Source of the DNA: an uncultured Ruminiclostridium sp.
Lineage (GTDB): Bacteria > Bacillota > Clostridia > Oscillospirales > Ruminococcaceae
Reading direction: 5' to 3'
NCBI GenBank assembly: GCA_947630175.1
Contig: CANRGJ010000007.1
Coordinates: 1 to 64,000 of the forward strand
Length of the DNA stretch: 64,000 nucleotides
Within the stretch, counting starts at the first letter, position 1; each line of letters starts with the position of its first letter. The notes under the pieces are model-generated. The model had not been told where the DNA came from. It did no database searches and saw only the letters and a list, made by a program, of their open reading frames with translations. Both the position numbers and the translations under genes were made by a program. Shown in pieces: positions 1-64,000 of this stretch.

Positions 1-1464
1 CATATCGCAAAGCTGCCCCTCGGCGCGGCGGAGGAATTTGGCAGCGGAAAGCTGCGGAAGATCATCAACGAATCCTCGGCAGCGACGGAGACCTATCTGG
101 CCCACCAGCTTCCTGATAAGGCGGGAGCCATCGCCACGCCCTGCGGCCTGCTGCTCCTGCTTGTCGTTTTTGACTGGCGGCTGGGGCTTTTGAGCCTTGT
201 GCCGGTGGTGTTGGGTTTTGTTTTTATGACGGCCATGACCGGCGCACGGCTGGCGCAGAAGATGAAGGAGTATCAGGACGCGCTGGACAACATGGCGAAT
301 GAGGCTGTGGAGTATGTGCGGGGCGTACCGGTAGTCAAGACCTTCGGGCAGACGGTGTTCTCCTTCAAAAAATTCAAGGGTTCTATCGACAATTACGAAA
401 AGTGGGTCATCGCCTATACGAAAAGCCTGCGTCTGCCCATGATGTTTTATACCACCGCAATCAACGGTGTGTTTGCCGCATTGATCGCCGGGGCGTTCTG
501 GTTCACAAGCGGCGGTGTGACGGCTGCGTTTTTGACAAATTTGCTGTTCTACATCATCATCACGCCAGTGATTGCGCTGACCCTGACAAAAATCATGTTC
601 ATGGGCGAAAACGGTATCATCGTAGGCGATGCCCTTTCCCGTATCGACGGCGTACTGGCTCTTGCTCCGTTGTCCGAAACAAAGACACCGGTATCGCCCC
701 AGGACAACTCCGTGGAGCTGGAACATATCAAATTTAGCTATGACGGCAAAAACGAGGTGATCCACGACATATCCTTGCGGATCGAGCCGGGGCAGACCGT
801 GGCCTTTGTCGGCCCCTCCGGGGGCGGGAAGTCCACCCTGGCAAGCCTTGTCTCCCGTTTCTTTGACCCACAGGGAGGTTCGGTCAGGATCGGCAGCGTA
901 GACGTGCGGGACATTCCCAAAGGGGAGCTGATGGATACCGTTTCCTTTGTGTTCCAGAACAGCCGCCTGATCAAAGCGTCTATCCTCGACAATGTGCGGA
1001 TGGGAAAGCCAGACGCTTCTGAAAGCGAAGTTCTGGCGGCGCTGGAGGCGGCCCAGTGTGGGGACATCTTGGAGAAGCTGCCCCAGGGCATCCATACTGT
1101 GATCGGGAAGGACGGCGTGTATCTCTCCGGCGGGGAACAGCAGCGCATCGCCATTGCCCGCGCCATGCTGAAAAATGCGCCGGTCCTGATTTTGGACGAG
1201 GCTACGGCATTTGCCGACCCGGACAACGAAAACAAGGTGCAGGCGGCGCTGTCCGCGCTGGCCCGCGGCAAGACCGTCCTGCTGATCGCCCACCGGCTCT
1301 CCACGGTGGCGGGTGTAGACCGCATCTATGTTATCGAAGATGGCAGGATCGCGGAGGCAGGCACACGGAGCGAGTTGCTGGAACAGGATGGACTGTTTCG
1401 GAGAATGTGGAAGGAATATCAGACCTCCGCACAGTGGAAGGTCGCAAAGGAGGGAACCGTATGA
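1..1464 (+). CDS. ABC exporter half-transporter, 5' partial
   Basis: The reading frame is open from base 1, so the start lies outside the window. What remains is the second half of a type IV exporter membrane domain (hydrophobic segments encoded about 139-230 and 460-610) followed by a full nucleotide-binding domain: Walker A GPSGGGKST (about 814-840), signature LSGGEQQR (about 1126), Walker B VLILDEATAFAD (about 1183) and the H-loop IAHRLST. It overlaps the next gene by ATGA at 1461-1464, so the two very likely form a heterodimer. The pair resembles the IrtA/IrtB-YbtP/YbtQ group of half-transporters; a DtxR-type regulator follows, which fits metal or siderophore traffic, but the substrate is inference. 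Confidence 0.9.
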   Translation, partial: HIAKLPLGAAEEFGSGKLRKIINESSAATETYLAHQLPDKAGAIATPCGLLLLLVVFDWRLGLLSLVPVVLGFVFMTAMTGARLAQKMKEYQDALDNMANEAVEYVRGVPVVKTFGQTVFSFKKFKGSIDNYEKWVIAYTKSLRLPMMFYTTAINGVFAALIAGAFWFTSGGVTAAFLTNLLFYIIITPVIALTLTKIMFMGENGIIVGDALSRIDGVLALAPLSETKTPVSPQDNSVELEHIKFSYDGKNEVIHDISLRIEPGQTVAFVGPSGGGKSTLASLVSRFFDPQGGSVRIGSVDVRDIPKGELMDTVSFVFQNSRLIKASILDNVRMGKPDASESEVLAALEAAQCGDILEKLPQGIHTVIGKDGVYLSGGEQQRIAIARAMLKNAPVLILDEATAFADPDNENKVQAALSALARGKTVLLIAHRLSTVAGVDRIYVIEDGRIAEAGTRSELLEQDGLFRRMWKEYQTSAQWKVAKEGTV

Positions 1465-3197
1465 TCTCGATGCTGCAAAGAAAACTGGCGCTGTCCCGGC
1501 AGGGCGCTGTGGATCTGGTGAAGGGGTGCCTTGCCTGCGCCTTACAGAATATCGCCCTGATGCTACCGGTGATGCTTTTGTATCTGCTTGTAAAAGACCT
1601 TCTCGGTGATGGTATCAGCGGAAAGGCCATGTTTTATGGATTGGGCTGTGTGGTCTGCCTGCTGCTCATTTTCGGCGCAACGTATGTCCAGTATAATGCC
1701 ACCTATTTTGCCACCTATATCGAAAGCGGTGTCCGCCGGGTGACGCTGGCGGAGCGGCTAAGAAAGCTCCCTCTCTCGTTTTTCGGAAAGAAAGACCTGT
1801 CCGACCTGACGGGAACGCTGATGGCCGACTGCACCTATATGGAGACGGCGTTTTCTCACTTTATCCCGGAGCTGGTTGGTTCCTTCCTCTCCACCGCTCT
1901 TGTTGCGGTGGGCCTGTTCTGCTTCGACTGGCGGATGGCGTTGGCCGCCCTATGGGTGCTGCCGGTATCTTTCGCCGTGGTGCTGCTGTCGGCGGGCGTA
2001 CAGGATAAATTCTACGCGAAATCTTCCACGGCGAAGCTGGCCCTGGCGGACGGGATACAGGAGTTCATCGAGACTGTGCGGGATCTGAAATCCAACAACG
2101 CCGAGGATACCTACCTTATGGGCCTCGACCGGAAGATCGACGAGGTGGAGAAACGCTCTATCTTTACCGAATTGGGCGTGGGCGTGTTTGTTGTTTCGGC
2201 GAGCCTGATTCTGAAGCTGGGCATCGCCACAGTAGCCCTGGTGGGTTCCCTGCTGCTGGCGGGCGGCTCCCTTGACCTGATCACCTTTTTCGCGTTCCTT
2301 CTGTTGGTGTCGCGGCTGTATGACCCGCTCCAGGGTGCGCTGCAAAACCTCTCTGCGATCATCTCCTGCCGGGCGCAGATTGGGCGCATGAATGAGATTC
2401 TGGAACACCCGGTACAGGCCGGCGGCGACAAGCTGACGAATCACGGTTATGATATTACTTTTGATGGCGTGGGATTTTCCTACAACGACGGAGAAACTGT
2501 GCTGCGGGATGTGTCCTTTACCGCAAAACAGGGCGAAGTGACGGCTCTGGTGGGCCCTTCCGGTGGTGGTAAGACCACGGTATCCCGTCTGGCAGCGCGG
2601 TTCTGGGACATCGACAAGGGAAAAATCACTGTGGGCGGCATGGATGTGTCGCAGATCGACCCGGAGGCGCTGCTGGCCCTTTACTCCATCGTGTTTCAGG
2701 ATGTGACGCTCTTTGACAACACCGTCATGGAGAATATCCGCATCGGTAAAAAGGACGCCACGGACGAGGAAGTGCTGGCGGCGGCGCGGCTGGCCGGATG
2801 TGAGGACTTTGCCGAGAAGCTGCCGGAAAAATGGAACACCAACATCGGCGAGAACGGCTGCGAGCTGTCCGGCGGGGAACGCCAGCGCATTTCTATTGCC
2901 CGCGCTTTCCTGAAGGACGCGCCCATCATCCTGCTGGACGAGGCCACCGCCTCCCTGGATGTGGAGAATGAGACAAAGATCCAAGCGGCTCTGTCTCGCC
3001 TGATCCGAAACAAGACGGTGCTGGTCATTGCCCACCGTATGCGGACAGTGGCGGGCGCGGACAAGATCGTGGTGCTGTCTGACGGCAAAGTGGCCGAACA
3101 GGGTGCGCCGGATGCGCTCCTGAAACAAAACGGCCTCTATACCCGTATGGTGGAGCTGCAAACAGAAAGCGGAAATTGGGCGATTGGGAATATTTGA
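1461..3197 (+). CDS. ABC exporter half-transporter (partner)
   Basis: A 578-residue fused membrane/ATPase protein. The start ATG at 1461 overlaps the upstream stop (ATGA) and has AAAGGAGGG eight bases before it. The N-terminal half has about six hydrophobic segments; the C-terminal half has Walker A GPSGGGKTT, signature LSGGERQR, Walker B IILLDEATASLD and H-loop IAHRMRT, all canonical. Unlike many heterodimeric exporters, neither partner shows a degenerate catalytic Glu, so both ATP sites may hydrolyse. Inner-membrane export (or YbtPQ-like import) of a small metal-related ligand is suggested only by the DtxR-like gene downstream. A hairpin terminator follows directly. Confidence 0.93.
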   Translation: MISMLQRKLALSRQGAVDLVKGCLACALQNIALMLPVMLLYLLVKDLLGDGISGKAMFYGLGCVVCLLLIFGATYVQYNATYFATYIESGVRRVTLAERLRKLPLSFFGKKDLSDLTGTLMADCTYMETAFSHFIPELVGSFLSTALVAVGLFCFDWRMALAALWVLPVSFAVVLLSAGVQDKFYAKSSTAKLALADGIQEFIETVRDLKSNNAEDTYLMGLDRKIDEVEKRSIFTELGVGVFVVSASLILKLGIATVALVGSLLLAGGSLDLITFFAFLLLVSRLYDPLQGALQNLSAIISCRAQIGRMNEILEHPVQAGGDKLTNHGYDITFDGVGFSYNDGETVLRDVSFTAKQGEVTALVGPSGGGKTTVSRLAARFWDIDKGKITVGGMDVSQIDPEALLALYSIVFQDVTLFDNTVMENIRIGKKDATDEEVLAAARLAGCEDFAEKLPEKWNTNIGENGCELSGGERQRISIARAFLKDAPIILLDEATASLDVENETKIQAALSRLIRNKTVLVIAHRMRTVAGADKIVVLSDGKVAEQGAPDALLKQNGLYTRMVELQTESGNWAIGNI

Positions 3198-3213
3198 AAT
3201 AAGAAAGCCGGAG

Positions 3214-3248
3214 GCTGGCCGGCCTGAATCTATGGCCGGTCAGCTTTT
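3214..3248 (+). terminator. Rho-independent terminator after ABC pair
   Basis: Eleven-base-pair G+C-rich stem (GCTGGCCGGCC with GGCCGGTCAGC, one G-U pair), nine-base loop, then TTTTAA. It ends the ABC operon and separates it from the regulator gene. Confidence 0.75.
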
Positions 3249-3295
3249 AATAAGAGGTACAGTATCAAATGCGAGAAACTGCAAGGAGACCAGTA

Positions 3296-3673
3296 ATGAA
3301 AATTCATGCGTCGGGCGAGGACTATTTGGAGGCCGTGCTGGTGCTGAAAAAACAAAAAGGCTATGTACGCTCTGTTGACCTTGCCCGGCACATGGGGTTT
3401 TCAAAGCCGAGTATCAGCCATGCGGTCAAAACGCTCAAACACGGAGGCTTTTTGACCATGAGTGATGATGGACAGCTTGATCTGACGGATGCCGGATTGG
3501 AAGTGGCGGACAGGATTTATGAACGGCACAGGCTTTTGTCTGCCGGCCTTGTGAAGCTGGGTGTTGACCCTGTGCAGGCAGAACAAGACGCCTGCCGGAT
3601 AGAACACGTTATCAGTGATGAGAGCTTTGAAAAATTAAAACCAATATTACATGAACATGGCAAGGCAAGATAA
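3296..3673 (+). CDS. DtxR/MntR-family metal-dependent transcriptional regulator
   Basis: A 125-residue protein. ATG at 3296 is preceded by AAGGAG with seven bases of spacing; an in-frame ATG at 3269 lacks such a site. Residues 1-60 form the winged helix of the DtxR family (EDYLEAVL, then GFSKPSISHAVK recognition helix, KHGGFL wing), and residues 65-120 form the dimerisation/metal-binding domain (ERHRLL, EQDACRIEHVIS, with Cys, Glu and His in the usual ligand positions). The SH3-like third domain is absent, as in MntR. The family represses or activates metal transport genes when bound to Fe2+ or Mn2+; the adjacent ABC pair is the obvious target by position. Confidence 0.88.
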   Translation: MKIHASGEDYLEAVLVLKKQKGYVRSVDLARHMGFSKPSISHAVKTLKHGGFLTMSDDGQLDLTDAGLEVADRIYERHRLLSAGLVKLGVDPVQAEQDACRIEHVISDESFEKLKPILHEHGKAR

Positions 3674-3702
3674 ATACATCTTGCTTCGTGCAGTGATGAG
3701 TG

Positions 3703-3738
3703 TGGGCCAGTCTGCCTTGTGCGGATTGGTCCATTTTT
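3703..3738 (+). terminator. Rho-independent terminator after dtxR-like gene
   Basis: Thirteen-pair stem (TGGGCCAGTCTGC with GCGGATTGGTCCA, three G-U pairs), loop CTTGT, then TTTTT. From here to 3913 there is only a leader region with two AGGAGG-like sites and no convincing gene. Confidence 0.7.
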
Positions 3739-3913
3739 GACTTAGAGAGGAGGTACACAACAGTGGGAAACAGCTTTTAACATACGTCAACCCATAAATT
3801 ATTTTGAAAATCTTTTTGAAACCTTTCCGGTTTTAGGTTCCGAAATGTGTTCTGGTATTACGAGGAGGTGAAAAACCAGCCACGCTCAAATCTGCATGAA
3901 GGGAGGAAGTGTT

Positions 3914-4348
3914 ATGCCATCTCCTTCCCATGAAGAACGCATTTGCGCTATGTTCGATTCATTTGTGAAGACCGTTGCGCGCAACTGCGTCAGAAATCTA
4001 CAGAGAGACGAGGCGAACCGGAGCCGGCATATTGCGGACGAGCCGGTAGAATATTTGCTTGAACTGTTAGGCCGCGAGGACGACTATCTATCCGATTCTT
4101 ATGTGCTTTATGTGGATGGATATCCCTGCGTGGTGGAGAGCGAAACTTTATATAAAGCACTTCAATCCCTGCCGGACAAGCAGCGGAAGGTCCTGCTGTT
4201 GGACTTCTGGCGTGATCGCTCCGATAAGGAAATCGCGAGAGAAATGGAGGTAACGCCGCGCACTGTCTATAACATGAGGCAGCGCGCATACAAAGCGATC
4301 AGAGATTTTTATGAACGGGAACGCTTATACCCACGGACTGAATTATGA
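3914..4348 (+). CDS. Sigma-70 family RNA polymerase sigma factor, element-encoded
   Basis: A 144-residue protein. ATG at 3914 is preferred over the in-frame ATG at 3896 because GGGAGG sits seven bases before it. The C-terminal half carries a region-4 helix-turn-helix: LPDKQRKVLLLDFWRDRSDK, then EIAREMEVTPRTVYNMRQRA. The N-terminal half lacks a clear region 2, so promoter melting would need a partner or it acts as a region-4-only regulator. Such proteins open the gene cluster of Tn916-like and phage-like elements; the HTH gene that follows overlaps it by 38 bases. Confidence 0.85.
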   Translation: MPSPSHEERICAMFDSFVKTVARNCVRNLQRDEANRSRHIADEPVEYLLELLGREDDYLSDSYVLYVDGYPCVVESETLYKALQSLPDKQRKVLLLDFWRDRSDKEIAREMEVTPRTVYNMRQRAYKAIRDFYERERLYPRTEL

Positions 4349-4553
4349 CCTAATCAACAGAGCCGTCCATGGCGATCATGAAGCGCTGGAAGAAATCCTG
4401 CTCATATATGAACCTTTTATCAATGCACTTGTGAGTGTTGACATACCCAGACCGGATGGCAGGACGCAGCGGGAAGTCAACGAGGACTGGAAGTCGCAGG
4501 TTCAGATGCGGATCGTGGACGCGATACAGACCAAATGGAGGGAACTGATATGA
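4311..4553 (+). CDS. Helix-turn-helix domain protein of mobile elements (sigma partner)
   Basis: An 80-residue protein with HGDHEALEEILLIYEPFINAL near the N-terminus, a pattern like sigma region 2 or the HTH_16 proteins paired with small sigma factors in conjugative transposons. The start ATG lies inside the end of the sigma gene and the stop overlaps the next start (ATGA, 4550-4553), so the three are translationally coupled. A split sigma factor (region 4 upstream, region-2-like here) is a reasonable inference. Confidence 0.75.
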   Translation: MNGNAYTHGLNYDLINRAVHGDHEALEEILLIYEPFINALVSVDIPRPDGRTQREVNEDWKSQVQMRIVDAIQTKWRELI

Positions 4554-5362
4554 CCTTATTGCCAGACCTGTTTTCCTTTGCCTATGTTCCAAGCTGGTAC
4601 TGTCAGCTTGATGAACTGGCGGAACTGGCTCTGCCGGAACCATGGCGGTTCCGGGAACCTATGTACTCAACAAAAAACCGAGATACTCCCATATTAGAAC
4701 GATACATTCATGCCATTTTCAGGAAGCAAGCCATTGATTATAACGAGGAACACGATCCGGTAAGAGCGGCAGCATTTTTTCATGTTGAGAATGAATACGC
4801 CTGCTTCCATACCGGCCTGTATACCAAACGGTACAAACCGATTTATGCGTGCTTTGACCGTAACAAGCGGCAGGCGAGTATGCTGGATTGGTATTTCCAG
4901 GGCTTTGCGGACGAGATCTCACCCTGGCTGAAATACATAAGCCCTCTTCCGAAAAAGCCCAGCTACTATATGACGCAGTATGGCGTCAACTACAACCCGG
5001 AGTGGCCGATACGGGTAAACATAGACCACATTTTAGGCGACGAGGAGAATGTCTCCCGTCTGCCGCCTGCGATCCGTGAAGCGCGAAACCTGCCCCTGCT
5101 ACTTGAAACGGCAGTAGAACTGGCGCGGCGGAAAGCGGTTGTAGAACCGAGCATTGTGGTGCCGCAGGGCTACCAGGGACGGGTGCAGTATCTTCTGCCG
5201 ATCTGTCTGACGGACATGGAGAAACCCGACCTTGCTATGACCCTCACCATTATGGACGGGTACTATTTGGGTAACACCTGTCTCACCCTGGAGATGGCTT
5301 ACCTGAATGCGCGCCTGCTGGCAAGGCCGGCAGCACCGTGGCTGACGGAACTTGTCATGTAG
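4550..5362 (+). CDS. DUF3825 domain protein
   Basis: A 270-residue protein starting at the ATGA overlap, with GGAGG eight bases before ATG. The central segment AAAFFHVENEYACFHTGL, followed by KRYKPIYACFDRNK, matches the DUF3825 family as I remember it, found next to small sigma genes in phage-like elements. No signal peptide or membrane segment is visible. Function is unknown; the domain has been seen beside nucleic-acid-binding domains, so an RNA- or DNA-related role is possible. Confidence 0.75.
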   Translation: MTLLPDLFSFAYVPSWYCQLDELAELALPEPWRFREPMYSTKNRDTPILERYIHAIFRKQAIDYNEEHDPVRAAAFFHVENEYACFHTGLYTKRYKPIYACFDRNKRQASMLDWYFQGFADEISPWLKYISPLPKKPSYYMTQYGVNYNPEWPIRVNIDHILGDEENVSRLPPAIREARNLPLLLETAVELARRKAVVEPSIVVPQGYQGRVQYLLPICLTDMEKPDLAMTLTIMDGYYLGNTCLTLEMAYLNARLLARPAAPWLTELVM

Positions 5363-5434
5363 GCGCAGATCATAGCGGGTCCATATACTCCTCCCGTGCC
5401 GGACAGCGGCGGGACAGAAAGGGGCGTATATGGT

Positions 5435-5638
5435 ATGCGCAGAAAAAAGGAGGAACAGACCAATGGGCTAAAAGATAAACGGCATCCAATCCTCTGCCCC
5501 GTGTGCGGACGGCGGATCATGGATGCGTCATGGAGTACCAGAACGCAGTTGATTACCCCGACAAAGAACCGGTATCCCGATTATTATATAAAGTGCGGGC
5601 ACTGCGGTGCGGAAATCGGGGTAATTAAAACTGAATAA
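5435..5638 (+). CDS. Small zinc-ribbon protein
   Basis: A 67-residue protein with two CxxC knuckles, CPVCGRR and CGHCGAE, spaced about 35 residues apart, giving a four-Cys zinc ribbon. The first in-frame Met after a purine-rich AAAGGGG is at 5435; the earlier in-frame ATG at 5396 encodes a tail that does not look conserved. Likely a DNA- or RNA-binding accessory protein of the element. Confidence 0.65.
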   Translation: MRRKKEEQTNGLKDKRHPILCPVCGRRIMDASWSTRTQLITPTKNRYPDYYIKCGHCGAEIGVIKTE

Positions 5639-5719
5639 AACACTTGATCCGCTCCGAGCCTTCGGGCCGGGAGCTGACCGGGGCGTCACGGCAATACGAC
5701 AATCCCATAAGGAATGTAT

Positions 5720-5773
5720 ATGGGACAGGGAAACGGATGGCTAAACCGGGACAAGGATCACTCGTTTGTCTGA
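5720..5773 (+). CDS. Possible 17-residue peptide
   Basis: ATG at 5720 follows AAGGA with a six-base gap and reads 17 codons to TGA. It lies in the 320-base gap between the zinc-ribbon gene and the second sigma gene. There is no other evidence that it is translated. Confidence 0.25.
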   Translation: MGQGNGWLNRDKDHSFV

Positions 5774-5859
5774 GCATGATGCACGGTGGGGAGATTTCAT
5801 TCTGAGAAAACGCGGCCAAACCACCATGATACCATCTGAAACATGATGGAGACGACATT

Positions 5860-5907
5860 GAGCCTGGCAAGCGGCACTTTGTGCTGCTTGTCAGGCTCTT
5901 TTTTTGT
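5860..5907 (+). terminator. Strong hairpin followed by seven T
   Basis: GAGCCTGGCAAGCGGCAC pairs with GTGCTGCTTGTCAGGCTC over 18 positions with wobbles and a three-base loop, then TTTTTTT. A Rho-independent terminator or attenuator 50 bases ahead of the next sigma gene. Confidence 0.75.
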
Positions 5908-5957
5908 CTCCGGCGGTCGAAGCGCCGCCTGCCGGACTCCGAAAGGAGAACGGCAAC

Positions 5958-6350
5958 ATGAAGATCAAGTATGAATTTGTAAACGGAGAAGTTTCGGAAA
6001 TCGAGGTGGAGGACAGCCTGGGTGAACTGCTGGTAGAGATGGACCGGCAGGAATACAACATCAACCACAAGGAAACGAGGCGCCACGTCCTCCTTTCCGC
6101 CGTCGATCCGGCGGAACGCTACCTGGCAGCGGAGGAAGATCTGCTCCAGGACTTGATCGACGAGGAGGACCATGAAAGGCTGATGGCGGCGATTGCCAAG
6201 CTGCAGCCCCAGCAGAGGGAACTTCTTTATCGGGTGTACTGGAACGGTGAAAAGCAGAAGGATATCGCCGCAGAGGACGGCGTATCCGAAAGGGCCATCA
6301 CAGGAAGGATGAAAAAAATCTATGCGTCCTTGAAAAAGTTTATGGAATAG
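5958..6350 (+). CDS. Second small sigma-70-like factor
   Basis: A 130-residue protein; ATG at 5958 has AAAGGAG upstream, whereas earlier in-frame starts lie within the terminator hairpin. The C-terminal 55 residues are a region-4 helix-turn-helix: LQPQQRELLYRVYWNGEKQK, then DIAAEDGVSERAITGRMKKI. The N-terminus (residues 1-45) is acidic and is the type found in ArpU/phage late-activator-like proteins. It probably controls transcription of the replication genes downstream. Confidence 0.8.
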   Translation: MKIKYEFVNGEVSEIEVEDSLGELLVEMDRQEYNINHKETRRHVLLSAVDPAERYLAAEEDLLQDLIDEEDHERLMAAIAKLQPQQRELLYRVYWNGEKQKDIAAEDGVSERAITGRMKKIYASLKKFME

Positions 6351-6429
6351 GGGGTTCAGTTTTTCTCCCGGCGTGGCCTATAGGTGAGAGACAAGAAAAA
6401 AACCGCCTCTTAGAAAGGACGGTCACGAG

Positions 6430-6624
6430 ATGAAACACACATTGCAGATCAGCGTCTCCAGAAAACCGACCTCGGACGGGATCGTAAGCTGCCGCCATGT
6501 CTCAGTAAGGGAGCGTTTCCTGCGCTTTCTTTTAGGTGACAAACGCAGCCTTACCATCATTGTTCCGGGCAACAGCGTCCGTGAGGTTGATATTTGTGAG
6601 ACGCAGGAAGGGGGCGGCTCATGA
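6430..6624 (+). CDS. Small conserved element protein
   Basis: A 64-residue basic protein (MKHTLQISVSR... RERFLRFLLGD ...) with GAAAGGA about ten bases before ATG. The segment LTIIVPGNSVREVDI is predicted beta-rich. I do not recognise a named family, but it sits at the head of the DUF2800 gene set, with its stop overlapping the next start (ATGA at 6621). Confidence 0.65.
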   Translation: MKHTLQISVSRKPTSDGIVSCRHVSVRERFLRFLLGDKRSLTIIVPGNSVREVDICETQEGGGS

Positions 6625-6959
6625 GCAGGATGGGAGAACTGGCAGCGGTTTTGGAAGAACTGAAACGCTGCGGGGAGATCCTTATCGGCGTTTCTGAGTC
6701 GCTGACGGAACTCTTCAGCGGCAACCGGGAGGAAGAAACACAATCGGAGGAACGACCGGCAGAAACGGCGGCGGTCAAGAAACCGCCCGGGGAGAAACCG
6801 CTCACCCTGGAGTCTGTTCGTATGGTGCTGGCGGAGAAGTCGCGCAGCGGACACACTGCGGAGGTCAGAACCCTCCTGCAGAAGCACGGCGCGGATAAGC
6901 TGTCGGAGATCGATCCGGCAGAATACCCGGCGCTTCTTGCGGAAGTGGAGGCGCTGTGA
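6621..6959 (+). CDS. Conserved phage/ICE protein upstream of DUF2800
   Basis: A 112-residue acidic protein. Residues 1-35 are a helical segment (ELAAVLEELKRCGEILIGV), then a Glu/Pro-rich linker, then LTLESVRMVLAEKSRSGHTA with EVRTLLQKHGADKLSEIDP, a small helical domain often annotated as rRNA-biogenesis-like (rrp5) in such elements. Start is coupled by ATGA to the preceding gene and the stop is coupled by TGATG to DUF2800. A role in recombination or as a clamp for the DUF2800/2815 pair is a guess. Confidence 0.7.
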   Translation: MSRMGELAAVLEELKRCGEILIGVSESLTELFSGNREEETQSEERPAETAAVKKPPGEKPLTLESVRMVLAEKSRSGHTAEVRTLLQKHGADKLSEIDPAEYPALLAEVEAL

Positions 6960-8098
6960 TGGGAAAGCACGCTTTATTATCCGCGTCCTCCAGCCACCGA
7001 TGGATCGTCTGCCCGCCGTCCGCCAGGCTCAGTGAACAGTTTGAGGACAAGGGCAGTGAATACGCGCAGGAAGGGACGGACGCACACGCACTCTGTGAGT
7101 ACAAGCTGCGCCGCGCACTCGGCATGGATGCCAAAGACCCAACAGAGGATCTGTCTTTCTACAACGAGGAGATGGAACAGTGCGCGGAGGAGTATGCCTC
7201 GTATGTCATGGAGCTTTTGGGCGAGGTCAAGGAATGCTGCAAAGACCCGGTGGTGCTGGTCGAACAGAGACTGGACTATTCCCGTTTCGTGGAGTCCGGC
7301 TTTGGTACCGGGGACTGCGTCATCATCGCGGACGGGACGCTGTATGTCATCGACTATAAGCACGGAAAAGGCGTGGAGGTATCCGCCCTGTCAAATCCGC
7401 AGATGATGTGCTACGCCCTCGGCGCACTGGAACTGTTCGACGGCATCTACGACATCGACTCCGTGTGCATGACGATCTATCAGCCGCGCCGGGAGAACAT
7501 CAGCGTTTGCACGCTGGGCAAGGATGAACTCTATGCCTGGGCGGAGAATGTCCTTTCCCCTGCCGCAAAACTGGCTTATGCGGGAGAGGGCGAATTCTGC
7601 GCCGGTGAACACTGCCGCTTCTGCAAGGCAAAGGCGGTGTGCCGGAAACGGGCGGAATACAATCTGGAGCTTGCCCGTTATGACTTCGCGGTGCCCGACA
7701 CGCTGGAAACGGCGGAGATCGCGGCGGTTTTAGACCGTGCCGACGACTTGGCGGCATGGGTGACGGACGTGAAGGAATACGCGCTCCAGCAGGCGCTAAA
7801 CGGAACGGAGTATCCCGGCTACAAGGTGGTGGAGGGACGCTCCAATCGAAGGTACATCAGCGAGGACGCTGTGGCGGCGACCGTAACCAAAGCAGGATAC
7901 GACCCGTATGCGCATAAGGTCCTCGGCCTTACCGAGATGCAGAAGATGCTGGGCAAAAAGAGGTTCGATGAACTGCTGGGCGCTCTGGTGGAGAAACCGC
8001 AGGGTAAGCCCACGCTTGCGCCGGTAAGCGACAAGCGGCCCGTGTACCGGCCGGCAGACCCGGTGGAATCGGCAAAACAGGATTTCAATGAAAAATAG
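6959..8098 (+). CDS. DUF2800 protein (PD-(D/E)XK-like, Cas4/AddB-type nuclease fold)
   Basis: A 379-residue protein beginning ATG at 6959, coupled to the upstream stop. It shows the DUF2800 hallmarks: ASSSHRWIVCPPSARLSE at the N-terminus, DYKHGKGVEV (the nuclease-type D...K strand near residue 125), and a Cys cluster CAGEHCRFCKAKAVCRKRAEY near residues 217-240 that resembles the Fe-S Cys of Cas4/AddB nucleases. Known context is phage recombination, paired with DUF2815 as a probable nuclease and ssDNA-annealing or -binding protein. Both are present here in the expected order. Confidence 0.9.
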   Translation: MGKHALLSASSSHRWIVCPPSARLSEQFEDKGSEYAQEGTDAHALCEYKLRRALGMDAKDPTEDLSFYNEEMEQCAEEYASYVMELLGEVKECCKDPVVLVEQRLDYSRFVESGFGTGDCVIIADGTLYVIDYKHGKGVEVSALSNPQMMCYALGALELFDGIYDIDSVCMTIYQPRRENISVCTLGKDELYAWAENVLSPAAKLAYAGEGEFCAGEHCRFCKAKAVCRKRAEYNLELARYDFAVPDTLETAEIAAVLDRADDLAAWVTDVKEYALQQALNGTEYPGYKVVEGRSNRRYISEDAVAATVTKAGYDPYAHKVLGLTEMQKMLGKKRFDELLGALVEKPQGKPTLAPVSDKRPVYRPADPVESAKQDFNEK

Positions 8099-8110
8099 GA
8101 GGAAAACAGT

Positions 8111-8692
8111 ATGGCAAACAAAGAGAACAATCCCATGAAGGTCATTACCGGCCCCAATACCCGGTGGAGCTACTGCAATGCATGGGAACCGAAAGCGATC
8201 AATGGAGGCACGCCGAAATACAGCGTCAGCCTCATCATCCCCAAGTCGGACAAGGCGACCATCGCCAAGATTAAGGCAGCGATCCAGGCGGCCTACAAGG
8301 AGGGCGAGGCAAAACTCAAGGGCAGCGGCAGGAGTGTTCCCCCGCTGGCCGCTCTGAAGACCCCGCTGCGGGACGGAGACGCGGAGAGGCCGGACGATCC
8401 CGCCTACGCAAACGCTTACTTCGTCAACGCCAACAGCACAACCGCTCCCGGCATCGTGGATGCGGACCGCCGGGAGATCATCGACCGCTCCGAGGTGTAC
8501 AGCGGCGTATACGGCAGGGCGAGCATCAACTTCTATGCCTTCAACAGCAATGGAAATAAGGGGATCGCCTGCGGATTGAACAACCTGCAGAAGATCCGCG
8601 ATGGGGAGCCGCTGGGCGGAAAGTCCCGCGCGGAGGACGATTTTGCGGAGGATTACGAGGACGGCTACACGGACGAGGACTTCCTGTCCTGA
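8111..8692 (+). CDS. DUF2815 protein (ssDNA-binding-like)
   Basis: A 193-residue protein with AGGAGG-like AGGAGGAAAAC before the ATG. The features MKVITGPNTRWSYCNAWEP, PKYSVSLIIPKSDK, VYSGVYGRASINFYAFN and GIACGLNNLQKI, with a very acidic C-terminus (EDDFAEDYEDGYTDEDF), define DUF2815, an OB-fold ssDNA-binding-like family. The acidic tail is like that of bacterial SSB proteins and probably recruits replication partners. It lies 12 bases after DUF2800 and before the polymerase. Confidence 0.9.
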   Translation: MANKENNPMKVITGPNTRWSYCNAWEPKAINGGTPKYSVSLIIPKSDKATIAKIKAAIQAAYKEGEAKLKGSGRSVPPLAALKTPLRDGDAERPDDPAYANAYFVNANSTTAPGIVDADRREIIDRSEVYSGVYGRASINFYAFNSNGNKGIACGLNNLQKIRDGEPLGGKSRAEDDFAEDYEDGYTDEDFLS

Positions 8693-8760
8693 TCATGATA
8701 CCACGAAGGGTGGCGGAGAAGTCTCCACCGCCCTTGCGGTGGTGAAAGGACGGTGATTTT

Positions 8761-11625
8761 TTGAAAGTTATCAGCATTGATATTGAGACCTACTCGGATG
8801 TGGACCTGCAGAAATGTGGGGTATATAAATATGCCTCTTCTCCATCTTTTGAAATCCTGCTGTTCGGCTATTCCGTGGACGGCGGCGAGGTTCGTGTGGT
8901 CGATCTTGTCTGCGGTGAGACGATTCCACAAGATATTATTGCTGCTTTGGAGGATGAGTCGGTCATCAAATGGGCGTTTAACGCCAACTTTGAACGAGTG
9001 TGCCTGTCACGCTTTCTTGGGCTGCCGGTCGGTGAGTATCTGGAACCGGAGTCGTGGAGATGCACAATGGTGTGGTCGGCTTATCTGGGGCTGCCCCTCT
9101 CTCTTGAGGGAGCCGGAGCGGTGCTGGGGCTGGAGGAACAGAAGCTGAAAGAAGGCAAAGACCTCATCCGTTATTTTTGTGTTCCCTGCAAGGCGACCGG
9201 GGCCAACAGCGGACGGACGAGAAATCTGCCGTGTCATGACCCTGAGAAATGGGCGCGTTTCAAAGCCTATAACAAACGTGACGTTGAGGCGGAAATGTCC
9301 ATTCAAAAACGACTGGCCGGCTATCCGGTTCCGGATGCCATATGGGAGGAATACCATCTCGACCAGGAGATCAACGACCGCGGCATTGCCCTGGATATGA
9401 CGCTCGTGCGGAACGCGATCCGCATCGACGGGAAATCCCGCGACAAGCTGACCGCTGCCATACGGGAGCTCACGGAACTGGAGAATCCGAACTCAGTCCA
9501 GCAGATGAAGGAATGGCTGGCGAGGAACGGTCTGGAAACGGATACCCTCGGAAAAAAGGCGGTGGCGGAACTGTTAAAGACCGCACCGGAGCCTCTGCGG
9601 ATGGTTCTGACGCTCCGGCAGCAGCTTGCCAAGTCCAGCGTGAAAAAATATACGGCAATGGAAAACGCGGTCTGCCCGGATGGGCGTGCGCGCGGGATGT
9701 TCCAATTTTACGGAGCTAACCGTACCGGGCGATGGTGTCTTACTGGTGACCACGAAGTCCTTACGGATAATGGCTGGTGCAGGTTGGATGAATGGGGCGG
9801 CGGGAAAATTGCTTGCTGGAATCCGTCGGGAGGGGTTGTTTCATTTCAAAAGGCAAATCCGCTTTCTTTTCCGTATTCCGGCAGTATGTACGAATACAGT
9901 GACAAACGGATCGCCCAGATAAGCACCCCGGATCACAAGATGTATGTCAAACGGCGGTATGACCGTGATTGGGAAACAGATACGGTAGAGAATATGCAGT
10001 CCTACCGCCCATCTATCCCCTTTACGGGCTACCGGCAAACGGTATCAGGTATGGAACACGAAAAGCTCCGTGTTCTCATCATGGTGCAGGCGGATGGGTG
10101 TTTTACAGCAGACGGAAGCGTGCTTTTGGGGTTTACAAAACTGCGAAAGGTAGAGCGGTGTAAAAGGCTTTTAAGAGCCGCCGGGATCTCATTTGTCTAT
10201 AGGGTCTATGAGAACAATCCGAAACCCCGCCATCAGTTTAAAATATTCTCCCGTGATGTTCCGATATGGCTTCGCCTTTTTAGAGAGAAAACATTTGGAG
10301 CATGGCTTTTTGACGAAAGTGCAGACGTGTTTTTTGATGAGCTCGCATATTGGGATGGCTACAGAAGCACAAAGAACAGCATTCAGTATGTTACGTGCAA
10401 TAAGGAAAATGCCGACATAGTTCAGGCGTTTGCTCATCTTAGCGGCCGCGCCGCACAGATGCGGATAAAGGATCGGAGAGAAAAGCACCCCAATTGGAAT
10501 GTCGCTTATGTGCTGGATATATGGCTCACTCCTAAGAACAGCCATGAGATTCGTTCTAAGGCGGCGGTATTTGACTTTAGAGGAACTGTATATTGTGCGG
10601 AAACGCCTACAGGTTTCTTCTTAGTGCGTCGGTGCGGAAAGGTATGGGTCACGGGAAATTCAGGCCGTCACATCCAATTGCAAAATCTGCCTCAGAACCA
10701 TATACCCGATCTGGAACAGGCGCGCAGCCTTGTCCGAAACGGCAGCTTCGAGGCTTTAGATATGCTCTATGATTCTGTGCCGGAGGTGCTTTCAGAACTG
10801 ATCCGCACCGCCTTTATCCCCTGCGAGGGCTGCAAATACATCGTGTCGGATTTCTCCGCGATAGAGGCCCGCGTCATCGCCTGGTTTGCCGGGGAACGCT
10901 GGCGCATGGAAGTCTTTGAAAAGGGCGGCGACATTTACTGCGCATCAGCATCGCAGATGTTCCGTGTTCCCGTGGAGAAGAACGGCATCAATGGGCATCT
11001 GCGGCAGAAAGGCAAGATTGCGGAACTTGCGCTGGGCTACGGCGGCTCCGTGGGAGCTTTGAAGTCTATGGGCGCGCTGGAGATGGGACTTTCGGAGGAA
11101 GAACTCCAGCCGCTGGTGGATGCATGGCGGCAGTCCAATCCGAACATCGTCCGTTTCTGGTGGGATGTCGACGGAGCCGTGAAGACCTGCGTCCGGGACA
11201 GAATCCCCACAGAGACACACGGCGTCCGTTTTCAGTACCGCAGCGGGATGCTGTTTATCCGGCTGCCCAGCGGAAGGCTGCTCTCCTATGTGAAGCCGCG
11301 TATCGGCGAGAATCGATTCGGCGGCGAGTCAGTGACCTATGAGGGCGTGGGCGGCACAAAGAAGTGGGAACGGATCGAGAGCTACGGCCCCAAGTTCGTG
11401 GAGAATATTGTGCAGGCCACCGCCCGCGATATCCTCTGCTACGCCATGCGGACACTGCGGTGCTGCAGCATCGTGGCCCACGTCCATGACGAGATCATCA
11501 TCGAGGCGGACCCCAGGATGTCCTTGGCTGCGGTGTGCGAACAGATGGGCAGGACCCCGCCCTGGGCAAAGGGGCTTCTGCTCCGCGCGGACGGTTACGA
11601 ATGCGCATTTTATAAAAAAGATTAG
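8761..11625 (+). CDS. Family A DNA polymerase with in-frame intein
   Basis: A 954-residue precursor that should splice to 646 residues. The start is TTG at 8761 with GAAAGGA ten bases upstream; the protein begins MKVISIDIETYSDVDL, a 3'-5' exonuclease ExoI motif (DIE). Polymerase motif A is SDFSAIEARVIAWFAG, motif B RQKGKIAELALGYGGSVGAL and motif C VAHVHDEIIIEAD, so the polymerase site looks intact. The conserved TGR-S...LQNLP template-binding motif is split by the intein (residues 326-633). This is the phage-type Pol I that replicates the element, next to VapE. Alternative starts exist but would remove the ExoI motif. Confidence 0.93.
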   Translation: MKVISIDIETYSDVDLQKCGVYKYASSPSFEILLFGYSVDGGEVRVVDLVCGETIPQDIIAALEDESVIKWAFNANFERVCLSRFLGLPVGEYLEPESWRCTMVWSAYLGLPLSLEGAGAVLGLEEQKLKEGKDLIRYFCVPCKATGANSGRTRNLPCHDPEKWARFKAYNKRDVEAEMSIQKRLAGYPVPDAIWEEYHLDQEINDRGIALDMTLVRNAIRIDGKSRDKLTAAIRELTELENPNSVQQMKEWLARNGLETDTLGKKAVAELLKTAPEPLRMVLTLRQQLAKSSVKKYTAMENAVCPDGRARGMFQFYGANRTGRWCLTGDHEVLTDNGWCRLDEWGGGKIACWNPSGGVVSFQKANPLSFPYSGSMYEYSDKRIAQISTPDHKMYVKRRYDRDWETDTVENMQSYRPSIPFTGYRQTVSGMEHEKLRVLIMVQADGCFTADGSVLLGFTKLRKVERCKRLLRAAGISFVYRVYENNPKPRHQFKIFSRDVPIWLRLFREKTFGAWLFDESADVFFDELAYWDGYRSTKNSIQYVTCNKENADIVQAFAHLSGRAAQMRIKDRREKHPNWNVAYVLDIWLTPKNSHEIRSKAAVFDFRGTVYCAETPTGFFLVRRCGKVWVTGNSGRHIQLQNLPQNHIPDLEQARSLVRNGSFEALDMLYDSVPEVLSELIRTAFIPCEGCKYIVSDFSAIEARVIAWFAGERWRMEVFEKGGDIYCASASQMFRVPVEKNGINGHLRQKGKIAELALGYGGSVGALKSMGALEMGLSEEELQPLVDAWRQSNPNIVRFWWDVDGAVKTCVRDRIPTETHGVRFQYRSGMLFIRLPSGRLLSYVKPRIGENRFGGESVTYEGVGGTKKWERIESYGPKFVENIVQATARDILCYAMRTLRCCSIVAHVHDEIIIEADPRMSLAAVCEQMGRTPPWAKGLLLRADGYECAFYKKD
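9736..10659 (+). other. Intein with LAGLIDADG-type homing endonuclease domain, inside DNA polymerase
   Basis: The inserted 308 residues begin with Cys (CLTGDHEVLTDNGW, splicing block A), contain block B STPDHKMYVKRR with the TxxH motif, and end with VYCAETPTGFFLV (block F) and VWVTGN followed by Ser as +1 residue (block G). The C-terminal dipeptide is Gly-Asn instead of the usual His-Asn. Between these, VLIMVQADG and FDELAYWDG look like the two LAGLIDADG dodecapeptides with both catalytic Asp present. Removing the insert rejoins GRW to SGRHIQLQNLPQ, the continuous polymerase motif. The insert looks poorer in G+C than its host gene, suggesting separate acquisition. Confidence 0.92.
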
Positions 11626-11636
11626 GAGGTGCGGCT

Positions 11637-12074
11637 GTGGGGATCAGCAGATACAACAGCGAAGGCTATTATGACCCAACGACCTACGAAGCATTATCGG
11701 CGGTCGGAAAACTGGAAAAGGAAGCAATGGCGGCGAAACGTGCATACCGGCCGCTTGTCTATATATGCTCCCCGTTCTCCGGGGATACTGACGGGAACAC
11801 GCAGAGGGCAAGGAGATACTGCAGGTTCGCGGTGAGGAACGGGTGTATCCCACTGGCTCCCCATCTGCTTTTCCCGCAGTTCATGGACGATACAAAGCCC
11901 GCTGAACGGAACCTCGCCCTGTTCATGGATATCGTGCTGCTGGGAAAGTGCGACCAGCTATGGGTGTTCGGAAAAGAGATCTCCGCCGGGATGGCGGCGG
12001 AGATCGGGAAAGCGGAGAAGAAAAACATGACCATCCGCTATTTTACGGAAGAACTGAAGGAGGCCGCGGTATGA
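11637..12074 (+). CDS. DUF4406 (nucleoside 2-deoxyribosyltransferase-like) protein
   Basis: A 145-residue protein starting GTG at 11637 with AGGAGG upstream. YICSPFSGDTDGNTQRARRY followed by PLAPHLLFPQFMDD and DQLWVFGKEISAGMAAEI match the DUF4406 fold related to nucleoside 2-deoxyribosyltransferases, which cleave or exchange nucleoside bases. The ISAGMAAEI segment carries the Glu used as nucleophile in that superfamily. In phage-like modules it lies between polymerase and VapE, as here, with an ATGA overlap (12071-12074). Enzyme activity is inferred from fold only. Confidence 0.82.
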   Translation: MGISRYNSEGYYDPTTYEALSAVGKLEKEAMAAKRAYRPLVYICSPFSGDTDGNTQRARRYCRFAVRNGCIPLAPHLLFPQFMDDTKPAERNLALFMDIVLLGKCDQLWVFGKEISAGMAAEIGKAEKKNMTIRYFTEELKEAAV

Positions 12075-14449
12075 ACCGGAAAGTAAAGATCGCCGTCTGC
12101 AACCGCAAGACGGATCGGAAATATAAAAATCTGGAGTATGACTGGAGTGCGATCCTGGACCGCAACCGCACTCCGATCCGCACCTCAGAGACGGCGCAGG
12201 AGTATCCAAAGCTGCCGAAAAAGCAGCGTGACGCGCTGAAGGATAACGGCGGTTTTGTGGGCGGCTGGCTGAAGGGCGGCATCCGCAAAAACGGGAATGT
12301 CATCGGCCGGGGCATCGGAATGCTGGACGCGGATAATATCGATGACGGCGCTGTATTTCTGGAAAAGGTCAAATCAGCGATGCCGGAGACAGAATGGTTT
12401 ATCTATTCCACCCACAGCCATACCCCGGAAACGCCGCGTTACCGCGTGGTCATCCTTTTGTCCCGTGAGGTCAGCGAGGACGAATATCCGGCGCTCATGC
12501 GCATGGTGGCAAAGCAGATCGGCATGGATTACTTCGATGATTCCACCTATCAGGCGAACCGCATGATGTTCTGGGCCTCCTGTTCCTCTAACGGGGAGTT
12601 CGTATTTGAAGAGAATACGGGAGAGCCGCTGGACGCGGATTTCTACCTGGGACTTTATGAGGACTGGCGGGATGTGGCGCAGTGGCCTACCTCCAGCCGA
12701 CAGTCCGAGGTGATCCGGCGCAGTGTAAAAGAACAGGCGGACCCGCTGGAAAAAGACGGTGTGGTCGGCGTGTTCTGTCGCGCTTATACAGTGACGGAGG
12801 CGATCAGCACTTTTCTCAGCGACGTCTATGCACCGTCCGCGACGGAAGGAAGATATGACTATATTCCGGCAGACAGCAGTGCGGGCGTGGTGATCTACGA
12901 CGACCGCTTTGCCTATTCTCACCACGCCTCCAATCCGGCGTGTGAGCGTCTGCTGAATGCTTTTGACCTGGTACGCATCCATCGCTTTGGGAACGAGGAC
13001 GCAAAAAAGTCTTTTAACGCAATGGCGGACTTCGCCAGCAGGGACGACAAGGTCAAACTGCTGATGCTGGAGGAAAAGCAGCGGCAGGCGGAGGAGGACT
13101 TTTCCGACCCGGACGATGACGGGGATGCATGGAAAAAGCAGCTCGAATACGAATCACGTTCTACCGTGCTGAAAAACACGCTCCGGAACCTCACCCTTAT
13201 CCTGCAGAATGATATCAACCTCAAGGGCATCGTGTTCAACCAGCAGCTTGACGGCATGGAGATCCGGGGCGAGGTGCCGTGGAAACATCCGTCCAAATAC
13301 TGGCGGGATGCGGACGACGCCCAGCTTATCAGCTATGTGGATTCCAACTACGGTACCTTTTCCGCACGGAACTATCAGATCGCGGTGGCGAAGGTGGTGG
13401 ACGACCGTTCCTATCACCCAATCCGGGAATTTTTAGACGCCCTGCCGGAGTGGGACGGCATCCGCCGGGTAGATACCCTGCTCGTAGACTACCTGGGCGC
13501 CGAGGACAACGCCTATGTACGGGCGGTGACAAGGAAAACGCTGTGCGCCGCAGTCTGCCGGGTGCTGAATCCCGGCTGCAAGTTCGATACCATGCTGGTG
13601 CTGAACGGTCCCCAGGGCGTTGGCAAGAGTACGCTCATCTCCAGGCTTGCCGGGGAGTGGTTCTCCGACAGTCTGAACCTGGGCGATACCAAGGACAAGA
13701 CTGCCGCCGAAAAACTGCAGGGATATTGGATCTTGGAGATCGGCGAACTGGCGGGGCTTCGGAAAGCGGAGGTGGAGACGCTACGCTCCTTCCTGTCCCG
13801 GCAGAACGATATCTACCGTGCCTCTTTCGGCAGGAGAGCCACGCCGCATCTGCGTCAGTGCGTGTTTTTCGGCACGACCAACGCCGAGTCCGGCTATCTG
13901 CGGGATACCACGGGAAACCGCCGCTTTTGGCCGGTCAAGACGCCGGGCGGCGGCAGAAAGCACTCCTGGCAGCTCGATGCGGAGGATATCAGGCAGATCT
14001 GGGCGGAGACGCTGACTTATGTCCGCGCCGGGGAAAAGCTGTATCTTGACGCCTCCATGGAGCAGCTTGCCAAAACGGAACAGCGCCAAGCAATGGAGGC
14101 TGACGAGCGGGAGGGCCTTGTGCGGGAGTATCTGGATACCCTTCTGCCGGAGGATTGGGAGAAGCTGGACCTCTTTGACCGGCGCAATTTCCTGAGTGGA
14201 AACGAGTTCGGGGAGATCGGGCGCAAAGGCACCGTCCGCCGTACCACGGTCTGCAACATGGAGATCTGGTGCGAGTGCTTCGGCAAGGAACGCTCGAACC
14301 TGAAGCGCGCCGACTCCAATGAGCTGGCGGCGATCCTTATCAAGCTGGGCTGGGAGCGTCTGCCGGAGAAGACCAGGACCCAGCTTTACGGACCGCAGTA
14401 TATCTTTGTTCCTAAAGATGTTCCCGGCGTTGTTCCTAAAAAAGAGTGA
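12071..14449 (+). CDS. VapE-family (virulence-associated E) primase/helicase
   Basis: A 792-residue protein starting at the ATGA overlap. The N-terminal part (GIGMLDADNIDDG, STHSHTPETPRYRVVILLSR) is a primase-polymerase-like region with the DxD and HTPETPRxR motifs. The C-terminal part is a P-loop helicase: Walker A LNGPQGVGKSTL near residue 515, WILEIGELAGL Walker B, and FFGTTNAESGYLRDTTGNRRFWPV (sensor and Arg finger). This is the replication initiator/helicase of many phages and satellite elements. The last 14 residues are a VPxxVPxxVP-like repeat caused by the GTTCC-rich DNA that extends past the stop. Confidence 0.92.
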   Translation: MNRKVKIAVCNRKTDRKYKNLEYDWSAILDRNRTPIRTSETAQEYPKLPKKQRDALKDNGGFVGGWLKGGIRKNGNVIGRGIGMLDADNIDDGAVFLEKVKSAMPETEWFIYSTHSHTPETPRYRVVILLSREVSEDEYPALMRMVAKQIGMDYFDDSTYQANRMMFWASCSSNGEFVFEENTGEPLDADFYLGLYEDWRDVAQWPTSSRQSEVIRRSVKEQADPLEKDGVVGVFCRAYTVTEAISTFLSDVYAPSATEGRYDYIPADSSAGVVIYDDRFAYSHHASNPACERLLNAFDLVRIHRFGNEDAKKSFNAMADFASRDDKVKLLMLEEKQRQAEEDFSDPDDDGDAWKKQLEYESRSTVLKNTLRNLTLILQNDINLKGIVFNQQLDGMEIRGEVPWKHPSKYWRDADDAQLISYVDSNYGTFSARNYQIAVAKVVDDRSYHPIREFLDALPEWDGIRRVDTLLVDYLGAEDNAYVRAVTRKTLCAAVCRVLNPGCKFDTMLVLNGPQGVGKSTLISRLAGEWFSDSLNLGDTKDKTAAEKLQGYWILEIGELAGLRKAEVETLRSFLSRQNDIYRASFGRRATPHLRQCVFFGTTNAESGYLRDTTGNRRFWPVKTPGGGRKHSWQLDAEDIRQIWAETLTYVRAGEKLYLDASMEQLAKTEQRQAMEADEREGLVREYLDTLLPEDWEKLDLFDRRNFLSGNEFGEIGRKGTVRRTTVCNMEIWCECFGKERSNLKRADSNELAAILIKLGWERLPEKTRTQLYGPQYIFVPKDVPGVVPKKE

Positions 14450-14568
14450 AATTGGGAACACGTTCCCAAGTCCGCATTTGTTCCTAAAAAGGATGTTGGG
14501 AACACAGTCAGGAACAACCCAAACGCTGGGGGCGGTAGCCAACTTTACTGCTTTTGTTCCTGTGTTCC
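14408..14568 (+). repeat. Cluster of ten GTTCC/GGAAC repeats at the end of vapE
   Basis: GTTCC occurs at 14408, 14420, 14432, 14462, 14480, 14556 and 14564 and its complement GGAAC at 14455, 14499 and 14511. Three copies are part of GTTCCTAAA and two form the inverted repeat GGGAAC-AC-GTTCCC (14454-14467). The first three are 12 bases apart, as in iterons. The rest of the 240-base gap to the nuclease gene holds no gene. Confidence 0.6.
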
Positions 14569-14687
14569 TAATATTCCTTATCTACGGAAAATCAAAGAAA
14601 AGGAACCGGTTATAACCGAAAAACACGCACATTCGCGCGTATAGGGATTTTTGGGTTTCGGGAACGCCGGGATCAGCAGGAGGATTT

Positions 14688-14945
14688 ATGAGAGAAAAGA
14701 CGATAGAACAGAAACTGGCCGCTGCGGTAAAGCAGTGCGGAGGCATTTGTCCGAAGTTCACCAGCCCCGGCTTTGACGGAATGCCTGACCGCATCGTCCT
14801 GCTTCCCCACGGACGGATGGCGTTTGTGGAAGTTAAGACGCCGGGAGAAAAGCCGAGGCCGCTGCAGGAGGCAAGACATTATCAGCAGCTCGGCATTATG
14901 GGAAAGGGCGCAGGCGATCTGCAATTTCATCTTCATACCCTTTGA
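14688..14945 (+). pseudogene. VRR-NUC domain nuclease, 3' truncated
   Basis: AGGAGG precedes ATG at 14688. The first 69 residues are a normal VRR-NUC start: IEQKLAAAVKQCGGICPKF, GFDGMPDRIVLLPHGRMAFVEVK (nuclease D...ExK core) and LQEARHYQQLG. After Gly at about 14895 the family sequence stops and the frame reads into the antisense of an ABC ATPase gene, ending 17 codons later. The core catalytic D, E and K are present but the last strands and helix are lost. This is the right edge of the phage-like module. Confidence 0.8.
14877..14895. other. Recombination or assembly junction (VRR-NUC / ABC ATPase)
   Basis: These about 19 bases fit both genes: on + they encode HYQQLG of the nuclease, on - they encode HNAELLIM of the ATPase. 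Left of it only the nuclease matches its family, right of it only the ATPase. The base composition changes at the same place. Confidence 0.7.
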
Positions 14946-15345
14946 GAACTGCCCGATCTTCTTTTTCAGCGGAAGCCCGAAACGTTTGAGATACTGTTGA
15001 TAGACAGAATTATCCCATTCCTCATAAAGCCCCTCAAATATGCGTGCCATGTCCTTGGCACTAAACACATCATGGAAAGGCAGCTCGTCAAACACCACGG
15101 CAATGTGCTTCTTAATTTCCGTTTCATGTTCTATATGGTCAAGCCCCAGCAGTGAGATTTTTCCTTCCTCAATATTTGTGATGTTCAAAATACTGCGGAT
15201 TGTGGTGGTCTTACCTGCACCGTTCTGCCCGATAAAGCCCATAATACAGCCTTTTGGCACGCTGAAACTCACTCTGTCAAGAGTAAAGCCCTCATAGTGC
15301 TTTGTAACGCCTTTTATCTCAATCGCATTTTCGTATCCGGTCATG

Positions 15346-15720
15346 TTAGTCCCCTCCGTTTACAAGGTCGAGAAGTTCGTGAAGTTCCTCCAGTGTAACA
15401 CCCGCCTTGCGTGCCGTGTCACCTACCTCCATAAGCAGAGACTCAATATGCTTTAGCTGTTCTTCACGATAGATCTCTAAATTCTGTGCCTTGACGAACG
15501 AACCCCTGCCGGTATAGCTTTCGATAAAGCCGTCACGTTCAAGCTCTTCATAGGCACGTTTTGTGGTCATAAAGCTGATACGGAGTTCTGTGGCAAGCAC
15601 ACGCATAGAGGGCAACATTTCACCCTCTTTCAGCTTTCCCTCCAGTATCATCGTCTTGATCTGGCTTGCGATCTGTAAATAGATCGGTTCGCCGTTTGCA
15701 TTGCTGATGTTGATATTCAT
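15346..15720 (-). CDS. GntR-family transcriptional regulator, YtrA subfamily
   Basis: A 124-residue protein; ATG at 15720 has AAGGAG upstream, and upstream in-frame codons overlap the promoter. Residues 10-75 are the GntR winged helix (GEPIYLQIASQIKTMILEGKL, LPSMRVLATELRISFMTTKRAYEELERDGFI, GRGSFV). The short C-terminal helical tail of about 45 residues is that of the YtrA group, which controls neighbouring ABC transporter operons. Its target ATPase is now broken, so the regulator is probably a leftover. Confidence 0.9.
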   Translation of the reverse strand: MNINISNANGEPIYLQIASQIKTMILEGKLKEGEMLPSMRVLATELRISFMTTKRAYEELERDGFIESYTGRGSFVKAQNLEIYREEQLKHIESLLMEVGDTARKAGVTLEELHELLDLVNGGD

Positions 15721-15784
15721 TCCGTGTACACTCCTTGAAGATATATGGCTCTCAAAGCATTTGCAACTACTAAGAAAGTCAAAT

Positions 15785-15835
15785 TGTATAGCCTCAATAT
15801 ATACAATTATATCAGAAGCGTTACGGTTTGTCAAG
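15785..15835 (-). promoter_or_regulatory. Consensus promoter and likely operator for the GntR gene
   Basis: On the minus strand TTGACA (15835-15830), 17 bases, TATAAT (15812-15807). The inverted repeat TTGTATA-N9-TATACAA (15785-15791 and 15801-15807) touches the -10 box and is the kind of site bound by YtrA-type regulators, so autorepression is likely. Confidence 0.75.
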
Positions 15836-15861
15836 GGGGTTTGAAAAAATTTTTTATAGTT

Positions 15862-15892
15862 CTGTTATGTTACAATAGATGTGACATAACAG
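15862..15892. repeat. Inverted repeat upstream of the serine recombinase
   Basis: Perfect nine-base arms CTGTTATGT and ACATAACAG separated by 13 bases, 95 bases before the recombinase start. Possible recombinase-binding site, operator or element end. Confidence 0.5.
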
Positions 15893-15987
15893 GTATAGAA
15901 AAAATGGTTGAAATTTGCAATGTTGATATCAGGCTGTTCTGGAATTTTATCCATTTTGGAAAGCTACAACGGAAGGAGGGATTTTTA

Positions 15988-17489
15988 ATGATAGCTCTAT
16001 ATATAAGACTTTCCCTTGATGATGAAAAGTATGACAGTATGAGCATTGAAAATCAGCAAATTCTTCTTCGTGAAAAGGCTGCGTTGCTTCCCGAATAATC
16101 AGGCTCCGAAATAAAGGAGTTCATTGACAACGGATATTCGGGAGTAAATTTTGAACGCCCTGCCGTTCAGCAGCTTTTAGAGTTCGTGAAAGCGGGGCAG
16201 GTCAGCACTATTCTCGTAAAAGACTTCTCCCGTCTTGGCAGGAACTCACTTGAGACCTTATATTTTATACAAAAGGTATTTCCGCTGTATCACGTTCGGT
16301 TTATCGCCGTGAGCGACAACTTTGACAGCTTGGAGCATAAAGGTGATACAGGCGGGATTGACGTTGCTTTTAAGCACCTGATCAACGAGTGTTACAGCAG
16401 AGATATGTCGATAAAATCCAAGACCGCTAAGCTCGCCCGAATGAAACGCGGCGAATATCAGAGCGTGATTTGTCCTTACGGTTACAAAAAAGGTGAGGAC
16501 GAGAAAATGACGCCTGATGAGGAAACTGCCGATAATGTACGAAAAATATTTGAATGGGCAGCAAACGGCATTACAGCAGGCAGGATAACAAGAAAGCTGT
16601 ACGAACTCGGAATACCTACTCCCGCTGAACACAAGGCAGGCAAAGGCAAAAACTACCATGATATTTCCCGCACCAACGGCGTATGGAGTTCTTCAACCGT
16701 TTTGCGAATATTAGACGACGAAAGATATACAGGAATGTACATTATTGGGAAAAGCTCTGTTGTTGAGATAGGCAGTACACATATTCGCAGAAATGACGAA
16801 AGCAAATGGATAAAAATTCCCGATCACCACAAACCGATAGTCAGCCGCGAGCTGTTTGAACAGGCTAAGAGCAGGATACGCAAATTCAAGCTGCCAAACA
16901 AACAGCCACAAGATTATCCACTTCGGGAAAAGGTTTACTGCGGATGCTGCGATCACGCTATGTACATCAGCAACGGACGGCATTATAAATGCCGCCACTC
17001 GCTTGAAATAAAGGATATGGCTTGTCACAATCTGTCAATTCCGATAAAGGAATTGGAAAAGGTCGTGTTTGATACAATAAATGCACAAATGAAATGTGCT
17101 TTCGGCACAGGCGATATTCATTCCGACGCAAAGCATGACGCAGCTATGCAGGAAGAACACGAAAAAAGATATGCTTTCTTCAGGACAGCAAGCTTGAACT
17201 TTATGAGCAGTTTGTCCTCGGATAGCTTGACGCGGAAGCATACAAAACACAAAAAGCGGAGCTTGATGTTGAGCTCGCATATGAGCGAAATGTAAGCGCA
17301 GTAATAGCAAGTCAAGTACGATCTGAACAGAACAGTCTTGAGGAAACAGAACGAAAAAAAGAAATAGCCGCAGAACTTAACTCTGCGGATACGCTTACTC
17401 GATCGCTTGTGAATTTGCTTATAAAGCGCATTTACATCTTACCTGACCACAGGATAGAGATTGAATACCTGCCACGGACTTTCTTTTAA
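15988..17489 (+). pseudogene. Large serine recombinase (TnpX-like), inactivated
   Basis: Start ATG 15988 has GGAAGGAGG eight bases before it. The catalytic domain (IALYIRLSLDDEK... VKDFSRLGRNSLETLYFI... VRFIAVSDNFDS), recombinase domain (CPYGYKK, WSSSTVLRILDDERYTGMYIIGK) and zinc ribbon (KVYCGCCDHAMYIS...YKCRHS) are all recognisable. Three lesions break it: an in-frame TAA at 16096-16098 in the catalytic domain, a frameshift near 17160-17185, and TAG at 17223-17225 in the C-terminal coiled coil, after which the frame (LDAEAYKTQKAELDVELAYERN) runs to TAA at 17487. Some fragments could be made from internal starts, but the recombinase as a whole cannot. Confidence 0.88.
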
Positions 17490-18277
17490 ACAGCTATGTG
17501 ATCCTCAATATGAAAAATTTCAGAAATTTTTAAAATATTTTTTGTTTTGGGCTTGACATAGGGGTGTCTCAAATCGTGAAAACGGATATGTCTTAATCCA
17601 TTTTTGTTAAGCAGCTTTTGAAAGTAATCTGATACATAATCAGGCTGTATAAGGCTGCCGTTCGGATTTACACATATGTAATCGTCATATGTGTGTATGT
17701 AACAATTGCCGAACAGCTTTGCGTTTTCAGCCTGTTTTCTTTTAAGCTCCAACAGATACTGATAGATAGTATCACATAATGGGAGCTGCCGTCTGCTTGT
17801 TTCACTTTTCATTTTATCCAGTGTCATAGAAACAAGTTTGCCGTTTTCGCTTTTTCCTCTTACTACTTTGTTGCATACGCTGATTATTTTGTTGTCAAAG
17901 TCAACGGAATCCCATTTCAAGCCAAGAATTTCAGAACGCCTTAGACCATAATACGCTGCAAAAATTATCGGCGTTTCGATAGGACAACCCTTTGCGGCTT
18001 CAAACAGCGCGTTTAGTTCGCTGACATTGTAAAATGAAGCATGATAATGCTCCTTTTTAGGTTTATTCACAAAATCAGCGGCGTTTTCTTTGATGAGCTT
18101 CATTTTGACCGCATATTTTAGTGTTGTACGAATTACAGCATGGTGCTTGGTGACCGTGTTAGGCGATAATCCTTCTGCAAGCTTGAATGAGTAATACCGC
18201 TGAATATCAATGGGCTGAATGTCAGAAAGAAGTATTCGTCTTTGCTTAAAATACGGATAAATGTGTTTCGCGATCAT
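17486..18277 (-). pseudogene. Tyrosine recombinase/integrase, truncated at both ends
   Basis: The central core-binding and catalytic regions remain: SPNTVTKHHAVIRTTLKYAV, YGLRRSEILGLKW (catalytic Arg I) and IRFHDLRHP (HxxR box). Homology stops right after HDLRH at about 17565; the second His and the Tyr nucleophile are gone and 25 unrelated residues follow. The N-terminus also lacks the usual arm-binding domain and first SAM-like helices, with a break near 18280. It is a relic of an integrative element, 1.4 kb from a tRNA fragment that could be its att site. Confidence 0.85.
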
Positions 18278-18398
18278 ATAAATATTAAATTATCTCCCTA
18301 TTGATCCTACCGACGAAGAGGATGTAATTAATTACATTCAGAACATTACTAATCTCATTGCAATCAACTATAAATATGAACAATACCAATTTGCATAT

Positions 18399-19019
18399 TT
18401 GGGTCTTCATCTTCTTTATATGACCTATATCTATTGTACTGCATGGAAAATCGGGCAAATTGAGCCGGAACGCTATAAAGATGCCATAGTGTTTGCACGT
18501 CCGTACAACGGACGAGAAAGAGACCTGAAAATCGAAGATGCAGATTCAATATTTGCGTATAGCTTAATTCCGGAAAAAGATATTGCTAAATTGTTTAGAA
18601 TAATTGGATTGGATAAATCTCAAATATCTGTTGTCAGCACCCTTGTTGAGATGAGAGACGAAATGGCTCATGCTTCAGGAAAATTTGAGGTCGTAACAGA
18701 AGATATTTTTGATGCAAAAGTCAGTAATGTTATAACCTCAATGAAGAACATTCATCGATGTATGGATGCCCTCATTCGCAAGTGGTATGAGCAAGTATTG
18801 ATAAGCTTTTGTAAAGGCGAATATGAAGAATATGATAACCCCAAAGATATTATAGCCGAGCAAATGATTCAGTCATTTAAACTTTCAACCAACGAACTGC
18901 TTGTTTGCAACGAAATAAGCGTAAGTGGATTGATCGCTGCTCATCGTGGTTACCAGTTCAAGCTAAAATCCTTTAAGAATGCTGTGTCCGATTATTGTAA
19001 AGAAATGGGATGCCTATAA
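18399..19019 (+). CDS. HEPN-like protein fragment, 5' truncated
   Basis: From ATG 18399 a 206-residue product results, but the same frame is open back to 18282 and encodes plausible protein (DPTDEEDVINYIQNITNLIA), ending at a stop beside the integrase break, so the original start is probably lost. The sequence is all-helical. VEMRDEMAHASGKFEV contains R-x4-H, the active-site pattern of HEPN RNases, followed by helices KVSNVITSMKNIHRCMDALIR. I do not recognise a named family. If HEPN is right it is a piece of a toxin or defence protein left by an element. Confidence 0.55.
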   Translation: MGLHLLYMTYIYCTAWKIGQIEPERYKDAIVFARPYNGRERDLKIEDADSIFAYSLIPEKDIAKLFRIIGLDKSQISVVSTLVEMRDEMAHASGKFEVVTEDIFDAKVSNVITSMKNIHRCMDALIRKWYEQVLISFCKGEYEEYDNPKDIIAEQMIQSFKLSTNELLVCNEISVSGLIAAHRGYQFKLKSFKNAVSDYCKEMGCL

Positions 19020-19700
19020 ATTTAGGGAGCGTGATTTTGAATTATTAGAATTAGATCACGTTGGATTTTACAGTGATAGCAACTCCATACATACCATTTG
19101 ATATTGTTGCAGTGGAGACATCATTTTACTGTAAGATTAAATATCGATTTTAGGGCAAACGGCCTCTGTAATCAACGAAAACCGAAGCGCCCGTCTCCGA
19201 TACGGCTGACACATTTCAGCCGCTGGAAATGGGCGTTTGGTCTTATATTTTGGATTTCTGATTACCGCCGCACCGCTGATGTTATTGTCATGTTTTATGA
19301 GATGTTGTCATTTTAATTATTTTGTAATCGAAATGATTGTCATAAATAGTGTATAACGGAAAACTGAGTTTATTTAAGTGTTTTAATAATTACAAATATG
19401 TCGTTTTTTGATATATTAAAGCTTATTGAAAAGTAGTGCAACCAAAAGCACCCTTCATTGGAATGACGTTTCACTTTTGCTACAATCAACACTTAATTTT
19501 ATAAAGAAACAGCAGGCGAAGTTTAAAGTTTCTAACAACTTTCTAACACTTTTTCAAAAAAGTCATACTTTTCGGTGTTAGCAGAATATTGCCGTTTTAC
19601 AGGAGTGATGCTTGTAAAGCCTTTTAAAAAAGGTGTTTACACAACATTTAACAATATTCTTTAACAACAAAAAAACTTATGGGAAAGTATCGTTTCAACT
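19020..19700. other. Intergenic region without recognised gene
   Basis: AT-rich. One structured stretch at 19184-19243 has nested stems (CGGCTG with CAGCCG inside GCGCCC with GGGCGT). No convincing reading frame or RNA gene before the tRNA fragment. Confidence 0.5.
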
Positions 19701-19745
<45 letters not shown>

Positions 19746-19765
19746 CCAGCGTGACGCTGGACCCA

Positions 19766-19797
19766 ACACGCTCCCATACCACGGGAGCGTGTTTTTT
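19766..19797 (+). terminator. Hairpin terminator, copy 1
   Basis: ACACGCTCCC and GGGAGCGTGT form a ten-pair stem with a seven-base loop, followed by TTTTT. It would end transcription through the tRNA site. A shorter hairpin CCAGCG-TGA-CGCTGG precedes it. Confidence 0.75.
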
Positions 19798-19854
19798 ATG
19801 TTCACCACCTAAATATTTTTTTGGTCACAATATCACAGCGGCTGAGCCGCTTCA

Positions 19855-19885
19855 ACACGCTCCCATACCACGGGAGCGTGTTTTT
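19855..19885 (+). terminator. Hairpin terminator, copy 2 (duplicate)
   Basis: The same stem and loop as the one 89 bases upstream, again followed by five T and a similar CACCACC flank, so the terminator was duplicated in tandem. Confidence 0.7.
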
Positions 19886-20035
19886 ATATCCACCACCCAA
19901 AGTCCTTCAATCACAATATCACACACCATTTACAAAAAGAAATCAACGTTTGACTTTAATTTTCTCCTTCCAAAAACAAAAAATATCTCGCAAGGCAGGC
20001 ACCTTACGGGATATTTCTTATTTTCATAATTATGT

Positions 20036-21160
20036 TTATCCTGCGGTTTTCATCAGTCTGTATTCTTTTTCTATAAACTGACAAATTTCAGCCGCAGAAT
20101 TCTCGGATATAATTCTCTTCTGATTATCAATCATTTTTCTCCTCTCCCCTTCATCTAACAACCTGTCGCACGCCTGAACAAGCTGCTTCTTAGGTGAGCT
20201 TACAGCAACGCACATTCCGTTCTTTTCAAAAAACTCCATATTGCGCGTCTCGCAACCCGGAATAGGCGTAACGTGTATCAAAGCCGTTCCCACGACTGCC
20301 GCCTCGGTGGAGGAAAGTCCGCCGGGCTTTGACAAAAACAAGTCGCACGCCCTCATATAGTCGGACATACGGGAAGTGTACTGCAAAATTTCGCATTTTC
20401 CGTGATACGCCCTTTCCATATTCTGGTAAAGCGCCTGATTATTCCCGCATATCACGGTGATATGCGCCCTGTCGCCGTAATGCTCCAGCAGCATCGGAAC
20501 TATCTGCTGTATCTGCCCTGCTCCTATGCTTCCACCCGCTATTAAAATGTACTTTTTATCGTCCACTATACCCAGCCTTTTTCGAGCCTCGTCCCGCCCG
20601 ATATTTTCACGAAACTGGCGCTGAACGGGGATACCCAGCGGCAGGATCCGTTCCCTCGGGATACCTCTTTCCGCAAATTCCTCCGTCAGCTTTTCGGAGG
20701 GAATTATGTAGTGGTCGCAGTCCGTTTCCTCCACGAAAGGAGAGCAGGTGTAGTCGGTAGTGATGAAGTAAGTGGGCGGAAGGACTTTCCCCTGCCGTTT
20801 CATATTTGTAATTATTTCAGCAGGGAACAAATGTGTCATAATAATGGCGTCACACCTGTTTTTGCACAGATATTTTTCCAACAGCGGCGCCATAAGCCTG
20901 TTCAGACGGTAAACGGGAGAAGAAACGGGCAGGTTGCGGTAAGCGTTCCCCAGACGGTACACCATTCCGAAAGCGGAGGGCGCTTTCTGCACCAAAACGT
21001 TGTATGAGCTGTTTACCGTGTCTGCGACTCTCTCGCTTTTCAGCATATACGGATTAAGCGTCTTTACGTTGTGTCCCCTTGCTGAAAGTTCCTGCTCAAT
21101 TGCGGCGCAGGCGCTGTTATGCCCGCCGCCTGTCCCGCAGGAAAGTATCAGCGTATCCAC
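20036..21160 (-). CDS. MurG/MGDG-synthase-like glycosyltransferase
   Basis: A 374-residue GT28-type enzyme. I place the start at GTG 21160 because GGAGGTG lies seven bases upstream and the protein then begins VDTLILSCGTGGGHNSA, the family's glycine-rich N-terminus; the longer open frame upstream is an antisense-like shadow over plsY. MTHLFPAEIITNMKRQGK and the C-terminal LFLSKPGGLSSTEAAVVG (UDP-sugar site) followed by IPGCETRNMEFFEKNG are clear. The family adds galactose or glucose to diacylglycerol (UgtP, MGDG synthase). It overlaps plsY by 13 bases, so membrane lipid and glycolipid synthesis are coupled. Confidence 0.88.
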   Translation of the reverse strand: MDTLILSCGTGGGHNSACAAIEQELSARGHNVKTLNPYMLKSERVADTVNSSYNVLVQKAPSAFGMVYRLGNAYRNLPVSSPVYRLNRLMAPLLEKYLCKNRCDAIIMTHLFPAEIITNMKRQGKVLPPTYFITTDYTCSPFVEETDCDHYIIPSEKLTEEFAERGIPRERILPLGIPVQRQFRENIGRDEARKRLGIVDDKKYILIAGGSIGAGQIQQIVPMLLEHYGDRAHITVICGNNQALYQNMERAYHGKCEILQYTSRMSDYMRACDLFLSKPGGLSSTEAAVVGTALIHVTPIPGCETRNMEFFEKNGMCVAVSSPKKQLVQACDRLLDEGERRKMIDNQKRIISENSAAEICQFIEKEYRLMKTAG

Positions 21161-21762
21161 AGCGGCTTCACCTCCAATCTTTCCTTTTCCTCCTTGCTGA
21201 GGAAGAGCCTTGTGCATACCGCCGCCGTTATCATCAGAAATCCCGTTCCCACGACGGGGAACACCTTGCATACAAACATAGCGGCAAACGCAAACAGATA
21301 TGCAAATATCGTGCGGTAGTAATGCGGCGTTATTTTCACAACGACGGAAAAGAAAACGAACGCCGCCGCAAACGTAAGAACAGGCTTTAAATACGGGAAA
21401 AGCCCCAGCAGACAGCCGAACGTGGCGGCTATGCCCTTGCCGCCGTGAAATTTGCTGAACAGCGGAAAAATATGACCGATAACAGGCGCAGATATCACAA
21501 GAGCAAGCCCCCACTCTTCAGGTTCTGGCGCAAATTGCAAATATAAAAACACGGGAAGAAAGCCTTTCAGAAGGTCGAATATCAGCGTCAGCGTCCCGCA
21601 CCAAAATCCGCCGTAAATATATGCGTTAGCCGTTCCGGGATTTTTGTCCGCGCTGTTCTGATAAAGCTCCTTTTTACCGAAAAGTGAGCCGAACAGATTA
21701 GCATAAAGCACGCTGCCCGACATATATCCCAATATGATAAAAACGATCGTGACAGCAGTCAT
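21148..21762 (-). CDS. plsY: Acyl-phosphate glycerol-3-phosphate acyltransferase
   Basis: A 204-residue polytopic membrane protein with about six hydrophobic segments and the PlsY motifs NSADKNPGTANAYIYGG (motif 1) and FHGGKGIAATFG (motif 2, phosphate loop); motif 3 is less clear. PlsY transfers acyl from acyl-phosphate to glycerol-3-phosphate, the first acylation in phospholipid synthesis. AGGAGG precedes the ATG at 21762. The Arg usually seen in motif 1 is replaced by Lys here. It heads a two-gene unit with the glycosyltransferase. Confidence 0.9.
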   Translation of the reverse strand: MTAVTIVFIILGYMSGSVLYANLFGSLFGKKELYQNSADKNPGTANAYIYGGFWCGTLTLIFDLLKGFLPVFLYLQFAPEPEEWGLALVISAPVIGHIFPLFSKFHGGKGIAATFGCLLGLFPYLKPVLTFAAAFVFFSVVVKITPHYYRTIFAYLFAFAAMFVCKVFPVVGTGFLMITAAVCTRLFLSKEEKERLEVKPLWIR

Positions 21763-21906
21763 ATAAAGCCTCCTATCGCTTATTTTTCAATTTTATTATA
21801 CAATATCAAGCCGAATTTTTGTACAGACAAAAACCGCCTTTTGCCTGAAAATCAGACAAATCTGCATTTTTGTCTGATTTTTTCCGCCGCATATTTTGCA
21901 AGGCTG

Positions 21907-21935
21907 TTGCAAATCGCCCCGTTATATGTTATACT
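21907..21935 (+). promoter_or_regulatory. Promoter of the oxidoreductase gene
   Basis: TTGCAA (21907-21912), 17 bases, TATACT (21930-21935). It gives a leader of about 28 bases containing GGAGGA before ATG 21970. Confidence 0.65.
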
Positions 21936-21969
21936 TTTTTTCAGCGAAAAACTCATCGGAGGAAACGAT

Positions 21970-22527
21970 ATGACACTATACGTCGACTGCTGCGCAAGGA
22001 AAAATTCCGCCACAAGAAAGCTGGCACAGGCGCTTTTGGACCAGCTTGGAGAACACGAATCCCTGTATCTGTATAACGAGGACCTGCGTCCCATAGACGA
22101 GGAGCGCCTTGCTCAGCGTGATCTGCTTATCGGCAGCGGCAGCTATGACGCGCCGATGTTCAGATACGCAAGACAGTGGGCAAATGCGGATACCATCGTG
22201 ATAGCCGCCCCTTTCTGGGATCTGTCCTTTCCCTCCCTGCTGAAAACGTACGTTGAAAACATCTACGTCACGGGACTTGTTTCCAGATACGGCGAAGACG
22301 GAACGCCCGTGGGACTTTGCAAAGCAGAGCGCCTTTACTTTGTCACCACCGCAGGAGGAAAGCTGGACGAGCGCTTCGGATACGGATATATCAAGACCCT
22401 TGCTACGGATTGCTTCGGAATAAAGGAAGTTCACCTGATAAAAGCCGAAATGATGGACGTAGACGGCTTTGACAGGGAAGAGATACTTAATTCCGCAATA
22501 GAAAAAATAAAGTCGGGAAATTTTTGA
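21970..22527 (+). CDS. Flavodoxin-like NAD(P)H-dependent oxidoreductase (AzoR/MdaB type)
   Basis: A 185-residue protein; GGAGGA lies six bases before ATG 21970. It has the flavodoxin_2 pattern: N-terminal strand LYVDCCARKNSATRKLAQALL (phosphate-binding loop), IVIAAPFWDLSFPSLLKTYVENIYVTG (FMN and dimer region) and LYFVTTAGGKLDERFGYGYIK. This family reduces quinones, azo or nitro compounds with FMN. It stands alone between its own promoter and terminator. Confidence 0.85.
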   Translation: MTLYVDCCARKNSATRKLAQALLDQLGEHESLYLYNEDLRPIDEERLAQRDLLIGSGSYDAPMFRYARQWANADTIVIAAPFWDLSFPSLLKTYVENIYVTGLVSRYGEDGTPVGLCKAERLYFVTTAGGKLDERFGYGYIKTLATDCFGIKEVHLIKAEMMDVDGFDREEILNSAIEKIKSGNF

Positions 22528-22542
22528 TCTTATTTTTAAAAG

Positions 22543-22580
22543 AACCGCCGCTGAAAAGCACTGTTTTTCAGCGGTTTTTT
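22543..22580 (+). terminator. Terminator after the oxidoreductase gene
   Basis: CCGCTGAAAA pairs with TTTTCAGCGG, then TTTTTT. Confidence 0.75.
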
Positions 22581-22701
22581 GTTATAACTTCCTGTCGTAT
22601 ATTGACGAATTTTGTTATTTTGTGTATAATTACAGTATGTACATTTATCGTATCTGCCGCCGTTTTCACTAAAGCAAACGCCCCTAAAAGGAGAAAGCGC
22701 T

Positions 22702-23028
22702 ATGAATATAACCAACAGCAAATTTCTGGACGCAATAATAGAGCATATCAAAAACGGTTTTGAACCTGACGAAACAACGTTAATAACAGAGGAACATTTC
22801 ATTTTATCTGTCCTTGATTTTATAACGGGCAAGGTGGAATATACGTACGATAATACGGACGATAATTTGGAAATGATGCGCCTTATAATTATTATGTTGT
22901 GCAACGTACCTATGCTCAGAGATGGCGAAGAGAACCTGAGAGAGACGCTCATTGAACGTGTCACCTATACAGGACTTTCAAAAATGAAAAAACAGAGTTT
23001 TTCTCTTATGGTCGGAAACATCATCTAA
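22702..23028 (+). CDS. N-terminal domain protein, possibly the 5' part of a split AAA/FtsH-like gene
   Basis: A 108-residue helical protein with AAGGAG eight bases before ATG. TTLITEEHFILSVLDFITGK has the spacing of Clp-type N domains (xxTEHxLLxLL), but the match is weak. It stops abruptly at 23028. About 2 kb later (25110-25283) a fragment resembling the C-terminus of an FtsH protease appears in the same direction, so I suspect this is the front of one protease gene interrupted by the intervening cassette. Function alone is unknown. Confidence 0.6.
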   Translation: MNITNSKFLDAIIEHIKNGFEPDETTLITEEHFILSVLDFITGKVEYTYDNTDDNLEMMRLIIIMLCNVPMLRDGEENLRETLIERVTYTGLSKMKKQSFSLMVGNII

Positions 23029-23104
23029 TGGATACAAGGTAATATCAAGCAGCCATATTTCGATAAAAAAAGAGAGTTAAACAGACGATTACGCACATAT
23101 TCTC

Positions 23105-23147
23105 AAAGGCATTGTTCTCACGGAGTACGATGCCTTTCTTCTTTTTC
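23105..23147 (+). terminator. Hairpin with T-rich tail
   Basis: AAAGGCAT (23105-23112) pairs with ATGCCTTT (23130-23137), followed by CTTCTTTTT; an outer pair AGAGAGT (23071) with ACTCTCT (23153) nests around it. It lies just before the regulator promoter. Confidence 0.5.
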
Positions 23148-23149
23148 AA

Positions 23150-23178
23150 TTGACTCTCTATCTTCAATATAATATAAT
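23150..23178 (+). promoter_or_regulatory. Promoter of the WYL regulator gene
   Basis: TTGACT (23150-23155), 17 bases, TATAAT (23173-23178), ahead of the start at 23217. Confidence 0.7.
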
Positions 23179-23216
23179 AGAATTAAGCAAATCGAAAATG
23201 AAATGAGATGACGCAC

Positions 23217-24125
23217 ATGAAAATTGATAGACTGATCGGCATACTTTCAATTCTTCTTCAAAAAGATAAGATTACCGCTCAGGAGCTTGCAGAAAAATTT
23301 GAGGTTTCTCGAAGAACGATATTGCGTGATGTAGAAGCTCTTAGTATGACAGGCATACCGATCTTGTCAGAACAAGGACAAGGTGGCGGTATTTCCATTA
23401 TGGAAGGCTACAAGATAGACCGCACCCTGCTTTCCTCGGAAGATATGAGAGCTATCCTGACAGGCTTGCAAAGTCTTGACAGTGTAAGTGACAATCGCCG
23501 ATACCGACAGCTTATGGAGAAGATTTCCTCTGACGGTTCTGTTGCAGTCAATGTGGATAATCATATCATTATAGATCTGTCAAGCTGGGATAAATCAGCG
23601 GTGTCCGATAAAATAGAGCTTATCAAGACCGCCATAGAACAGAATATAAAGATCGCATTTCATTATTTCTCTCCAAACGCTGAAAGCAAGCGTAAATTAG
23701 AGCCGTATCATCTTGTATTTCAATGGTCGAATTGGTATGTGTGGGGATATTGCACACAGCGTGAGGATTACAGAATGTTTAAGCTGACGCGAATGACAGA
23801 GCTTGTGCTTACCGATGAAAAGTGTGGCAACAGAGAAGTTCCCGAATATGTATGCAATAAGCTACGTCACACCGAAGGAGAAATAGAGATCACAGTGAAA
23901 TTTGATGATTCAGTAAAGTGGCGTATTATAGACGAATTTGGAATTGATTTTCTGAAATATGATGAAAACGGGAGCATTATTGTTACTTTCACATGGTCGG
24001 ATATTCCTGCGTTTTATCAGTATATTTTGTCATTCGGGGATAAGGCGGAGATCGTTGAGCCTATGGAGTATCGTCAGGAATTTGCGGAGCTTTTGAAAAA
24101 TATGCAGAAAAAATATAAAAGGTGA
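23217..24125 (+). CDS. YafY-type transcriptional regulator (HTH_11 + WYL)
   Basis: A 302-residue protein. Start at ATG 23217 (MKIDRLIGILSILLQ is the family's usual beginning); an in-frame ATG at 23208 is possible. Residues 5-60 are a winged helix (KITAQELAEKFEVSRRTILRDVEAL) followed by the wing GQGGGISI. Residues 135-215 are a WYL domain (IEQNIKIAFHYFSPNAES..., FQWSNWYVWGYCTQREDYRMFKL), a ligand-sensing Sm-fold domain. Such proteins regulate an adjacent small gene; here a GyrI-like protein. An inverted repeat over its stop codon may be the operator. Confidence 0.9.
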   Translation: MKIDRLIGILSILLQKDKITAQELAEKFEVSRRTILRDVEALSMTGIPILSEQGQGGGISIMEGYKIDRTLLSSEDMRAILTGLQSLDSVSDNRRYRQLMEKISSDGSVAVNVDNHIIIDLSSWDKSAVSDKIELIKTAIEQNIKIAFHYFSPNAESKRKLEPYHLVFQWSNWYVWGYCTQREDYRMFKLTRMTELVLTDEKCGNREVPEYVCNKLRHTEGEIEITVKFDDSVKWRIIDEFGIDFLKYDENGSIIVTFTWSDIPAFYQYILSFGDKAEIVEPMEYRQEFAELLKNMQKKYKR

Positions 24126-24140
24126 CATACAGCTGTCACC
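24121..24140. promoter_or_regulatory. Inverted repeat between regulator and GyrI-like gene
   Basis: GGTGACA-TACAGC-TGTCACC spans the regulator stop. A -10 box TATACT sits at 24151-24156, so the repeat covers the -35 position. It may be the WYL regulator's operator; with AAAA before and TTT after it could also act as a weak terminator. Confidence 0.5.
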
Positions 24141-24189
24141 TTTCATGTGGTATACTTTCCTCATAAATTAATGAAGCGAGGTATTTACC

Positions 24190-24672
24190 ATGAATTATGT
24201 AATTATTGATTTACCGAAAAAAATTATTGCAGGCTGCTCTGCCCGGACAAACAACAGCTCTCCGGATATGTCGGCTGTGATCGGCGGAGTGTGGCAGAAG
24301 TTCTATTCCGATGACGTCTATGCAAATATCCCATATAAGCTGAATGAAAAGGCTCTGGGCATTTACACTGATTACGAGAATAACGAAAACGGAGATTACA
24401 CTGTTATGGCAGGCTGTGAGGTAAGTCAAAAAGATATTACAGGAAATTTTGAAGTCTACGCGATACCTGCCGGAAAATATGCAAAATTTGTTATTAGGGG
24501 ACATATGCAGAAAGCGGTCGCTGATTTCTGGCAGGAGCTTTGGAATATGAAACTTGACCGTTCGTATGTCTGTGACTTTGAAGAATACCAGAACAGTAGC
24601 ATTGATGACTGTGAGATTCATATTTACATTGGGCTGAGGACAGATAAAGCCACGGAGGAAACAGATAAATGA
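24190..24672 (+). CDS. GyrI-like / AraC effector-binding domain protein
   Basis: A 160-residue protein with GAAGCGAGG-type site before ATG. The fold is that of the SHS2-type GyrI-like domain (PKKIIAGCSARTNNSSPDMSAVIGGVWQKFY, IYTDYENNENGDYTVMAGCEV, YAIPAGKYAKFVIRG, IHIYIGLR). Stand-alone members bind or hydrolyse small hydrophobic compounds and are often encoded beside YafY regulators, as here. The stop overlaps the next ATG (ATGA at 24669). Confidence 0.85.
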   Translation: MNYVIIDLPKKIIAGCSARTNNSSPDMSAVIGGVWQKFYSDDVYANIPYKLNEKALGIYTDYENNENGDYTVMAGCEVSQKDITGNFEVYAIPAGKYAKFVIRGHMQKAVADFWQELWNMKLDRSYVCDFEEYQNSSIDDCEIHIYIGLRTDKATEETDK

Positions 24673-25070
24673 AAAAAGAATTAGGAATAGCACGCTGCGG
24701 ACTTGCCTGTTGCCTATGCTCGGAGAATCAGCATTGCAACGGCTGTCATGCCAATGACTGCGCCGGCTCTGCTTGGTGCGAAGTCAGAAAATGTTGTATT
24801 GAGAAAGGCATTGACCATTGCTTTAAATGTGATGAAGCAGAAATTTGTCAAAATGGAATACTTTCAAAGCTGAAACCGCATACCTTTACCGTATTCGCTA
24901 AAAAATACGGTATTGACAAGCTGTTGGAATGTCTGGAAAACAATGAAAAACACGGTGTCGTTTATCACCGCGAGGAGATTGTTGGTGATTATGACGATTT
25001 CACGGATATGAACGATCTGCTCGAATTCATTGAGAAAGGGAAAAAGAATACTTTGGAGGTACAGTTATGA
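24669..25070 (+). CDS. DUF3795 cysteine-rich protein
   Basis: A 133-residue protein with about 14 Cys in the first 60 residues: ARCGLACCLCSENQHCNGCH, then WCEVRKCCIEKGIDHCFKC. This Cys spacing is typical of DUF3795, thought to bind zinc or an Fe-S cluster; function unknown. It is coupled by ATGA overlaps both to the GyrI-like gene and to the broken second copy at 25067. Confidence 0.85.
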   Translation: MKKELGIARCGLACCLCSENQHCNGCHANDCAGSAWCEVRKCCIEKGIDHCFKCDEAEICQNGILSKLKPHTFTVFAKKYGIDKLLECLENNEKHGVVYHREEIVGDYDDFTDMNDLLEFIEKGKKNTLEVQL

Positions 25071-25135
25071 TCGAATCAAGATGCGGACTGTTATGCAGTG
25101 AGTGCGAATACCGTGAACAAGATACTTGCAGATGA
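25067..25135 (+). pseudogene. Start of a second DUF3795 gene, truncated
   Basis: ATG at 25067 overlaps the previous stop (ATGA), GGAGG lies upstream, and the product MIESRCGLLCSECEYREQDT is the standard beginning of a DUF3795 protein. It ends in a stop after 22 residues, at the joint with the protease-like fragment. Confidence 0.7.
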
Positions 25136-25283
25136 AATGAGTGCGGCGATACGCCTTATCGAGAGCAACAAGCCCGCCATAGACGCATTGTCCGACTCCC
25201 TTATGAAACGCAGTCACCTTAACGGAGCAGAAATATCGTCTTTGCTGGAAAAATATTCCCCGAAAAAAGGCACTTCGGAATGA
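25098..25283 (+). pseudogene. C-terminal fragment resembling FtsH-type protease
   Basis: From about 25110 the frame encodes KILADEMSAAIRLIESNKPA, then IDALSDSLMKRSHLNGAEISSLL, which has the helical pattern of the end of M41/FtsH proteases. The zinc site (HExxH) and AAA domain are absent. A possible remainder of the gene whose front may be at 22702. An alternative is an unrelated short helical protein. Confidence 0.5.
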
Positions 25284-25348
25284 TTTTGCCAATGCATAAT
25301 ACCTTTAAATACAGCTTTGTACAGCAGAAAAAATTTTTTCTCCCCCTT

Positions 25349-25377
25349 GACTTTTCAGCCGAAATATGCTAAAATAA
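25349..25377 (+). promoter_or_regulatory. Promoter of the MATE gene
   Basis: TTGACT (25349-25354), 17 bases, TAAAAT (25372-25377); transcription should begin near 25384. Confidence 0.7.
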
Positions 25378-25391
25378 ACTAAACGAGCAGC

Positions 25392-25433
25392 ATAATGCGT
25401 AAGTCCGGTTTCGGATTTACGCATTATTTTTTT
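25392..25433 (+). terminator. Intrinsic-terminator-like hairpin between promoter and MATE start
   Basis: ATAATGCGTAA pairs with TTACGCATTAT (11 of 11), with an inner GTCC/GGAT partial pair, then seven T. It begins about eight bases after the expected transcript start, so it would attenuate the MATE gene unless prevented. Confidence 0.7.
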
Positions 25434-25450
25434 GTTGAAACGGAGGAAAA

Positions 25451-26860
25451 ATGGAACTTACAGATCAATCTTTTTTAGCTGAAGAAAAAATAGGAAAGCT
25501 GATGAGAAAATATTCTCTTCCCTGCATAATTTCTCTGCTTGTGGGAGCGCTTTACAACATCGTCGACCAGATATTCATAGCCAACGCAAGCTATCTCGGC
25601 TCATACGGCAACGCCGCCAACACGGTGGTATTTCCCCTCACCGTCATAGCCCTTGCAATAGCGGTTATGATAGGAGACGGCTGCTGCGCCTTTGTGAGCC
25701 TGAGCCTTGGCAAAGGGGAGCAGGACAAGGCGGGGAGCAGCATAGCTCTTTCCGTAGTTATGGCGGCGGTGAGCAGTATATTGCTCTGCGCAGTATATCT
25801 TGTTTTTGCCGACCCGATAATCACAATGTTCGGCGGCACCGTAAACGAGGAGACCTTCTCACTGTCAAAGGAATATTTCTTTTACATTTCCCTGGGTATC
25901 CCGTTTTATATGTTCGGTCAGGCGATGAATCCCGTTATCCGCGCTGACGGAAGCCCAAAATTCGCAATGGCGTCCACCTTGCTTGGCGCAGTGCTGAATA
26001 TCGTCCTCGACCCGATTTTTATTTTCGGCTTTCAGTGGGGAATGAGGGGCGCCGCAATAGCGACAGTTATCGGACAGATAGCCACCGCCCTCCTCGCCGT
26101 ATGGTATCTTTTCCATACCAAAACCGTAAAGCTGGGCAAAAAGGATCTTCATTTCAGCGGAAGAGTCGTAGCGAATACTCTTTCGCTGGGACTTTGCAGC
26201 TTTCTCTCTCAGGTGTCCCTTGTGGCGGCTATGGCGGCGATAAACAATATGGTGCGCAAATACGGCGCAATTGACCCGATTTTCGGACAGGAAACGTATG
26301 CCCAGATACCGATGGCGGTGGTCGGAATAGTGATGAAGGTATTCCAGATAGTTATTTCCATAGTCATAGGAATGGCGGCCGGCTGTATTCCCGTTGTCGG
26401 TTACAACATGGGCGCAAATAAGCGTGAACGGGTGAAAAAGCTGTTTTCTCTCCTGCTCGCCTGCGAAGCGGCGGTGGGCTTTGCCGCCCTGCTTGCGGTG
26501 GAGCTTTTGCCCCGACAGCTTATCGCTCTTTTCGGCTCGGCAAACGAAAGCGTTTACTACACGGAATTTGCAGTTAAGGCCTTTCGCATTTATCTTTGTA
26601 TGATAGTGTTCGCCTGCCTTAATAAAGCCGCCTTCATCTTCCTTCAGGCAATGGGAAAAGCGGCGGCGTCCACCGCCCTTTCAATGATAAGGGAAATAGT
26701 GTTCGGAGTTGGCTTTGCGCTGATACTGCCGCTGTTTTTCGGACTTGACGGCGTGCTTTATTCAATGCCCGTCTCGGATATTCTTACGGCAGTAGTTTCA
26801 GCCTGCATAATTTTGTCCACCTACAAACAGCTTTCCGCCGTCCCCAAAGCGGCGGTTTAG
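25451..26860 (+). CDS. MATE-family multidrug/organic cation exporter
   Basis: A 469-residue protein with 12 hydrophobic segments; GGAGG lies eight bases before ATG. The two MatE repeats are visible: ALYNIVDQIFIAN...GNAANTVVFPLT and the second repeat with AAINNMVRKYG and GMAAGCIPVVGYNMGANKRERVK, typical of Clostridial DinF/NorM-type proteins. It exports drugs or metabolites by Na+ or H+ antiport across the cytoplasmic membrane. Expression is probably limited by the leader hairpin. A bidirectional terminator follows. Confidence 0.93.
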   Translation: MELTDQSFLAEEKIGKLMRKYSLPCIISLLVGALYNIVDQIFIANASYLGSYGNAANTVVFPLTVIALAIAVMIGDGCCAFVSLSLGKGEQDKAGSSIALSVVMAAVSSILLCAVYLVFADPIITMFGGTVNEETFSLSKEYFFYISLGIPFYMFGQAMNPVIRADGSPKFAMASTLLGAVLNIVLDPIFIFGFQWGMRGAAIATVIGQIATALLAVWYLFHTKTVKLGKKDLHFSGRVVANTLSLGLCSFLSQVSLVAAMAAINNMVRKYGAIDPIFGQETYAQIPMAVVGIVMKVFQIVISIVIGMAAGCIPVVGYNMGANKRERVKKLFSLLLACEAAVGFAALLAVELLPRQLIALFGSANESVYYTEFAVKAFRIYLCMIVFACLNKAAFIFLQAMGKAAASTALSMIREIVFGVGFALILPLFFGLDGVLYSMPVSDILTAVVSACIILSTYKQLSAVPKAAV

Positions 26861-26875
26861 GCTGTCGCTCCGAAT

Positions 26876-26953
26876 AAAAAATCGGAGGTTCAACCACACT
26901 GACGCAGAAAAGCAACATTTTCTTACGTCAATGCGGCTGAACCTCCGTTTTTA
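26876..26953. terminator. Bidirectional terminator between converging genes
   Basis: CGGAGGTTCA (26883) pairs with TGAACCTCCG (26938), with an inner CTGACG/CGTCA stem, and is flanked by AAAAA and TTTTT, so it serves the MATE gene and the minus-strand ABC operon. Confidence 0.8.
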
Positions 26954-26961
26954 TTTCTAAT

Positions 26962-28725
26962 TCACGCCTGTTCAAACTGCGCCTGATAAAGCTCGTGGTA
27001 AAATCCCCCTGCCTTCATCAGCTGCTGGTGCGTGCCCTGCTCCGTCACCTTTCCGTCACGCATTACCAGAATATTGTCTGCCGAGCGCACGGTGGAAAGA
27101 CGGTGAGCGATAACAAAGCAGGTCTTGTTTTTCATCAGCTCCCGCATTGCCGCCTGTATCTGCTGTTCGGTGCGGGTATCTACGTTTGAGGTCGCCTCGT
27201 CCAGAATAAGCATATTTGCGTCGAGCAGCATAGCCCTTGCGATAGTGAGCAGCTGCTTCTGCCCCTTGGAGATACTGGTCCCGTTATCGGACAGTATCGT
27301 GTTGTACCCGTCAGGCAGCCGTGAAATATATGAATGTATCCTCGCCGCCTTCGCGGCGTTCACCACGTCCTCCATAGTCGCTCCCGGCTTGCCGTAAGCG
27401 ATATTGTCGAACACCGTGCCGTAAAACAGCCAGGTGTCCTGCAATACCATAGTGTAGGAACGCCTCAGCGAATCTCTGGTAACTCCCCGTATATCCTGCC
27501 CGTCAACGAGTATTGCGCCGCCGTCCACGTCGTAGAACCTCATCAGCAGATTTATCACAGTGGTTTTCCCTGCTCCTGTGGGACCTACTATTGCGGTGAG
27601 TGAGCCGGGCTTTGCCGTCATGCAGAAATCCTGTATAACAGGATTATCCTTGACGTATGAAAAATCAACGTTTTTAAGCTCCACCTGCCCTCTGACGTCC
27701 GTAAGCACGGCGGCGTCGGGAGCGTCGGGCTTTTCAGGCTCGGCGTCTATCAGACCGAACACGCGCTCTGCGGCGGCAAATGCGCTTTGCAGTTCAGCAA
27801 TTATGTTCGCCACCTCGTTGATAGGCCCTGAAAACTTTCTTGAATACTGAACGAAGCTGGAAAGGTCGCCGAGCATTATATCCCCTCTCAGGAACAAAAG
27901 CGCCCCGAAAACGCATACCAGCGTCAGAGAAACGTTGTTGATACAGTTTACCGCAGGACCTGTGACGGTGCCGTTTGCCTCCGCCCTTGTATAAGCGTCC
28001 GTCGCCGTTTTATTTTTCTCCTCGAATTTATCCAGGACAGCCTTTTCTCTGCCGTAAGCACGAATGGTTTTTTGTCCCGACATCATTTCTTCAACAAAGC
28101 CGTTCAGCTCTCCCAGCTTTGCGCTCCTCGCCCTGAACATCGGACGCACACGGTTTGCCAGCCATCTTGTGAATAGCGCCGTTGCAGGAACGGTGAACAC
28201 GAATATAAGCACCAGCTTTGGTGCGATAGTCAGCATCATTATAAACGACACCAATACCGTCACCACGCTTTGCAGTACCTGAAGCAGGTCGGAGGACAAG
28301 GACTGGTTTACCGTATCAACGTCGTAAATCACAATGCTGATGATATTTCCCGTCTGATACTTGTCGTAAAAGCTGACGGGAAGCCTTGTCATATTTTCAA
28401 AAATATCATGCCGCATTTGCTTTGAAACGATTTTGGAAAGCCTTATCATAACTGCGTTCAGCAGGTAGGAAAGAACTGCTGACAGCAGATAAAAGCCGCC
28501 CATAAGCAGTACGCAGAAATAAACGGTGGGAAAATCCACCTTCCCCTGACCAAGGTCTATCGCATTGATAGCCTCGCCTGACAGCTTAGGACCGTAAAGC
28601 GCCAGCAAACTGCTTGATACCGAAAGGATAAGCGCCAGCGCCAACAGCAGGCGGTTCTTTCCCAGATATTGCCACAGCCTTTTCAACAGCCGTGTTTTAT
28701 ATTGCTTTTTTTCCGTCTTTGGCAT
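26962..28725 (-). CDS. Heterodimeric ABC exporter subunit, catalytic-site type
   Basis: A 587-residue fused membrane/ATPase protein; ATG at 28725 follows AAAGGAG and overlaps the partner's stop by one base. Six hydrophobic segments, then Walker A GPTGAGKTT, Walker B MLILDEATSNVD with the catalytic Glu, and H-loop IAHRLST. Its signature is non-canonical, SISKGQKQ instead of LSGGQ. In heterodimeric exporters the degenerate signature of one subunit faces the degenerate Walker B of the other, which is what the partner gene shows. Drug or peptide efflux is the usual role; a MarR gene heads the operon. Confidence 0.93.
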   Translation of the reverse strand: MPKTEKKQYKTRLLKRLWQYLGKNRLLLALALILSVSSSLLALYGPKLSGEAINAIDLGQGKVDFPTVYFCVLLMGGFYLLSAVLSYLLNAVMIRLSKIVSKQMRHDIFENMTRLPVSFYDKYQTGNIISIVIYDVDTVNQSLSSDLLQVLQSVVTVLVSFIMMLTIAPKLVLIFVFTVPATALFTRWLANRVRPMFRARSAKLGELNGFVEEMMSGQKTIRAYGREKAVLDKFEEKNKTATDAYTRAEANGTVTGPAVNCINNVSLTLVCVFGALLFLRGDIMLGDLSSFVQYSRKFSGPINEVANIIAELQSAFAAAERVFGLIDAEPEKPDAPDAAVLTDVRGQVELKNVDFSYVKDNPVIQDFCMTAKPGSLTAIVGPTGAGKTTVINLLMRFYDVDGGAILVDGQDIRGVTRDSLRRSYTMVLQDTWLFYGTVFDNIAYGKPGATMEDVVNAAKAARIHSYISRLPDGYNTILSDNGTSISKGQKQLLTIARAMLLDANMLILDEATSNVDTRTEQQIQAAMRELMKNKTCFVIAHRLSTVRSADNILVMRDGKVTEQGTHQQLMKAGGFYHELYQAQFEQA

Positions 28726-30452
28726 CACGCAAGCTCCTTTCCCTCGCCCATCTGGGACTGAGCGATTATGCGGTATTCCTCACAGCTTTCCATAAGCTCG
28801 CTGTGCGTTCCGAAGCCTGCAATCTTTCCGTCCGACAGCACCAGGATATGGTCGCAGTTTTGTATGGAGCTTATCCTCTGGGCAATAAGTATTGTGGTGG
28901 TATCGCTGTAATTTTTGTGCAGAGCCTTTCGCAGTAATGCGTCCGTGCGGTAATCAAGGGCGGAGGAGGAATCGTCAAGGAGCAGTATTTCAGGGTGAGC
29001 CGCCAGCGCCCTTGCAATCAGTATGCGCTGTTTTTGTCCGCCTGAAAGATCGTTTCCCCTGACGGCTGTCCCTGTGTTAAGACCCTCCTCGTGCTTTTCG
29101 ATAAATTCCGCCGCCTGAGCGTCCCTTGCGGCTGTTATAACGTCCTTTTCCCCGATCTCACGGAAGAAACGTATGTTGTCGCCGATAGTCCCCTCCATAA
29201 TGAAATCGTTTTGAAATGCGGCGCCGAACATCGAGTGAAGCTCATCATAAGGAATGGTTTTCACGTCCCTTCCGTTTATAAGCACCTGTCCCTCCTGCGG
29301 GTCGTAGAACCTCATCAGCAGATTTAAAACGGTGGATTTTCCCGAGCCCGTTCCGCCAAGTATGCCAAGACTTTCTCCCTTTTTCAGCTTAAAGCTGATA
29401 TGCTCCAGATTTGCGCCCACGCCCGTGTAGGAAAAGGTCACGTCTTTAAATTCGATATGCGCAGGCTCGCTTTCCTCCTGCTTTTCATCTGCCTTTTCCA
29501 CAGTAAGCTCCTCAGGCATTGCCAGCACGTCCGCAACTCTGTGTGCGCTGGCCTCGCCCTTTGACCACATTACAAATATCCTTGTAATGCCCAGCATAGC
29601 GTTGAGTATCATCACAAAATACTGTAAGAATGCGATAATGATACCGCTTTGACTGCTTCCCGAATTTACCTGGAACGCGCCCACCAGAACCACCAGCGTA
29701 AGCCCCAGATTGAGTATCAGCGAGGTGGAGGGATTAGTCAGCGCAGTTATCATTCCCGCCTTCTGATCTATCCGTGTAAGCTCACTGTTCACACCGTTGA
29801 ACCGCTTTTTTTCATAATCCGTCTTGCTTAGCGCCTTGATGACCCGAACTCCCGTGATATTTTCCTGAAGCACTCTCACAACGCTGTCCAGCACTCCCTG
29901 CTCCTCCTTATAAAGCGGGACGCTTTTCTTTGTGACGAAATACACGATGATACCGATGATAGGCAGCATACACAAAAGCACCAGCGACAGCACCCTGTCC
30001 ATTCCCAGCATCATCACCATTCCGCCCAGCAGGAGTATGGGCGCTCTTATCCCGAGCCTTTGCATACGGGCAAGCAGTTGATTTATGTTGTATGTATCGC
30101 TTGTTAGCCTTGATTCCGCCGAGGAAACGGTGAGCCTGTCCATCTGCCCCGAGGAAAGACGTTCCAGCTTTTCAAACAGATCACAGCGCAGTTTTCGCGT
30201 TATCTTCCCCGAGCTTACAGCGGACATACGGTTTGCGCAGACGTTTGCGGCAAGACACCCTGCGGCGCACACGAGCATAAGCCCGCCGTACAGGAAGATA
30301 GGCGTCAGCTCCCCTGCGGGCACAACGTCGTCCAGTATTATTTCCATAAAATAAGGGATAAGCAGCTCCATCACTGCTCCCACCAGCTTTATCAGCATTG
30401 TGACAATGATATACGGCACATAAGGCCTGATATATTTTCCTAACTTTTCCAT
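28725..30452 (-). CDS. Heterodimeric ABC exporter subunit, degenerate-site type
   Basis: A 575-residue fused membrane/ATPase protein with six hydrophobic segments. Walker A is GGTGSGKST, the signature LSGGQKQR is canonical, but Walker B reads ILLLDDSSSALD: the catalytic Glu is Asp, and the switch is Gln (IAQRISS) instead of His. This pattern marks the non-hydrolysing site of BmrC/D- or TM287/288-type exporters. ATG 30452 overlaps the MarR stop, and its own stop overlaps the partner's start, so all three genes are coupled. Confidence 0.93.
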   Translation of the reverse strand: MEKLGKYIRPYVPYIIVTMLIKLVGAVMELLIPYFMEIILDDVVPAGELTPIFLYGGLMLVCAAGCLAANVCANRMSAVSSGKITRKLRCDLFEKLERLSSGQMDRLTVSSAESRLTSDTYNINQLLARMQRLGIRAPILLLGGMVMMLGMDRVLSLVLLCMLPIIGIIVYFVTKKSVPLYKEEQGVLDSVVRVLQENITGVRVIKALSKTDYEKKRFNGVNSELTRIDQKAGMITALTNPSTSLILNLGLTLVVLVGAFQVNSGSSQSGIIIAFLQYFVMILNAMLGITRIFVMWSKGEASAHRVADVLAMPEELTVEKADEKQEESEPAHIEFKDVTFSYTGVGANLEHISFKLKKGESLGILGGTGSGKSTVLNLLMRFYDPQEGQVLINGRDVKTIPYDELHSMFGAAFQNDFIMEGTIGDNIRFFREIGEKDVITAARDAQAAEFIEKHEEGLNTGTAVRGNDLSGGQKQRILIARALAAHPEILLLDDSSSALDYRTDALLRKALHKNYSDTTTILIAQRISSIQNCDHILVLSDGKIAGFGTHSELMESCEEYRIIAQSQMGEGKELA

Positions 30453-30883
30453 CAGCCCTCCGTTTTCCCGAAAGCGTCAGCCCTGCGTTTTATTTTCTTC
30501 AGTATCTCGCTTACGGCGTAAATATCATCTTCCGTAAGCCCGCTTGTAACAAAGCTGTCCCATTCCGTTTGCTTTTTCAGTATCTCAGGCAGGAGAGAAA
30601 GCGCCCTTTCCGTGGGATAAAGCCGCAGTATCCGCTTGTCTGCGCTGTCGTTCTCACGGCGGACGTAGCCGTTTTCCTCCAGAAAAGCCACCTGCCTTGC
30701 AATATTGCTCTTGTCAGCATAAAGCCTTTTTGCAAGCTGATCCTGCGATATTCCCGGCTCCGCGCATATTTCCGTGATATAACCCGCGTGAAATCCCTTA
30801 AGTCCCAGCCCCTCCATATATCCCGCTTTATATCTCATCTGACAGCGGTCGATGTCGTGTATCGTTTTGATTATGCCGTTCAT
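30452..30883 (-). CDS. MarR-family regulator of the ABC exporter operon
   Basis: A 143-residue protein with the MarR winged helix: EPGISQDQLAKRLYADKSNIARQVAFLEENGYVRR and wing ENDSADKRILRLYPTERA. MarR proteins repress efflux operons and release DNA when phenolic or drug ligands bind. It is first in a three-gene operon and has a clear palindrome over its transcription start. Confidence 0.92.
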   Translation of the reverse strand: MNGIIKTIHDIDRCQMRYKAGYMEGLGLKGFHAGYITEICAEPGISQDQLAKRLYADKSNIARQVAFLEENGYVRRENDSADKRILRLYPTERALSLLPEILKKQTEWDSFVTSGLTEDDIYAVSEILKKIKRRADAFGKTEG

Positions 30884-30896
30884 AGCTCCCTCCGAT

Positions 30897-30945
30897 TTAG
30901 TTGCGTTTGCAACTAAACTATATCACATAAATCCTCCCTTGTCAA
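30897..30945 (-). promoter_or_regulatory. MarR operon promoter with palindromic operator
   Basis: Minus strand TTGACA (30945-30940), 17 bases, TATAGT (30922-30917). Immediately downstream is TTAGTTGC-GTTT-GCAACTAA (30897-30916), a perfect eight-base inverted repeat of MarR operator type covering the start site. Confidence 0.8.
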
Positions 30946-30975
30946 CTCTGCTCTTATAAAAATTTTGCCGAACAC

Positions 30976-31010
30976 AACAAAAACGACCCCCTCAGACCAA
31001 GCGGGTCGTT
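30976..31010 (-). terminator. Terminator after the choloylglycine hydrolase gene
   Basis: On the minus strand ACGACCC pairs with GGGTCGT followed by TTTTTGTT. Confidence 0.7.
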
Positions 31011-31029
31011 ATCTGCTTTTTACAAAATC

Positions 31030-32001
31030 TCAGTTTTGCATAAATATCTGCTGTTCCATAATAAGCGGATAGCTTGCAAGCTCTGATGAATCAAGGTTTT
31101 CCCTGTACATATCCACGCCTGTTATGCGGCTGTTTTCATAGGTGGTGTAGTAATATATCCCCTTGTCAATATTACAGCAGGAGGAATATATAGTGTGTTC
31201 CCAGCCGCCCTCCACCTTACAGCAGCCCTTTTGCTGTTCCACTGAGGAGAGAATGTGGAAGAACTGGCTTACGCTTTCCTCCTCCGTATCTCCCGAAACC
31301 GAATTTGCAAGAGTGAATGCGGCTTTTATAAAGCGTGACGCCGAGGACATATCTCCCGGCAGTCCGATAGTCCCCATACCTCTGCTGTAAGGATTTATTT
31401 TCAGCTTTTCCGAGAAATTGTTTTCAGGGTCCTCGGCGGACAAAGACATATAGTTTGCCAGATTTGTTATATGATAATCGAAGGTGGGATTGTTGGTCAT
31501 AACGCCCACAGGGTCGTCATATATCTTAAGCCCCTCCTTTACCGATTCCACAACAATGCTCTCCTCCCTGTCCGATATAATCCAGTGAAGAGGCGAAAGG
31601 GGAAGCTCATCACTGAAATTATCGTTCATCAGGTTAAGCCTCGACAGCTTTTCGCGAGCCTCCCCCACGTTTGCGCACTGACCCAGTATCCATGGGATAA
31701 ATTCAAATGGAGAAACATTGTCCCTGCCCTTTTCTTCGGGCTTGTAATCAGCGTTGTACGGGAAATTCAGCCCCGCCATACTCAGCCCCTTTTCATTTGT
31801 TGCGTCGTAGTAAAGGGGATAATTTTCCTGAACATACGCCATTCCTATCATAGCGTAATGGCTTTTCATCTCTCCCATTCTGCGGAAAACGAAAGGATAA
31901 TTTCTGGGAGTAATTGTGACGGTCTGATTATATGCAAATTCATAATCAAGATTTCTCCCGAAATAATGGTCTTTTGTTTTGTAAGCAATTGCGGTGCACA
32001 T
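31030..32001 (-). CDS. Choloylglycine hydrolase family enzyme (bile salt hydrolase / penicillin V acylase)
   Basis: A 323-residue Ntn-hydrolase. Starting at ATG 32001, the protein begins MCTAIAY, so removal of Met exposes Cys2, the nucleophile. Other active-site residues are in place: Arg and Asp in YFGRNLDYEFAYN, Asn in TNEKGLSMAGLNFP, Asn in VGVMTNNPTFDYH and Arg in MSSASRFIKAAF. No signal peptide, so cytoplasmic. The family cleaves glycine or taurine from bile salts, or acyl groups from penicillin V or N-acyl-homoserine lactones; sequence alone does not decide which. It lies 16 bases after a hybrid sensor kinase, in the same direction. Confidence 0.92.
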   Translation of the reverse strand: MCTAIAYKTKDHYFGRNLDYEFAYNQTVTITPRNYPFVFRRMGEMKSHYAMIGMAYVQENYPLYYDATNEKGLSMAGLNFPYNADYKPEEKGRDNVSPFEFIPWILGQCANVGEAREKLSRLNLMNDNFSDELPLSPLHWIISDREESIVVESVKEGLKIYDDPVGVMTNNPTFDYHITNLANYMSLSAEDPENNFSEKLKINPYSRGMGTIGLPGDMSSASRFIKAAFTLANSVSGDTEEESVSQFFHILSSVEQQKGCCKVEGGWEHTIYSSCCNIDKGIYYYTTYENSRITGVDMYRENLDSSELASYPLIMEQQIFMQN

Positions 32002-32017
32002 AGTTTTTCCTCCGTTA

Positions 32018-35000
32018 TCATTTATCTTCGCTGAATATTTCAGCCAGCAGGGAATTGAGCTTTTCAAAATCTATGGGCTTTGGCAGGTGACCGTTCATTC
32101 CCGCCCCCATAGCCCGTTCGCGGTCCTCCTCAAAGGCGTTTGCCGTCATTGCGATTATGGGGATCTCAGACACGATAGGATTGCCCATCGAGCGAATCGC
32201 GCGGGTAGCGGAATATCCGTCCATTATCGGCATTTGTATATCCATAAGCACGAGGTCGTAATATCCGGGCTTTTCGTCGCTCAGCATTTCGCAGGCCTGC
32301 TGACCGTTTTCAGCGCTTTCAACTTCAAATCCCGCCTCTTTAAGTATTTCCTCTGCAATTTCACGGTTAAGCTCATTGTCCTCCGCCAGCAGTATGCGCT
32401 TGCCCTTGAAATTGTTCACCGCTTCAACTGGCGCTTTCTTTTCAGACTCCTCTTTTACCTTCAGCCCAAGGCTTTGCTCAAGCGTCTGGTGCAGGTCGGA
32501 GGCGAACAGCGGCTTGCTGATAAAGCCTGTAACTCCCGCCTGCCTTGCCTCCTGCTCAATATCCGCCCAGTCGTAAGCAGACATAAGGATTATAGGCGAT
32601 TCCTCACCAACTATCTTTCGTATCTCACGGACGGTTTCAATACCGCTTAGCTCAGGCATCGACCAGTCTACGATATAGACCTCAAACGGGTCCGTCATTT
32701 CCTCCGCCTCGCTGGTGCGGGCGATAGCCTCGCGTCCCGACAACGCCCATTCTGCTCTCATTCCTATCTGCCTCAGCATTTTCGACACGCTCTGACAGCA
32801 CACCATATCGTCGTCCACCACAAGCCCTCTGAACCCCTTAAGCTCTGCGATAGGAGCCATCTCCTTGTGTGCGGCGGAAAAACGCAGTTCAAGATTTACC
32901 GTGAAGGTAGTGCCCTTACCCTGCTCGCTGTCCACCTTTATCGTGCCGCCCATCATATCCACGATATTTTTTGTGATAGCCATACCGAGCCCTGTGCCTT
33001 GTATGCCGCTTACCGTGGAGGACTGCTCACGGGTGAACGGGTCGAACACCGTCTTTGCAAATTCGGGGCTCATTCCTATACCCGTATCGCTCACCTTAAA
33101 TTCATACAGCCCGCGCTTCGGGGAACGCGAGGGCTTTTGCGTCACACGAACGGCGACCGTGCCTCCTACGGGCGTGAATTTTATCGCATTGGAGGTAAGA
33201 TTAAGCAGCATCTGATTAAGCCTCAGCCTGTCGCAGTACACCTCCTCGTCCGCAATATCCACCGTGTCTATGAACAGCTCCATTCGCTTTGCGTGGATAT
33301 CCGACTGTATGATGTTTCTCAGGCTTTGCAGAATATCCGCCAGATTTTCGGGGCGTTCGTTGATAGTCACCTTTCCCGACTCGATTCGGCTCATATCCAG
33401 CACGTCGTTGATAAGGGAAAGCAAATGGTTTGACGCCTGCGCTATCTTTGCCAGATAGTCCTTTGCCCGTTCCTTGTTGTCAAGATGGGTGGTAGTCAGC
33501 GCAGTATAGCCTATGATAGCGTTCATCGGTGTGCGTATATCGTGAGACATATTATTGAGGAACGTGGTCTTTGCACGGTTAGCGGCGTCCGCCGCCTGAA
33601 GGGCATTGGTAAGCTCCTCAGTCTTTTTTTCCAGTTCGCTTGTTGCAATAGCTATCTTTTTCTTAAGCTGTTTCTGGTTTCGTGTGCGCACTGTTAGCAT
33701 AGCGATTACGAACAGCAAAAGAAGAATGATGATGACCGCAACTACCGTATAAACAGGATTTCGGTACAAAAAGGCGACAAAACTGTTTTCGTTTTCATGC
33801 ACCCTGTCTATCTCCCTTGACATAATACCGTCAAGCTCAGCGTCAGTAAAGCTGTCTGCACCCTTGTCCAGCAGGGAAAGAAGATACCGTCCGCCGCTGA
33901 CGTTGTTCCCCACGGCGTAAGACAGCGATGTTTCTCCGAACACGAGAGAAGAAAGCCTGTTTCGCACGTCATTCTGAACGTATCTTTCAGCGGTGTAGGA
34001 GAACAGTATCGTGGCGTCCGCCTCACCGTTCAGCACCGCTTGAACGCAATCGTCCGTCGTGGGATATCTTATTATTGCTTCCTTGGGATAGCGGCTTGCG
34101 ATAAGATCTTCCAGCTCGTCCGCCCTTTCAGTTACCGCAAGGCGGTTTGCCGTTCCCGTAAAGCCGTCCAGCGTGAGCCTTGCGAAATTGGTCTGAAAAT
34201 ACGGCAGAGTTATCTTGTAGCCCTCTTCCTCCGCCAGATAAAAATCTCCCGCAAAGTCCAGCACCACGTCCGCCTCTCCCGCCGCACGCAGAGCGTAATA
34301 TTCGTTCGTGTCCCTGACAGGAATAAATTCGTATTTCAGCTCCAGCTTCTGCGCCAGCCTGTCAAACAGCGCAGGCAGTATCCCCTGTGCTTGTCCGTCC
34401 TCGAAATAGCAGTACGGTACTCTTTCGGGATTTATCAGCAGTTTAAGCGGCTTTCCCGAAGAGTGCAGCTCATCAAGAAAGGCTCTTTCCCCAGCGTTTA
34501 AAATGACTGCGCCCGAGCTGTCCGTGGAGTAATAGACTTCATGCAGCATATCCCGCCAGTTCGGGTCGTGAAGATCCATTTCGTTTATTGCGGCGTTTAT
34601 CCTTTCCATAAGCGCCGTATCGTTTTTATTCGTGCATATGTAGAAAGGGCTTGCGTCAAAGGATTCAAGCAGCCACTCGTTGTCCAGCAGTCTCAGGCTT
34701 CCCGTTACCGCCGCGTCCACCTCGCCGTTTTGCAGAGCCTCCGACAGTTCCTCCTGCTCCGCAAAGTATCTGGGAGTAAAGGTAAACGAATGTTCCTTCG
34801 CAAACCGTTCAAAATTCTGATTTTTGGAGTTGCCCTCCAGCATACCTATGGTTATCCCGTCGTATGAGGAATAATCTCCCTCCGTCAGCTCCTCGTTTCC
34901 CGCCTTTACGGTAAGTATCGTTGAGTTCACGCCGATAGACTGCTCGGAGAAAAGAAATTCCTTCTCCCTCTCCTCGGTCTTTGAAACGGAGGTAACTATG

Positions 35001-35299
35001 TCCACCTCGCCGTTTTTCAGCATTTCCAGCGAATCCGCATACGACCTGTCATATCCCACGTATTCATACGACCAGCCTCCGTGTATGGACAGCCTTTGCA
35101 GAAATTCATAGCCGTAGCCGCTTCTGCGCCCGTTTTCATCAATAGTGTGATATCCCGAAAAAGCGAAAAATCCCACCCGAAGCACCTCAGGCTGTTCCTG
35201 CGCAGATACCGCAAATGCGGAAAAGCACGGTATCGTCATTACCGCCGCCAGCGCAAGGCTTATCAGATGTTTCTTGAAAGAACGTTTTTTTATTCCCAT
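32018..35299 (-). CDS. Hybrid sensor kinase: two SBP_bac_3 sensors, HisKA, HATPase_c, two REC
   Basis: A 1093-residue protein; ATG 35299 follows GGAGG and begins with a basic signal peptide ending at SAFAVSAQ. Two amino-acid-binding-type modules occupy about residues 37-270 (RVGFFAFSGYHTIDENGRRSGYGYEF...) and 285-500, then one membrane helix at about 510-535. The H-box is NNMSHDIRTPMNAIIGY with His near 586, followed by ATPase boxes (LTSNAIKFTP, DTGIGMSPEF, GTGLGMAITKNIV) and two receivers (VYIVDWSMPELSG; RILLAEDNELNRE ... LVLMDIQMPIMDGY). No output domain, so it probably feeds a phosphorelay. Probably co-transcribed with the choloylglycine hydrolase. Confidence 0.93.
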   Translation of the reverse strand: MGIKKRSFKKHLISLALAAVMTIPCFSAFAVSAQEQPEVLRVGFFAFSGYHTIDENGRRSGYGYEFLQRLSIHGGWSYEYVGYDRSYADSLEMLKNGEVDIVTSVSKTEEREKEFLFSEQSIGVNSTILTVKAGNEELTEGDYSSYDGITIGMLEGNSKNQNFERFAKEHSFTFTPRYFAEQEELSEALQNGEVDAAVTGSLRLLDNEWLLESFDASPFYICTNKNDTALMERINAAINEMDLHDPNWRDMLHEVYYSTDSSGAVILNAGERAFLDELHSSGKPLKLLINPERVPYCYFEDGQAQGILPALFDRLAQKLELKYEFIPVRDTNEYYALRAAGEADVVLDFAGDFYLAEEEGYKITLPYFQTNFARLTLDGFTGTANRLAVTERADELEDLIASRYPKEAIIRYPTTDDCVQAVLNGEADATILFSYTAERYVQNDVRNRLSSLVFGETSLSYAVGNNVSGGRYLLSLLDKGADSFTDAELDGIMSREIDRVHENENSFVAFLYRNPVYTVVAVIIILLLLFVIAMLTVRTRNQKQLKKKIAIATSELEKKTEELTNALQAADAANRAKTTFLNNMSHDIRTPMNAIIGYTALTTTHLDNKERAKDYLAKIAQASNHLLSLINDVLDMSRIESGKVTINERPENLADILQSLRNIIQSDIHAKRMELFIDTVDIADEEVYCDRLRLNQMLLNLTSNAIKFTPVGGTVAVRVTQKPSRSPKRGLYEFKVSDTGIGMSPEFAKTVFDPFTREQSSTVSGIQGTGLGMAITKNIVDMMGGTIKVDSEQGKGTTFTVNLELRFSAAHKEMAPIAELKGFRGLVVDDDMVCCQSVSKMLRQIGMRAEWALSGREAIARTSEAEEMTDPFEVYIVDWSMPELSGIETVREIRKIVGEESPIILMSAYDWADIEQEARQAGVTGFISKPLFASDLHQTLEQSLGLKVKEESEKKAPVEAVNNFKGKRILLAEDNELNREIAEEILKEAGFEVESAENGQQACEMLSDEKPGYYDLVLMDIQMPIMDGYSATRAIRSMGNPIVSEIPIIAMTANAFEEDRERAMGAGMNGHLPKPIDFEKLNSLLAEIFSEDK

Positions 35300-35357
35300 A
35301 AAAGGCTTCCTCCCGTTAAATACGGACTTTATTTCAGCTTGATCATGCACTGTTACC

Positions 35358-35386
35358 ATTATACAGCAAAAGCCCTTTAAATGCAA
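35358..35386 (-). promoter_or_regulatory. Promoter of the dual-SBP kinase gene
   Basis: Minus strand TTGCAT (35386-35381), 17 bases, TATAAT (35363-35358), about 60 bases before the start codon. The rest of the 340-base divergent gap holds no gene I trust. Confidence 0.65.
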
Positions 35387-35638
35387 GCCTGAATATCTCC
35401 TCTTGCTTTTTTTATTCCCATATGATAAAATACAGGTAAAACGCATTGTTCAGCGGGAGCGCAGATAACGCCCGAAAAGCTGCCATAAATATTATTGCAG
35501 GAACAGTTGCAAACAAGGCAAGCCCCAAGACGCTGAACAAAGCCGTGGTACCGTCCTCACGGTAAAACAGATAAACAATTGATTTTGACTTTTTGCGAAC
35601 GCTCAAGCTATTCAACATTATACCAAAGGAGAACTATT

Positions 35639-36676
35639 ATGAAAAAATTTTTATCCCTCATTCTTGTAGCAGCGCTGCTCATATCCTCACTTTCCGCCTG
35701 CTCATCAAACGGCGGTCAGACGCCCTCCGACAGCAGCACGCCTGAAAGCTCCGTCACAACAGAAGAACCCGCCTATGTGCCGAAATACCACCTTTCAAAT
35801 CCCAACGCCGACGTAAACGCACAGAAGCTATACGATTACATCTGCGACAATTTTGGAACGTATATGCTCTCCTGCCAGCAGGAAAGCACCTGGATGTCCA
35901 GCCCCGACTATGAAATGGATATAATCGAAGAGGTAACGGGAAAGCTCCCCGCTATGAGAGGACTTGACTTTATGAACGCCGATTTTGACGGTGTAGTGGA
36001 GCGTTCCATAGATTGGCACAAAAAGGGCGGACTTGTGACTATCTGCTGGCACACGGGGATAAACGGACTGGGATACAACGAATCCCTTAACGACGAGCCT
36101 GATTTTGACAAGCTGTTTACTCCGGGAACGGAGGAATACAAGGCTATGACCGCCAACTGGGACAAAGCGGCAAACGCTTTAGCCAAGCTGCGCGACGAGG
36201 GCATACCCGTATTGTGGCGTCCATTTCACGAATTTGACGGCGGCTGGTTCTGGTGGGGCAAAAAGGGCGGCGACAATTTCATCAAGCTCTGGCGCATGAT
36301 GTACGACCGCTTTACCAACGATTTCGGACTGACAAATCTGATATGGGTATTAGGCTATTCGGGAGAAGTAAAGGACGGCTGGTACCCCGGCGATGAATAC
36401 TGTGACATAATCGGTTCAGATACCTACGACAACTCCACCAACAAAAATGCGTGGAGCAAGCTGGAGGCGATGAACACAGGCAAGCCCATGGCGTTTCACG
36501 AATGCGGCAACGTTCCCAGCGTCAGAAGATTTGAATTAGACGGCGACCTGTGGTCATGGTTTATGATATGGCACACTGACTATGTGAAAAATCAGAACAA
36601 GCGCACCCTTGCCGCCGTTTACCAAAGCGATAAGGTGATAACGCTGGACGAGCTTCCCAAGGACTTGTTTGAGTGA
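35639..36676 (+). CDS. GH26 family glycoside hydrolase lipoprotein (beta-mannanase-like)
   Basis: A 345-residue protein starting ATG 35639 after AAAGGA. A lipoprotein signal (MKKFLSLILVAALLISS, lipobox LSAC) and a Ser/Thr/Pro linker lead into a GH26 barrel. WRPFHEFDGGWFWWGKKG holds the acid/base Glu and GKPMAFHECGNVP the nucleophile Glu, in the order and spacing usual for GH26. Other family marks are MRGLDFMN and ICWHTG. It would be anchored on the outer face of the membrane and cleave beta-1,4-mannan or glucomannan. The divergent kinase with solute-binding domains could sense products, though no direct link is seen. Confidence 0.92.
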   Translation: MKKFLSLILVAALLISSLSACSSNGGQTPSDSSTPESSVTTEEPAYVPKYHLSNPNADVNAQKLYDYICDNFGTYMLSCQQESTWMSSPDYEMDIIEEVTGKLPAMRGLDFMNADFDGVVERSIDWHKKGGLVTICWHTGINGLGYNESLNDEPDFDKLFTPGTEEYKAMTANWDKAANALAKLRDEGIPVLWRPFHEFDGGWFWWGKKGGDNFIKLWRMMYDRFTNDFGLTNLIWVLGYSGEVKDGWYPGDEYCDIIGSDTYDNSTNKNAWSKLEAMNTGKPMAFHECGNVPSVRRFELDGDLWSWFMIWHTDYVKNQNKRTLAAVYQSDKVITLDELPKDLFE

Positions 36677-36724
36677 CGGAATGACAGCTTCTGTCAGCGT
36701 TTTGCGGAGGAATTTTCAAACTGA

Positions 36725-36753
36725 TTGACAAACAGACCCGATAAGAGTATAAT
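36725..36753 (+). promoter_or_regulatory. Consensus promoter of the SBP-kinase gene
   Basis: TTGACA (36725-36730), 17 bases, TATAAT (36748-36753): a perfect sigma-A site about 50 bases ahead of ATG 36804. Confidence 0.8.
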
Positions 36754-36803
36754 AACATTTTGAAGTTACCGACTATTTCCAATGAGAGGAAGCGATAGAT
36801 AGT

Positions 36804-38888
36804 ATGAACAAGGGTATCCGTTATTTCGCCGCTTTTGTTTCAGCTATTATGTTTAGCCTTTCTCTGCCGCAGGTAAGCGCTGCGCAGGAGAAAAAGAACG
36901 TGGATCTCACTTCTGAGGAGGAAGCGTATATATCGTCTCATTCCACCCTGAAGGTGGGATATGTTCAGGACCGCATACCTGTTTCCTTTTCCAATGAGGA
37001 CAACCAGTTTGACGGCATATCTCTGCATATCCTTGACAGAATAAGCGAGCTTTCGGGATTGAAATTTGAATACGTCCCTCTCCCTGCGGGCGACGTTACA
37101 TACGACTATCTTTTAAACGGCGGATTTGATCTTGTCACCAGCGTTGAATACAACGAGGAGAACAAAAAAGCCAACGGTATACTTATAAGCGAGCCGTACT
37201 TTTCAAGCCGCAAGGTGGTAGTTGCAAAGGACGACCTTGATTTCAGATACGACGGACATTGGACAGTCGCCGTTTCCACAGGCTCGCAGACGCTGAAAAA
37301 GGTGCTTGCCGCCTCTTTCCCTAACTTTGAGCTGAAGGACTGCGAAACCATAACCGACTGCTTTGACGCCGTAAACAACGGCACTGCCGACCTTATGATA
37401 CAAAATCAGTTCGTGGTGGAATACTGGCTCTCCAAGCCCGCATACGAAAATTTGAAGGTAATTCCCGTAGTGGGACTTGACGACAAGCTGTGCTTTTCCG
37501 CCGTCGTTCCTTTCGGGGAGGGAAGCGAGGAGGCTCAGGCGGAGGGTCGTGTACTTATCAGCGTGCTGGACAAAACGATAGAGTGTATGTCCGAGGACGA
37601 GGTGACCAACTTCATCATACAGGGCACAATGGAAAATCAGTACAAGTACACCTTCTCCGATTTTGTGAGCCGTTACCGCTATTCTTTTATTCTGGTGATA
37701 ATTGCGCTCATCATAATCGCCCTGCTTGCAATTCTGCTTTTCCGCCTGCGCATACGCTTTATCCGCAGCAAGGCGGAGGCAAAGGCAAAGGGAATGTTCC
37801 TTTCCAGTATGAGCCACGAGATACGAACGCCGCTGAACGGGCTTATCGGTCTTAACTATCTTATGTCACGGAATTTGGACAATAAGGATAAGATGAAAGA
37901 ATATCTGAACCAGTCCTCCGTCACCGCAAAATATCTCCTTTCCCTTGTGAACGATATTCTCGATTCCTCCAAGCTGGAGGAAAACAAGCTGGAGCTTGTG
38001 AGCCGACCTGTCGACCTTGAGCTTGTTATTGAAACGGTAAGCTCTATCCAGCTTAATGCAATAAACGACAAAAAGCTGAAATACACCGTTCATTCCGATA
38101 TGAAATATCCTTACGTCACAGGCGACGATGTGCGCATACAGCAGGTGATACTTAACGTTCTCGACAACGCCTGCAAATTCACCTCAGAGGGTGGAAAGAT
38201 CGACCTTTACCTTGAACAGGAAAAGAGAGACGACGGAAAGATACTGACCTCAGTTACCATAACCGACACGGGAAAGGGAATGAGCGAGGAATTTCAAAAG
38301 CAGATATTCGACCTTTTCTCTCAGGAGCTTGAAACGGTATCAAAGGGCAACAGAGGCACAGGGCTCGGCCTTTCCATAAGCCGCCGGCTGGCTCTGCTTA
38401 TGGGCGGCGACCTTACCTGCGAAAGCAAAAAGGGCAAGGGCAGCTCCTTTACCTTCACCTTTGCCGCAGACCCCGCAGAAAAGCCTGTTTCTTCTGAGGA
38501 AAAAACTCCTTCTCCCCACAGCAAAAGCTCCCGCATCTTAGTAGCGGAGGACAACGAGCTTAACGGCGAGATAATGATAGAGCTTCTTCAAGGCGAAGGA
38601 CTTGAAGCGGACCTTGCAGAAAACGGGAAAAAAGCCTTTCAAATGTTCAAAAATTCTCCCGCAGGAACCTACGGCGTTATCCTTATGGATCTTCTTATGC
38701 CCGAAATGGACGGCTTTGAGACCGCTAAAGCAATACGCTCCCTGGACCGTGAGGACGCAAAGACGGTGCGCATTTTCGCCTGCACCGCAAATTCCTTTGC
38801 CGAGGACAGAGACAAGGCTCTCGCAAGCGGTATGGACGATTTCATCGCAAAGCCCATAAACGTTGAGGAACTGCTGAGAAAAATATAA
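36804..38888 (+). CDS. Hybrid sensor kinase: SBP_bac_3, HisKA, HATPase_c, REC
   Basis: A 694-residue protein. Signal peptide to about residue 27 (SLSLPQVSAAQ), one SBP_bac_3 domain at about 48-270 (LKVGYVQDRIPVSFSN... GFDLVTSVEYNEENKK), membrane helix at about 291-313, H-box SSMSHEIRTPLNG with His near 337, ATPase boxes (LNVLDNACKFTS, DTGKGMSEEF, GTGLGLSISRRL), and a C-terminal receiver with phospho-acceptor in VILMDLLMPEMDGF near residue 628. Ligand is probably an amino acid or small organic acid. It has its own promoter and terminator, upstream of the larger signalling operon. Confidence 0.93.
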   Translation: MNKGIRYFAAFVSAIMFSLSLPQVSAAQEKKNVDLTSEEEAYISSHSTLKVGYVQDRIPVSFSNEDNQFDGISLHILDRISELSGLKFEYVPLPAGDVTYDYLLNGGFDLVTSVEYNEENKKANGILISEPYFSSRKVVVAKDDLDFRYDGHWTVAVSTGSQTLKKVLAASFPNFELKDCETITDCFDAVNNGTADLMIQNQFVVEYWLSKPAYENLKVIPVVGLDDKLCFSAVVPFGEGSEEAQAEGRVLISVLDKTIECMSEDEVTNFIIQGTMENQYKYTFSDFVSRYRYSFILVIIALIIIALLAILLFRLRIRFIRSKAEAKAKGMFLSSMSHEIRTPLNGLIGLNYLMSRNLDNKDKMKEYLNQSSVTAKYLLSLVNDILDSSKLEENKLELVSRPVDLELVIETVSSIQLNAINDKKLKYTVHSDMKYPYVTGDDVRIQQVILNVLDNACKFTSEGGKIDLYLEQEKRDDGKILTSVTITDTGKGMSEEFQKQIFDLFSQELETVSKGNRGTGLGLSISRRLALLMGGDLTCESKKGKGSSFTFTFAADPAEKPVSSEEKTPSPHSKSSRILVAEDNELNGEIMIELLQGEGLEADLAENGKKAFQMFKNSPAGTYGVILMDLLMPEMDGFETAKAIRSLDREDAKTVRIFACTANSFAEDRDKALASGMDDFIAKPINVEELLRKI

Positions 38889-38896
38889 TAAGCTAC

Positions 38897-38924
38897 GCTC
38901 CCGCTGAAAGGCGGGAGCATTTTT
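38897..38924 (+). terminator. Terminator after the SBP-kinase gene
   Basis: GCTCCCGC-CTGAAAGG-GCGGGAGC type stem followed by ATTTTTC. Confidence 0.75.
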
Positions 38925-38991
38925 CTTTTCAGCGGAAAATATCTCACAAGAAACGCCGTTTTCGCCGATAATTTTTTCTTAAAAAAATCAA

Positions 38992-39020
38992 TTGACATAA
39001 TCTTCTTTTAGTTATATAAT
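38992..39020 (+). promoter_or_regulatory. Promoter of the c-di-GMP/phosphorelay operon
   Basis: TTGACA (38992-38997), 17 bases, TATAAT (39015-39020): perfect sigma-A consensus. It probably drives the five genes 39120-47834, none of which has another obvious promoter. Confidence 0.8.
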
Positions 39021-39119
39021 ATATAAAATATAGAGCAATTTAAAACGCTGAAATACTGATCCTGACAGAAAAAACGTTTACATCGCCTTAATTCACGGGA
39101 AAGGGGGAAGGTACGCATT

Positions 39120-40160
39120 ATGGGAACGGAGCATAACGATTACTGGATATTGGTCATAGACGACGACGCCGCAAATCTTACGATGGCGAACACCATATTA
39201 AGCTCCGAAGGTATGAGAGTAAGCTGCGTAAAATCAGGCGAGGCTGCTCTTAAATTTTTGCGCGGCAACAAGCCTGATCTGATACTGCTTGACGTGCATA
39301 TGCCGGGAATGGACGGCTTCGCCACCATAGCCGCACTAAAGGAAAACAAAGCCACCGCAGACATTCCCGTTATCTTCCTCACCGCCGACGACGACAGCGA
39401 CACCGAAACAAGGGGACTTCAAGCGGGAGCTATGGACTTTATCACCAAGCCCTTTATGGCGGACATTCTCCTGCTCAGGATAAATCATATAGTTGAGCTC
39501 ACCCGCTTGCAAGCGGATCTTGCCCACGAGGTAGAGGTAAAAACAAGGGAAGTAACTCACCAGCATAAAAAGCTGGAAAAGCTGTCAATGCAGATAGTTA
39601 TGGCATTGTCAGGCGCAATAGACGCCAAGGACACCTATACCAACGGTCATTCCGCCAGAGTAGCTGATTATTCCCGCAGGATAGCTGAAATGGCGGGCTT
39701 TTCCAAGGAGATGCAGGACGATATCTATATGATAGGACTTCTTCACGACGTTGGAAAAATAGGTATCCCCGACGCTATCATAAACAAGCCCTCACGCCTT
39801 ACCGACGAGGAATTTGCGATAATCAAGACCCACCCTGTTCTGGGAGAAAAGATACTTGAAAAGATAGAGGAATTTCCCAAGCTGATCACAGGAGCAAAGT
39901 ACCACCACGAGCGCTATGACGGCAGGGGCTATCCCGACGGCCTGTCAGGGGAGGAGATTCCCGTTGAAGCGAGGATAATCGCAGTAGCCGACGCTTACGA
40001 CGCTATGAGCTCAAAAAGAGCGTACAGAGGAGTTATCCCCCAGGCTCAGGTGAGAGCCGAGGTGGAAAAAGGAAAAGGCACCCAGTTCGACCCCGTATTT
40101 GCCGACATTATGCTGTCAATGATAGATGAGGACAAAGAATATGAAATGTGCGAGAAGTAG
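39120..40160 (+). CDS. Response regulator with HD-GYP domain (c-di-GMP phosphodiesterase)
   Basis: A 346-residue protein: receiver at residues 8-125 (LVIDDDAANLTM, phospho-Asp in LILLDVHMPGMDGF, Lys in ITKPF), short coiled coil at 130-155, and HD-GYP at 157-340. The metal site is complete: GHSARVADYSRRIA, LLHDVGKIGIPDAI, IKTHPVLGEKIL and KYHHERYDGRGYPDGLSG, and the GYP motif is intact, so c-di-GMP hydrolysis is expected. First gene of the operon, twelve bases before the kinase-Hpt gene; one of the operon's kinases is its likely phosphodonor. Confidence 0.93.
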   Translation: MGTEHNDYWILVIDDDAANLTMANTILSSEGMRVSCVKSGEAALKFLRGNKPDLILLDVHMPGMDGFATIAALKENKATADIPVIFLTADDDSDTETRGLQAGAMDFITKPFMADILLLRINHIVELTRLQADLAHEVEVKTREVTHQHKKLEKLSMQIVMALSGAIDAKDTYTNGHSARVADYSRRIAEMAGFSKEMQDDIYMIGLLHDVGKIGIPDAIINKPSRLTDEEFAIIKTHPVLGEKILEKIEEFPKLITGAKYHHERYDGRGYPDGLSGEEIPVEARIIAVADAYDAMSSKRAYRGVIPQAQVRAEVEKGKGTQFDPVFADIMLSMIDEDKEYEMCEK

Positions 40161-40171
40161 GCGGTGATTTT

Positions 40172-42919
40172 ATGAGCAACAAGGAAAAAGGGCAGACGTC
40201 ATACCTTATTGTGCTGATTTGCTATACCTTTCTGGCAATTGCGCTGGGCGCCGAGATAATTCTTAACGGCACCTCGATGATGATGCTTGTCCAGCTTGCG
40301 GCGAAGCTTGTCATCTGCTGGACTATACATTTTATCAAAAAAATACCGTACAGCGTGGAAAAGTGGATATCCTACGCCCTGCTGCTGCACGGCTTTCTGA
40401 TATACGGTATGAGCCCCGCACATATCCTGAACCTTGCGCCTTTGATAGTGGGACTTACCGCCCTTTATTATGCGGTGGAGATGTACGGACTTATCACCAT
40501 AAACACTGTGGTTTACTTCGTTACGGTCATCGGAAATCTTTTGCTCCATCAAAACGATTTTGACTTCACCCCCTCGTTTATAACGAGCTTAGTCGCAGGG
40601 GGAATTTTCGTCTGCCTTTCCGCATACGTTGCGAAGCTGCTGCGTGAAAGACGTGCAGGCGAAATGAAAGAAGCGAATGAAAAGATAGAAAAGCTGGAGG
40701 AGGAGAACCGCAGGACCGAGGACTTCCTCACCAACGTTTCCCACGAGCTTCGCACGCCTATAAACGCAGTAACAGGTCTTACCACCGTAATGCTGAAAAA
40801 CGAGGAGGACGCCGACAAGCGTGAAAATCTCTTTTCCGTGCAGAAAGCGGGCTATCGCCTTTTCGGACAGATAGAGGATATCCTTGATTATACGGAGATA
40901 GACACGGAAAAAGTGACCGTCAGTGAGGACGCATATATGCTTTCCTCCCTGATAAACGACATTATTTCCGAGCAGAATATGACCGAGGGCAAGGAAAATC
41001 TGGAGCTTATCTTTGACATTGAGGCAAAGATACCCGCAGTGCTTGTTGGCGACAGCAAAAAGATAAAGAAGATAATAAAGCACCTTGTTGACAACGCCGT
41101 AAAATTCACCGAAGAGGGCGGCGTTTACGTCAGGATATACGCCTTGAAGAAGTCTTACGGCGTGAACCTTTGCATACAGGTAAAGGACACGGGGATAGGA
41201 ATGGACGCCGAGAGCCTTTCCAAGATAACCGAAAGGTTTTACCAGTCCAGCGGCGGCCGTGACCGCAGGTCTGGCGGGCTCGGTCTGGGACTTCCCATAG
41301 TTTACGGAATGGCTGCCGCCATGAACGGCTTTGTCCATGTGGAAAGCAAGGCGGGAAGCGGCACCGAGGTCACCGTCAGCATACCGCAGAAGGTTGCGGA
41401 CGAATCAGCGGGAATGAAGGTGGAAAACCCGTCCAAGCTGTGCCTTGCCTGCTATCTTATGCCTGAGAAATACAAAGTTCCCGAGGTGCGTAAATTCTAC
41501 GACAGAATGATAACCAACATCGCCAGAGGTCTTGACGTTTCCGTTCACAGGGTATTTTCCCGTGACGAGCTGGAAAAGCTGGTATCTATGTACCGTCTGA
41601 CACACCTTTTCCTTGCGGACGAGGAATACGAGGCGGACAGCAGTTATATCGAACATCTTGACAGCAGCATACAGGTTATCCTGATAGCCGATGAAAATTA
41701 CCGCCCCAAGGAAAACAGCAGGGTAAAGATACTTCACAAGCCTTTCTACTGTTTCCCCGTGGTGAACGTACTCAACAGCGACACCACCGAAGAGCTTGCT
41801 ATCCAGGGCAGAAGAATGATATGTCCCGACGTTAAGGTGCTTGTTGTTGACGACGAGCCGATGAACCGAATGGTAGCCGAGGGAATGTTAAAGGATTACC
41901 AGATAACCGTCCGCACTGCGGGCAGCGGTATGGAGGCTATCTCTATCTGCGAGAATGAAGAATTTGACGTTCTATTCCTGGACCACATGATGCCCGAAAT
42001 GGACGGCGTGGAAACGCTGAAACAGCTTCGCAGGCTGAAAACGGGCTCCGCCGATATGTTCACGGCGATAGCCTTTACCGCAAACGCCGTCAGCGGCGCC
42101 AGGGAAATGTTCCTGCGCGAGGGCTTTGACGAGTTCTTGTCCAAGCCCGTTGAAGCGCCCGAGCTTGAGCGTGTCCTGCGAAAGGTACTTCCCAAAGCCC
42201 GCATAAAGTTCATTGAGGAACGGGAAACTGTAAGGGAAAATCAGTCCTTCTCCACACAAAAGCAGTCCCCTCAGGAAAACCGCCCCGACGAGATAGCCGC
42301 CCTTGAAGCCGCAGGGATAAACACCGCAGCCGCTTTAGGCTATTGCAGGAACGACAGGGAATTTTACGTTCAGCTTCTGCGCAAATTCGTTTCCGACGCC
42401 GATTACAAGGCGGGAGAGATAAATAAATATTTCGGCAAGGGCGATTACGAAAATTACCGCATACAAGTCCATGCCTTGAAAAGCTCCGCCAAAATGATGG
42501 GAGCAGACCAGCTTTCCAATTCCGCCAAGGATATGGAGACCGCCGCCAAGGACAAGGACATAGACTACATACTTGCAAACCACAACGCTTTAATGGAAAT
42601 GTACGCTGACGCAGTTAAGCTGATAGGCGAAGCCACAGGCGACGCGCAAAGCGAGGAGGACGACACTGCCGCCGAGGGAACGGAGATAACGCAGGAGGAA
42701 CTGCTCTCCTACCTTGACGAGCTTCACTCCTGCTTTGACACCTACGAGGCGGATAAGGCGCAGAATTTAATAGAGGAGCTGAGCAAGACCGTTTACAGCG
42801 GAAAGTCCGTCAAAGCCCTCCTGCGCGCCGTCAAGCAGGACGTGGAGGACTTTGAGTACGAAGCGGCGGCTGAAAAGGCGACTGCTCTTGCAGACAAGGT
42901 GAAAGGCGGTGAGGTGTGA
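40172..42919 (+). CDS. Membrane hybrid kinase with REC and Hpt domains
   Basis: A 915-residue protein; ATG 40172 follows AGGCGGTG. Five to six membrane helices (residues 8-165), coiled coil (165-185), H-box TNVSHELRTPINAVTG with His near 191, ATPase boxes (LVDNAVKFTE, DTGIGMDAES, GGLGLGLPIVYGM), a degenerate receiver-like stretch at about 425-545 lacking a clear acceptor, a true receiver at about 553-675 (VLVVDDEPMNRM, VLFLDHMMPEMDG), and an Hpt domain with phospho-His in YRIQVHALKSSAKMMG near 768. The His-Asp-His layout is a complete phosphorelay that can pass phosphate to the receivers encoded beside it. The stop overlaps the next ATG (TGATG). Confidence 0.92.
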   Translation: MSNKEKGQTSYLIVLICYTFLAIALGAEIILNGTSMMMLVQLAAKLVICWTIHFIKKIPYSVEKWISYALLLHGFLIYGMSPAHILNLAPLIVGLTALYYAVEMYGLITINTVVYFVTVIGNLLLHQNDFDFTPSFITSLVAGGIFVCLSAYVAKLLRERRAGEMKEANEKIEKLEEENRRTEDFLTNVSHELRTPINAVTGLTTVMLKNEEDADKRENLFSVQKAGYRLFGQIEDILDYTEIDTEKVTVSEDAYMLSSLINDIISEQNMTEGKENLELIFDIEAKIPAVLVGDSKKIKKIIKHLVDNAVKFTEEGGVYVRIYALKKSYGVNLCIQVKDTGIGMDAESLSKITERFYQSSGGRDRRSGGLGLGLPIVYGMAAAMNGFVHVESKAGSGTEVTVSIPQKVADESAGMKVENPSKLCLACYLMPEKYKVPEVRKFYDRMITNIARGLDVSVHRVFSRDELEKLVSMYRLTHLFLADEEYEADSSYIEHLDSSIQVILIADENYRPKENSRVKILHKPFYCFPVVNVLNSDTTEELAIQGRRMICPDVKVLVVDDEPMNRMVAEGMLKDYQITVRTAGSGMEAISICENEEFDVLFLDHMMPEMDGVETLKQLRRLKTGSADMFTAIAFTANAVSGAREMFLREGFDEFLSKPVEAPELERVLRKVLPKARIKFIEERETVRENQSFSTQKQSPQENRPDEIAALEAAGINTAAALGYCRNDREFYVQLLRKFVSDADYKAGEINKYFGKGDYENYRIQVHALKSSAKMMGADQLSNSAKDMETAAKDKDIDYILANHNALMEMYADAVKLIGEATGDAQSEEDDTAAEGTEITQEELLSYLDELHSCFDTYEADKAQNLIEELSKTVYSGKSVKALLRAVKQDVEDFEYEAAAEKATALADKVKGGEV

Positions 42920-45588
42920 TGAAACTGAAAAAAATGTTTCAAAGCCTGCTGGGCGATTACAATTATTCCCTCCAGGAACGCTTGTTCCGTCTGATTACAA
43001 TAATCGGTCTGGTGGGACTTGCGCTGGGCATAGCGGTAGGCTGCTGCTCAGGGGAAAGCCTTACCAACCTTACCGCAATGATAGTCGCTTTCGTCCTGCT
43101 GGGAATACTGGTGTTCTTCACTATCCGCACGCATAAAATACAGCTTGGCGCAATAATCGTTTCTGCGATTGCGCTATACATTGTTCTGCCCTTTAACTTC
43201 ATCACAGCGGGCGGGATATACGGCGGCGGACCTACCTGGTTCATTCTGGGATTTGTGCTTGCAACTATCGTTGTAGAGGGCAAGGCGAGGTATATTCTGC
43301 TTGCAGGCGGATATATCGTCTTTCTGGTATGCTATTACGTTGCATACTTCTACCCTGAGCTTATAGTCCAGCACACTCTTGAAATGGCATATATCGACTC
43401 TCTCGCCACCCTTACGGTGGTATCGGTAGTGACCTGCGGAATGCTGCTGTTCCAAAATGCGATCTACCGCAAACAGAACGAAAAGACCGAACAGCAGAAA
43501 AAGCAGATAGAGGAATTAAATCAGGCTCAGAACCGCTTTTTCTCCAGTATGAGCCACGAGATACGCACCCCCATAAACACTATAATCGGTCTGAACGAGA
43601 TGATACTCCGCGAGGACGTTTCCGACGAGGTAGCGGAGGACGCACAGAATATCCAGAGCGCAGGAAAAATGCTCCTCTCCCTTATCAACGACATTCTTGA
43701 TATGTCAAAGATAGAGTCGGGGAAAATGGACATCGTGCCTGTCACCTACGACGTTGGCGCAATGCTTTCCGACATTGTGAATATGATATGGGTGAGAGCC
43801 AAGGAAAAGGGGCTGGAATTTCACATCAACGTGGAGGACAGCATACCCGCCCGCCTTTGCGGGGACGAGGTCCGCATAAAGCAGATACTTATCAACCTGC
43901 TGAACAATGCGGTGAAATACACCTCCGAGGGCTCAGTCACCCTGTCCATTCAACAGCGTCAGGTGCAGGACGACACTGTTTACATAGCATATTCCGTGGC
44001 TGACACGGGAATGGGCATAAAAAAGGAGAACATTCCTCATCTTTTCAGCGCTTTCCGCCGTGTTGACGAGGAAAAGAACCGCTACATCGAGGGAACAGGT
44101 CTGGGTCTTTCCATAGTAAGACAGCTCGTCACCCTTATGGGCGGGGATATTGAAGTGAACAGCGTATACACCAAAGGCTCCACCTTTGTAGTTACCATTC
44201 CTCAGAAGATCGAGGGCGAGGGCAGACTGGGCGAGCTTGATTTGGAAAAGCGCCACACAATGGGCGTTAGAGAGCATTACAGAGCATTGTTCGAGGCGCC
44301 CAAGGCGAACGTCCTCATAGTTGACGACAATGATACCAACCTTATGGTCGCGGCAAAACTGCTCCACGATACAAAGGTTGCGGTGGACACCGCCTCAAGC
44401 GGCGCACAGTGCCTTTCCAGAACTGAGAACAGGCGCTACGACGTTATATTTATGGATCACCTTATGCCTGTTATGGACGGGATAGAGTGCCTGCACCTTA
44501 TCCGCACCCAGACAGGCGGACTGAACCAGGAAACTCCCGTAGTCGTTCTCACCGCCAACGCAGGCAGCGATAATCAGGAGCTGTACAGACGCGAGGGCTT
44601 TGACGGCTACCTGCAAAAGCCCGTCAGCGGCATACAGCTTGAAACGGAGCTTTTAAAGCACCTGCCGAGAGAGATAGTGCAGATGAACAACACCGAGCTG
44701 TTCAGCGATACGGTAGTAGGACCTGTTCTGGGACACAAGAAAAAACAGCTTATTATGATAACCACCGACAGCGTCAGCGACCTGCCTGCAGAGCTTGCGG
44801 AAAAGTACAACATAGCCGTTCTCCCATATCACGTAATGACCGAGGGCGGCGATTTCAGGGACGGCGAGGAGATAGAAACGGACGGTATCCTGTCCTATCT
44901 TTCAGAAAAGGACAAAAAGGTACATTCCGAAGAACCCAAGGTCGCAGATTACGAGGCGTTCTTTGCGGAACAGCTTACCAAGGCACAGCATATAATCCAC
45001 ATAGCTATGGCGAAAAACGCCAGCAAGGGGTATGAAAAGGCGCTTGAGGCGTCTGGAGCCTTTGACAACGTAACGGTAGTTGATTCGGGTCATCTTTCCA
45101 GCGGAATGGGTATGGTTGCGCTTTACGCCGCCGAATACGCCGCAGGCGGAATGGAGGTGGACGCAGTCCTCTCCGAGATAGAACGTATCAAAGCAAAGGT
45201 AAATACCAGCTTTATCGTTGGCAGCACCGAGTATCTTGCCCGTTCGGGAAGGATCTCCTCAAAGATAAACGCCATATGTGAAGCCTTTATGCTCCACCCT
45301 GTCATAATGCTGAAAAAGAGCAGTATGACTGTGGGCGCTATACGAATGGGAACACGGGAAACTATCTGGAAGAAATATATACGCTCCACCCTGCGTTCTC
45401 CTTCAAGAATAGATAAAAGACTTTTGTTCATCACCTATGCGGGACTTCGCCCCGAGGACCTTGACGAGATAGCGGCAAAGGTGAGAGAAAAGATAAGTTT
45501 TGACGAGGTAATATATCAGAAGGCCTCGCCTGCAATTTCCATAAACTGCGGACCTGAAAGCTACGGCCTGCTGTTTATGGAGAAATGA
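42919..45588 (+). CDS. Hybrid kinase fused to a C-terminal DegV (fatty-acid-binding) domain
   Basis: An 889-residue protein. Six membrane helices (about 22-180), coiled coil, H-box SSMSHEIRTPINTIIG with His near 212, ATPase boxes (LLNNAVKYTS, DTGMGIKKEN, GTGLGLSIVRQL), receiver at about 463-585 (VLIVDDNDTNLM, VIFMDHLMPVMDG), then from about residue 610 a complete DegV-like domain: IMITTDSVSDLPAELAEKY, VLPYHVMTEGGDFRDG, VTVVDSGHLSSGMGMVAL, FIVGSTEYLARSGRISS, and terminal NCGPESYGLLF. DegV/FakB proteins bind fatty acids for FakA kinase. The C-terminal His that contacts the carboxylate (HxGPG) is Asn here and the SGT loop is changed, so a sensing role is more likely than carrying acyl chains. 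Confidence 0.92.
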   Translation: MKLKKMFQSLLGDYNYSLQERLFRLITIIGLVGLALGIAVGCCSGESLTNLTAMIVAFVLLGILVFFTIRTHKIQLGAIIVSAIALYIVLPFNFITAGGIYGGGPTWFILGFVLATIVVEGKARYILLAGGYIVFLVCYYVAYFYPELIVQHTLEMAYIDSLATLTVVSVVTCGMLLFQNAIYRKQNEKTEQQKKQIEELNQAQNRFFSSMSHEIRTPINTIIGLNEMILREDVSDEVAEDAQNIQSAGKMLLSLINDILDMSKIESGKMDIVPVTYDVGAMLSDIVNMIWVRAKEKGLEFHINVEDSIPARLCGDEVRIKQILINLLNNAVKYTSEGSVTLSIQQRQVQDDTVYIAYSVADTGMGIKKENIPHLFSAFRRVDEEKNRYIEGTGLGLSIVRQLVTLMGGDIEVNSVYTKGSTFVVTIPQKIEGEGRLGELDLEKRHTMGVREHYRALFEAPKANVLIVDDNDTNLMVAAKLLHDTKVAVDTASSGAQCLSRTENRRYDVIFMDHLMPVMDGIECLHLIRTQTGGLNQETPVVVLTANAGSDNQELYRREGFDGYLQKPVSGIQLETELLKHLPREIVQMNNTELFSDTVVGPVLGHKKKQLIMITTDSVSDLPAELAEKYNIAVLPYHVMTEGGDFRDGEEIETDGILSYLSEKDKKVHSEEPKVADYEAFFAEQLTKAQHIIHIAMAKNASKGYEKALEASGAFDNVTVVDSGHLSSGMGMVALYAAEYAAGGMEVDAVLSEIERIKAKVNTSFIVGSTEYLARSGRISSKINAICEAFMLHPVIMLKKSSMTVGAIRMGTRETIWKKYIRSTLRSPSRIDKRLLFITYAGLRPEDLDEIAAKVREKISFDEVIYQKASPAISINCGPESYGLLFMEK

Positions 45589-45615
45589 TAAACAGAAAAA
45601 ACGGAGACAAATGAA

Positions 45616-46419
45616 ATGAAGAAACTTTTTGGAACGATATCCGCGCTTCTTGCGGCGGCAACGCTATTTGCAGGCTGCTCAGGCGGAGGGACGGCAGAGT
45701 CTGTGCTGAAAGAGGGACAGTCCGATATTCAGTACATAAAGGACAAGGGGACGTTTATTATAGGAATAACGGACTACGCCCCTATGGACTTTAAGGACGG
45801 CGATAATTGGACAGGTTTTGACGCGGAGCTTTCCACGGCATTTGCCGAGGAGCTTGGCGTAACTCCCCAGTTTGTGGAGATAGACTGGGACAAGCGCACA
45901 GGACTCCTTCAAAGCGGCGCTATCGACTGCATATGGAACGGTATGACCTTGACGGAGGAGCTTCAGCAGGAAATCGACTGCTCTCAGCCTTACGCCTCCA
46001 GCGGTCAGGTTATAGTTATGCAAAAGGATAAGCTGGAAAAATACGAGACCGTAGAGCAGTGCCAGCACCTTCTGTTTACAGTAGAGGGCGGCTCATCAGG
46101 CGAAGCAGTCATAAAAGAACTTAAATACCGCTACACCCCTTATGAAACTATGAAGGAGACCCTGCAAAGCGTATGCGACAACAAAGCTGACGCAGCGGTG
46201 ATAGACATAATTATGGCGGGATATTATTCCGCAGGCGAGAACGAATTTTCCCAGCTTGGATACAAATTCCTGCTGAATGATGAAAAGATAGGCGTAGGTC
46301 TTCGCAAAGGCTCCGACCTTACGGATAAGGCGAACGAGTTTTTGTCTGAAATGACTTCAAGCGGAAAAATGAACGAGATAGCCGAAAAATACGGCATAGC
46401 GGACGCGGTGCTTGACTGA
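45616..46419 (+). CDS. Amino-acid-type solute-binding lipoprotein (SBP_bac_3)
   Basis: A 267-residue protein with lipoprotein signal (MKKLFGTISALLAAATLFAGC) and a single SBP_bac_3 fold: FIIGITDYAPMDFKD, WTGFDAELSTAFAEELGV, AIDCIWNGMTLTEE, and GVGLRKGSDLTDKANEF. No permease or ATPase genes adjoin it; it sits 27 bases after the kinase-DegV gene and before a diguanylate cyclase. It may present a ligand to one of the membrane kinases instead of an ABC importer. Anchored on the outside of the membrane. Confidence 0.92.
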   Translation: MKKLFGTISALLAAATLFAGCSGGGTAESVLKEGQSDIQYIKDKGTFIIGITDYAPMDFKDGDNWTGFDAELSTAFAEELGVTPQFVEIDWDKRTGLLQSGAIDCIWNGMTLTEELQQEIDCSQPYASSGQVIVMQKDKLEKYETVEQCQHLLFTVEGGSSGEAVIKELKYRYTPYETMKETLQSVCDNKADAAVIDIIMAGYYSAGENEFSQLGYKFLLNDEKIGVGLRKGSDLTDKANEFLSEMTSSGKMNEIAEKYGIADAVLD

Positions 46420-46457
46420 AAAAGCGTCTGTAAAAAATTTAAGGAGCAGCTTTCACA

Positions 46458-47834
46458 ATGAAAACAATACTTGTTGTAGACGATGACAATATGAATCTTG
46501 CCACTACCAGAGAGGTACTCAGCGACAGCTACAAGGTCGTTTTGGTGAAAAAGGGTCAGCAGGCGCTGTCATACCTTGAAAACGGCGACTGCGACATTAT
46601 CCTGCTGGATATAAATATGCCCGAAATGGACGGCTTTGAGGTAATGGAAAAGATCCGCGCTATGGAAAGGCACGTTGACACACCTGTTATTTTCCTTACA
46701 GGGGACAACGACGCCGAGACCGAGTCCCGCTGCTTCAAGGCGGGAGCCATAGATTATATAGCAAAGCCCTTTGTTCCCGCCGTAATACTTTCAAGAATAG
46801 GCAGGATACTTGAGCTTGAGGAGCTTCGCCGCAGTCTTGCCGACAGACTGGAGCAGAAGATAAAGGAAGTTTCCGACATCAAGAGCAAAACCAACCGTGA
46901 CGTCCTCACAGGTCTCTGGAACAGGGAATACACCGAGGAAGCGGTCAACACTATGCTTAATGGCGGCATAAAGGGCGCCGTTATGATGATAGATATGGAC
47001 AACTTCAAGCTGATAAACGACAACTACGGTCACATAGCGGGCGACAAAACGCTGAAAATGTTTGCCGACACTATGAGGACATATTCCTCCGAAGGGGACG
47101 TTCTCTGCCGTATCGGCGGCGACGAGTTCGTGGTATTTGTTAAAGGCGTTACTTCAAAAGCGGAGCTGAGCAACCGTGCGGCAGATATTATCCGCGATAT
47201 ATGCGCAAAGATAAAGGACTGCGGCTACGAGACCGACACCTCTGTTTCCATAGGCATAGCCAAAGCGCCCGAGGACGGAGCAGAATTTGCCAAGCTGTAC
47301 AACGCCGCAGACAAGGCTTTGTATTACGTTAAGCAAAACGGCAAAAACTCCTACCACTTTTTCAGCGACAAGCTTGCAGCGGAACACGACCGCGGCGAAA
47401 AGACCGTGGATCTGAAATATCTTAAAGACCTTATGAACCGTGCCGACAGCGGCAAGGGCGCATATCTTCTTGACTTTGAGAGCTTCAACCACGTTTACAA
47501 CTTTATCCGCCGCTTTGTTGAGCGCAGTAACAGAGACGTGCAGACCCTTCTTTTCACCCTCAGTGAAAACAGCAATGCGACTCCCGACTCCACCGAGACC
47601 GAAGCGGCAATGGAAATGCTGGAAAGCTCCATATACACCTCTCTGCGCCGTTCCGACATCTCCACCAGATATTCCAGCAGGCAGATGATAGTCATTCTTA
47701 TGGACGCCAACAGCGTAAACGGCGATATGGTCGCCGAGCGAATAATCAGCAATTTCCACAAGCTGTACACTGGGAATAAAATACGCATAGATTACGGCAT
47801 AGCCTGCCTTGACAGCAAGTCCGGCACCGTATGA
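46458..47834 (+). CDS. Response regulator diguanylate cyclase (REC-GGDEF-GGDEF-like)
   Basis: A 458-residue protein: receiver at 1-120 (TILVVDDDNMNL, phospho-Asp in IILLDINMPEMDGF), linker helix, GGDEF domain at about 152-310 (TNRDVLTGLWNRE, DMDNFKLINDNYGHIAGD, LCRIGGDEFVVF). The catalytic motif is intact; the RxxD inhibitory site is absent (SEGD at that place), so product inhibition is not expected. Residues 325-458 look like a second, degenerate GGDEF fold (AYLLDFESFNHVYNFIRRF... AERIISNFHKLY) without the motif. Makes c-di-GMP, opposing the HD-GYP protein at the head of the same operon. Confidence 0.93.
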   Translation: MKTILVVDDDNMNLATTREVLSDSYKVVLVKKGQQALSYLENGDCDIILLDINMPEMDGFEVMEKIRAMERHVDTPVIFLTGDNDAETESRCFKAGAIDYIAKPFVPAVILSRIGRILELEELRRSLADRLEQKIKEVSDIKSKTNRDVLTGLWNREYTEEAVNTMLNGGIKGAVMMIDMDNFKLINDNYGHIAGDKTLKMFADTMRTYSSEGDVLCRIGGDEFVVFVKGVTSKAELSNRAADIIRDICAKIKDCGYETDTSVSIGIAKAPEDGAEFAKLYNAADKALYYVKQNGKNSYHFFSDKLAAEHDRGEKTVDLKYLKDLMNRADSGKGAYLLDFESFNHVYNFIRRFVERSNRDVQTLLFTLSENSNATPDSTETEAAMEMLESSIYTSLRRSDISTRYSSRQMIVILMDANSVNGDMVAERIISNFHKLYTGNKIRIDYGIACLDSKSGTV

Positions 47835-47851
47835 CCGTATGACAGAATAAA

Positions 47852-47890
47852 AAATTACCGCCTGAGTAAAACTCAGACGGTATTTTTTAT
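47852..47890. terminator. Bidirectional terminator between converging genes
   Basis: ACCG-CCTGAGT-AAA-ACTCAGA-CGGT stem flanked by AAAAAATT and ATTTTTTATT, serving the signalling operon and the minus-strand fusion gene. Confidence 0.75.
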
Positions 47891-47898
47891 TTTCATTT

Positions 47899-50430
47899 TT
47901 ACGCTGTAACGATACCCGCCGCCTCGATAAACTCAGGCAGCTTCTTTGCGTCCTCACGCATTTTGTATTTGAGTATCTTTCCCGCCGCATTCATCGGGAA
48001 GCTGTCCACGAAAACAACGTATTTAGGCGTTTTGTGCTTTGCCATATGAGCCATAACGTATTCCTTTATCTCCTCGGCGGTACATTCAACGTCAGGCTTT
48101 TTAATAATGCACGCCATAATTTCTTCGCCGTAAGCCTTGTCGGGAACGCCGATGACCTGCACGTCCTGGACTTTGGGGTAAGTGTAGATAAAGTCCTCTA
48201 TCTCTTTAGGATAGATATTTTCGCCGCCTCTGATTATCATATCCTTGATGCGGCCTGTAACCTTAAAGTTTCCGTCAGGCAGACGGCGGAGCAGGTCTCC
48301 GCTGTGGAGCCAGCCGTCCTTGTCGATAGCCGCCGCGGTAGCCTCAGGCATTTTGTAGTAGCCTTTCATTATATTGTAGCCTCTCGCCACAAACTCTCCG
48401 TCCACGTTGTCAGGGCAGTCCTCCCCCGTTTCAGGGTCGACTATCTTGCACTCAACGCCAAAGATAGCGCCGCCAACGGTATTTACACGGGTCTCTATTG
48501 AATCGGTGGTCTTTGACATAGTTGTTGCGGGAGAAGCCTCAGTTTGCCCGTAGGTAATGCATATCTCGCTCATATGCATTTTCTCGATAACTTCCTCCAT
48601 CACCTTGATAGGACAGGGAGAACCAGCCATAATTCCCGTTCTCATATAGGAGAAATCCGTCTTGGGAAAATCCTCGTGTCCCAGCATAGCGATAAACATT
48701 GTGGGAACGCCGTGGAAAGCGGTTATCTTTTCCTTATTTATGCAGGCAAGGCTCTTTCTGGGTGAAAATGCGGGGATAGGCGACATAGTTGTGCCGTGCG
48801 TCATAGACGCCGTCATAGCCAGCACCATTCCGAAGCAGTGGAACATAGGCACCTGTATCATCATTCTGTCAGCCGTTGACAAGTCCATACAGTCCCCGAT
48901 AGCTTTGCCGTTGTTCACAACATTGTAATGCGTTAGCATAACGCCCTTGGGGAAGCCCGTAGTCCCGCTTGTGTACTGCATATTGCACACGTCGTCCTTG
49001 TTTATCATAGCCGCCCTGCGGTATACCGCCTCGATAGAGGTGCGCTCCGCTTGCGCCATAGCTTCCTCCCAGGTAAGACAACCCTTTTGCTTTGAATCAA
49101 CGGTTATGATATTACGCAGAAAAGGAAGTCTGCGGCTGTGAATGGGCTTTCCCTCCTCCACCGTTTCCAGCTCAGGGATAAGCTCCTTGATTATCTGAAC
49201 ATAGTTTGAGTCCTTGTATCCGTCTATCATTACCAGCGTATGGGTGTCCGACTGACGGAGCAGATATTCCGCCTCGTGTATTTTGTAGGCGGTGTTCACC
49301 GTTACCAACACTGCGCCTATCTTTACCGTCGCCCAGAAGGTGATGAACCACTGTGGAACATTGGTCGCCCAAATCGCCACATGGTCGCCTTGCTTTACAC
49401 CAAGAGAGATAAGCGCCCTTGCAAAGGTGTCCACGTCGTCTCTGAATTCGGGATACGTCCTGCTGTAATCGCACTCCGTATATCTGAACGCCCACTGGTC
49501 GGGAAATTCCTCGCATATTTTATCCAGCACCTGAGGCATCGTAAGGTCGATAAGGCGGTTTTTCTCCCAGGGATAATATCCGTCGCCACGGACGCTTTTC
49601 TGCAAACGCTCCGTTCCCGCCTGACTGCCTAAAAACTGCGACATAAAGTGCATATAGTGGGGAAGCACTATACCCGCCTCCGACAGCTCGGGAGAATACT
49701 GACGCAGCCATTCCAGAGAGATATACCCCTCATAGTTCAGCGAGCGCAGCGCCTTCATATATTCCTCCATAGGAGGAAGGTCGCCCTCGCCCACAAGACG
49801 GTATTCCACCTTTCCGTCCTTCATCACCGAGTCCTTGATATGGGTATGCTTAATGAATGCGCCTAAATTTTTTATAGTAGTTTCGGGAGATTCCCCAAAG
49901 AAACGGTACGGGTGGTTCCAGTCCCACAAAGCCGCCACGCTGTCGCTGCCTATCTGCGCCAGAACGTCCGCCAGCCTTGCCGTGTCGCCGTAAACGCCGT
50001 TTGTCTCGATAAGCAATGTTACTCCCGCCTCCTCCGCTATGGGAGCAAGCACCTTCATCGGCTCGATAACGTATTCGTCAGGGAAATCCTCCTCAGGCTG
50101 TCCCTTCAGATCCCCCAAAACTCTGACGTACGGTACCTCCAGCTCCTTTGCAAGAGCGATATATTTTTTCAGCTCCTCAATGCTTTCCTGATGACGGTCG
50201 GCGTACTTCAGCGCGCACCCCGAGGAAAGACAGCATATCTCCAGCTTAAGTCTTTTCAGGGTAGCCTTTGTTTCTGCAATATTTTTCGGCAGGAACGGCG
50301 AGCGTGGAGAAAATATGTTGTCCCCCAGACCCCGCACTTCTATCCCCTGAAAGCCGAAGTCCTTGGCAAGCGAATAAATTTCCGCCCATGAATATTCAGG
50401 GCAGGCAAGAGTTGAAAAGGAAAGCTTCAT
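47899..50430 (-). CDS. Fusion of sugar-phosphate isomerase/epimerase-like TIM barrel and acyl-CoA synthetase
   Basis: An 843-residue protein; ATG 50430 follows AAAGGGG. Residues 1-275 are an AP-endonuclease-2-type TIM barrel of the xylose-isomerase-like superfamily (KLSFSTLACPEYSWAEI, FGFQGIEVRG, TLLIETNG, ALWDWNHPYR, IKHTHIKDS, YISLEWLR) with metal-binding Glu, Asp and His. Residues 300-843 are an AMP-forming ligase: P-loop YTSGTTGFPKGVM, ICITYGQTEASP, LHSGDLLRR, GRIKDMIIRGGENIYP and catalytic Lys in NAAGKILKYKMRED, closest to medium-chain fatty-acyl or FadD-like enzymes. Single-gene transcription unit. The isomerase may supply or recognise a sugar-acid substrate, but the link between the two activities is unknown. 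Confidence 0.92.
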   Translation of the reverse strand: MKLSFSTLACPEYSWAEIYSLAKDFGFQGIEVRGLGDNIFSPRSPFLPKNIAETKATLKRLKLEICCLSSGCALKYADRHQESIEELKKYIALAKELEVPYVRVLGDLKGQPEEDFPDEYVIEPMKVLAPIAEEAGVTLLIETNGVYGDTARLADVLAQIGSDSVAALWDWNHPYRFFGESPETTIKNLGAFIKHTHIKDSVMKDGKVEYRLVGEGDLPPMEEYMKALRSLNYEGYISLEWLRQYSPELSEAGIVLPHYMHFMSQFLGSQAGTERLQKSVRGDGYYPWEKNRLIDLTMPQVLDKICEEFPDQWAFRYTECDYSRTYPEFRDDVDTFARALISLGVKQGDHVAIWATNVPQWFITFWATVKIGAVLVTVNTAYKIHEAEYLLRQSDTHTLVMIDGYKDSNYVQIIKELIPELETVEEGKPIHSRRLPFLRNIITVDSKQKGCLTWEEAMAQAERTSIEAVYRRAAMINKDDVCNMQYTSGTTGFPKGVMLTHYNVVNNGKAIGDCMDLSTADRMMIQVPMFHCFGMVLAMTASMTHGTTMSPIPAFSPRKSLACINKEKITAFHGVPTMFIAMLGHEDFPKTDFSYMRTGIMAGSPCPIKVMEEVIEKMHMSEICITYGQTEASPATTMSKTTDSIETRVNTVGGAIFGVECKIVDPETGEDCPDNVDGEFVARGYNIMKGYYKMPEATAAAIDKDGWLHSGDLLRRLPDGNFKVTGRIKDMIIRGGENIYPKEIEDFIYTYPKVQDVQVIGVPDKAYGEEIMACIIKKPDVECTAEEIKEYVMAHMAKHKTPKYVVFVDSFPMNAAGKILKYKMREDAKKLPEFIEAAGIVTA

Positions 50431-50661
50431 TTTTTTGTCCCCTTTGATGAAATTTAAACATAGCCGCAGGAAAAGCCTAAACACACATTTTCCTGTCAAA
50501 TAATAACATATATAAATAATATATCACTTGAAAGCGCTTTTGTCAACAGCAAAGCCGCAGTAACGCCCCATAAAGGCAAGCATAAAAATGAATTTTTCCA
50601 CAAAAATGAAACCCGCTAAAGGTACGCTTTTGTTAATACCATTTCAAAATAAATAAAATCC

Positions 50662-50690
50662 TTGAAAAATCACCTGCGATGTGATAAAAT
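50662..50690 (+). promoter_or_regulatory. Promoter of the PAS-GGDEF gene
   Basis: TTGAAA (50662-50667), 17 bases, TAAAAT (50685-50690). It gives a leader of about 107 bases with a stem TTTCCAAAAAA/TTTTTTTGGAAA at about 50741-50766. Confidence 0.65.
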
Positions 50691-50803
50691 AATAAATTGT
50701 GCCAAGGGATTTACGGCAGGAAGCCGTATTCTGTAATCGTTTTCCAAAAAATAGTTTTTTTGGAAAGGACACAAATCTTATAAGAAAGAAGATTTTTCCG
50801 ATA

Positions 50804-52510
50804 ATGGACGATTCAGAACTTTATGAATTTGTGGAAGAAACGCTGATCGGCGCTTGCCTCCAGCTGGCAAAGGTCAACGTTATGACAGGCGAGTACGTCT
50901 ACCTCAAGTCCGACCCTGAGATGGCGAAGGATTTTGAGGGCGTGACCAATATATACGAATATATGAGAAGGCTTGCGTCGGAGGAATACGTTTATCCCGA
51001 ATTTTGCGAGGAATATCTGAGATTTTCCGACCCCGAATACGTCCGTGAAAAGGTTTTCGGCGGCGAAAAGACGATAGTATACCGTTACAAGCGGAAAACT
51101 CCCTCAGGCGGACGCTGGCTGAATTTCAGCATAAGCATTCCCGACAAATGCTCTCCCGATGATCCGTGGGTAGTTTTTGTGCTGAGGGATTCGGACACTG
51201 CCTCCACTGCGCTTGCAGACGCTATGTCCGCCCTTTCGGTGGTATATTACAAGATACTTAAGGTAAACTTTACCACCGATACCTTTGAAGTAGTCAAGGC
51301 GGTGGAAAACGAACAGCCTGACGAAAACGTGACAAAAATAACCGAGTGGCTGCGTTTATTTGCCGAAAAAGGAAACGTTCACGAGGAGGATATGAACGTA
51401 TACCTCCAGTTTACCGCCACCGAGCATATCAAGGAGCATTTCAGCAAGAGAAAGACGCGTCTCAGCTGCCGTTACCGCAGACGCCATATCGACGGCGGCT
51501 ACCGCTGGGCGCAGCTCGACCTTCTTCCGGGAATGGACTACACCGACGACAACGTAAGCCTGCTGCTTTTCGTAAAGGACGTTCACGAAGAGCATATGGC
51601 GGAGCTTCGTCACCGTCAGGAGCTTGTTGACAACTTCAACCGCGACGCTCTGACACTGCTTTACAACAGGCGCTCCTTCAATGAGGACCTTGAAAAGATG
51701 AACGACAGTATGCCCGAGCTTGTCACCTGCCTTTACATTGACGTAAACGGACTTCACGAGCTGAACAATCTGCTGGGACATCAGAAAGGCGACGATATGC
51801 TGTGTTGCGTTGCGGATACCCTCAAGATATTTTTCCCCGAGGAAAGAATGTACCGTATCGGCGGCGACGAATTTGTGATGATGAGCAAAAAGCTCACCAA
51901 GACCGACGTGGAGCGTATTCTCGTGGAGATACGCAAGACCCTTGCGGAAAGCGATTACTACATTGCGGCAGGCGCAGGAAGCTGCGGAAAAGATTCCTCC
52001 GTTTACAAAGCGGTGGGAGCCGCCGAGCTTGCTATGAGAAAGGATAAGGAGCTTTTCTACAAGAACAGCTCAGGCGACCGCAGAAAGCGCACCGCCAACG
52101 AGGAGCTCGAAAAGCTGCTTACCGAAAAGCGCGACGCCGAATATTTCCTCAAGCTGATAGCCACCAGCTATGCGGGCGTTTACTTTGTGGACATAGAGCG
52201 CGACACTTTAAGGTACATATATATGCCCGAATATTTCAAGAACCTGTTGGAAAGATCCTCGTTTTCCTTTAACAAGGCCATGCACCAGTATGCGAAAAAG
52301 TATGTTGATGCGGAGTATTACGAGGATCTCATAAAGCTGCTGGATAAAAACGAGCTTTACCGCCGTCTTGAGAATGAAAAGATTGTTTTCTTCAAATACA
52401 AAAAGGTGAACGGCGTTGAAATGCGCTTAAAGGTAATAAAGATAGACGAACGGGCGGACGACAAACACGAAACTGTCTGGATATTCTCAGGCGATGAAGT
52501 GGAGGTCTGA
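50804..52510 (+). CDS. Diguanylate cyclase with PAS-like domains (PAS-PAS-GGDEF-PAS)
   Basis: A 568-residue soluble protein. ATG 50804 begins the first conserved segment; the frame is open upstream to 50699 but that part is leader. Two similar PAS-like units lie at about 10-130 and 145-265 (each with YVYLKSD/FEVVKAV, a YRYKRKTPSGGRW/YRRRHIDGGYRW motif). The GGDEF domain at 285-430 has DALTLLYNRRSFN, DVNGLHELNNLLGHQKGD and YRIGGDEFVMM, intact, with no RxxD inhibitory site. A third PAS-like unit follows (445-568; AGVYFVDIERDTLRYIYMP). No membrane segments, so it senses a cytoplasmic signal. Confidence 0.9.
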   Translation: MDDSELYEFVEETLIGACLQLAKVNVMTGEYVYLKSDPEMAKDFEGVTNIYEYMRRLASEEYVYPEFCEEYLRFSDPEYVREKVFGGEKTIVYRYKRKTPSGGRWLNFSISIPDKCSPDDPWVVFVLRDSDTASTALADAMSALSVVYYKILKVNFTTDTFEVVKAVENEQPDENVTKITEWLRLFAEKGNVHEEDMNVYLQFTATEHIKEHFSKRKTRLSCRYRRRHIDGGYRWAQLDLLPGMDYTDDNVSLLLFVKDVHEEHMAELRHRQELVDNFNRDALTLLYNRRSFNEDLEKMNDSMPELVTCLYIDVNGLHELNNLLGHQKGDDMLCCVADTLKIFFPEERMYRIGGDEFVMMSKKLTKTDVERILVEIRKTLAESDYYIAAGAGSCGKDSSVYKAVGAAELAMRKDKELFYKNSSGDRRKRTANEELEKLLTEKRDAEYFLKLIATSYAGVYFVDIERDTLRYIYMPEYFKNLLERSSFSFNKAMHQYAKKYVDAEYYEDLIKLLDKNELYRRLENEKIVFFKYKKVNGVEMRLKVIKIDERADDKHETVWIFSGDEVEV

Positions 52511-52527
52511 ACCGCCGTTTCCAAAAC

Positions 52528-52566
52528 CTCTCCCGATATGCTTAAACAGCGTGTCGGGGGATTTTT
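52528..52566 (+). terminator. Terminator after the PAS-GGDEF gene
   Basis: CTCCCGATA...TGTCGGGGG stem with an inner GC pair, followed by ATTTTTT. Confidence 0.7.
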
Positions 52567-52648
52567 TGCGGGAATAATTTTCTTTCCCGTAAATTTTTGG
52601 GAGTATTTTTTAAAATTCGGCAGTTATGTAAATCGCTGCCTTTTTCTA

Positions 52649-52677
52649 TTGACTAAATTTATCGGACAATGTATAAT
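52649..52677 (+). promoter_or_regulatory. Promoter of the transglutaminase lipoprotein gene
   Basis: TTGACT (52649-52654), 17 bases, TATAAT (52672-52677), about 43 bases before ATG 52720. Confidence 0.75.
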
Positions 52678-52719
52678 AAAAGCGTGATCTTCTCAAATAT
52701 AAAAGAAGGGAGCATTAAG

Positions 52720-54105
52720 ATGAAAATAAAATTTTTAGCTGTTGCATTGATATTATCTCTCTGCTTTTCCGCCTGCTCGCAAGCGGAAAACACCGCAGGC
52801 GCCGAGGATCCCTCAACAGTATCCTCCACCCCCGACAATTCCGAGGAAAGCGAAACGCCGACGGAAGAAACCGAGTCTTCGACGGAAAAGGGCGAGTCTT
52901 CTGTGAAAGAAAGCGAGCCCGCCAACTCTGAAAACACCTCCGACTCAAAGAAAACGGAGCAGTCCTCCTCAGAGGAAACAAATCAGACCGTATCCGCCAC
53001 CGAAAAGACCGAGGCAAAAACTTTCGAAACGGAAAAAACGACCTCCGCCACCGGCGCACCTGTAACTACAACGTCAAAAAAGGCGGAGCAAACGACCCCC
53101 GCCGCCACTACTACAACAACTACCGCATATGTTCCTCCCGTCGCCCAGCAGGGCAGCCTTTACGACCTTATGATGCATTACATCAGCGAAGGTCAGGCGC
53201 AGATGAAGTTTTATAACGTAAGCACACAAGAGGTCCAGGATACTTTTCTTGAAATTATGGCGGAACACCCCGAATTTTTCTGGTTCTCAAACAGCTGTCG
53301 CTGCAATACCACGACCTACGGCTCTCAGACAGAGGTGACCCTGATCCCGTATTCTATGGATATGTCGGGTTTAGACGCCAAAAGACAGCAGTTCAACAAT
53401 ATTGTAAACGACGTAGTTTCACAGGCGAAGAAAAAATCAAACGATTTTGATAAGCTGCTTTTTATTCACGATTACATAGTCGACCACTGCAAATACGACA
53501 CGCAGTCCGCTAACCTTGCTTTGCAGGGAAATATAACTCAGCAGGCGGCTCAAAGCGGCTCCGCATATGGCTGCCTTGTGGCAGGAAAAGCGGTATGCTC
53601 AGGCTATGCGGCGGCGTTTCAGCTTCTCGCTCAAAAGCTGGGCTATGACTGCGGCAGAGTACACGGCGACAATCACGAGTGGAACTATGTTTGCGCAGGC
53701 GGAGATTATTATTACGTGGACACCACCTGGGACGACCCTATCTCCTCAAGCGGCGCTGACGTTAAAAGGCACGAATTTTTCTGCATAAATGAAAAGGAGC
53801 TTCTCCTCTCTCACGTTATAGAAAGCGGACAGAACGTCCCCGCCTGCAACGGCGAAAAGCTGGAATATTACAAGTATCAGGGACTTTACCTTTCCGTATA
53901 TTCCTTTGACGGGGTAAAGAAGATATACGAGCAAAAGGGAAAACCGAACCTGCTTGAACTGAAATTTGGCTCAGCGGACGAATGTCAGAAAGCGTATAAC
54001 GACCTTTACGTCAATTCAAAATGGGTGGATCTTTTCGGCTCAGGGAGAATAACGTTCAGCAAAGGAACATCAGGTCTTACCATAACAATGACATTTTCCG
54101 CATAA
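52720..54105 (+). CDS. Lipoprotein with transglutaminase-like domain
   Basis: A 461-residue protein; AAGGGAG precedes ATG 52720. A lipoprotein signal with lipobox FSAC is followed by about 115 residues of low-complexity Ser/Thr/Glu linker ending in a run of Thr, as in wall-spanning proteins. The folded part (about 145-461) contains the papain-like triad of a transglutaminase core: GKAVCSGYAAAFQLLAQKLG (Cys), GDNHEWNYV (His) and YYVDTTWDDP (Asp). FLEIMAEHPEFFWFS and LFIHDYIVDHCKYD precede it, as in Clostridial surface transglutaminase-like proteins. Probably a peptidase or crosslinking enzyme at the cell surface. Confidence 0.9.
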   Translation: MKIKFLAVALILSLCFSACSQAENTAGAEDPSTVSSTPDNSEESETPTEETESSTEKGESSVKESEPANSENTSDSKKTEQSSSEETNQTVSATEKTEAKTFETEKTTSATGAPVTTTSKKAEQTTPAATTTTTTAYVPPVAQQGSLYDLMMHYISEGQAQMKFYNVSTQEVQDTFLEIMAEHPEFFWFSNSCRCNTTTYGSQTEVTLIPYSMDMSGLDAKRQQFNNIVNDVVSQAKKKSNDFDKLLFIHDYIVDHCKYDTQSANLALQGNITQQAAQSGSAYGCLVAGKAVCSGYAAAFQLLAQKLGYDCGRVHGDNHEWNYVCAGGDYYYVDTTWDDPISSSGADVKRHEFFCINEKELLLSHVIESGQNVPACNGEKLEYYKYQGLYLSVYSFDGVKKIYEQKGKPNLLELKFGSADECQKAYNDLYVNSKWVDLFGSGRITFSKGTSGLTITMTFSA

Positions 54106-54224
54106 AAATTTTTTCGGAGGAAATTACGGCAGTTGATAAGCCGCATAACTCCTTATAAATTCAGCAGTTCTCAAAGCCGCTTCCCACAATAAAATAAAAA
54201 CGCCTCATAAAGTTAAGCTCCTCG

Positions 54225-54275
54225 GCTATTCCGCAGTTCAGGTCAGCCTGCGGGATAGCTTTGCTTTTACCTGAA
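54225..54275 (+). ncRNA. Candidate structured RNA (possible H-type pseudoknot)
   Basis: A 12-pair stem joins GCTATTCCGCAG (54225-54236) to CTGCGGGATAGC (54248-54259) with one G-U pair. The loop bases TTCAGGT (54237-54243) are fully complementary to ACCTGAA (54269-54275) downstream. There is no T run, so it is not a terminator. It lies in the 330-base gap before the sigma gene; the rest of that gap shows no gene. Confidence 0.45.
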
Positions 54276-54435
54276 ATAAATAGTTCCAATCAGGTTGTTT
54301 GCGGTTTAATGCAGTAAAATTCCAAAACTCCGACACATCATACACAAAAAATTTTATCTCAGCTCCGAACCGAGGTCGAATCTATGCGACTATACAGATG
54401 AACGTTCAAAAAGCTTTCTGGAGGGCAGCCAAAAT

Positions 54436-56081
54436 ATGACGAACGATGAGATAATTCATTATTATGACTATCTGATGCGGCTTGCGGTATCTAAATGCAA
54501 TTCGCAGACGGACGCAGAGGACCTTGTGGGCGACGTGATGCTTGCAGCTTTTATATTTTTGCAAAAAGGCGGGACGATCGAGTACCCGAAAACGTGGCTT
54601 ACCAACACCCTTTTTCACAAGTATAATGACAGCCTGCGCCGAAAATACAGACGCCCCGTCACGGTCTGCCTTGAGAATGCGGCAGACGTCGCTGATAATG
54701 TGGATGAGGAATATCTTTCCTCGGAGGAAGCGTCGGAAGTGCGAAAGGAGCTTAATTTTCTCGGTTACAGCACCCGTGAGGTCCTAATTCGCTTTTATTT
54801 CGGGAATCAGAGCGTTGCGGATATTTCCAAGGCGCTTAATATTCCGCAGGGTACTGTTAAAAGCCGTCTGTCGGCAGGCCGCAGTAAAATGAAGAAAGGA
54901 CTGGAAAAAATGGAAAGAAAAGAAAATATTTTACCCGGACGTCTTTACCTGTCTTTTGGCGGCTGCGAGGGGCTTAAGGGCGAGCCGATGTCGCTTGTTG
55001 AAGATGATCTGATAGCACAGAATCTGCTGATTACGGCATATGAAAAACCGATCTCGGTCACCGATTTGTCCAAGGCGATAGGCGTTCCGTCGGCATATAC
55101 AGAGCCTATTGTCAAAAGGCTTGTTGACGGAGAACTGATGAAAAAACGGACGGCGGCAAGGTGTATTCGGATTTTATCATCACAAAGCCGCAGAACATGC
55201 TTAAAGGCTTTAAACCTCAGCTTGATTTTGCACATAAGCATTTCAGCGTGATATGGAGTATACTTGAAAAAATGTCGGCGGGAATTTCCGAAATGCCGTT
55301 TGTTTGTAAAATGAGCGGTGAGGAAAGGACAAAGCTTGACAGATACGCTGTTTTGAAGGCGTTACAGGATTTCCGATATTACGGAACAGGGAAAATAGAA
55401 CCGCCGAAATTCCCGGAGCGCAGGGACGGCGGGCGGTGGCTTGCGCAGGCGATAGCGTTTGAAGCGGGATACGATATGAAAGAGTATAACGAAGCGGCAG
55501 AGTATCAGATACACGGCGGTCACCGTTCCACCTATGCGCTTGCGGCGGGAGGTACAAGAAGGGTCAGCCTTTACGAGTTTGACACAACTCTTCTGGACAG
55601 TCCTCACAGATACGCCTTTTCGACGGAACTGTATTTTAAGCATATTATCCCTTTCCTTTGGTGCATTTACGCCGATATTCCGCTTGACGAGCGCATTGGC
55701 TATGACATTCCCGACGAGCTTATCTCACATATTCCTACGCTTGAAAAGCTGGGTATGCTGGGGAATGTGAACAACAAACCGTGCGTTAAAATTCCGATTC
55801 TAAAGAATGAGGAATATGAGCAAGTCTGTGCCGTAATAAGAAGTGCGGCCGAGGAAATAAAATCTGCGATCGGCGAGGATTTTTCAGAGTTTATCCTATC
55901 TCAGAAAACGCCCGTTCCCAGGCACCTGACCTCTGTACCTGAGCTTTACAGATACCAGGATGCGGCCTCGTACTTTGAAATGGCAATCGTCCGTGAGGCG
56001 TACGAAAAAGGTCTGCATTTAAAAGATGTCGATTACTGCTGCCCACCCGTTGTAATGTCGTGGAAGAATGAAGAAAAATAG
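54436..56081 (+). pseudogene. ECF-like sigma factor with long C-terminal domain, frameshifted
   Basis: The first frame (54436-55251) starts with AATATG after GGAGGGC and holds sigma region 2 (DAEDLVGDVMLAAFIFL, EYPKTWLTNTLFHKYND) and region 4 (STREVLIRFYFGNQSVADIS, LNIPQGTVKSRLSAGRSKM), then an extra winged-helix-like segment (KPISVTDLSKAIGVPSAYTEPIVKRLVDGELM). Immediately after LM, at the run of six A (55141-55146), the sequence continues in the -1 frame (YSDFIITKPQNMLKGFKPQL... to 56081), clearly the same protein. The full product would be about 548 residues. Frameshift may be real, a sequencing error, or programmed; the downstream 300 residues are well preserved. Confidence 0.82.
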
Positions 56082-56183
56082 TGCGTGAGTCTCTTTGGCA
56101 TCTTAGCGTGTTGAATAGATGTTGTTTTTATTCCAACAAGTATGCACCGTTGTAGATTCTGCGTCATAAACACACCAAATCAC

Positions 56184-56228
56184 AAAACCCGTTGTTATCA
56201 GCCGCCAAACTGATAACAACGGGTTTTT
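56184..56228. terminator. Strong hairpin terminator between converging genes
   Basis: CCCGTTGTTATCAG (56188) pairs with CTGATAACAACGGG (56210) over 14 of 14 positions with an eight-base loop, then TTTTTG; AAAA on the other side makes it bidirectional. Confidence 0.8.
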
Positions 56229-56237
56229 GCTCTCCCA

Positions 56238-56630
56238 CTAAAAATCCTCCAGAAATATCCCCACGGATATTTTATGAAAACTGCCCTTTATCTCTATTCC
56301 TTTTATCTTTGCAAAAAGCGCTTTTCCTGCGTCCATAAGCCTTGCGAAAACGATATTGTCCTTTTCGGGAACATAGCCCAGCTTTCGTCCGTCCTGCGTA
56401 AGTATCAGTATAGCGTTGCTGTCGAATTTGTTGTCCTCACGCCTCAGCAGAAGCTTATCTCCCGCCTTGACCTCATCAAGAACGCTTTTATCCTCAAGGT
56501 GGAATGTCCCCGCCACGTACGAGTCAAACAGGTATATCTCCCGCATAAGCGGGGAAATAAGCTGTCCCAGCTTATTCTGACTTTCCGCCGCCGCTATCAG
56601 ATCCGTTTCCGTTTTGATCATTTCGTTCAT
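56238..56630 (-). CDS. HIRAN domain protein
   Basis: A 130-residue protein whose C-terminal 90 residues form a HIRAN domain: LFDSYVAGTFHLED, AGDKLLLRREDNKFDSNAILI, GRKLGYVPEKDNIVFARLMDAGKALFAKIKG. HIRAN domains bind 3' DNA ends or damaged/stalled DNA (as in HLTF and Rad5). The start overlaps the end of the J-domain gene by 59 bases with GAGGTG upstream, so expression is coupled. Stand-alone bacterial HIRAN proteins have no established role. Confidence 0.88.
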   Translation of the reverse strand: MNEMIKTETDLIAAAESQNKLGQLISPLMREIYLFDSYVAGTFHLEDKSVLDEVKAGDKLLLRREDNKFDSNAILILTQDGRKLGYVPEKDNIVFARLMDAGKALFAKIKGIEIKGSFHKISVGIFLEDF

Positions 56631-57390
56631 TTTCGCTCACCTCTTTTTTTATTTCGTTCAGCTTTTGCGTGAGCTGTTTTTCATACTCCGCATATTTTTC
56701 AAGCTGCTTTTTCAGCGACTGCATTTTCTTAGCGACATCAAATTCGTTTTCAAGCAGAAATTTGTGTATATACGGCTCGGTGGTCTTTATCTCGTATATT
56801 TGCCGTTCCAGCCGAATTATCTTTTCCTGTATGTCGGGAATTACGATGCTGAGATTTTCTTCTCCTGCCTGCGCCAGCGCCTGCCATACAAGAAATTCCG
56901 TGTCCCTGAGCGTTTCAAGGTCGTTGCCGTTATATGCGGCGCACGCCCTTTCCCACAGCTCTCTCAGCTTTGGGTCGTTGTTGATAAGCGGGCATATGTC
57001 AGGGTGCAGCTGCTTTGCCAGCTTCCTGTACAGACTTTTTATTTCCCGCAGTTCCTCGTCGGTGACAGTGCCGATTGCTTTTGCATTGTCGTATTCCGTA
57101 AGCATTTCGTGCAGCTTCTCCCTGTAAGCGGTCATCTGCTGCTCTACAAAAACCTTCATCGACGCAAGATCAGGCTTTGACCCATGATTTTTCGCCGCCT
57201 GACAGTAGGCGATCGACTTTTTCAGTTCAATGCAGCTTATATATTTTTTGAAAATATCGTTTATCATTCCGCCAAAAATTCTTATGTACGAAAGCCTGTA
57301 CAGATTTGCTTCCTTTTTCAGCTGATCCCGCTGAAGCAGCAACTCTTCATATCGCGGATAATCCCCGTTTGCCATATGAATGATCGTCAT
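56572..57390 (-). CDS. J-domain-like coiled-coil protein
   Basis: A 272-residue protein with GAGGTG six bases before ATG 57390. Around residues 110-165 is a DnaJ-like segment with the HPD motif: LREIKSLYRKLAKQLHPDICP, followed by ELWERACAAYNGNDLETL. Long coiled coils lie on both sides (residues 10-60 and 190-255: EKIIRLERQIYEIK..., KKQLEKYAEYEKQLTQKLNEI). It probably recruits DnaK to a target. The gene partner encodes a HIRAN domain, which suggests a DNA-associated chaperone or repair function. Confidence 0.85.
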   Translation of the reverse strand: MTIIHMANGDYPRYEELLLQRDQLKKEANLYRLSYIRIFGGMINDIFKKYISCIELKKSIAYCQAAKNHGSKPDLASMKVFVEQQMTAYREKLHEMLTEYDNAKAIGTVTDEELREIKSLYRKLAKQLHPDICPLINNDPKLRELWERACAAYNGNDLETLRDTEFLVWQALAQAGEENLSIVIPDIQEKIIRLERQIYEIKTTEPYIHKFLLENEFDVAKKMQSLKKQLEKYAEYEKQLTQKLNEIKKEVSENERNDQNGNGSDSGGGKSE

Positions 57391-57554
57391 TGTTTCACCT
57401 CAAAATCGTAAAGCTCCTGTTACAATTATATTATACTATGATAAACGGTTTGTAAATCCCTAATCCCATACGATCGTATTATCTCTGTCATAAACGGTAC
57501 AGATAATGCTTTTTCAGATTTTTCATAATGTGCAATTTAATATCCTCACAAAAA

Positions 57555-57586
57555 GCATTGGCCAATGCGCATTAAATGCGTATAAT
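57555..57586 (+). promoter_or_regulatory. hicB promoter with two adjacent palindromes
   Basis: TTGGCC (57558-57563), 17 bases, TATAAT (57581-57586). The perfect palindrome GCATTGGCCAATGC (57555-57568) covers the -35 box, and CGCATT-A-AATGCG (57568-57580) fills the spacer. The layout fits an autoregulated RHH-type antitoxin operator. Confidence 0.7.
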
Positions 57587-57616
57587 ATATAGCAAGAAGG
57601 GAAGGAGGTCTATATT

Positions 57617-58015
57617 ATGAAAAACACGTATCCGGTCATTTTGACCCCTGATAAAAAAGGCTTTGCAGTTTATGTTCCCGATTTTGATATTGCCACGCAG
57701 GGCGATGATCTGACCGAGGCTATCGAAATGGCAAGAGATGCAATAAGCCTGATGGGAATTGATATGGAAGACGATAAAAAAGCGCTTCCCAAGCCCTCCG
57801 CATGGTCAGATTTGAAGGCGGATTCAAAGGACGATATAATAACGCTTGTGGACGTGGATTTTGACGGATATCGCAAAAGAAACGATATGCGTTCAGTCAG
57901 GAAAAACTGCACTATTCCTTCCTGGCTCAACTACGAGGCGGAAAAGGCGGGTGTGAATTTCTCCCAACTCCTTCAAATAGCCCTTATGAAAGAACTGAAT
58001 GTTGAAAAGCCCTGA
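57617..58015 (+). CDS. hicB: HicB-family antitoxin, orphan
   Basis: A 132-residue protein with GGAGG before ATG. The N-terminal half is the partially degraded RNase H fold of HicB (YPVILTPDKKGFAVYVPDFDIATQGDDLTEAIEMARDAI), the C-terminal half is a helical DNA-binding part (CTIPSWLNYEAEKAGVNFSQLLQIALMKEL), as in longer RHH-type HicB proteins. In a complete system it neutralises the HicA mRNA interferase, encoded directly beside it. No HicA-sized frame lies on either side: the gap upstream is only promoter and the gene is followed at once by a terminator. Confidence 0.9.
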   Translation: MKNTYPVILTPDKKGFAVYVPDFDIATQGDDLTEAIEMARDAISLMGIDMEDDKKALPKPSAWSDLKADSKDDIITLVDVDFDGYRKRNDMRSVRKNCTIPSWLNYEAEKAGVNFSQLLQIALMKELNVEKP

Positions 58016-58024
58016 TTTGATTTT

Positions 58025-58047
58025 AAACGCCGAAAGGCGTTTTTCTT
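58025..58047 (+). terminator. hicB terminator
   Basis: AAACGCC-GAAA-GGCGTTT stem with a stable GAAA tetraloop, then TTCTTTTTT. Confidence 0.8.
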
Positions 58048-58430
58048 TTTTGGGAAGAAATCAGCGTTTCCAACAGCACAGCCGCATTTTATATTCTCCG
58101 CCTTTGTCACATCACGTTTATAGACCCTTGCGCCGTTTCAAGGTCGCTATGCCCTGCACTGTACAGCTTTATGGTATTATCGATAAGCATACTGTCGTCG
58201 ATTATACGTTGTCATGCCAGCCCACGGCGGCAGAGCAATTGCGCTCAGGTATCTTTCCAAGACAGATGCCCGGCGCAATTAGACTGTGTACAAGAGTCTC
58301 CGTCATTTTGACGAGCAGGTTTTTGTTTTATCCCACCGTGCATTGTGTCTATCAACCTGCGAGATCACCTCGGTAGCGATTTTTACACCATGCACGGAGT
58401 CAAAAAAGCGAGCCCACGATAGTCTCACCT
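58048..58430. other. Region without recognised gene next to the CRISPR array
   Basis: No convincing reading frame over 30 codons, tRNA or repeat seen in 380 bases. It lies at the leader-distal end of the array and may hold decayed coding DNA. Confidence 0.4.
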
Positions 58431-58718
58431 ATTTCAATCCACGCCCCACGAGGGGGGCGACCAGGCAGTTCCATATATTTTCGCTTTTGCGGATGATTTC
58501 AATCCACGCCCCACAAGGGGGCGACGCGTACCAATCCAAGATCGTATCGTTCCTTTGGAAATTTCAATCCACGCCCCACGAGGGGCGACGCGTACCAATC
58601 CAAGATCGTATCGTTCCTTTGGAAATTTCAATCCACGCCCCACGAGGGGGCGACACACAAATCAATCACAGTCTGGCGTAGAGATAGTATTTCAATCCAC
58701 GCCCCACGAGGGGGCGAC
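58431..58718 (-). CRISPR. Type I-C CRISPR array, five repeats and four spacers
   Basis: Repeats begin at 58431, 58496, 58561, 58625 and 58689. On + each starts ATTTCAATCCACGCCCCAC and ends GGGCGAC (about 30 bases); on the minus strand it ends GTGGATTGAAAT, the type I-C crRNA handle, so transcription runs leftward from the cas side. The G run in the repeats is 6, 5, 4, 5 and 5 long, and the second repeat has A for G at one place. Spacers are 34, 35, 35 and 34 bases; the second and third (58526-58560 and 58590-58624) are identical. The leader-distal end is at 58431. Confidence 0.95.
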
Positions 58719-58887
58719 TGCAAAACTGCACATATTCCTCCGCTAACCACATACCGAAATACAGCAATTTCACAGCTGCACCTTAAAAAATATTGATTTT
58801 TACATCAACAAAAACGAAAAATAACCCATTTTTCAGAAAAATCAGGTGCGGATCCCCCTGAAAAAATATGTGAGCTTATATTCCGCA
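58719..58887 (-). promoter_or_regulatory. Probable CRISPR leader
   Basis: AT-rich gap between cas2 and the first repeat on the transcribed side. Contains a TTTTTCAG...CTGAAAAA stem. No gene. Confidence 0.6.
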
Positions 58888-59178
58888 CTAAAGAAGCAGC
58901 GGCTCGTCCATAGTGAAACACGGTTCTGCGCCGTAATGCTCAACTTTAGCTTTTTTGCTGTCGCCAAGGTAGTAAAAACGCAGTGAATCGCTCTTTTCAT
59001 CTATCTCCTTGAGCAGCTTTTCTTTGAGGACTCTCCATTGTGCGGCGTCGGCTATACATTCAAATACGGAATTTTGTACTCTCACTCCGTAATTCACACA
59101 GCACTTTGCCACGCGCCTCAGGCGTTTTCTTCCTGCGGCGTCCTGTGTATTAACGTCATAGGTTATCAATATCAGCAT
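58888..59178 (-). CDS. cas2: CRISPR-associated endonuclease Cas2
   Basis: A 96-residue protein starting ATG 59178 (MLILITYDVNTQD), one base after the cas1 stop. The ferredoxin-like fold of Cas2 is clear: LITYDV with the conserved Asp, GRKRLRRVAKCCVNYGVRVQNSVFEC and SLRFYYLG. With Cas1 it forms the integrase complex that adds spacers. It is the last cas gene before the leader and appears intact, though its Cas1 partner is broken. Confidence 0.95.
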   Translation of the reverse strand: MLILITYDVNTQDAAGRKRLRRVAKCCVNYGVRVQNSVFECIADAAQWRVLKEKLLKEIDEKSDSLRFYYLGDSKKAKVEHYGAEPCFTMDEPLLL

Positions 59179-59179
59179 A

Positions 59180-60212
59180 TCATTTCCACAAAAACGGCGG
59201 ATAAGCGTCAAGATCTCCCCGCAGATAGCGTGACAAAAGCAGCGCCTGAACGTAGGGCAGCATTCCCCATTGTACCTTTTCCTTCAAAAACGGGTGAGTT
59301 ATCACGTCGTCCTTGCGCAGTTGCCACGCCTTGATGAACGTCTGCCGTCCCTCGTCGTTGAGCAGCACTGCTCCGTTTTCCTGCCTGATGAAAGCATTTT
59401 TATCTATCATCAGCTTGTTTATCAGCGTGAGAACGAACCTGTCGCACATTACCGCGCGAAATTCCTCCACCAGATCCAGCGCCAGCGAACGCCGCCCCGG
59501 GGCGGTCTGTGTGCATAAATCCCACATACGGGTCAAGTCCCACTGTTTCCAGCGCGGAACAGCACATTCCCGTCGCTAAAGAATAAGCAAAGGAAAGCAT
59601 CGCGTTCACTTCGTCAAGGGGAGGGCGCTTGCTCCTGCCGTGAAATTTAAAATCCTCTTTCTGACAGAGTATCATATCGTCAAACACCGAGAAATATACC
59701 TGTGCCGCCTCTCCCTCAATTCCTCTCAGGCTGTCGGGATCTTCCGCCTGCTTTGCCTTTGATAAAGCCGCCCGCAAATATTCTGACTTTTGAAGGAACA
59801 GCTCCGTGTTTAACCTCAGCCCATTATCTCTCACCGCCCTTTCCAGAACACAGCGGCTGTTGAACAGCTTTGCGGTGAGGATATTTTTTGCTGTTTCAAG
59901 ACTTTTTTCTTCGTTGTCGGCAACACAGTACTGCGTTCTTCTCAGCAGAACGTTGCCGTTTGTTTCGCCCTCCACCCTTGCAAGAAATCTGCCTGAGCGT
60001 GACAAAAACACCAATTCTCTCTGCTCCTCAGCGCACTTTCCCATAAGGGCGGGACTTGCCCCTGCACTGCCGAAGGCAACTATCCTTTCAAGATTGTGCA
60101 GAGGAAATCTTCCTATATTTTCTCCGCTTTGAGAAACTACGACATTTTCTCCGTCAAGGGAAAGATACCTTTCAGGCGTGGTAAGATAAAGAGTATTCAG
60201 CAGCTTTTTCAT
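59180..60212 (-). pseudogene. cas1: CRISPR-associated Cas1, frameshifted
   Basis: Two overlapping frames make one Cas1 of about 343 residues. The first (60212-59400) gives KLLNTLYLTTPERYLSLDGENV ... EGEAAQVYFSVFDDMIL ... LSFAYSLATGMCCSALETVGLDPYVGFMHTDRPG; the second (ending 59180) continues RRSLALDLVEEFRAVMCDRFV ... GRQTFIKAWQ. The switch is at CCCCGGGG (59495-59502), where one extra G or C shifts the frame. Active-site Glu (EGEAA), His (GFMHTDRPG) and the Asp/Glu after the joint (LALDLVEEF) all exist but not in one polypeptide. Start is ATGA-coupled to cas4. Confidence 0.93.
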
Positions 60213-60871
60213 AATTCGTCCCTCAGCGTTTCCTCAATATACTGCGAGGCGGTCAACGCTCCGCATATCACAGGCAGACAGATATTCCGCAGGGAACAGG
60301 CGTTGCAGGCTTTTGTCCTTTTGACCTTGGGAGTATATTTCTGACGGTAGTATTTGTGCATCTCCTCCGTCATATTTTCGGTTTTTTGCCGCAGCTCACT
60401 GTCAAATACTACTGCCGACCTGCGCCTTGTTTCGCCGTAGAAAAGGTATCCCTCTTTTACCTCACAGCAAAGCATATCCTCAAGACAAAGCGCCTGAGCG
60501 CAAAGCTGCGCTCTGTCCCAGTCCTCCTCTTTCGGGGAGCCTCGCTTGTACTCGATTGGTAGCACCGTGTATTTTCCGCCCAGCTTTGGTATCTCAACGC
60601 CGTTTTTCTCGTCACGGTGAAACTCCACCACGTCGCATTCTCCACTCAGCCCCAGCCTTGAAGAGGAAAGCTAAGGGCCTCTCACAGTTATGATATCTCC
60701 TCTTTTCTCACGAAAAGAACTGTCGTGTGCATTTTCGTGCATGATCCGTCCGTCGGCGGTGCGGAAATTTTCCTCCCACTGCTGTTCAATATGTATCAAC
60801 GCCCACTGCCGCCGACAGAACGTAAAATGCTGTATGCCCGAAAGCTGTAAATATTCGTCCTCTGAGTACAT
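60209..60871 (-). pseudogene. cas4: CRISPR-associated Cas4 nuclease, internal amber stop
   Basis: The frame from ATG 60871 gives the N-terminus YLQLSGIQHFTFCRRQWALIHIE with the first Fe-S Cys, and stops at TAG 60671-60673 after VRGP. The same frame continues unbroken after the stop: LSSSRLGLSGECDVVEFH, then PIEYKRGSPKEEDWDRAQLCAQAL (nuclease ExK and QLCAQ) and the three-Cys cluster ACNACSLRNICLP. It would be a 220-residue Cas4. A restart at GTG 60631 could make only the C-terminal half. Cas4 trims prespacers and checks the PAM for Cas1-Cas2. Confidence 0.93.
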
Positions 60872-60875
60872 TTTA

Positions 60876-61826
60876 TTACATCAGGTCTATTATCTCGGGA
60901 ACTACTCCCGTATCTTCCAGAGAGATATCGTAGTCCTCAAATTTTGTGGGAACAGATACGCCTTCCTTAAGCGAGATCTTTACCGAACGGTGTATCTTTG
61001 CGGAGCTTACCTTGGGAGTCTTGCAGTTATGCTCCCACCAGTATACGCGGCACACCTCCATACTGCCCTCAGGCCTTGCAGAGGAAGCGTCGTTTTCAAA
61101 TAAATTTATCAGCGCATCTTTTATCTTTAAGGCGTCCTCGTTGGAAAAGCCTGTCTTTTCAGCAAGCTGACAGTTGATACTGCCGTTGACTACGTACAGC
61201 CCGAAAGCAACGCGGTGTTTGTAACCCATAGTGTCCGAACCTTTTTTACTATCGCTTTCATTGTTTACGCTTTTTGTTATTTTCATGCTGATTATATCAA
61301 TAGGAGAAACGCTGATCGATTGATGAATGGTAACAGGACCGCGTACAGGTATTGAAATGGATTCTTTTTTTTCTTCCTTTTCAGTTTCGTTTTCGCTTTC
61401 TTTTTCTTTTCCTTTATTTGTTTTATTTTTTAAAGCAAATACCTGACCGAAACTGCGCACGTCTATCCATTCTGCACAAGCGATATCGTGATATTCTTTT
61501 TCCAATTCCCACCTGCTTTTCTTATTATCATTCTTTTTGGATTTATTCTGATTGAGCAGGTTAAATATTTCTTTTAATTTTTCGTTTTTATCTGCACGTT
61601 GATGTAGACTGTCGCACTCATCATTACATCGGTCGTCCGACTGAACGAATATTTTTTCTCCATGATCCTGCAAGTAGTTGCGTATCTTGCGCTTGATACA
61701 CACGTCAGAAATTTCACCGTGATCTTTAGAATTCATACGGGGACGGTTGCCGTCCAGCGGGTCGCCGTTGGGATTAGCGTCGGTGGCGGTTATAAGAACT
61801 GTAAAATCAATTTTGTGGTCAAGCAT
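60876..61826 (-). CDS. cas7c: CRISPR-associated Cas7c (Csd2)
   Basis: A 316-residue protein; ATG 61826 lies within the end of cas8c with GAGGAGGAAC before it. DHKIDFTVLITATDANPNGDPLDGNRPR at the N-terminus and RGPVTIHQSISVSP in the middle are Csd2 marks, and VSSAKIHRSVKISLKEGVSVPTKFEDYD is the C-terminal strand pair. Cas7 polymerises along crRNA as the Cascade backbone. A Lys/Glu-rich insert (about 115-135, NKTNKGKEKESENETEKEE) is longer than usual. Appears intact. Confidence 0.94.
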   Translation of the reverse strand: MLDHKIDFTVLITATDANPNGDPLDGNRPRMNSKDHGEISDVCIKRKIRNYLQDHGEKIFVQSDDRCNDECDSLHQRADKNEKLKEIFNLLNQNKSKKNDNKKSRWELEKEYHDIACAEWIDVRSFGQVFALKNKTNKGKEKESENETEKEEKKESISIPVRGPVTIHQSISVSPIDIISMKITKSVNNESDSKKGSDTMGYKHRVAFGLYVVNGSINCQLAEKTGFSNEDALKIKDALINLFENDASSARPEGSMEVCRVYWWEHNCKTPKVSSAKIHRSVKISLKEGVSVPTKFEDYDISLEDTGVVPEIIDLM

Positions 61827-63663
61827 CGGTTTGTTCCTCCTCTTTGGTTTTTGAAGTATAAATTTCCGCCTTGTAGTGATGATAGCCCAGCAGGTAAGCG
61901 GGGCTGAGTGCGCTGTTGTCCGCAAAGCTGTCCATAGTGAGTTTTGACATTATTTCGTCAAACATTTTCTCATATCTCACACTGCCTTTTCCCATCTTGT
62001 TCAGATACGGTATGAGCCTTTCTGCGATTATCTGCCACGTCTGGTAAGGTCTGCCTGAAAATGCGCTCCAGTAACGCCTTGCGTTGGTAACTCTGCCGTC
62101 CTCACTTTCATAGGTGCTGCGCTCGGCGGCGTCAGCGACGGCAAGCAAGCAGCCGTAAAGATAGCTGCGGTCGGTTTCGTTAGGGTCGTAAGCCATAGCT
62201 GTGATTCCATCCTTTCGGTCAATATTATATTTTCGTATCATACCGCAGGCAGTCTCCACCACCTTGCGGTGATTATATTCCTTATTATAGGCAAGAGGAG
62301 CTGACGCCTTGCGATACAGCGCCCTCACTATATCCACAGGCAGCGGCTTTCCCTCGGTTATGCAGGGGATAAGGCGAAGTACGGTGCTTTTCAGCACATC
62401 GTCCTTGCATTCTAACTCCTTTGCGACCTCCGTACCGAAAGCGCAGTTGCAAATATCATAAACGCTGAAAGAGTTGTACACGTTTGCATTATGCTTTTTG
62501 TAACACCTCAGGCAGGCGGTATCCCTGTGCCAGTTTTCGATATTTCGCAGAAAATCCGAGCCTGCAAGCTCATCATAAAGCACCACTGACATTCTTCCCT
62601 TGGTTGCAGCGTCAACGCCCAATATCATAACGCCTGTATCCGCTTTCATCTTTTCCTTGTAACCGAATATCATTTTTTTCAACATTTTCTGATAGATGGA
62701 CTTTGTATCTGGCAGAGTGGAAAAATCCTTCATCAGCATTCCAAGTATGTCTTTAGCATCATGCTTATCATCAATGGGAAACGCCTCACATCTTATATCA
62801 GGCAGCTCCTGCAGATCGCTCGCCCACACGACAAGCGCCATTGAGCCAAAATACATATCCTGTTTTTTTATCAGCCATTTCAGCGCATTGTGCATTTTAT
62901 AGGAAAAGTCGCTGCTTATCGATACTGCTTCATTTGAATTTATAAATCTTCCCTTGAAATTAAATCCGTCAGAGTCGTTTGCAGAGATCAGCTTTGCGTT
63001 AGCGGAAGTTTTAAGGATATTTTTTGCATGGTTCGTAGTTATCGGCAGATATTGTCCGGTTGCATAGCATAGCTGTTTTTGTACGGCCTGCCCGTTTATC
63101 CAAGAAATGAAACAATTGTACAGCTCGTTATCCTTCCACGTTCTGCTTTCCCTTTGAAAATCGGTGTAATTTATACGAAAACGTACAAATTGTTTTTCCA
63201 TTTTTTGTATATTTACTCTGCCGTTAGCACAACTGCTCAGAATATCTTCGCAAAGGCATTCCTTGGAAAGATAAGCATATACGGCGGCAAATGCAGGGTG
63301 TACTTCTCTCAGCGTTTCAAGCTGGCTGATGTATTTTTTGAAACAGGAATTGTAAAACGGTTTATCCCCACTGCCGTCAGGCGAATAATCGCCTGCAAGG
63401 TATTTTATCTGATCTGCAAGCGGGTGAGGCTGAAATTTTTTGCTTGACCTGCCCGCCGATGTGTCTGTAACGGGAAAGATCGTGTTTTCCCCCTCGTCCT
63501 TACTTAAAAATCTTGCGTTTACAAAATCTCCTTTTTCTGTGATAGTCACTTCAATTTTTGCAGTGGTCATTGAATGAAAGACGGGCATAAGCACTATCCC
63601 GTCCTCAAACTCTCTGCCGCACTGCGCTTCATACACACGGTAAAGCTCATTCGCCCAGCTCAT
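61819..63663 (-). CDS. cas8c: CRISPR-associated Cas8c (Csd1), Cascade large subunit
   Basis: A 614-residue protein; ATG 63663 has GGAGGTG seven bases before it. It contains MSWANELYRVYE, PVFHSMTTAKIEVTITEKGDFV, KYLAGDYSPD, FNFKGRFINSNEAVSISSDFSYKMHNALKWLI, and MSVVLYDELAGSDFLRNIENWH, typical of Csd1. This subunit recognises the PAM and recruits Cas3; in type I-C an internal start often also makes the small subunit Cas11 from its 3' part. The ends overlap cas5c and cas7c. Intact. Confidence 0.94.
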   Translation of the reverse strand: MSWANELYRVYEAQCGREFEDGIVLMPVFHSMTTAKIEVTITEKGDFVNARFLSKDEGENTIFPVTDTSAGRSSKKFQPHPLADQIKYLAGDYSPDGSGDKPFYNSCFKKYISQLETLREVHPAFAAVYAYLSKECLCEDILSSCANGRVNIQKMEKQFVRFRINYTDFQRESRTWKDNELYNCFISWINGQAVQKQLCYATGQYLPITTNHAKNILKTSANAKLISANDSDGFNFKGRFINSNEAVSISSDFSYKMHNALKWLIKKQDMYFGSMALVVWASDLQELPDIRCEAFPIDDKHDAKDILGMLMKDFSTLPDTKSIYQKMLKKMIFGYKEKMKADTGVMILGVDAATKGRMSVVLYDELAGSDFLRNIENWHRDTACLRCYKKHNANVYNSFSVYDICNCAFGTEVAKELECKDDVLKSTVLRLIPCITEGKPLPVDIVRALYRKASAPLAYNKEYNHRKVVETACGMIRKYNIDRKDGITAMAYDPNETDRSYLYGCLLAVADAAERSTYESEDGRVTNARRYWSAFSGRPYQTWQIIAERLIPYLNKMGKGSVRYEKMFDEIMSKLTMDSFADNSALSPAYLLGYHHYKAEIYTSKTKEEEQTDA

Positions 63664-64000
63664 CAGCGTCACCTCCCGTCAGATGAACCAGCTCGTCCTC
63701 CTCCGTTCCGGAGAAGTTGCCAAGCTCTTTTCCGAAAGGCTTTATTCCCATTTTATGAATATGCCGCTTTATTGTACATTCCTCAGGTCTGGGAAATTCG
63801 ATAACGCCCTTTTTCATAACAGGCTGAAAAAATCTCACCGTCATAAAGCCCTTGTCGTCCTCAAGAACAGCCTCGTCCGCATAGGTTATCCCGTGATACA
63901 TAAGACTGAACGGCATTTCCTCAATGTTGTCGTAATAGCCTTCTCCTTCTCCGAACACGCAAGGCTCCGCATATCCCTGACATTCTCTCGTGCCGAGAAA
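63647..64000 (-). CDS. cas5c: CRISPR-associated Cas5c, partial (5' end beyond window)
   Basis: The C-terminal 117 residues are present: FLGTRECQGYAEPC, FGEGEGYYDNIEEMPFSLMYHGITYAD, GFMTVRFFQPVMKKGVIEFPRPEEC. In type I-C, Cas5 replaces Cas6 and cuts the repeat RNA. The stop overlaps the cas8c start region. The cas3 gene would be expected further right. Confidence 0.92.
   Translation of the reverse strand, partial: FLGTRECQGYAEPCVFGEGEGYYDNIEEMPFSLMYHGITYADEAVLEDDKGFMTVRFFQPVMKKGVIEFPRPEECTIKRHIHKMGIKPFGKELGNFSGTEEDELVHLTGGDADELGE

Follow-up and report, generated by a model that had tools for sequence, protein, structure and literature searches.

A membrane hybrid histidine kinase carrying a C-terminal DegV domain in a c-di-GMP two-component operon of an uncultured Ruminiclostridium sp.

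Proteins of the DegV family are known to act as FakB carriers. In the window analyzed here, a stretch of 64,000 nucleotides from a contig of an uncultured Ruminiclostridium sp., a DegV domain lies at the C-terminal end of a membrane histidine kinase with receiver, within a cluster of genes for making and breaking c-di-GMP. This raises the question whether such a join is real and, if it is, what a domain of the FakB family contributes to a phosphorelay. In this study, the reading frame, its operon, its spread among relatives and the residues of its DegV domain were analyzed.

The reading frame starts with the ATG at 42919 (the GTG at 42916 is another possible start), ends with the stop codon 45586-45588 and is uninterrupted. 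It encodes membrane helices followed by HisKA, HATPase_c, REC and complete DegV, these domains being assigned with Pfam and TIGR profiles, with the following features:

42919..45588, + strand: HK-REC-DegV, membrane hybrid histidine kinase with C-terminal relay-type DegV domain, 889 aa
42919..43488, + strand: N-terminal membrane domain, residues 1-190 (MASE11-like match only below threshold, E 2.5)
43525..43722, + strand: HisKA, residues 203-268, with phospho-acceptor His213 (Pfam)
43861..44208, + strand: HATPase_c, residues 315-430 (Pfam)
44311..44646, + strand: receiver (Response_reg), residues 465-576, with Asp513 (Pfam)
44752..45582, + strand: DegV domain, residues 612-888 (Pfam PF02645)

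For the membrane domain, no Pfam family scored above its cut-off. The remaining kinase part has everything expected of a hybrid histidine kinase, namely the HisKA histidine, the HATPase boxes and the receiver aspartate and lysine. In an alignment of 81 rows, His213 was kept in 75/75 rows having a letter at that column, Asp513 in 78/79 and Lys567 in 80/80. The order TM-HisKA-HATPase-REC and the catalytic residues are common to hybrid kinases of the BarA/ArcB type, a name taken from profile matches. The DegV domain matched PF02645 from profile position 2 to 279 of 280 with 156.9 bits (cut-off 27) and TIGR00762 with 170.3 bits (cut-off 99.7). By this full-length match it belongs to the DegV/EDD superfamily and to the same family as FakB, and its closest solved chains by sequence are stand-alone DegV/FakB proteins (Thermus DegV 2dt8, S. 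aureus FakB2 4x9x and others). An earlier note on this DNA had proposed a hybrid kinase fused to a complete DegV fold from about residue 610, and the single frame, with its Pfam DegV match beginning at 612 and covering the whole profile, confirms this proposal.

A frameshift or an assembly joint ahead of the DegV domain, named in the same note as a finding that would refute the proposal, was ruled out, as the frame is open across residues 583-612 and the identical join was found in many independent assemblies. More generally, nearly all named carriers of the fusion are metagenome-assembled genomes, judged by their titles, and this could point to an assembly or binning artefact or to a chance fusion without function. 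We regard such an explanation as negligible, since the fused gene occurs in the best 80 of 554 named loci (three of them cut by contig ends) and in genomes from at least three families, the catalytic residues are intact, the upstream kinase is constant and dN/dS is low. For the DegV part, dN/dS was 0.043 and 0.044 in comparison with two near relatives, and 0.13 and 0.25 for the linker in the same two comparisons; these ratios indicate purifying selection on the DegV part.

The arrangement of receiver and DegV was searched across relatives and recurs in the genus, the family and two other families. In the genus, at least 16 of 71 genomes gave matches extending to the end of DegV, at least four of these hold two or three copies, and in one genome the match begins at residue 203. 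In the family sample, an ORF ending in a relay-type DegV (E <= 1e-60, length at least 600 aa) was present in 19 of 297 genomes, including that of the window. The class sample (391 genomes) yielded the fused gene in eight genomes spread over two other families, while the phylum sample (398 genomes) added to the window's own genome only two carriers, both from one of those two families. The best 80 of the 554 related loci from named genomes comprise 69 for TM-HK-REC-DegV, eight for HK-REC-DegV with the TM part unmatched, cut or in a different frame, two for REC-DegV and one for DegV only, the last three all running past contig ends. Their labels are mostly Lachnospiraceae or other Clostridia metagenome assemblies, and many names contain 'Lapin', presumably for rabbit. 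These 80 loci were retrieved with patterns that include the NCG motif and the region of His694, and conservation of Asn876, Cys877 and His694 within them therefore carries no weight. The same gene was also found under the labels Treponema or Avitreponema (L136, L146, L148 and L162) and once each under Bacteroides (L118) and Thermoflexaceae (L117), which may reflect transfer, mis-binning or mislabelling. At three loci (L038, L098 and L197), the N-terminal part of the DegV kinase and the remainder are in separate ORFs, either by a real split or by sequence error.

In the window, the DegV kinase is the third of five genes in the same direction, reaching from 39120 to 47834. The other genes and the candidate signals around them are:

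38897..38918, + strand: terminator-like hairpin upstream of the operon (12 terminator-like sites in the region versus 11.2 in shuffles, i.e. no enrichment)
38992..39020, + strand: promoter-like site TTGACA-17-TATAAT preceding REC-HD-GYP (12/12 match to sigma-70, consensus only)
39120..40160, + strand: REC-HD-GYP, c-di-GMP phosphodiesterase type, HD and GYP motifs present
40148..42919, + strand: HK-REC-Hpt companion kinase (profile matches)
45616..46419, + strand: family-3 solute-binding lipoprotein, lipobox LFAGC by sequence reading
46458..47834, + strand: REC-GGDEF, diguanylate cyclase type, GGDEF motif present
47856..47882, both strands: terminator-like hairpin after REC-GGDEF (same caution from the shuffles)

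The genes for REC-HD-GYP and HK-REC-Hpt overlap or abut according to the start codon chosen, and the TGA stop of HK-REC-Hpt and the ATG of the DegV kinase have one base in common (TGATG). The gene of the binding lipoprotein is separated by 27 bases from the DegV kinase and by 38 bases from REC-GGDEF. Promoter-like site and flanking hairpins would fit a single transcript, as far as matches to consensus can tell. Co-transcription of the DegV kinase with c-di-GMP enzymes, assumed in the earlier note, is likely, because the genes overlap, abut or are closely spaced downstream of a full sigma-70 consensus. With REC-GGDEF and REC-HD-GYP, both with catalytic motifs, beside phosphorelay kinases, the cluster qualifies as a c-di-GMP two-component operon. 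An Rfam scan of 34000-54500 for RNA regulators returned no family at gathering score. At its C-terminus, the REC-GGDEF protein carries a degenerate second GGDEF-like domain, which is below the Pfam cut-off and recurs in relatives.

The neighborhood was then counted in three overlapping sets of loci, from named genomes, genus and family, in each case only at loci with enough sequence. HK-REC-Hpt is located directly upstream of the DegV kinase at 70/74, 18/20 and 15/16 loci, respectively. An HD-GYP gene 2-4.2 kb upstream was present at 50/66, 10/17 and 3/16 loci, a binding protein directly downstream at 31/75, 5/18 and 1/15, and a GGDEF gene within 1.5 kb downstream at 14/69, 5/17 and 1/12. Since these neighbors vary more, the constant partner of the DegV kinase is the Hpt kinase. 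The GGDEF gene of several other operons lies upstream instead, at times in one ORF with REC-HD-GYP. Such single ORFs of about 790-810 aa were seen at L043 (3641-6007), L047 (4104-6464), L048 (3448-5826) and L049 (14155-16578); the predicted products unite c-di-GMP synthesis and breakdown in one protein.

That the two kinases belong together is indicated best by one genome (G608, locus L328). There, the companion kinase extends only some 20 residues beyond its receiver and is devoid of an Hpt, and the DegV kinase bears a C-terminal Hpt behind DegV (PF01627, 31 bits, cut-off 24.6). The Hpt has switched gene yet remained within the kinase pair, and this is the best single sign, from a single genome, of two kinases forming one relay. 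In having an Hpt, the upstream companion resembles kinases of the BarA/ArcB type with a C-terminal Hpt. The DegV kinase differs from this type, as its DegV occupies the spot expected for Hpt or for nothing, and at L328 DegV is located between REC and Hpt.

DegV genes that are not fused gave a second line of evidence. From the family search, 34 rows of non-fused DegV were read with their surroundings; 27 fall into the clade of the fused domains, and seven outside. Directly upstream of all 27 free clade members is a receiver-bearing gene, in 26 cases with a kinase core (the remaining one, L222, is cut at the contig end), and 20/27 have an adjacent Hpt match. Outside the clade, free DegV had a receiver-bearing gene directly upstream in 0/7, 0/28 and 0/20 cases (0/55), where the 28 controls were chosen from the top rows of the DegV match list and the 20 from lower rows, neither at random, and where upstream room was short at some loci, e.g. 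341 bases for L338. A GGDEF or HD-GYP gene was found within 6 kb of 4/55 non-clade DegV genes (L245, L275, L344 and L352), at no locus adjacent.

In trees with the Asn/His site (see below) masked, the clade of the 27 free and the fused rows had a support of 100 in a quick tree and 100/100 in a careful tree, for which 21 of the 27 were used. It also stays whole with 20 further rows added and the site unmasked (FastTree support 0.80). The fused rows form one group with moderate support (85 in the quick tree, 86/76 in the careful tree), and fusion of DegV to the second kinase probably arose once. Seven free clade members sit after an HK-REC gene, or in the case of L222 a contig-cut REC piece, which ends 16-27 aa past REC. 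Such split kinase genes were considered as fusion precursors and rejected: the quick tree set five of the seven DegV beside the fused clade, the careful tree did not, and a kinase tree also failed to place their kinases beside the fused kinases.

For a residue-level comparison, the window domain was aligned to DegV chains of solved structure, among them S. aureus FakB2 (4x9x). Numbering of the 6mh9 chain fits the residue numbers of FakB1 after allowing for one tag residue. Canonical rows have a K-V-R-(G/T) motif, which fixes the Arg205 site at column 810; one PDB alignment prints it one column off. The HxG site of the window is N876-C877-G878 and its SGT loop is S702-K703-G704. Thr61 and Ser93 of FakB, which provide the head-group hydroxyls, correspond to S670, a conservative change, and S702. 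Together with R778 at the Arg173 site, these two agree with FakB, while M810 at the Arg205 site, with R809 one residue earlier, and N876 in place of the HxG histidine, the carboxylate-site residue, depart from it. Unlike the stand-alone FakB carriers, the domain is fused to HK-REC, and its clade is found in two-component operons.

The earlier note had seen a possible sign of new function in the Asn and the altered SGT loop. Both are present, with Asn at the N876 site in 60 of 61 fused rows, but the Asn is not special, and one fused relative, L325, has His. As a mark of kinase-linked DegV it fitted the family rows (27/27 versus 0/7) until a second control broke it, in which 9/20 further stand-alone DegV proteins, including one from the window's own genome (L002/L335), have Asn at HxG. 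All 20 retain both FakA-facing arginines, and none adjoins a kinase; His-to-Asn alone is therefore no sign of new function. Non-clade stand-alone proteins with Asn and both arginines include L335, L341, L342, L347, L348, L351, L352 and L354.

More informative are the arginines. As described in PMC9136124, the Fak reaction depends on Arg173 of FakB1, a residue conserved in every FakB, and FakA and the membrane are bound through Arg205. Arginine at the Arg173 site was found in 58/88 rows inside the relay-type clade versus 72/72 outside, and at the Arg205 site in 5/88 versus 70/72, based on a 140-row residue table combining named-genome loci and rows of the HMM search, with three near-duplicates among the 88 clade rows, and on the 20 further controls. 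These losses speak against DegV as an output, by which receiver phosphorylation would govern fatty-acid uptake or release and hand-over to FakA for phospholipid synthesis. DegV does lie directly behind REC, the usual place of output domains, the window retains R778, and its genome encodes a full FakA; on balance, we consider an output of this kind quite improbable. The window protein may still contact FakA, as R778 is kept and R809 adjoins the lost Arg205 site.

The hydroxyl sites behave differently from the arginines. Ser or Thr occupies the Thr61 site in 88/88 clade rows, and the Ser93 site is Ser in 70/88, being replaced or displaced in 15 of the 61 fused rows. As the arginine sites are eroded while the hydroxyl sites persist, coupling to FakA appears relaxed or lost with the domain kept. 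The marks of the clade are the kinase neighborhood and the relaxed or lost arginines, not the Asn. Persistence of the hydroxyls also bears on the main rival explanation, in which DegV would be a ligand-free protein-contact module docking a partner, either loaded FakB or the companion kinase, onto the relay. FakA offers a precedent, since its C-terminal FakB-like domain is likewise a DegV-related contact part within a larger enzyme and binds FakB, not fatty acid, as described in PMC9136124. Moreover, FakA is accompanied in the host by two other DegV proteins, and columns 787, 793 and 870, near conserved motifs, switched letter in the clade. The FakA domain, however, is without the tunnel-roof insertions and belongs to a fatty-acid kinase, not to a phosphorelay (same paper), whereas the window domain matches the DegV profile over nearly its whole length. 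With the hydroxyls largely kept as well, we judge a pure contact module unlikely, though less so than the output feeding FakA.

Since a full FakB-type domain has kept most hydroxyls and has relaxed or lost the FakA arginines, DegV is most likely a regulatory module. From what can be read in the sequences, namely architecture, operon, clade, conservation, loss of FakA arginines and mobility of the Hpt, we infer a direction of phosphate flow, a ligand, its effect and a direction of control. Our preferred reading, with modest confidence, is of a two-kinase phosphorelay that sets c-di-GMP and is itself tuned by a DegV module no longer coupled to FakA. The DegV kinase would be one arm of this relay, and HK-REC-DegV and the translationally coupled HK-REC-Hpt would form one unit with a single common Hpt. 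Via this Hpt, phosphate would pass to the receivers of REC-GGDEF, which makes c-di-GMP, and of REC-HD-GYP, which breaks it. The DegV clade would have been recruited into two-component operons, in some as a separate protein and in others fused to the second kinase. DegV itself would act as a cytoplasmic regulatory module, probably with a small amphiphile bound at the membrane face, and its occupancy would shift the kinase/phosphatase balance of the relay. Tentatively, one may go further and see in relay-type DegV an intracellular receptor dedicated to an amphiphile such as a fatty acid or a lysolipid, which feeds the two-kinase phosphorelay and is free or fused depending on the species. If true, many gut Clostridia would have in this receptor a means to couple c-di-GMP directly to the state of membrane or dietary lipids.

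The DegV clade seems to have moved out of fatty-acid activation and into phosphorelays. Among open-licence PMC papers, none was found to describe a kinase-DegV protein or a DegV/c-di-GMP operon. The statement in the earlier note that DegV proteins are normally stand-alone holds for FakB, but is too broad for the family, as multidomain DegV proteins are already mentioned in PMC12288450. A kinase-DegV protein together with a c-di-GMP operon suggests an undescribed coupling of bacterial lifestyle switching to a lipid-like signal. The sequence mark of one arginine site lost and another relaxed, in combination with a conserved kinase partner, makes a non-FakB function of DegV directly testable, and for gut bacteria that are mostly uncultured, a relay-type DegV could identify an input to their c-di-GMP signalling.

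Two further reading frames flank the operon in the window. Just upstream, with the terminator-like hairpin in between, 36804-38888 encodes a further hybrid kinase (SBP-HK-REC), whose family-3 binding domain is extracellular. Downstream, on the reverse strand, a xylose-isomerase-like TIM barrel and an acyl-CoA ligase are joined in one ORF (47899-50499), and the same join, 874 aa in length, is also present in a close relative (L034, 13715-16336).
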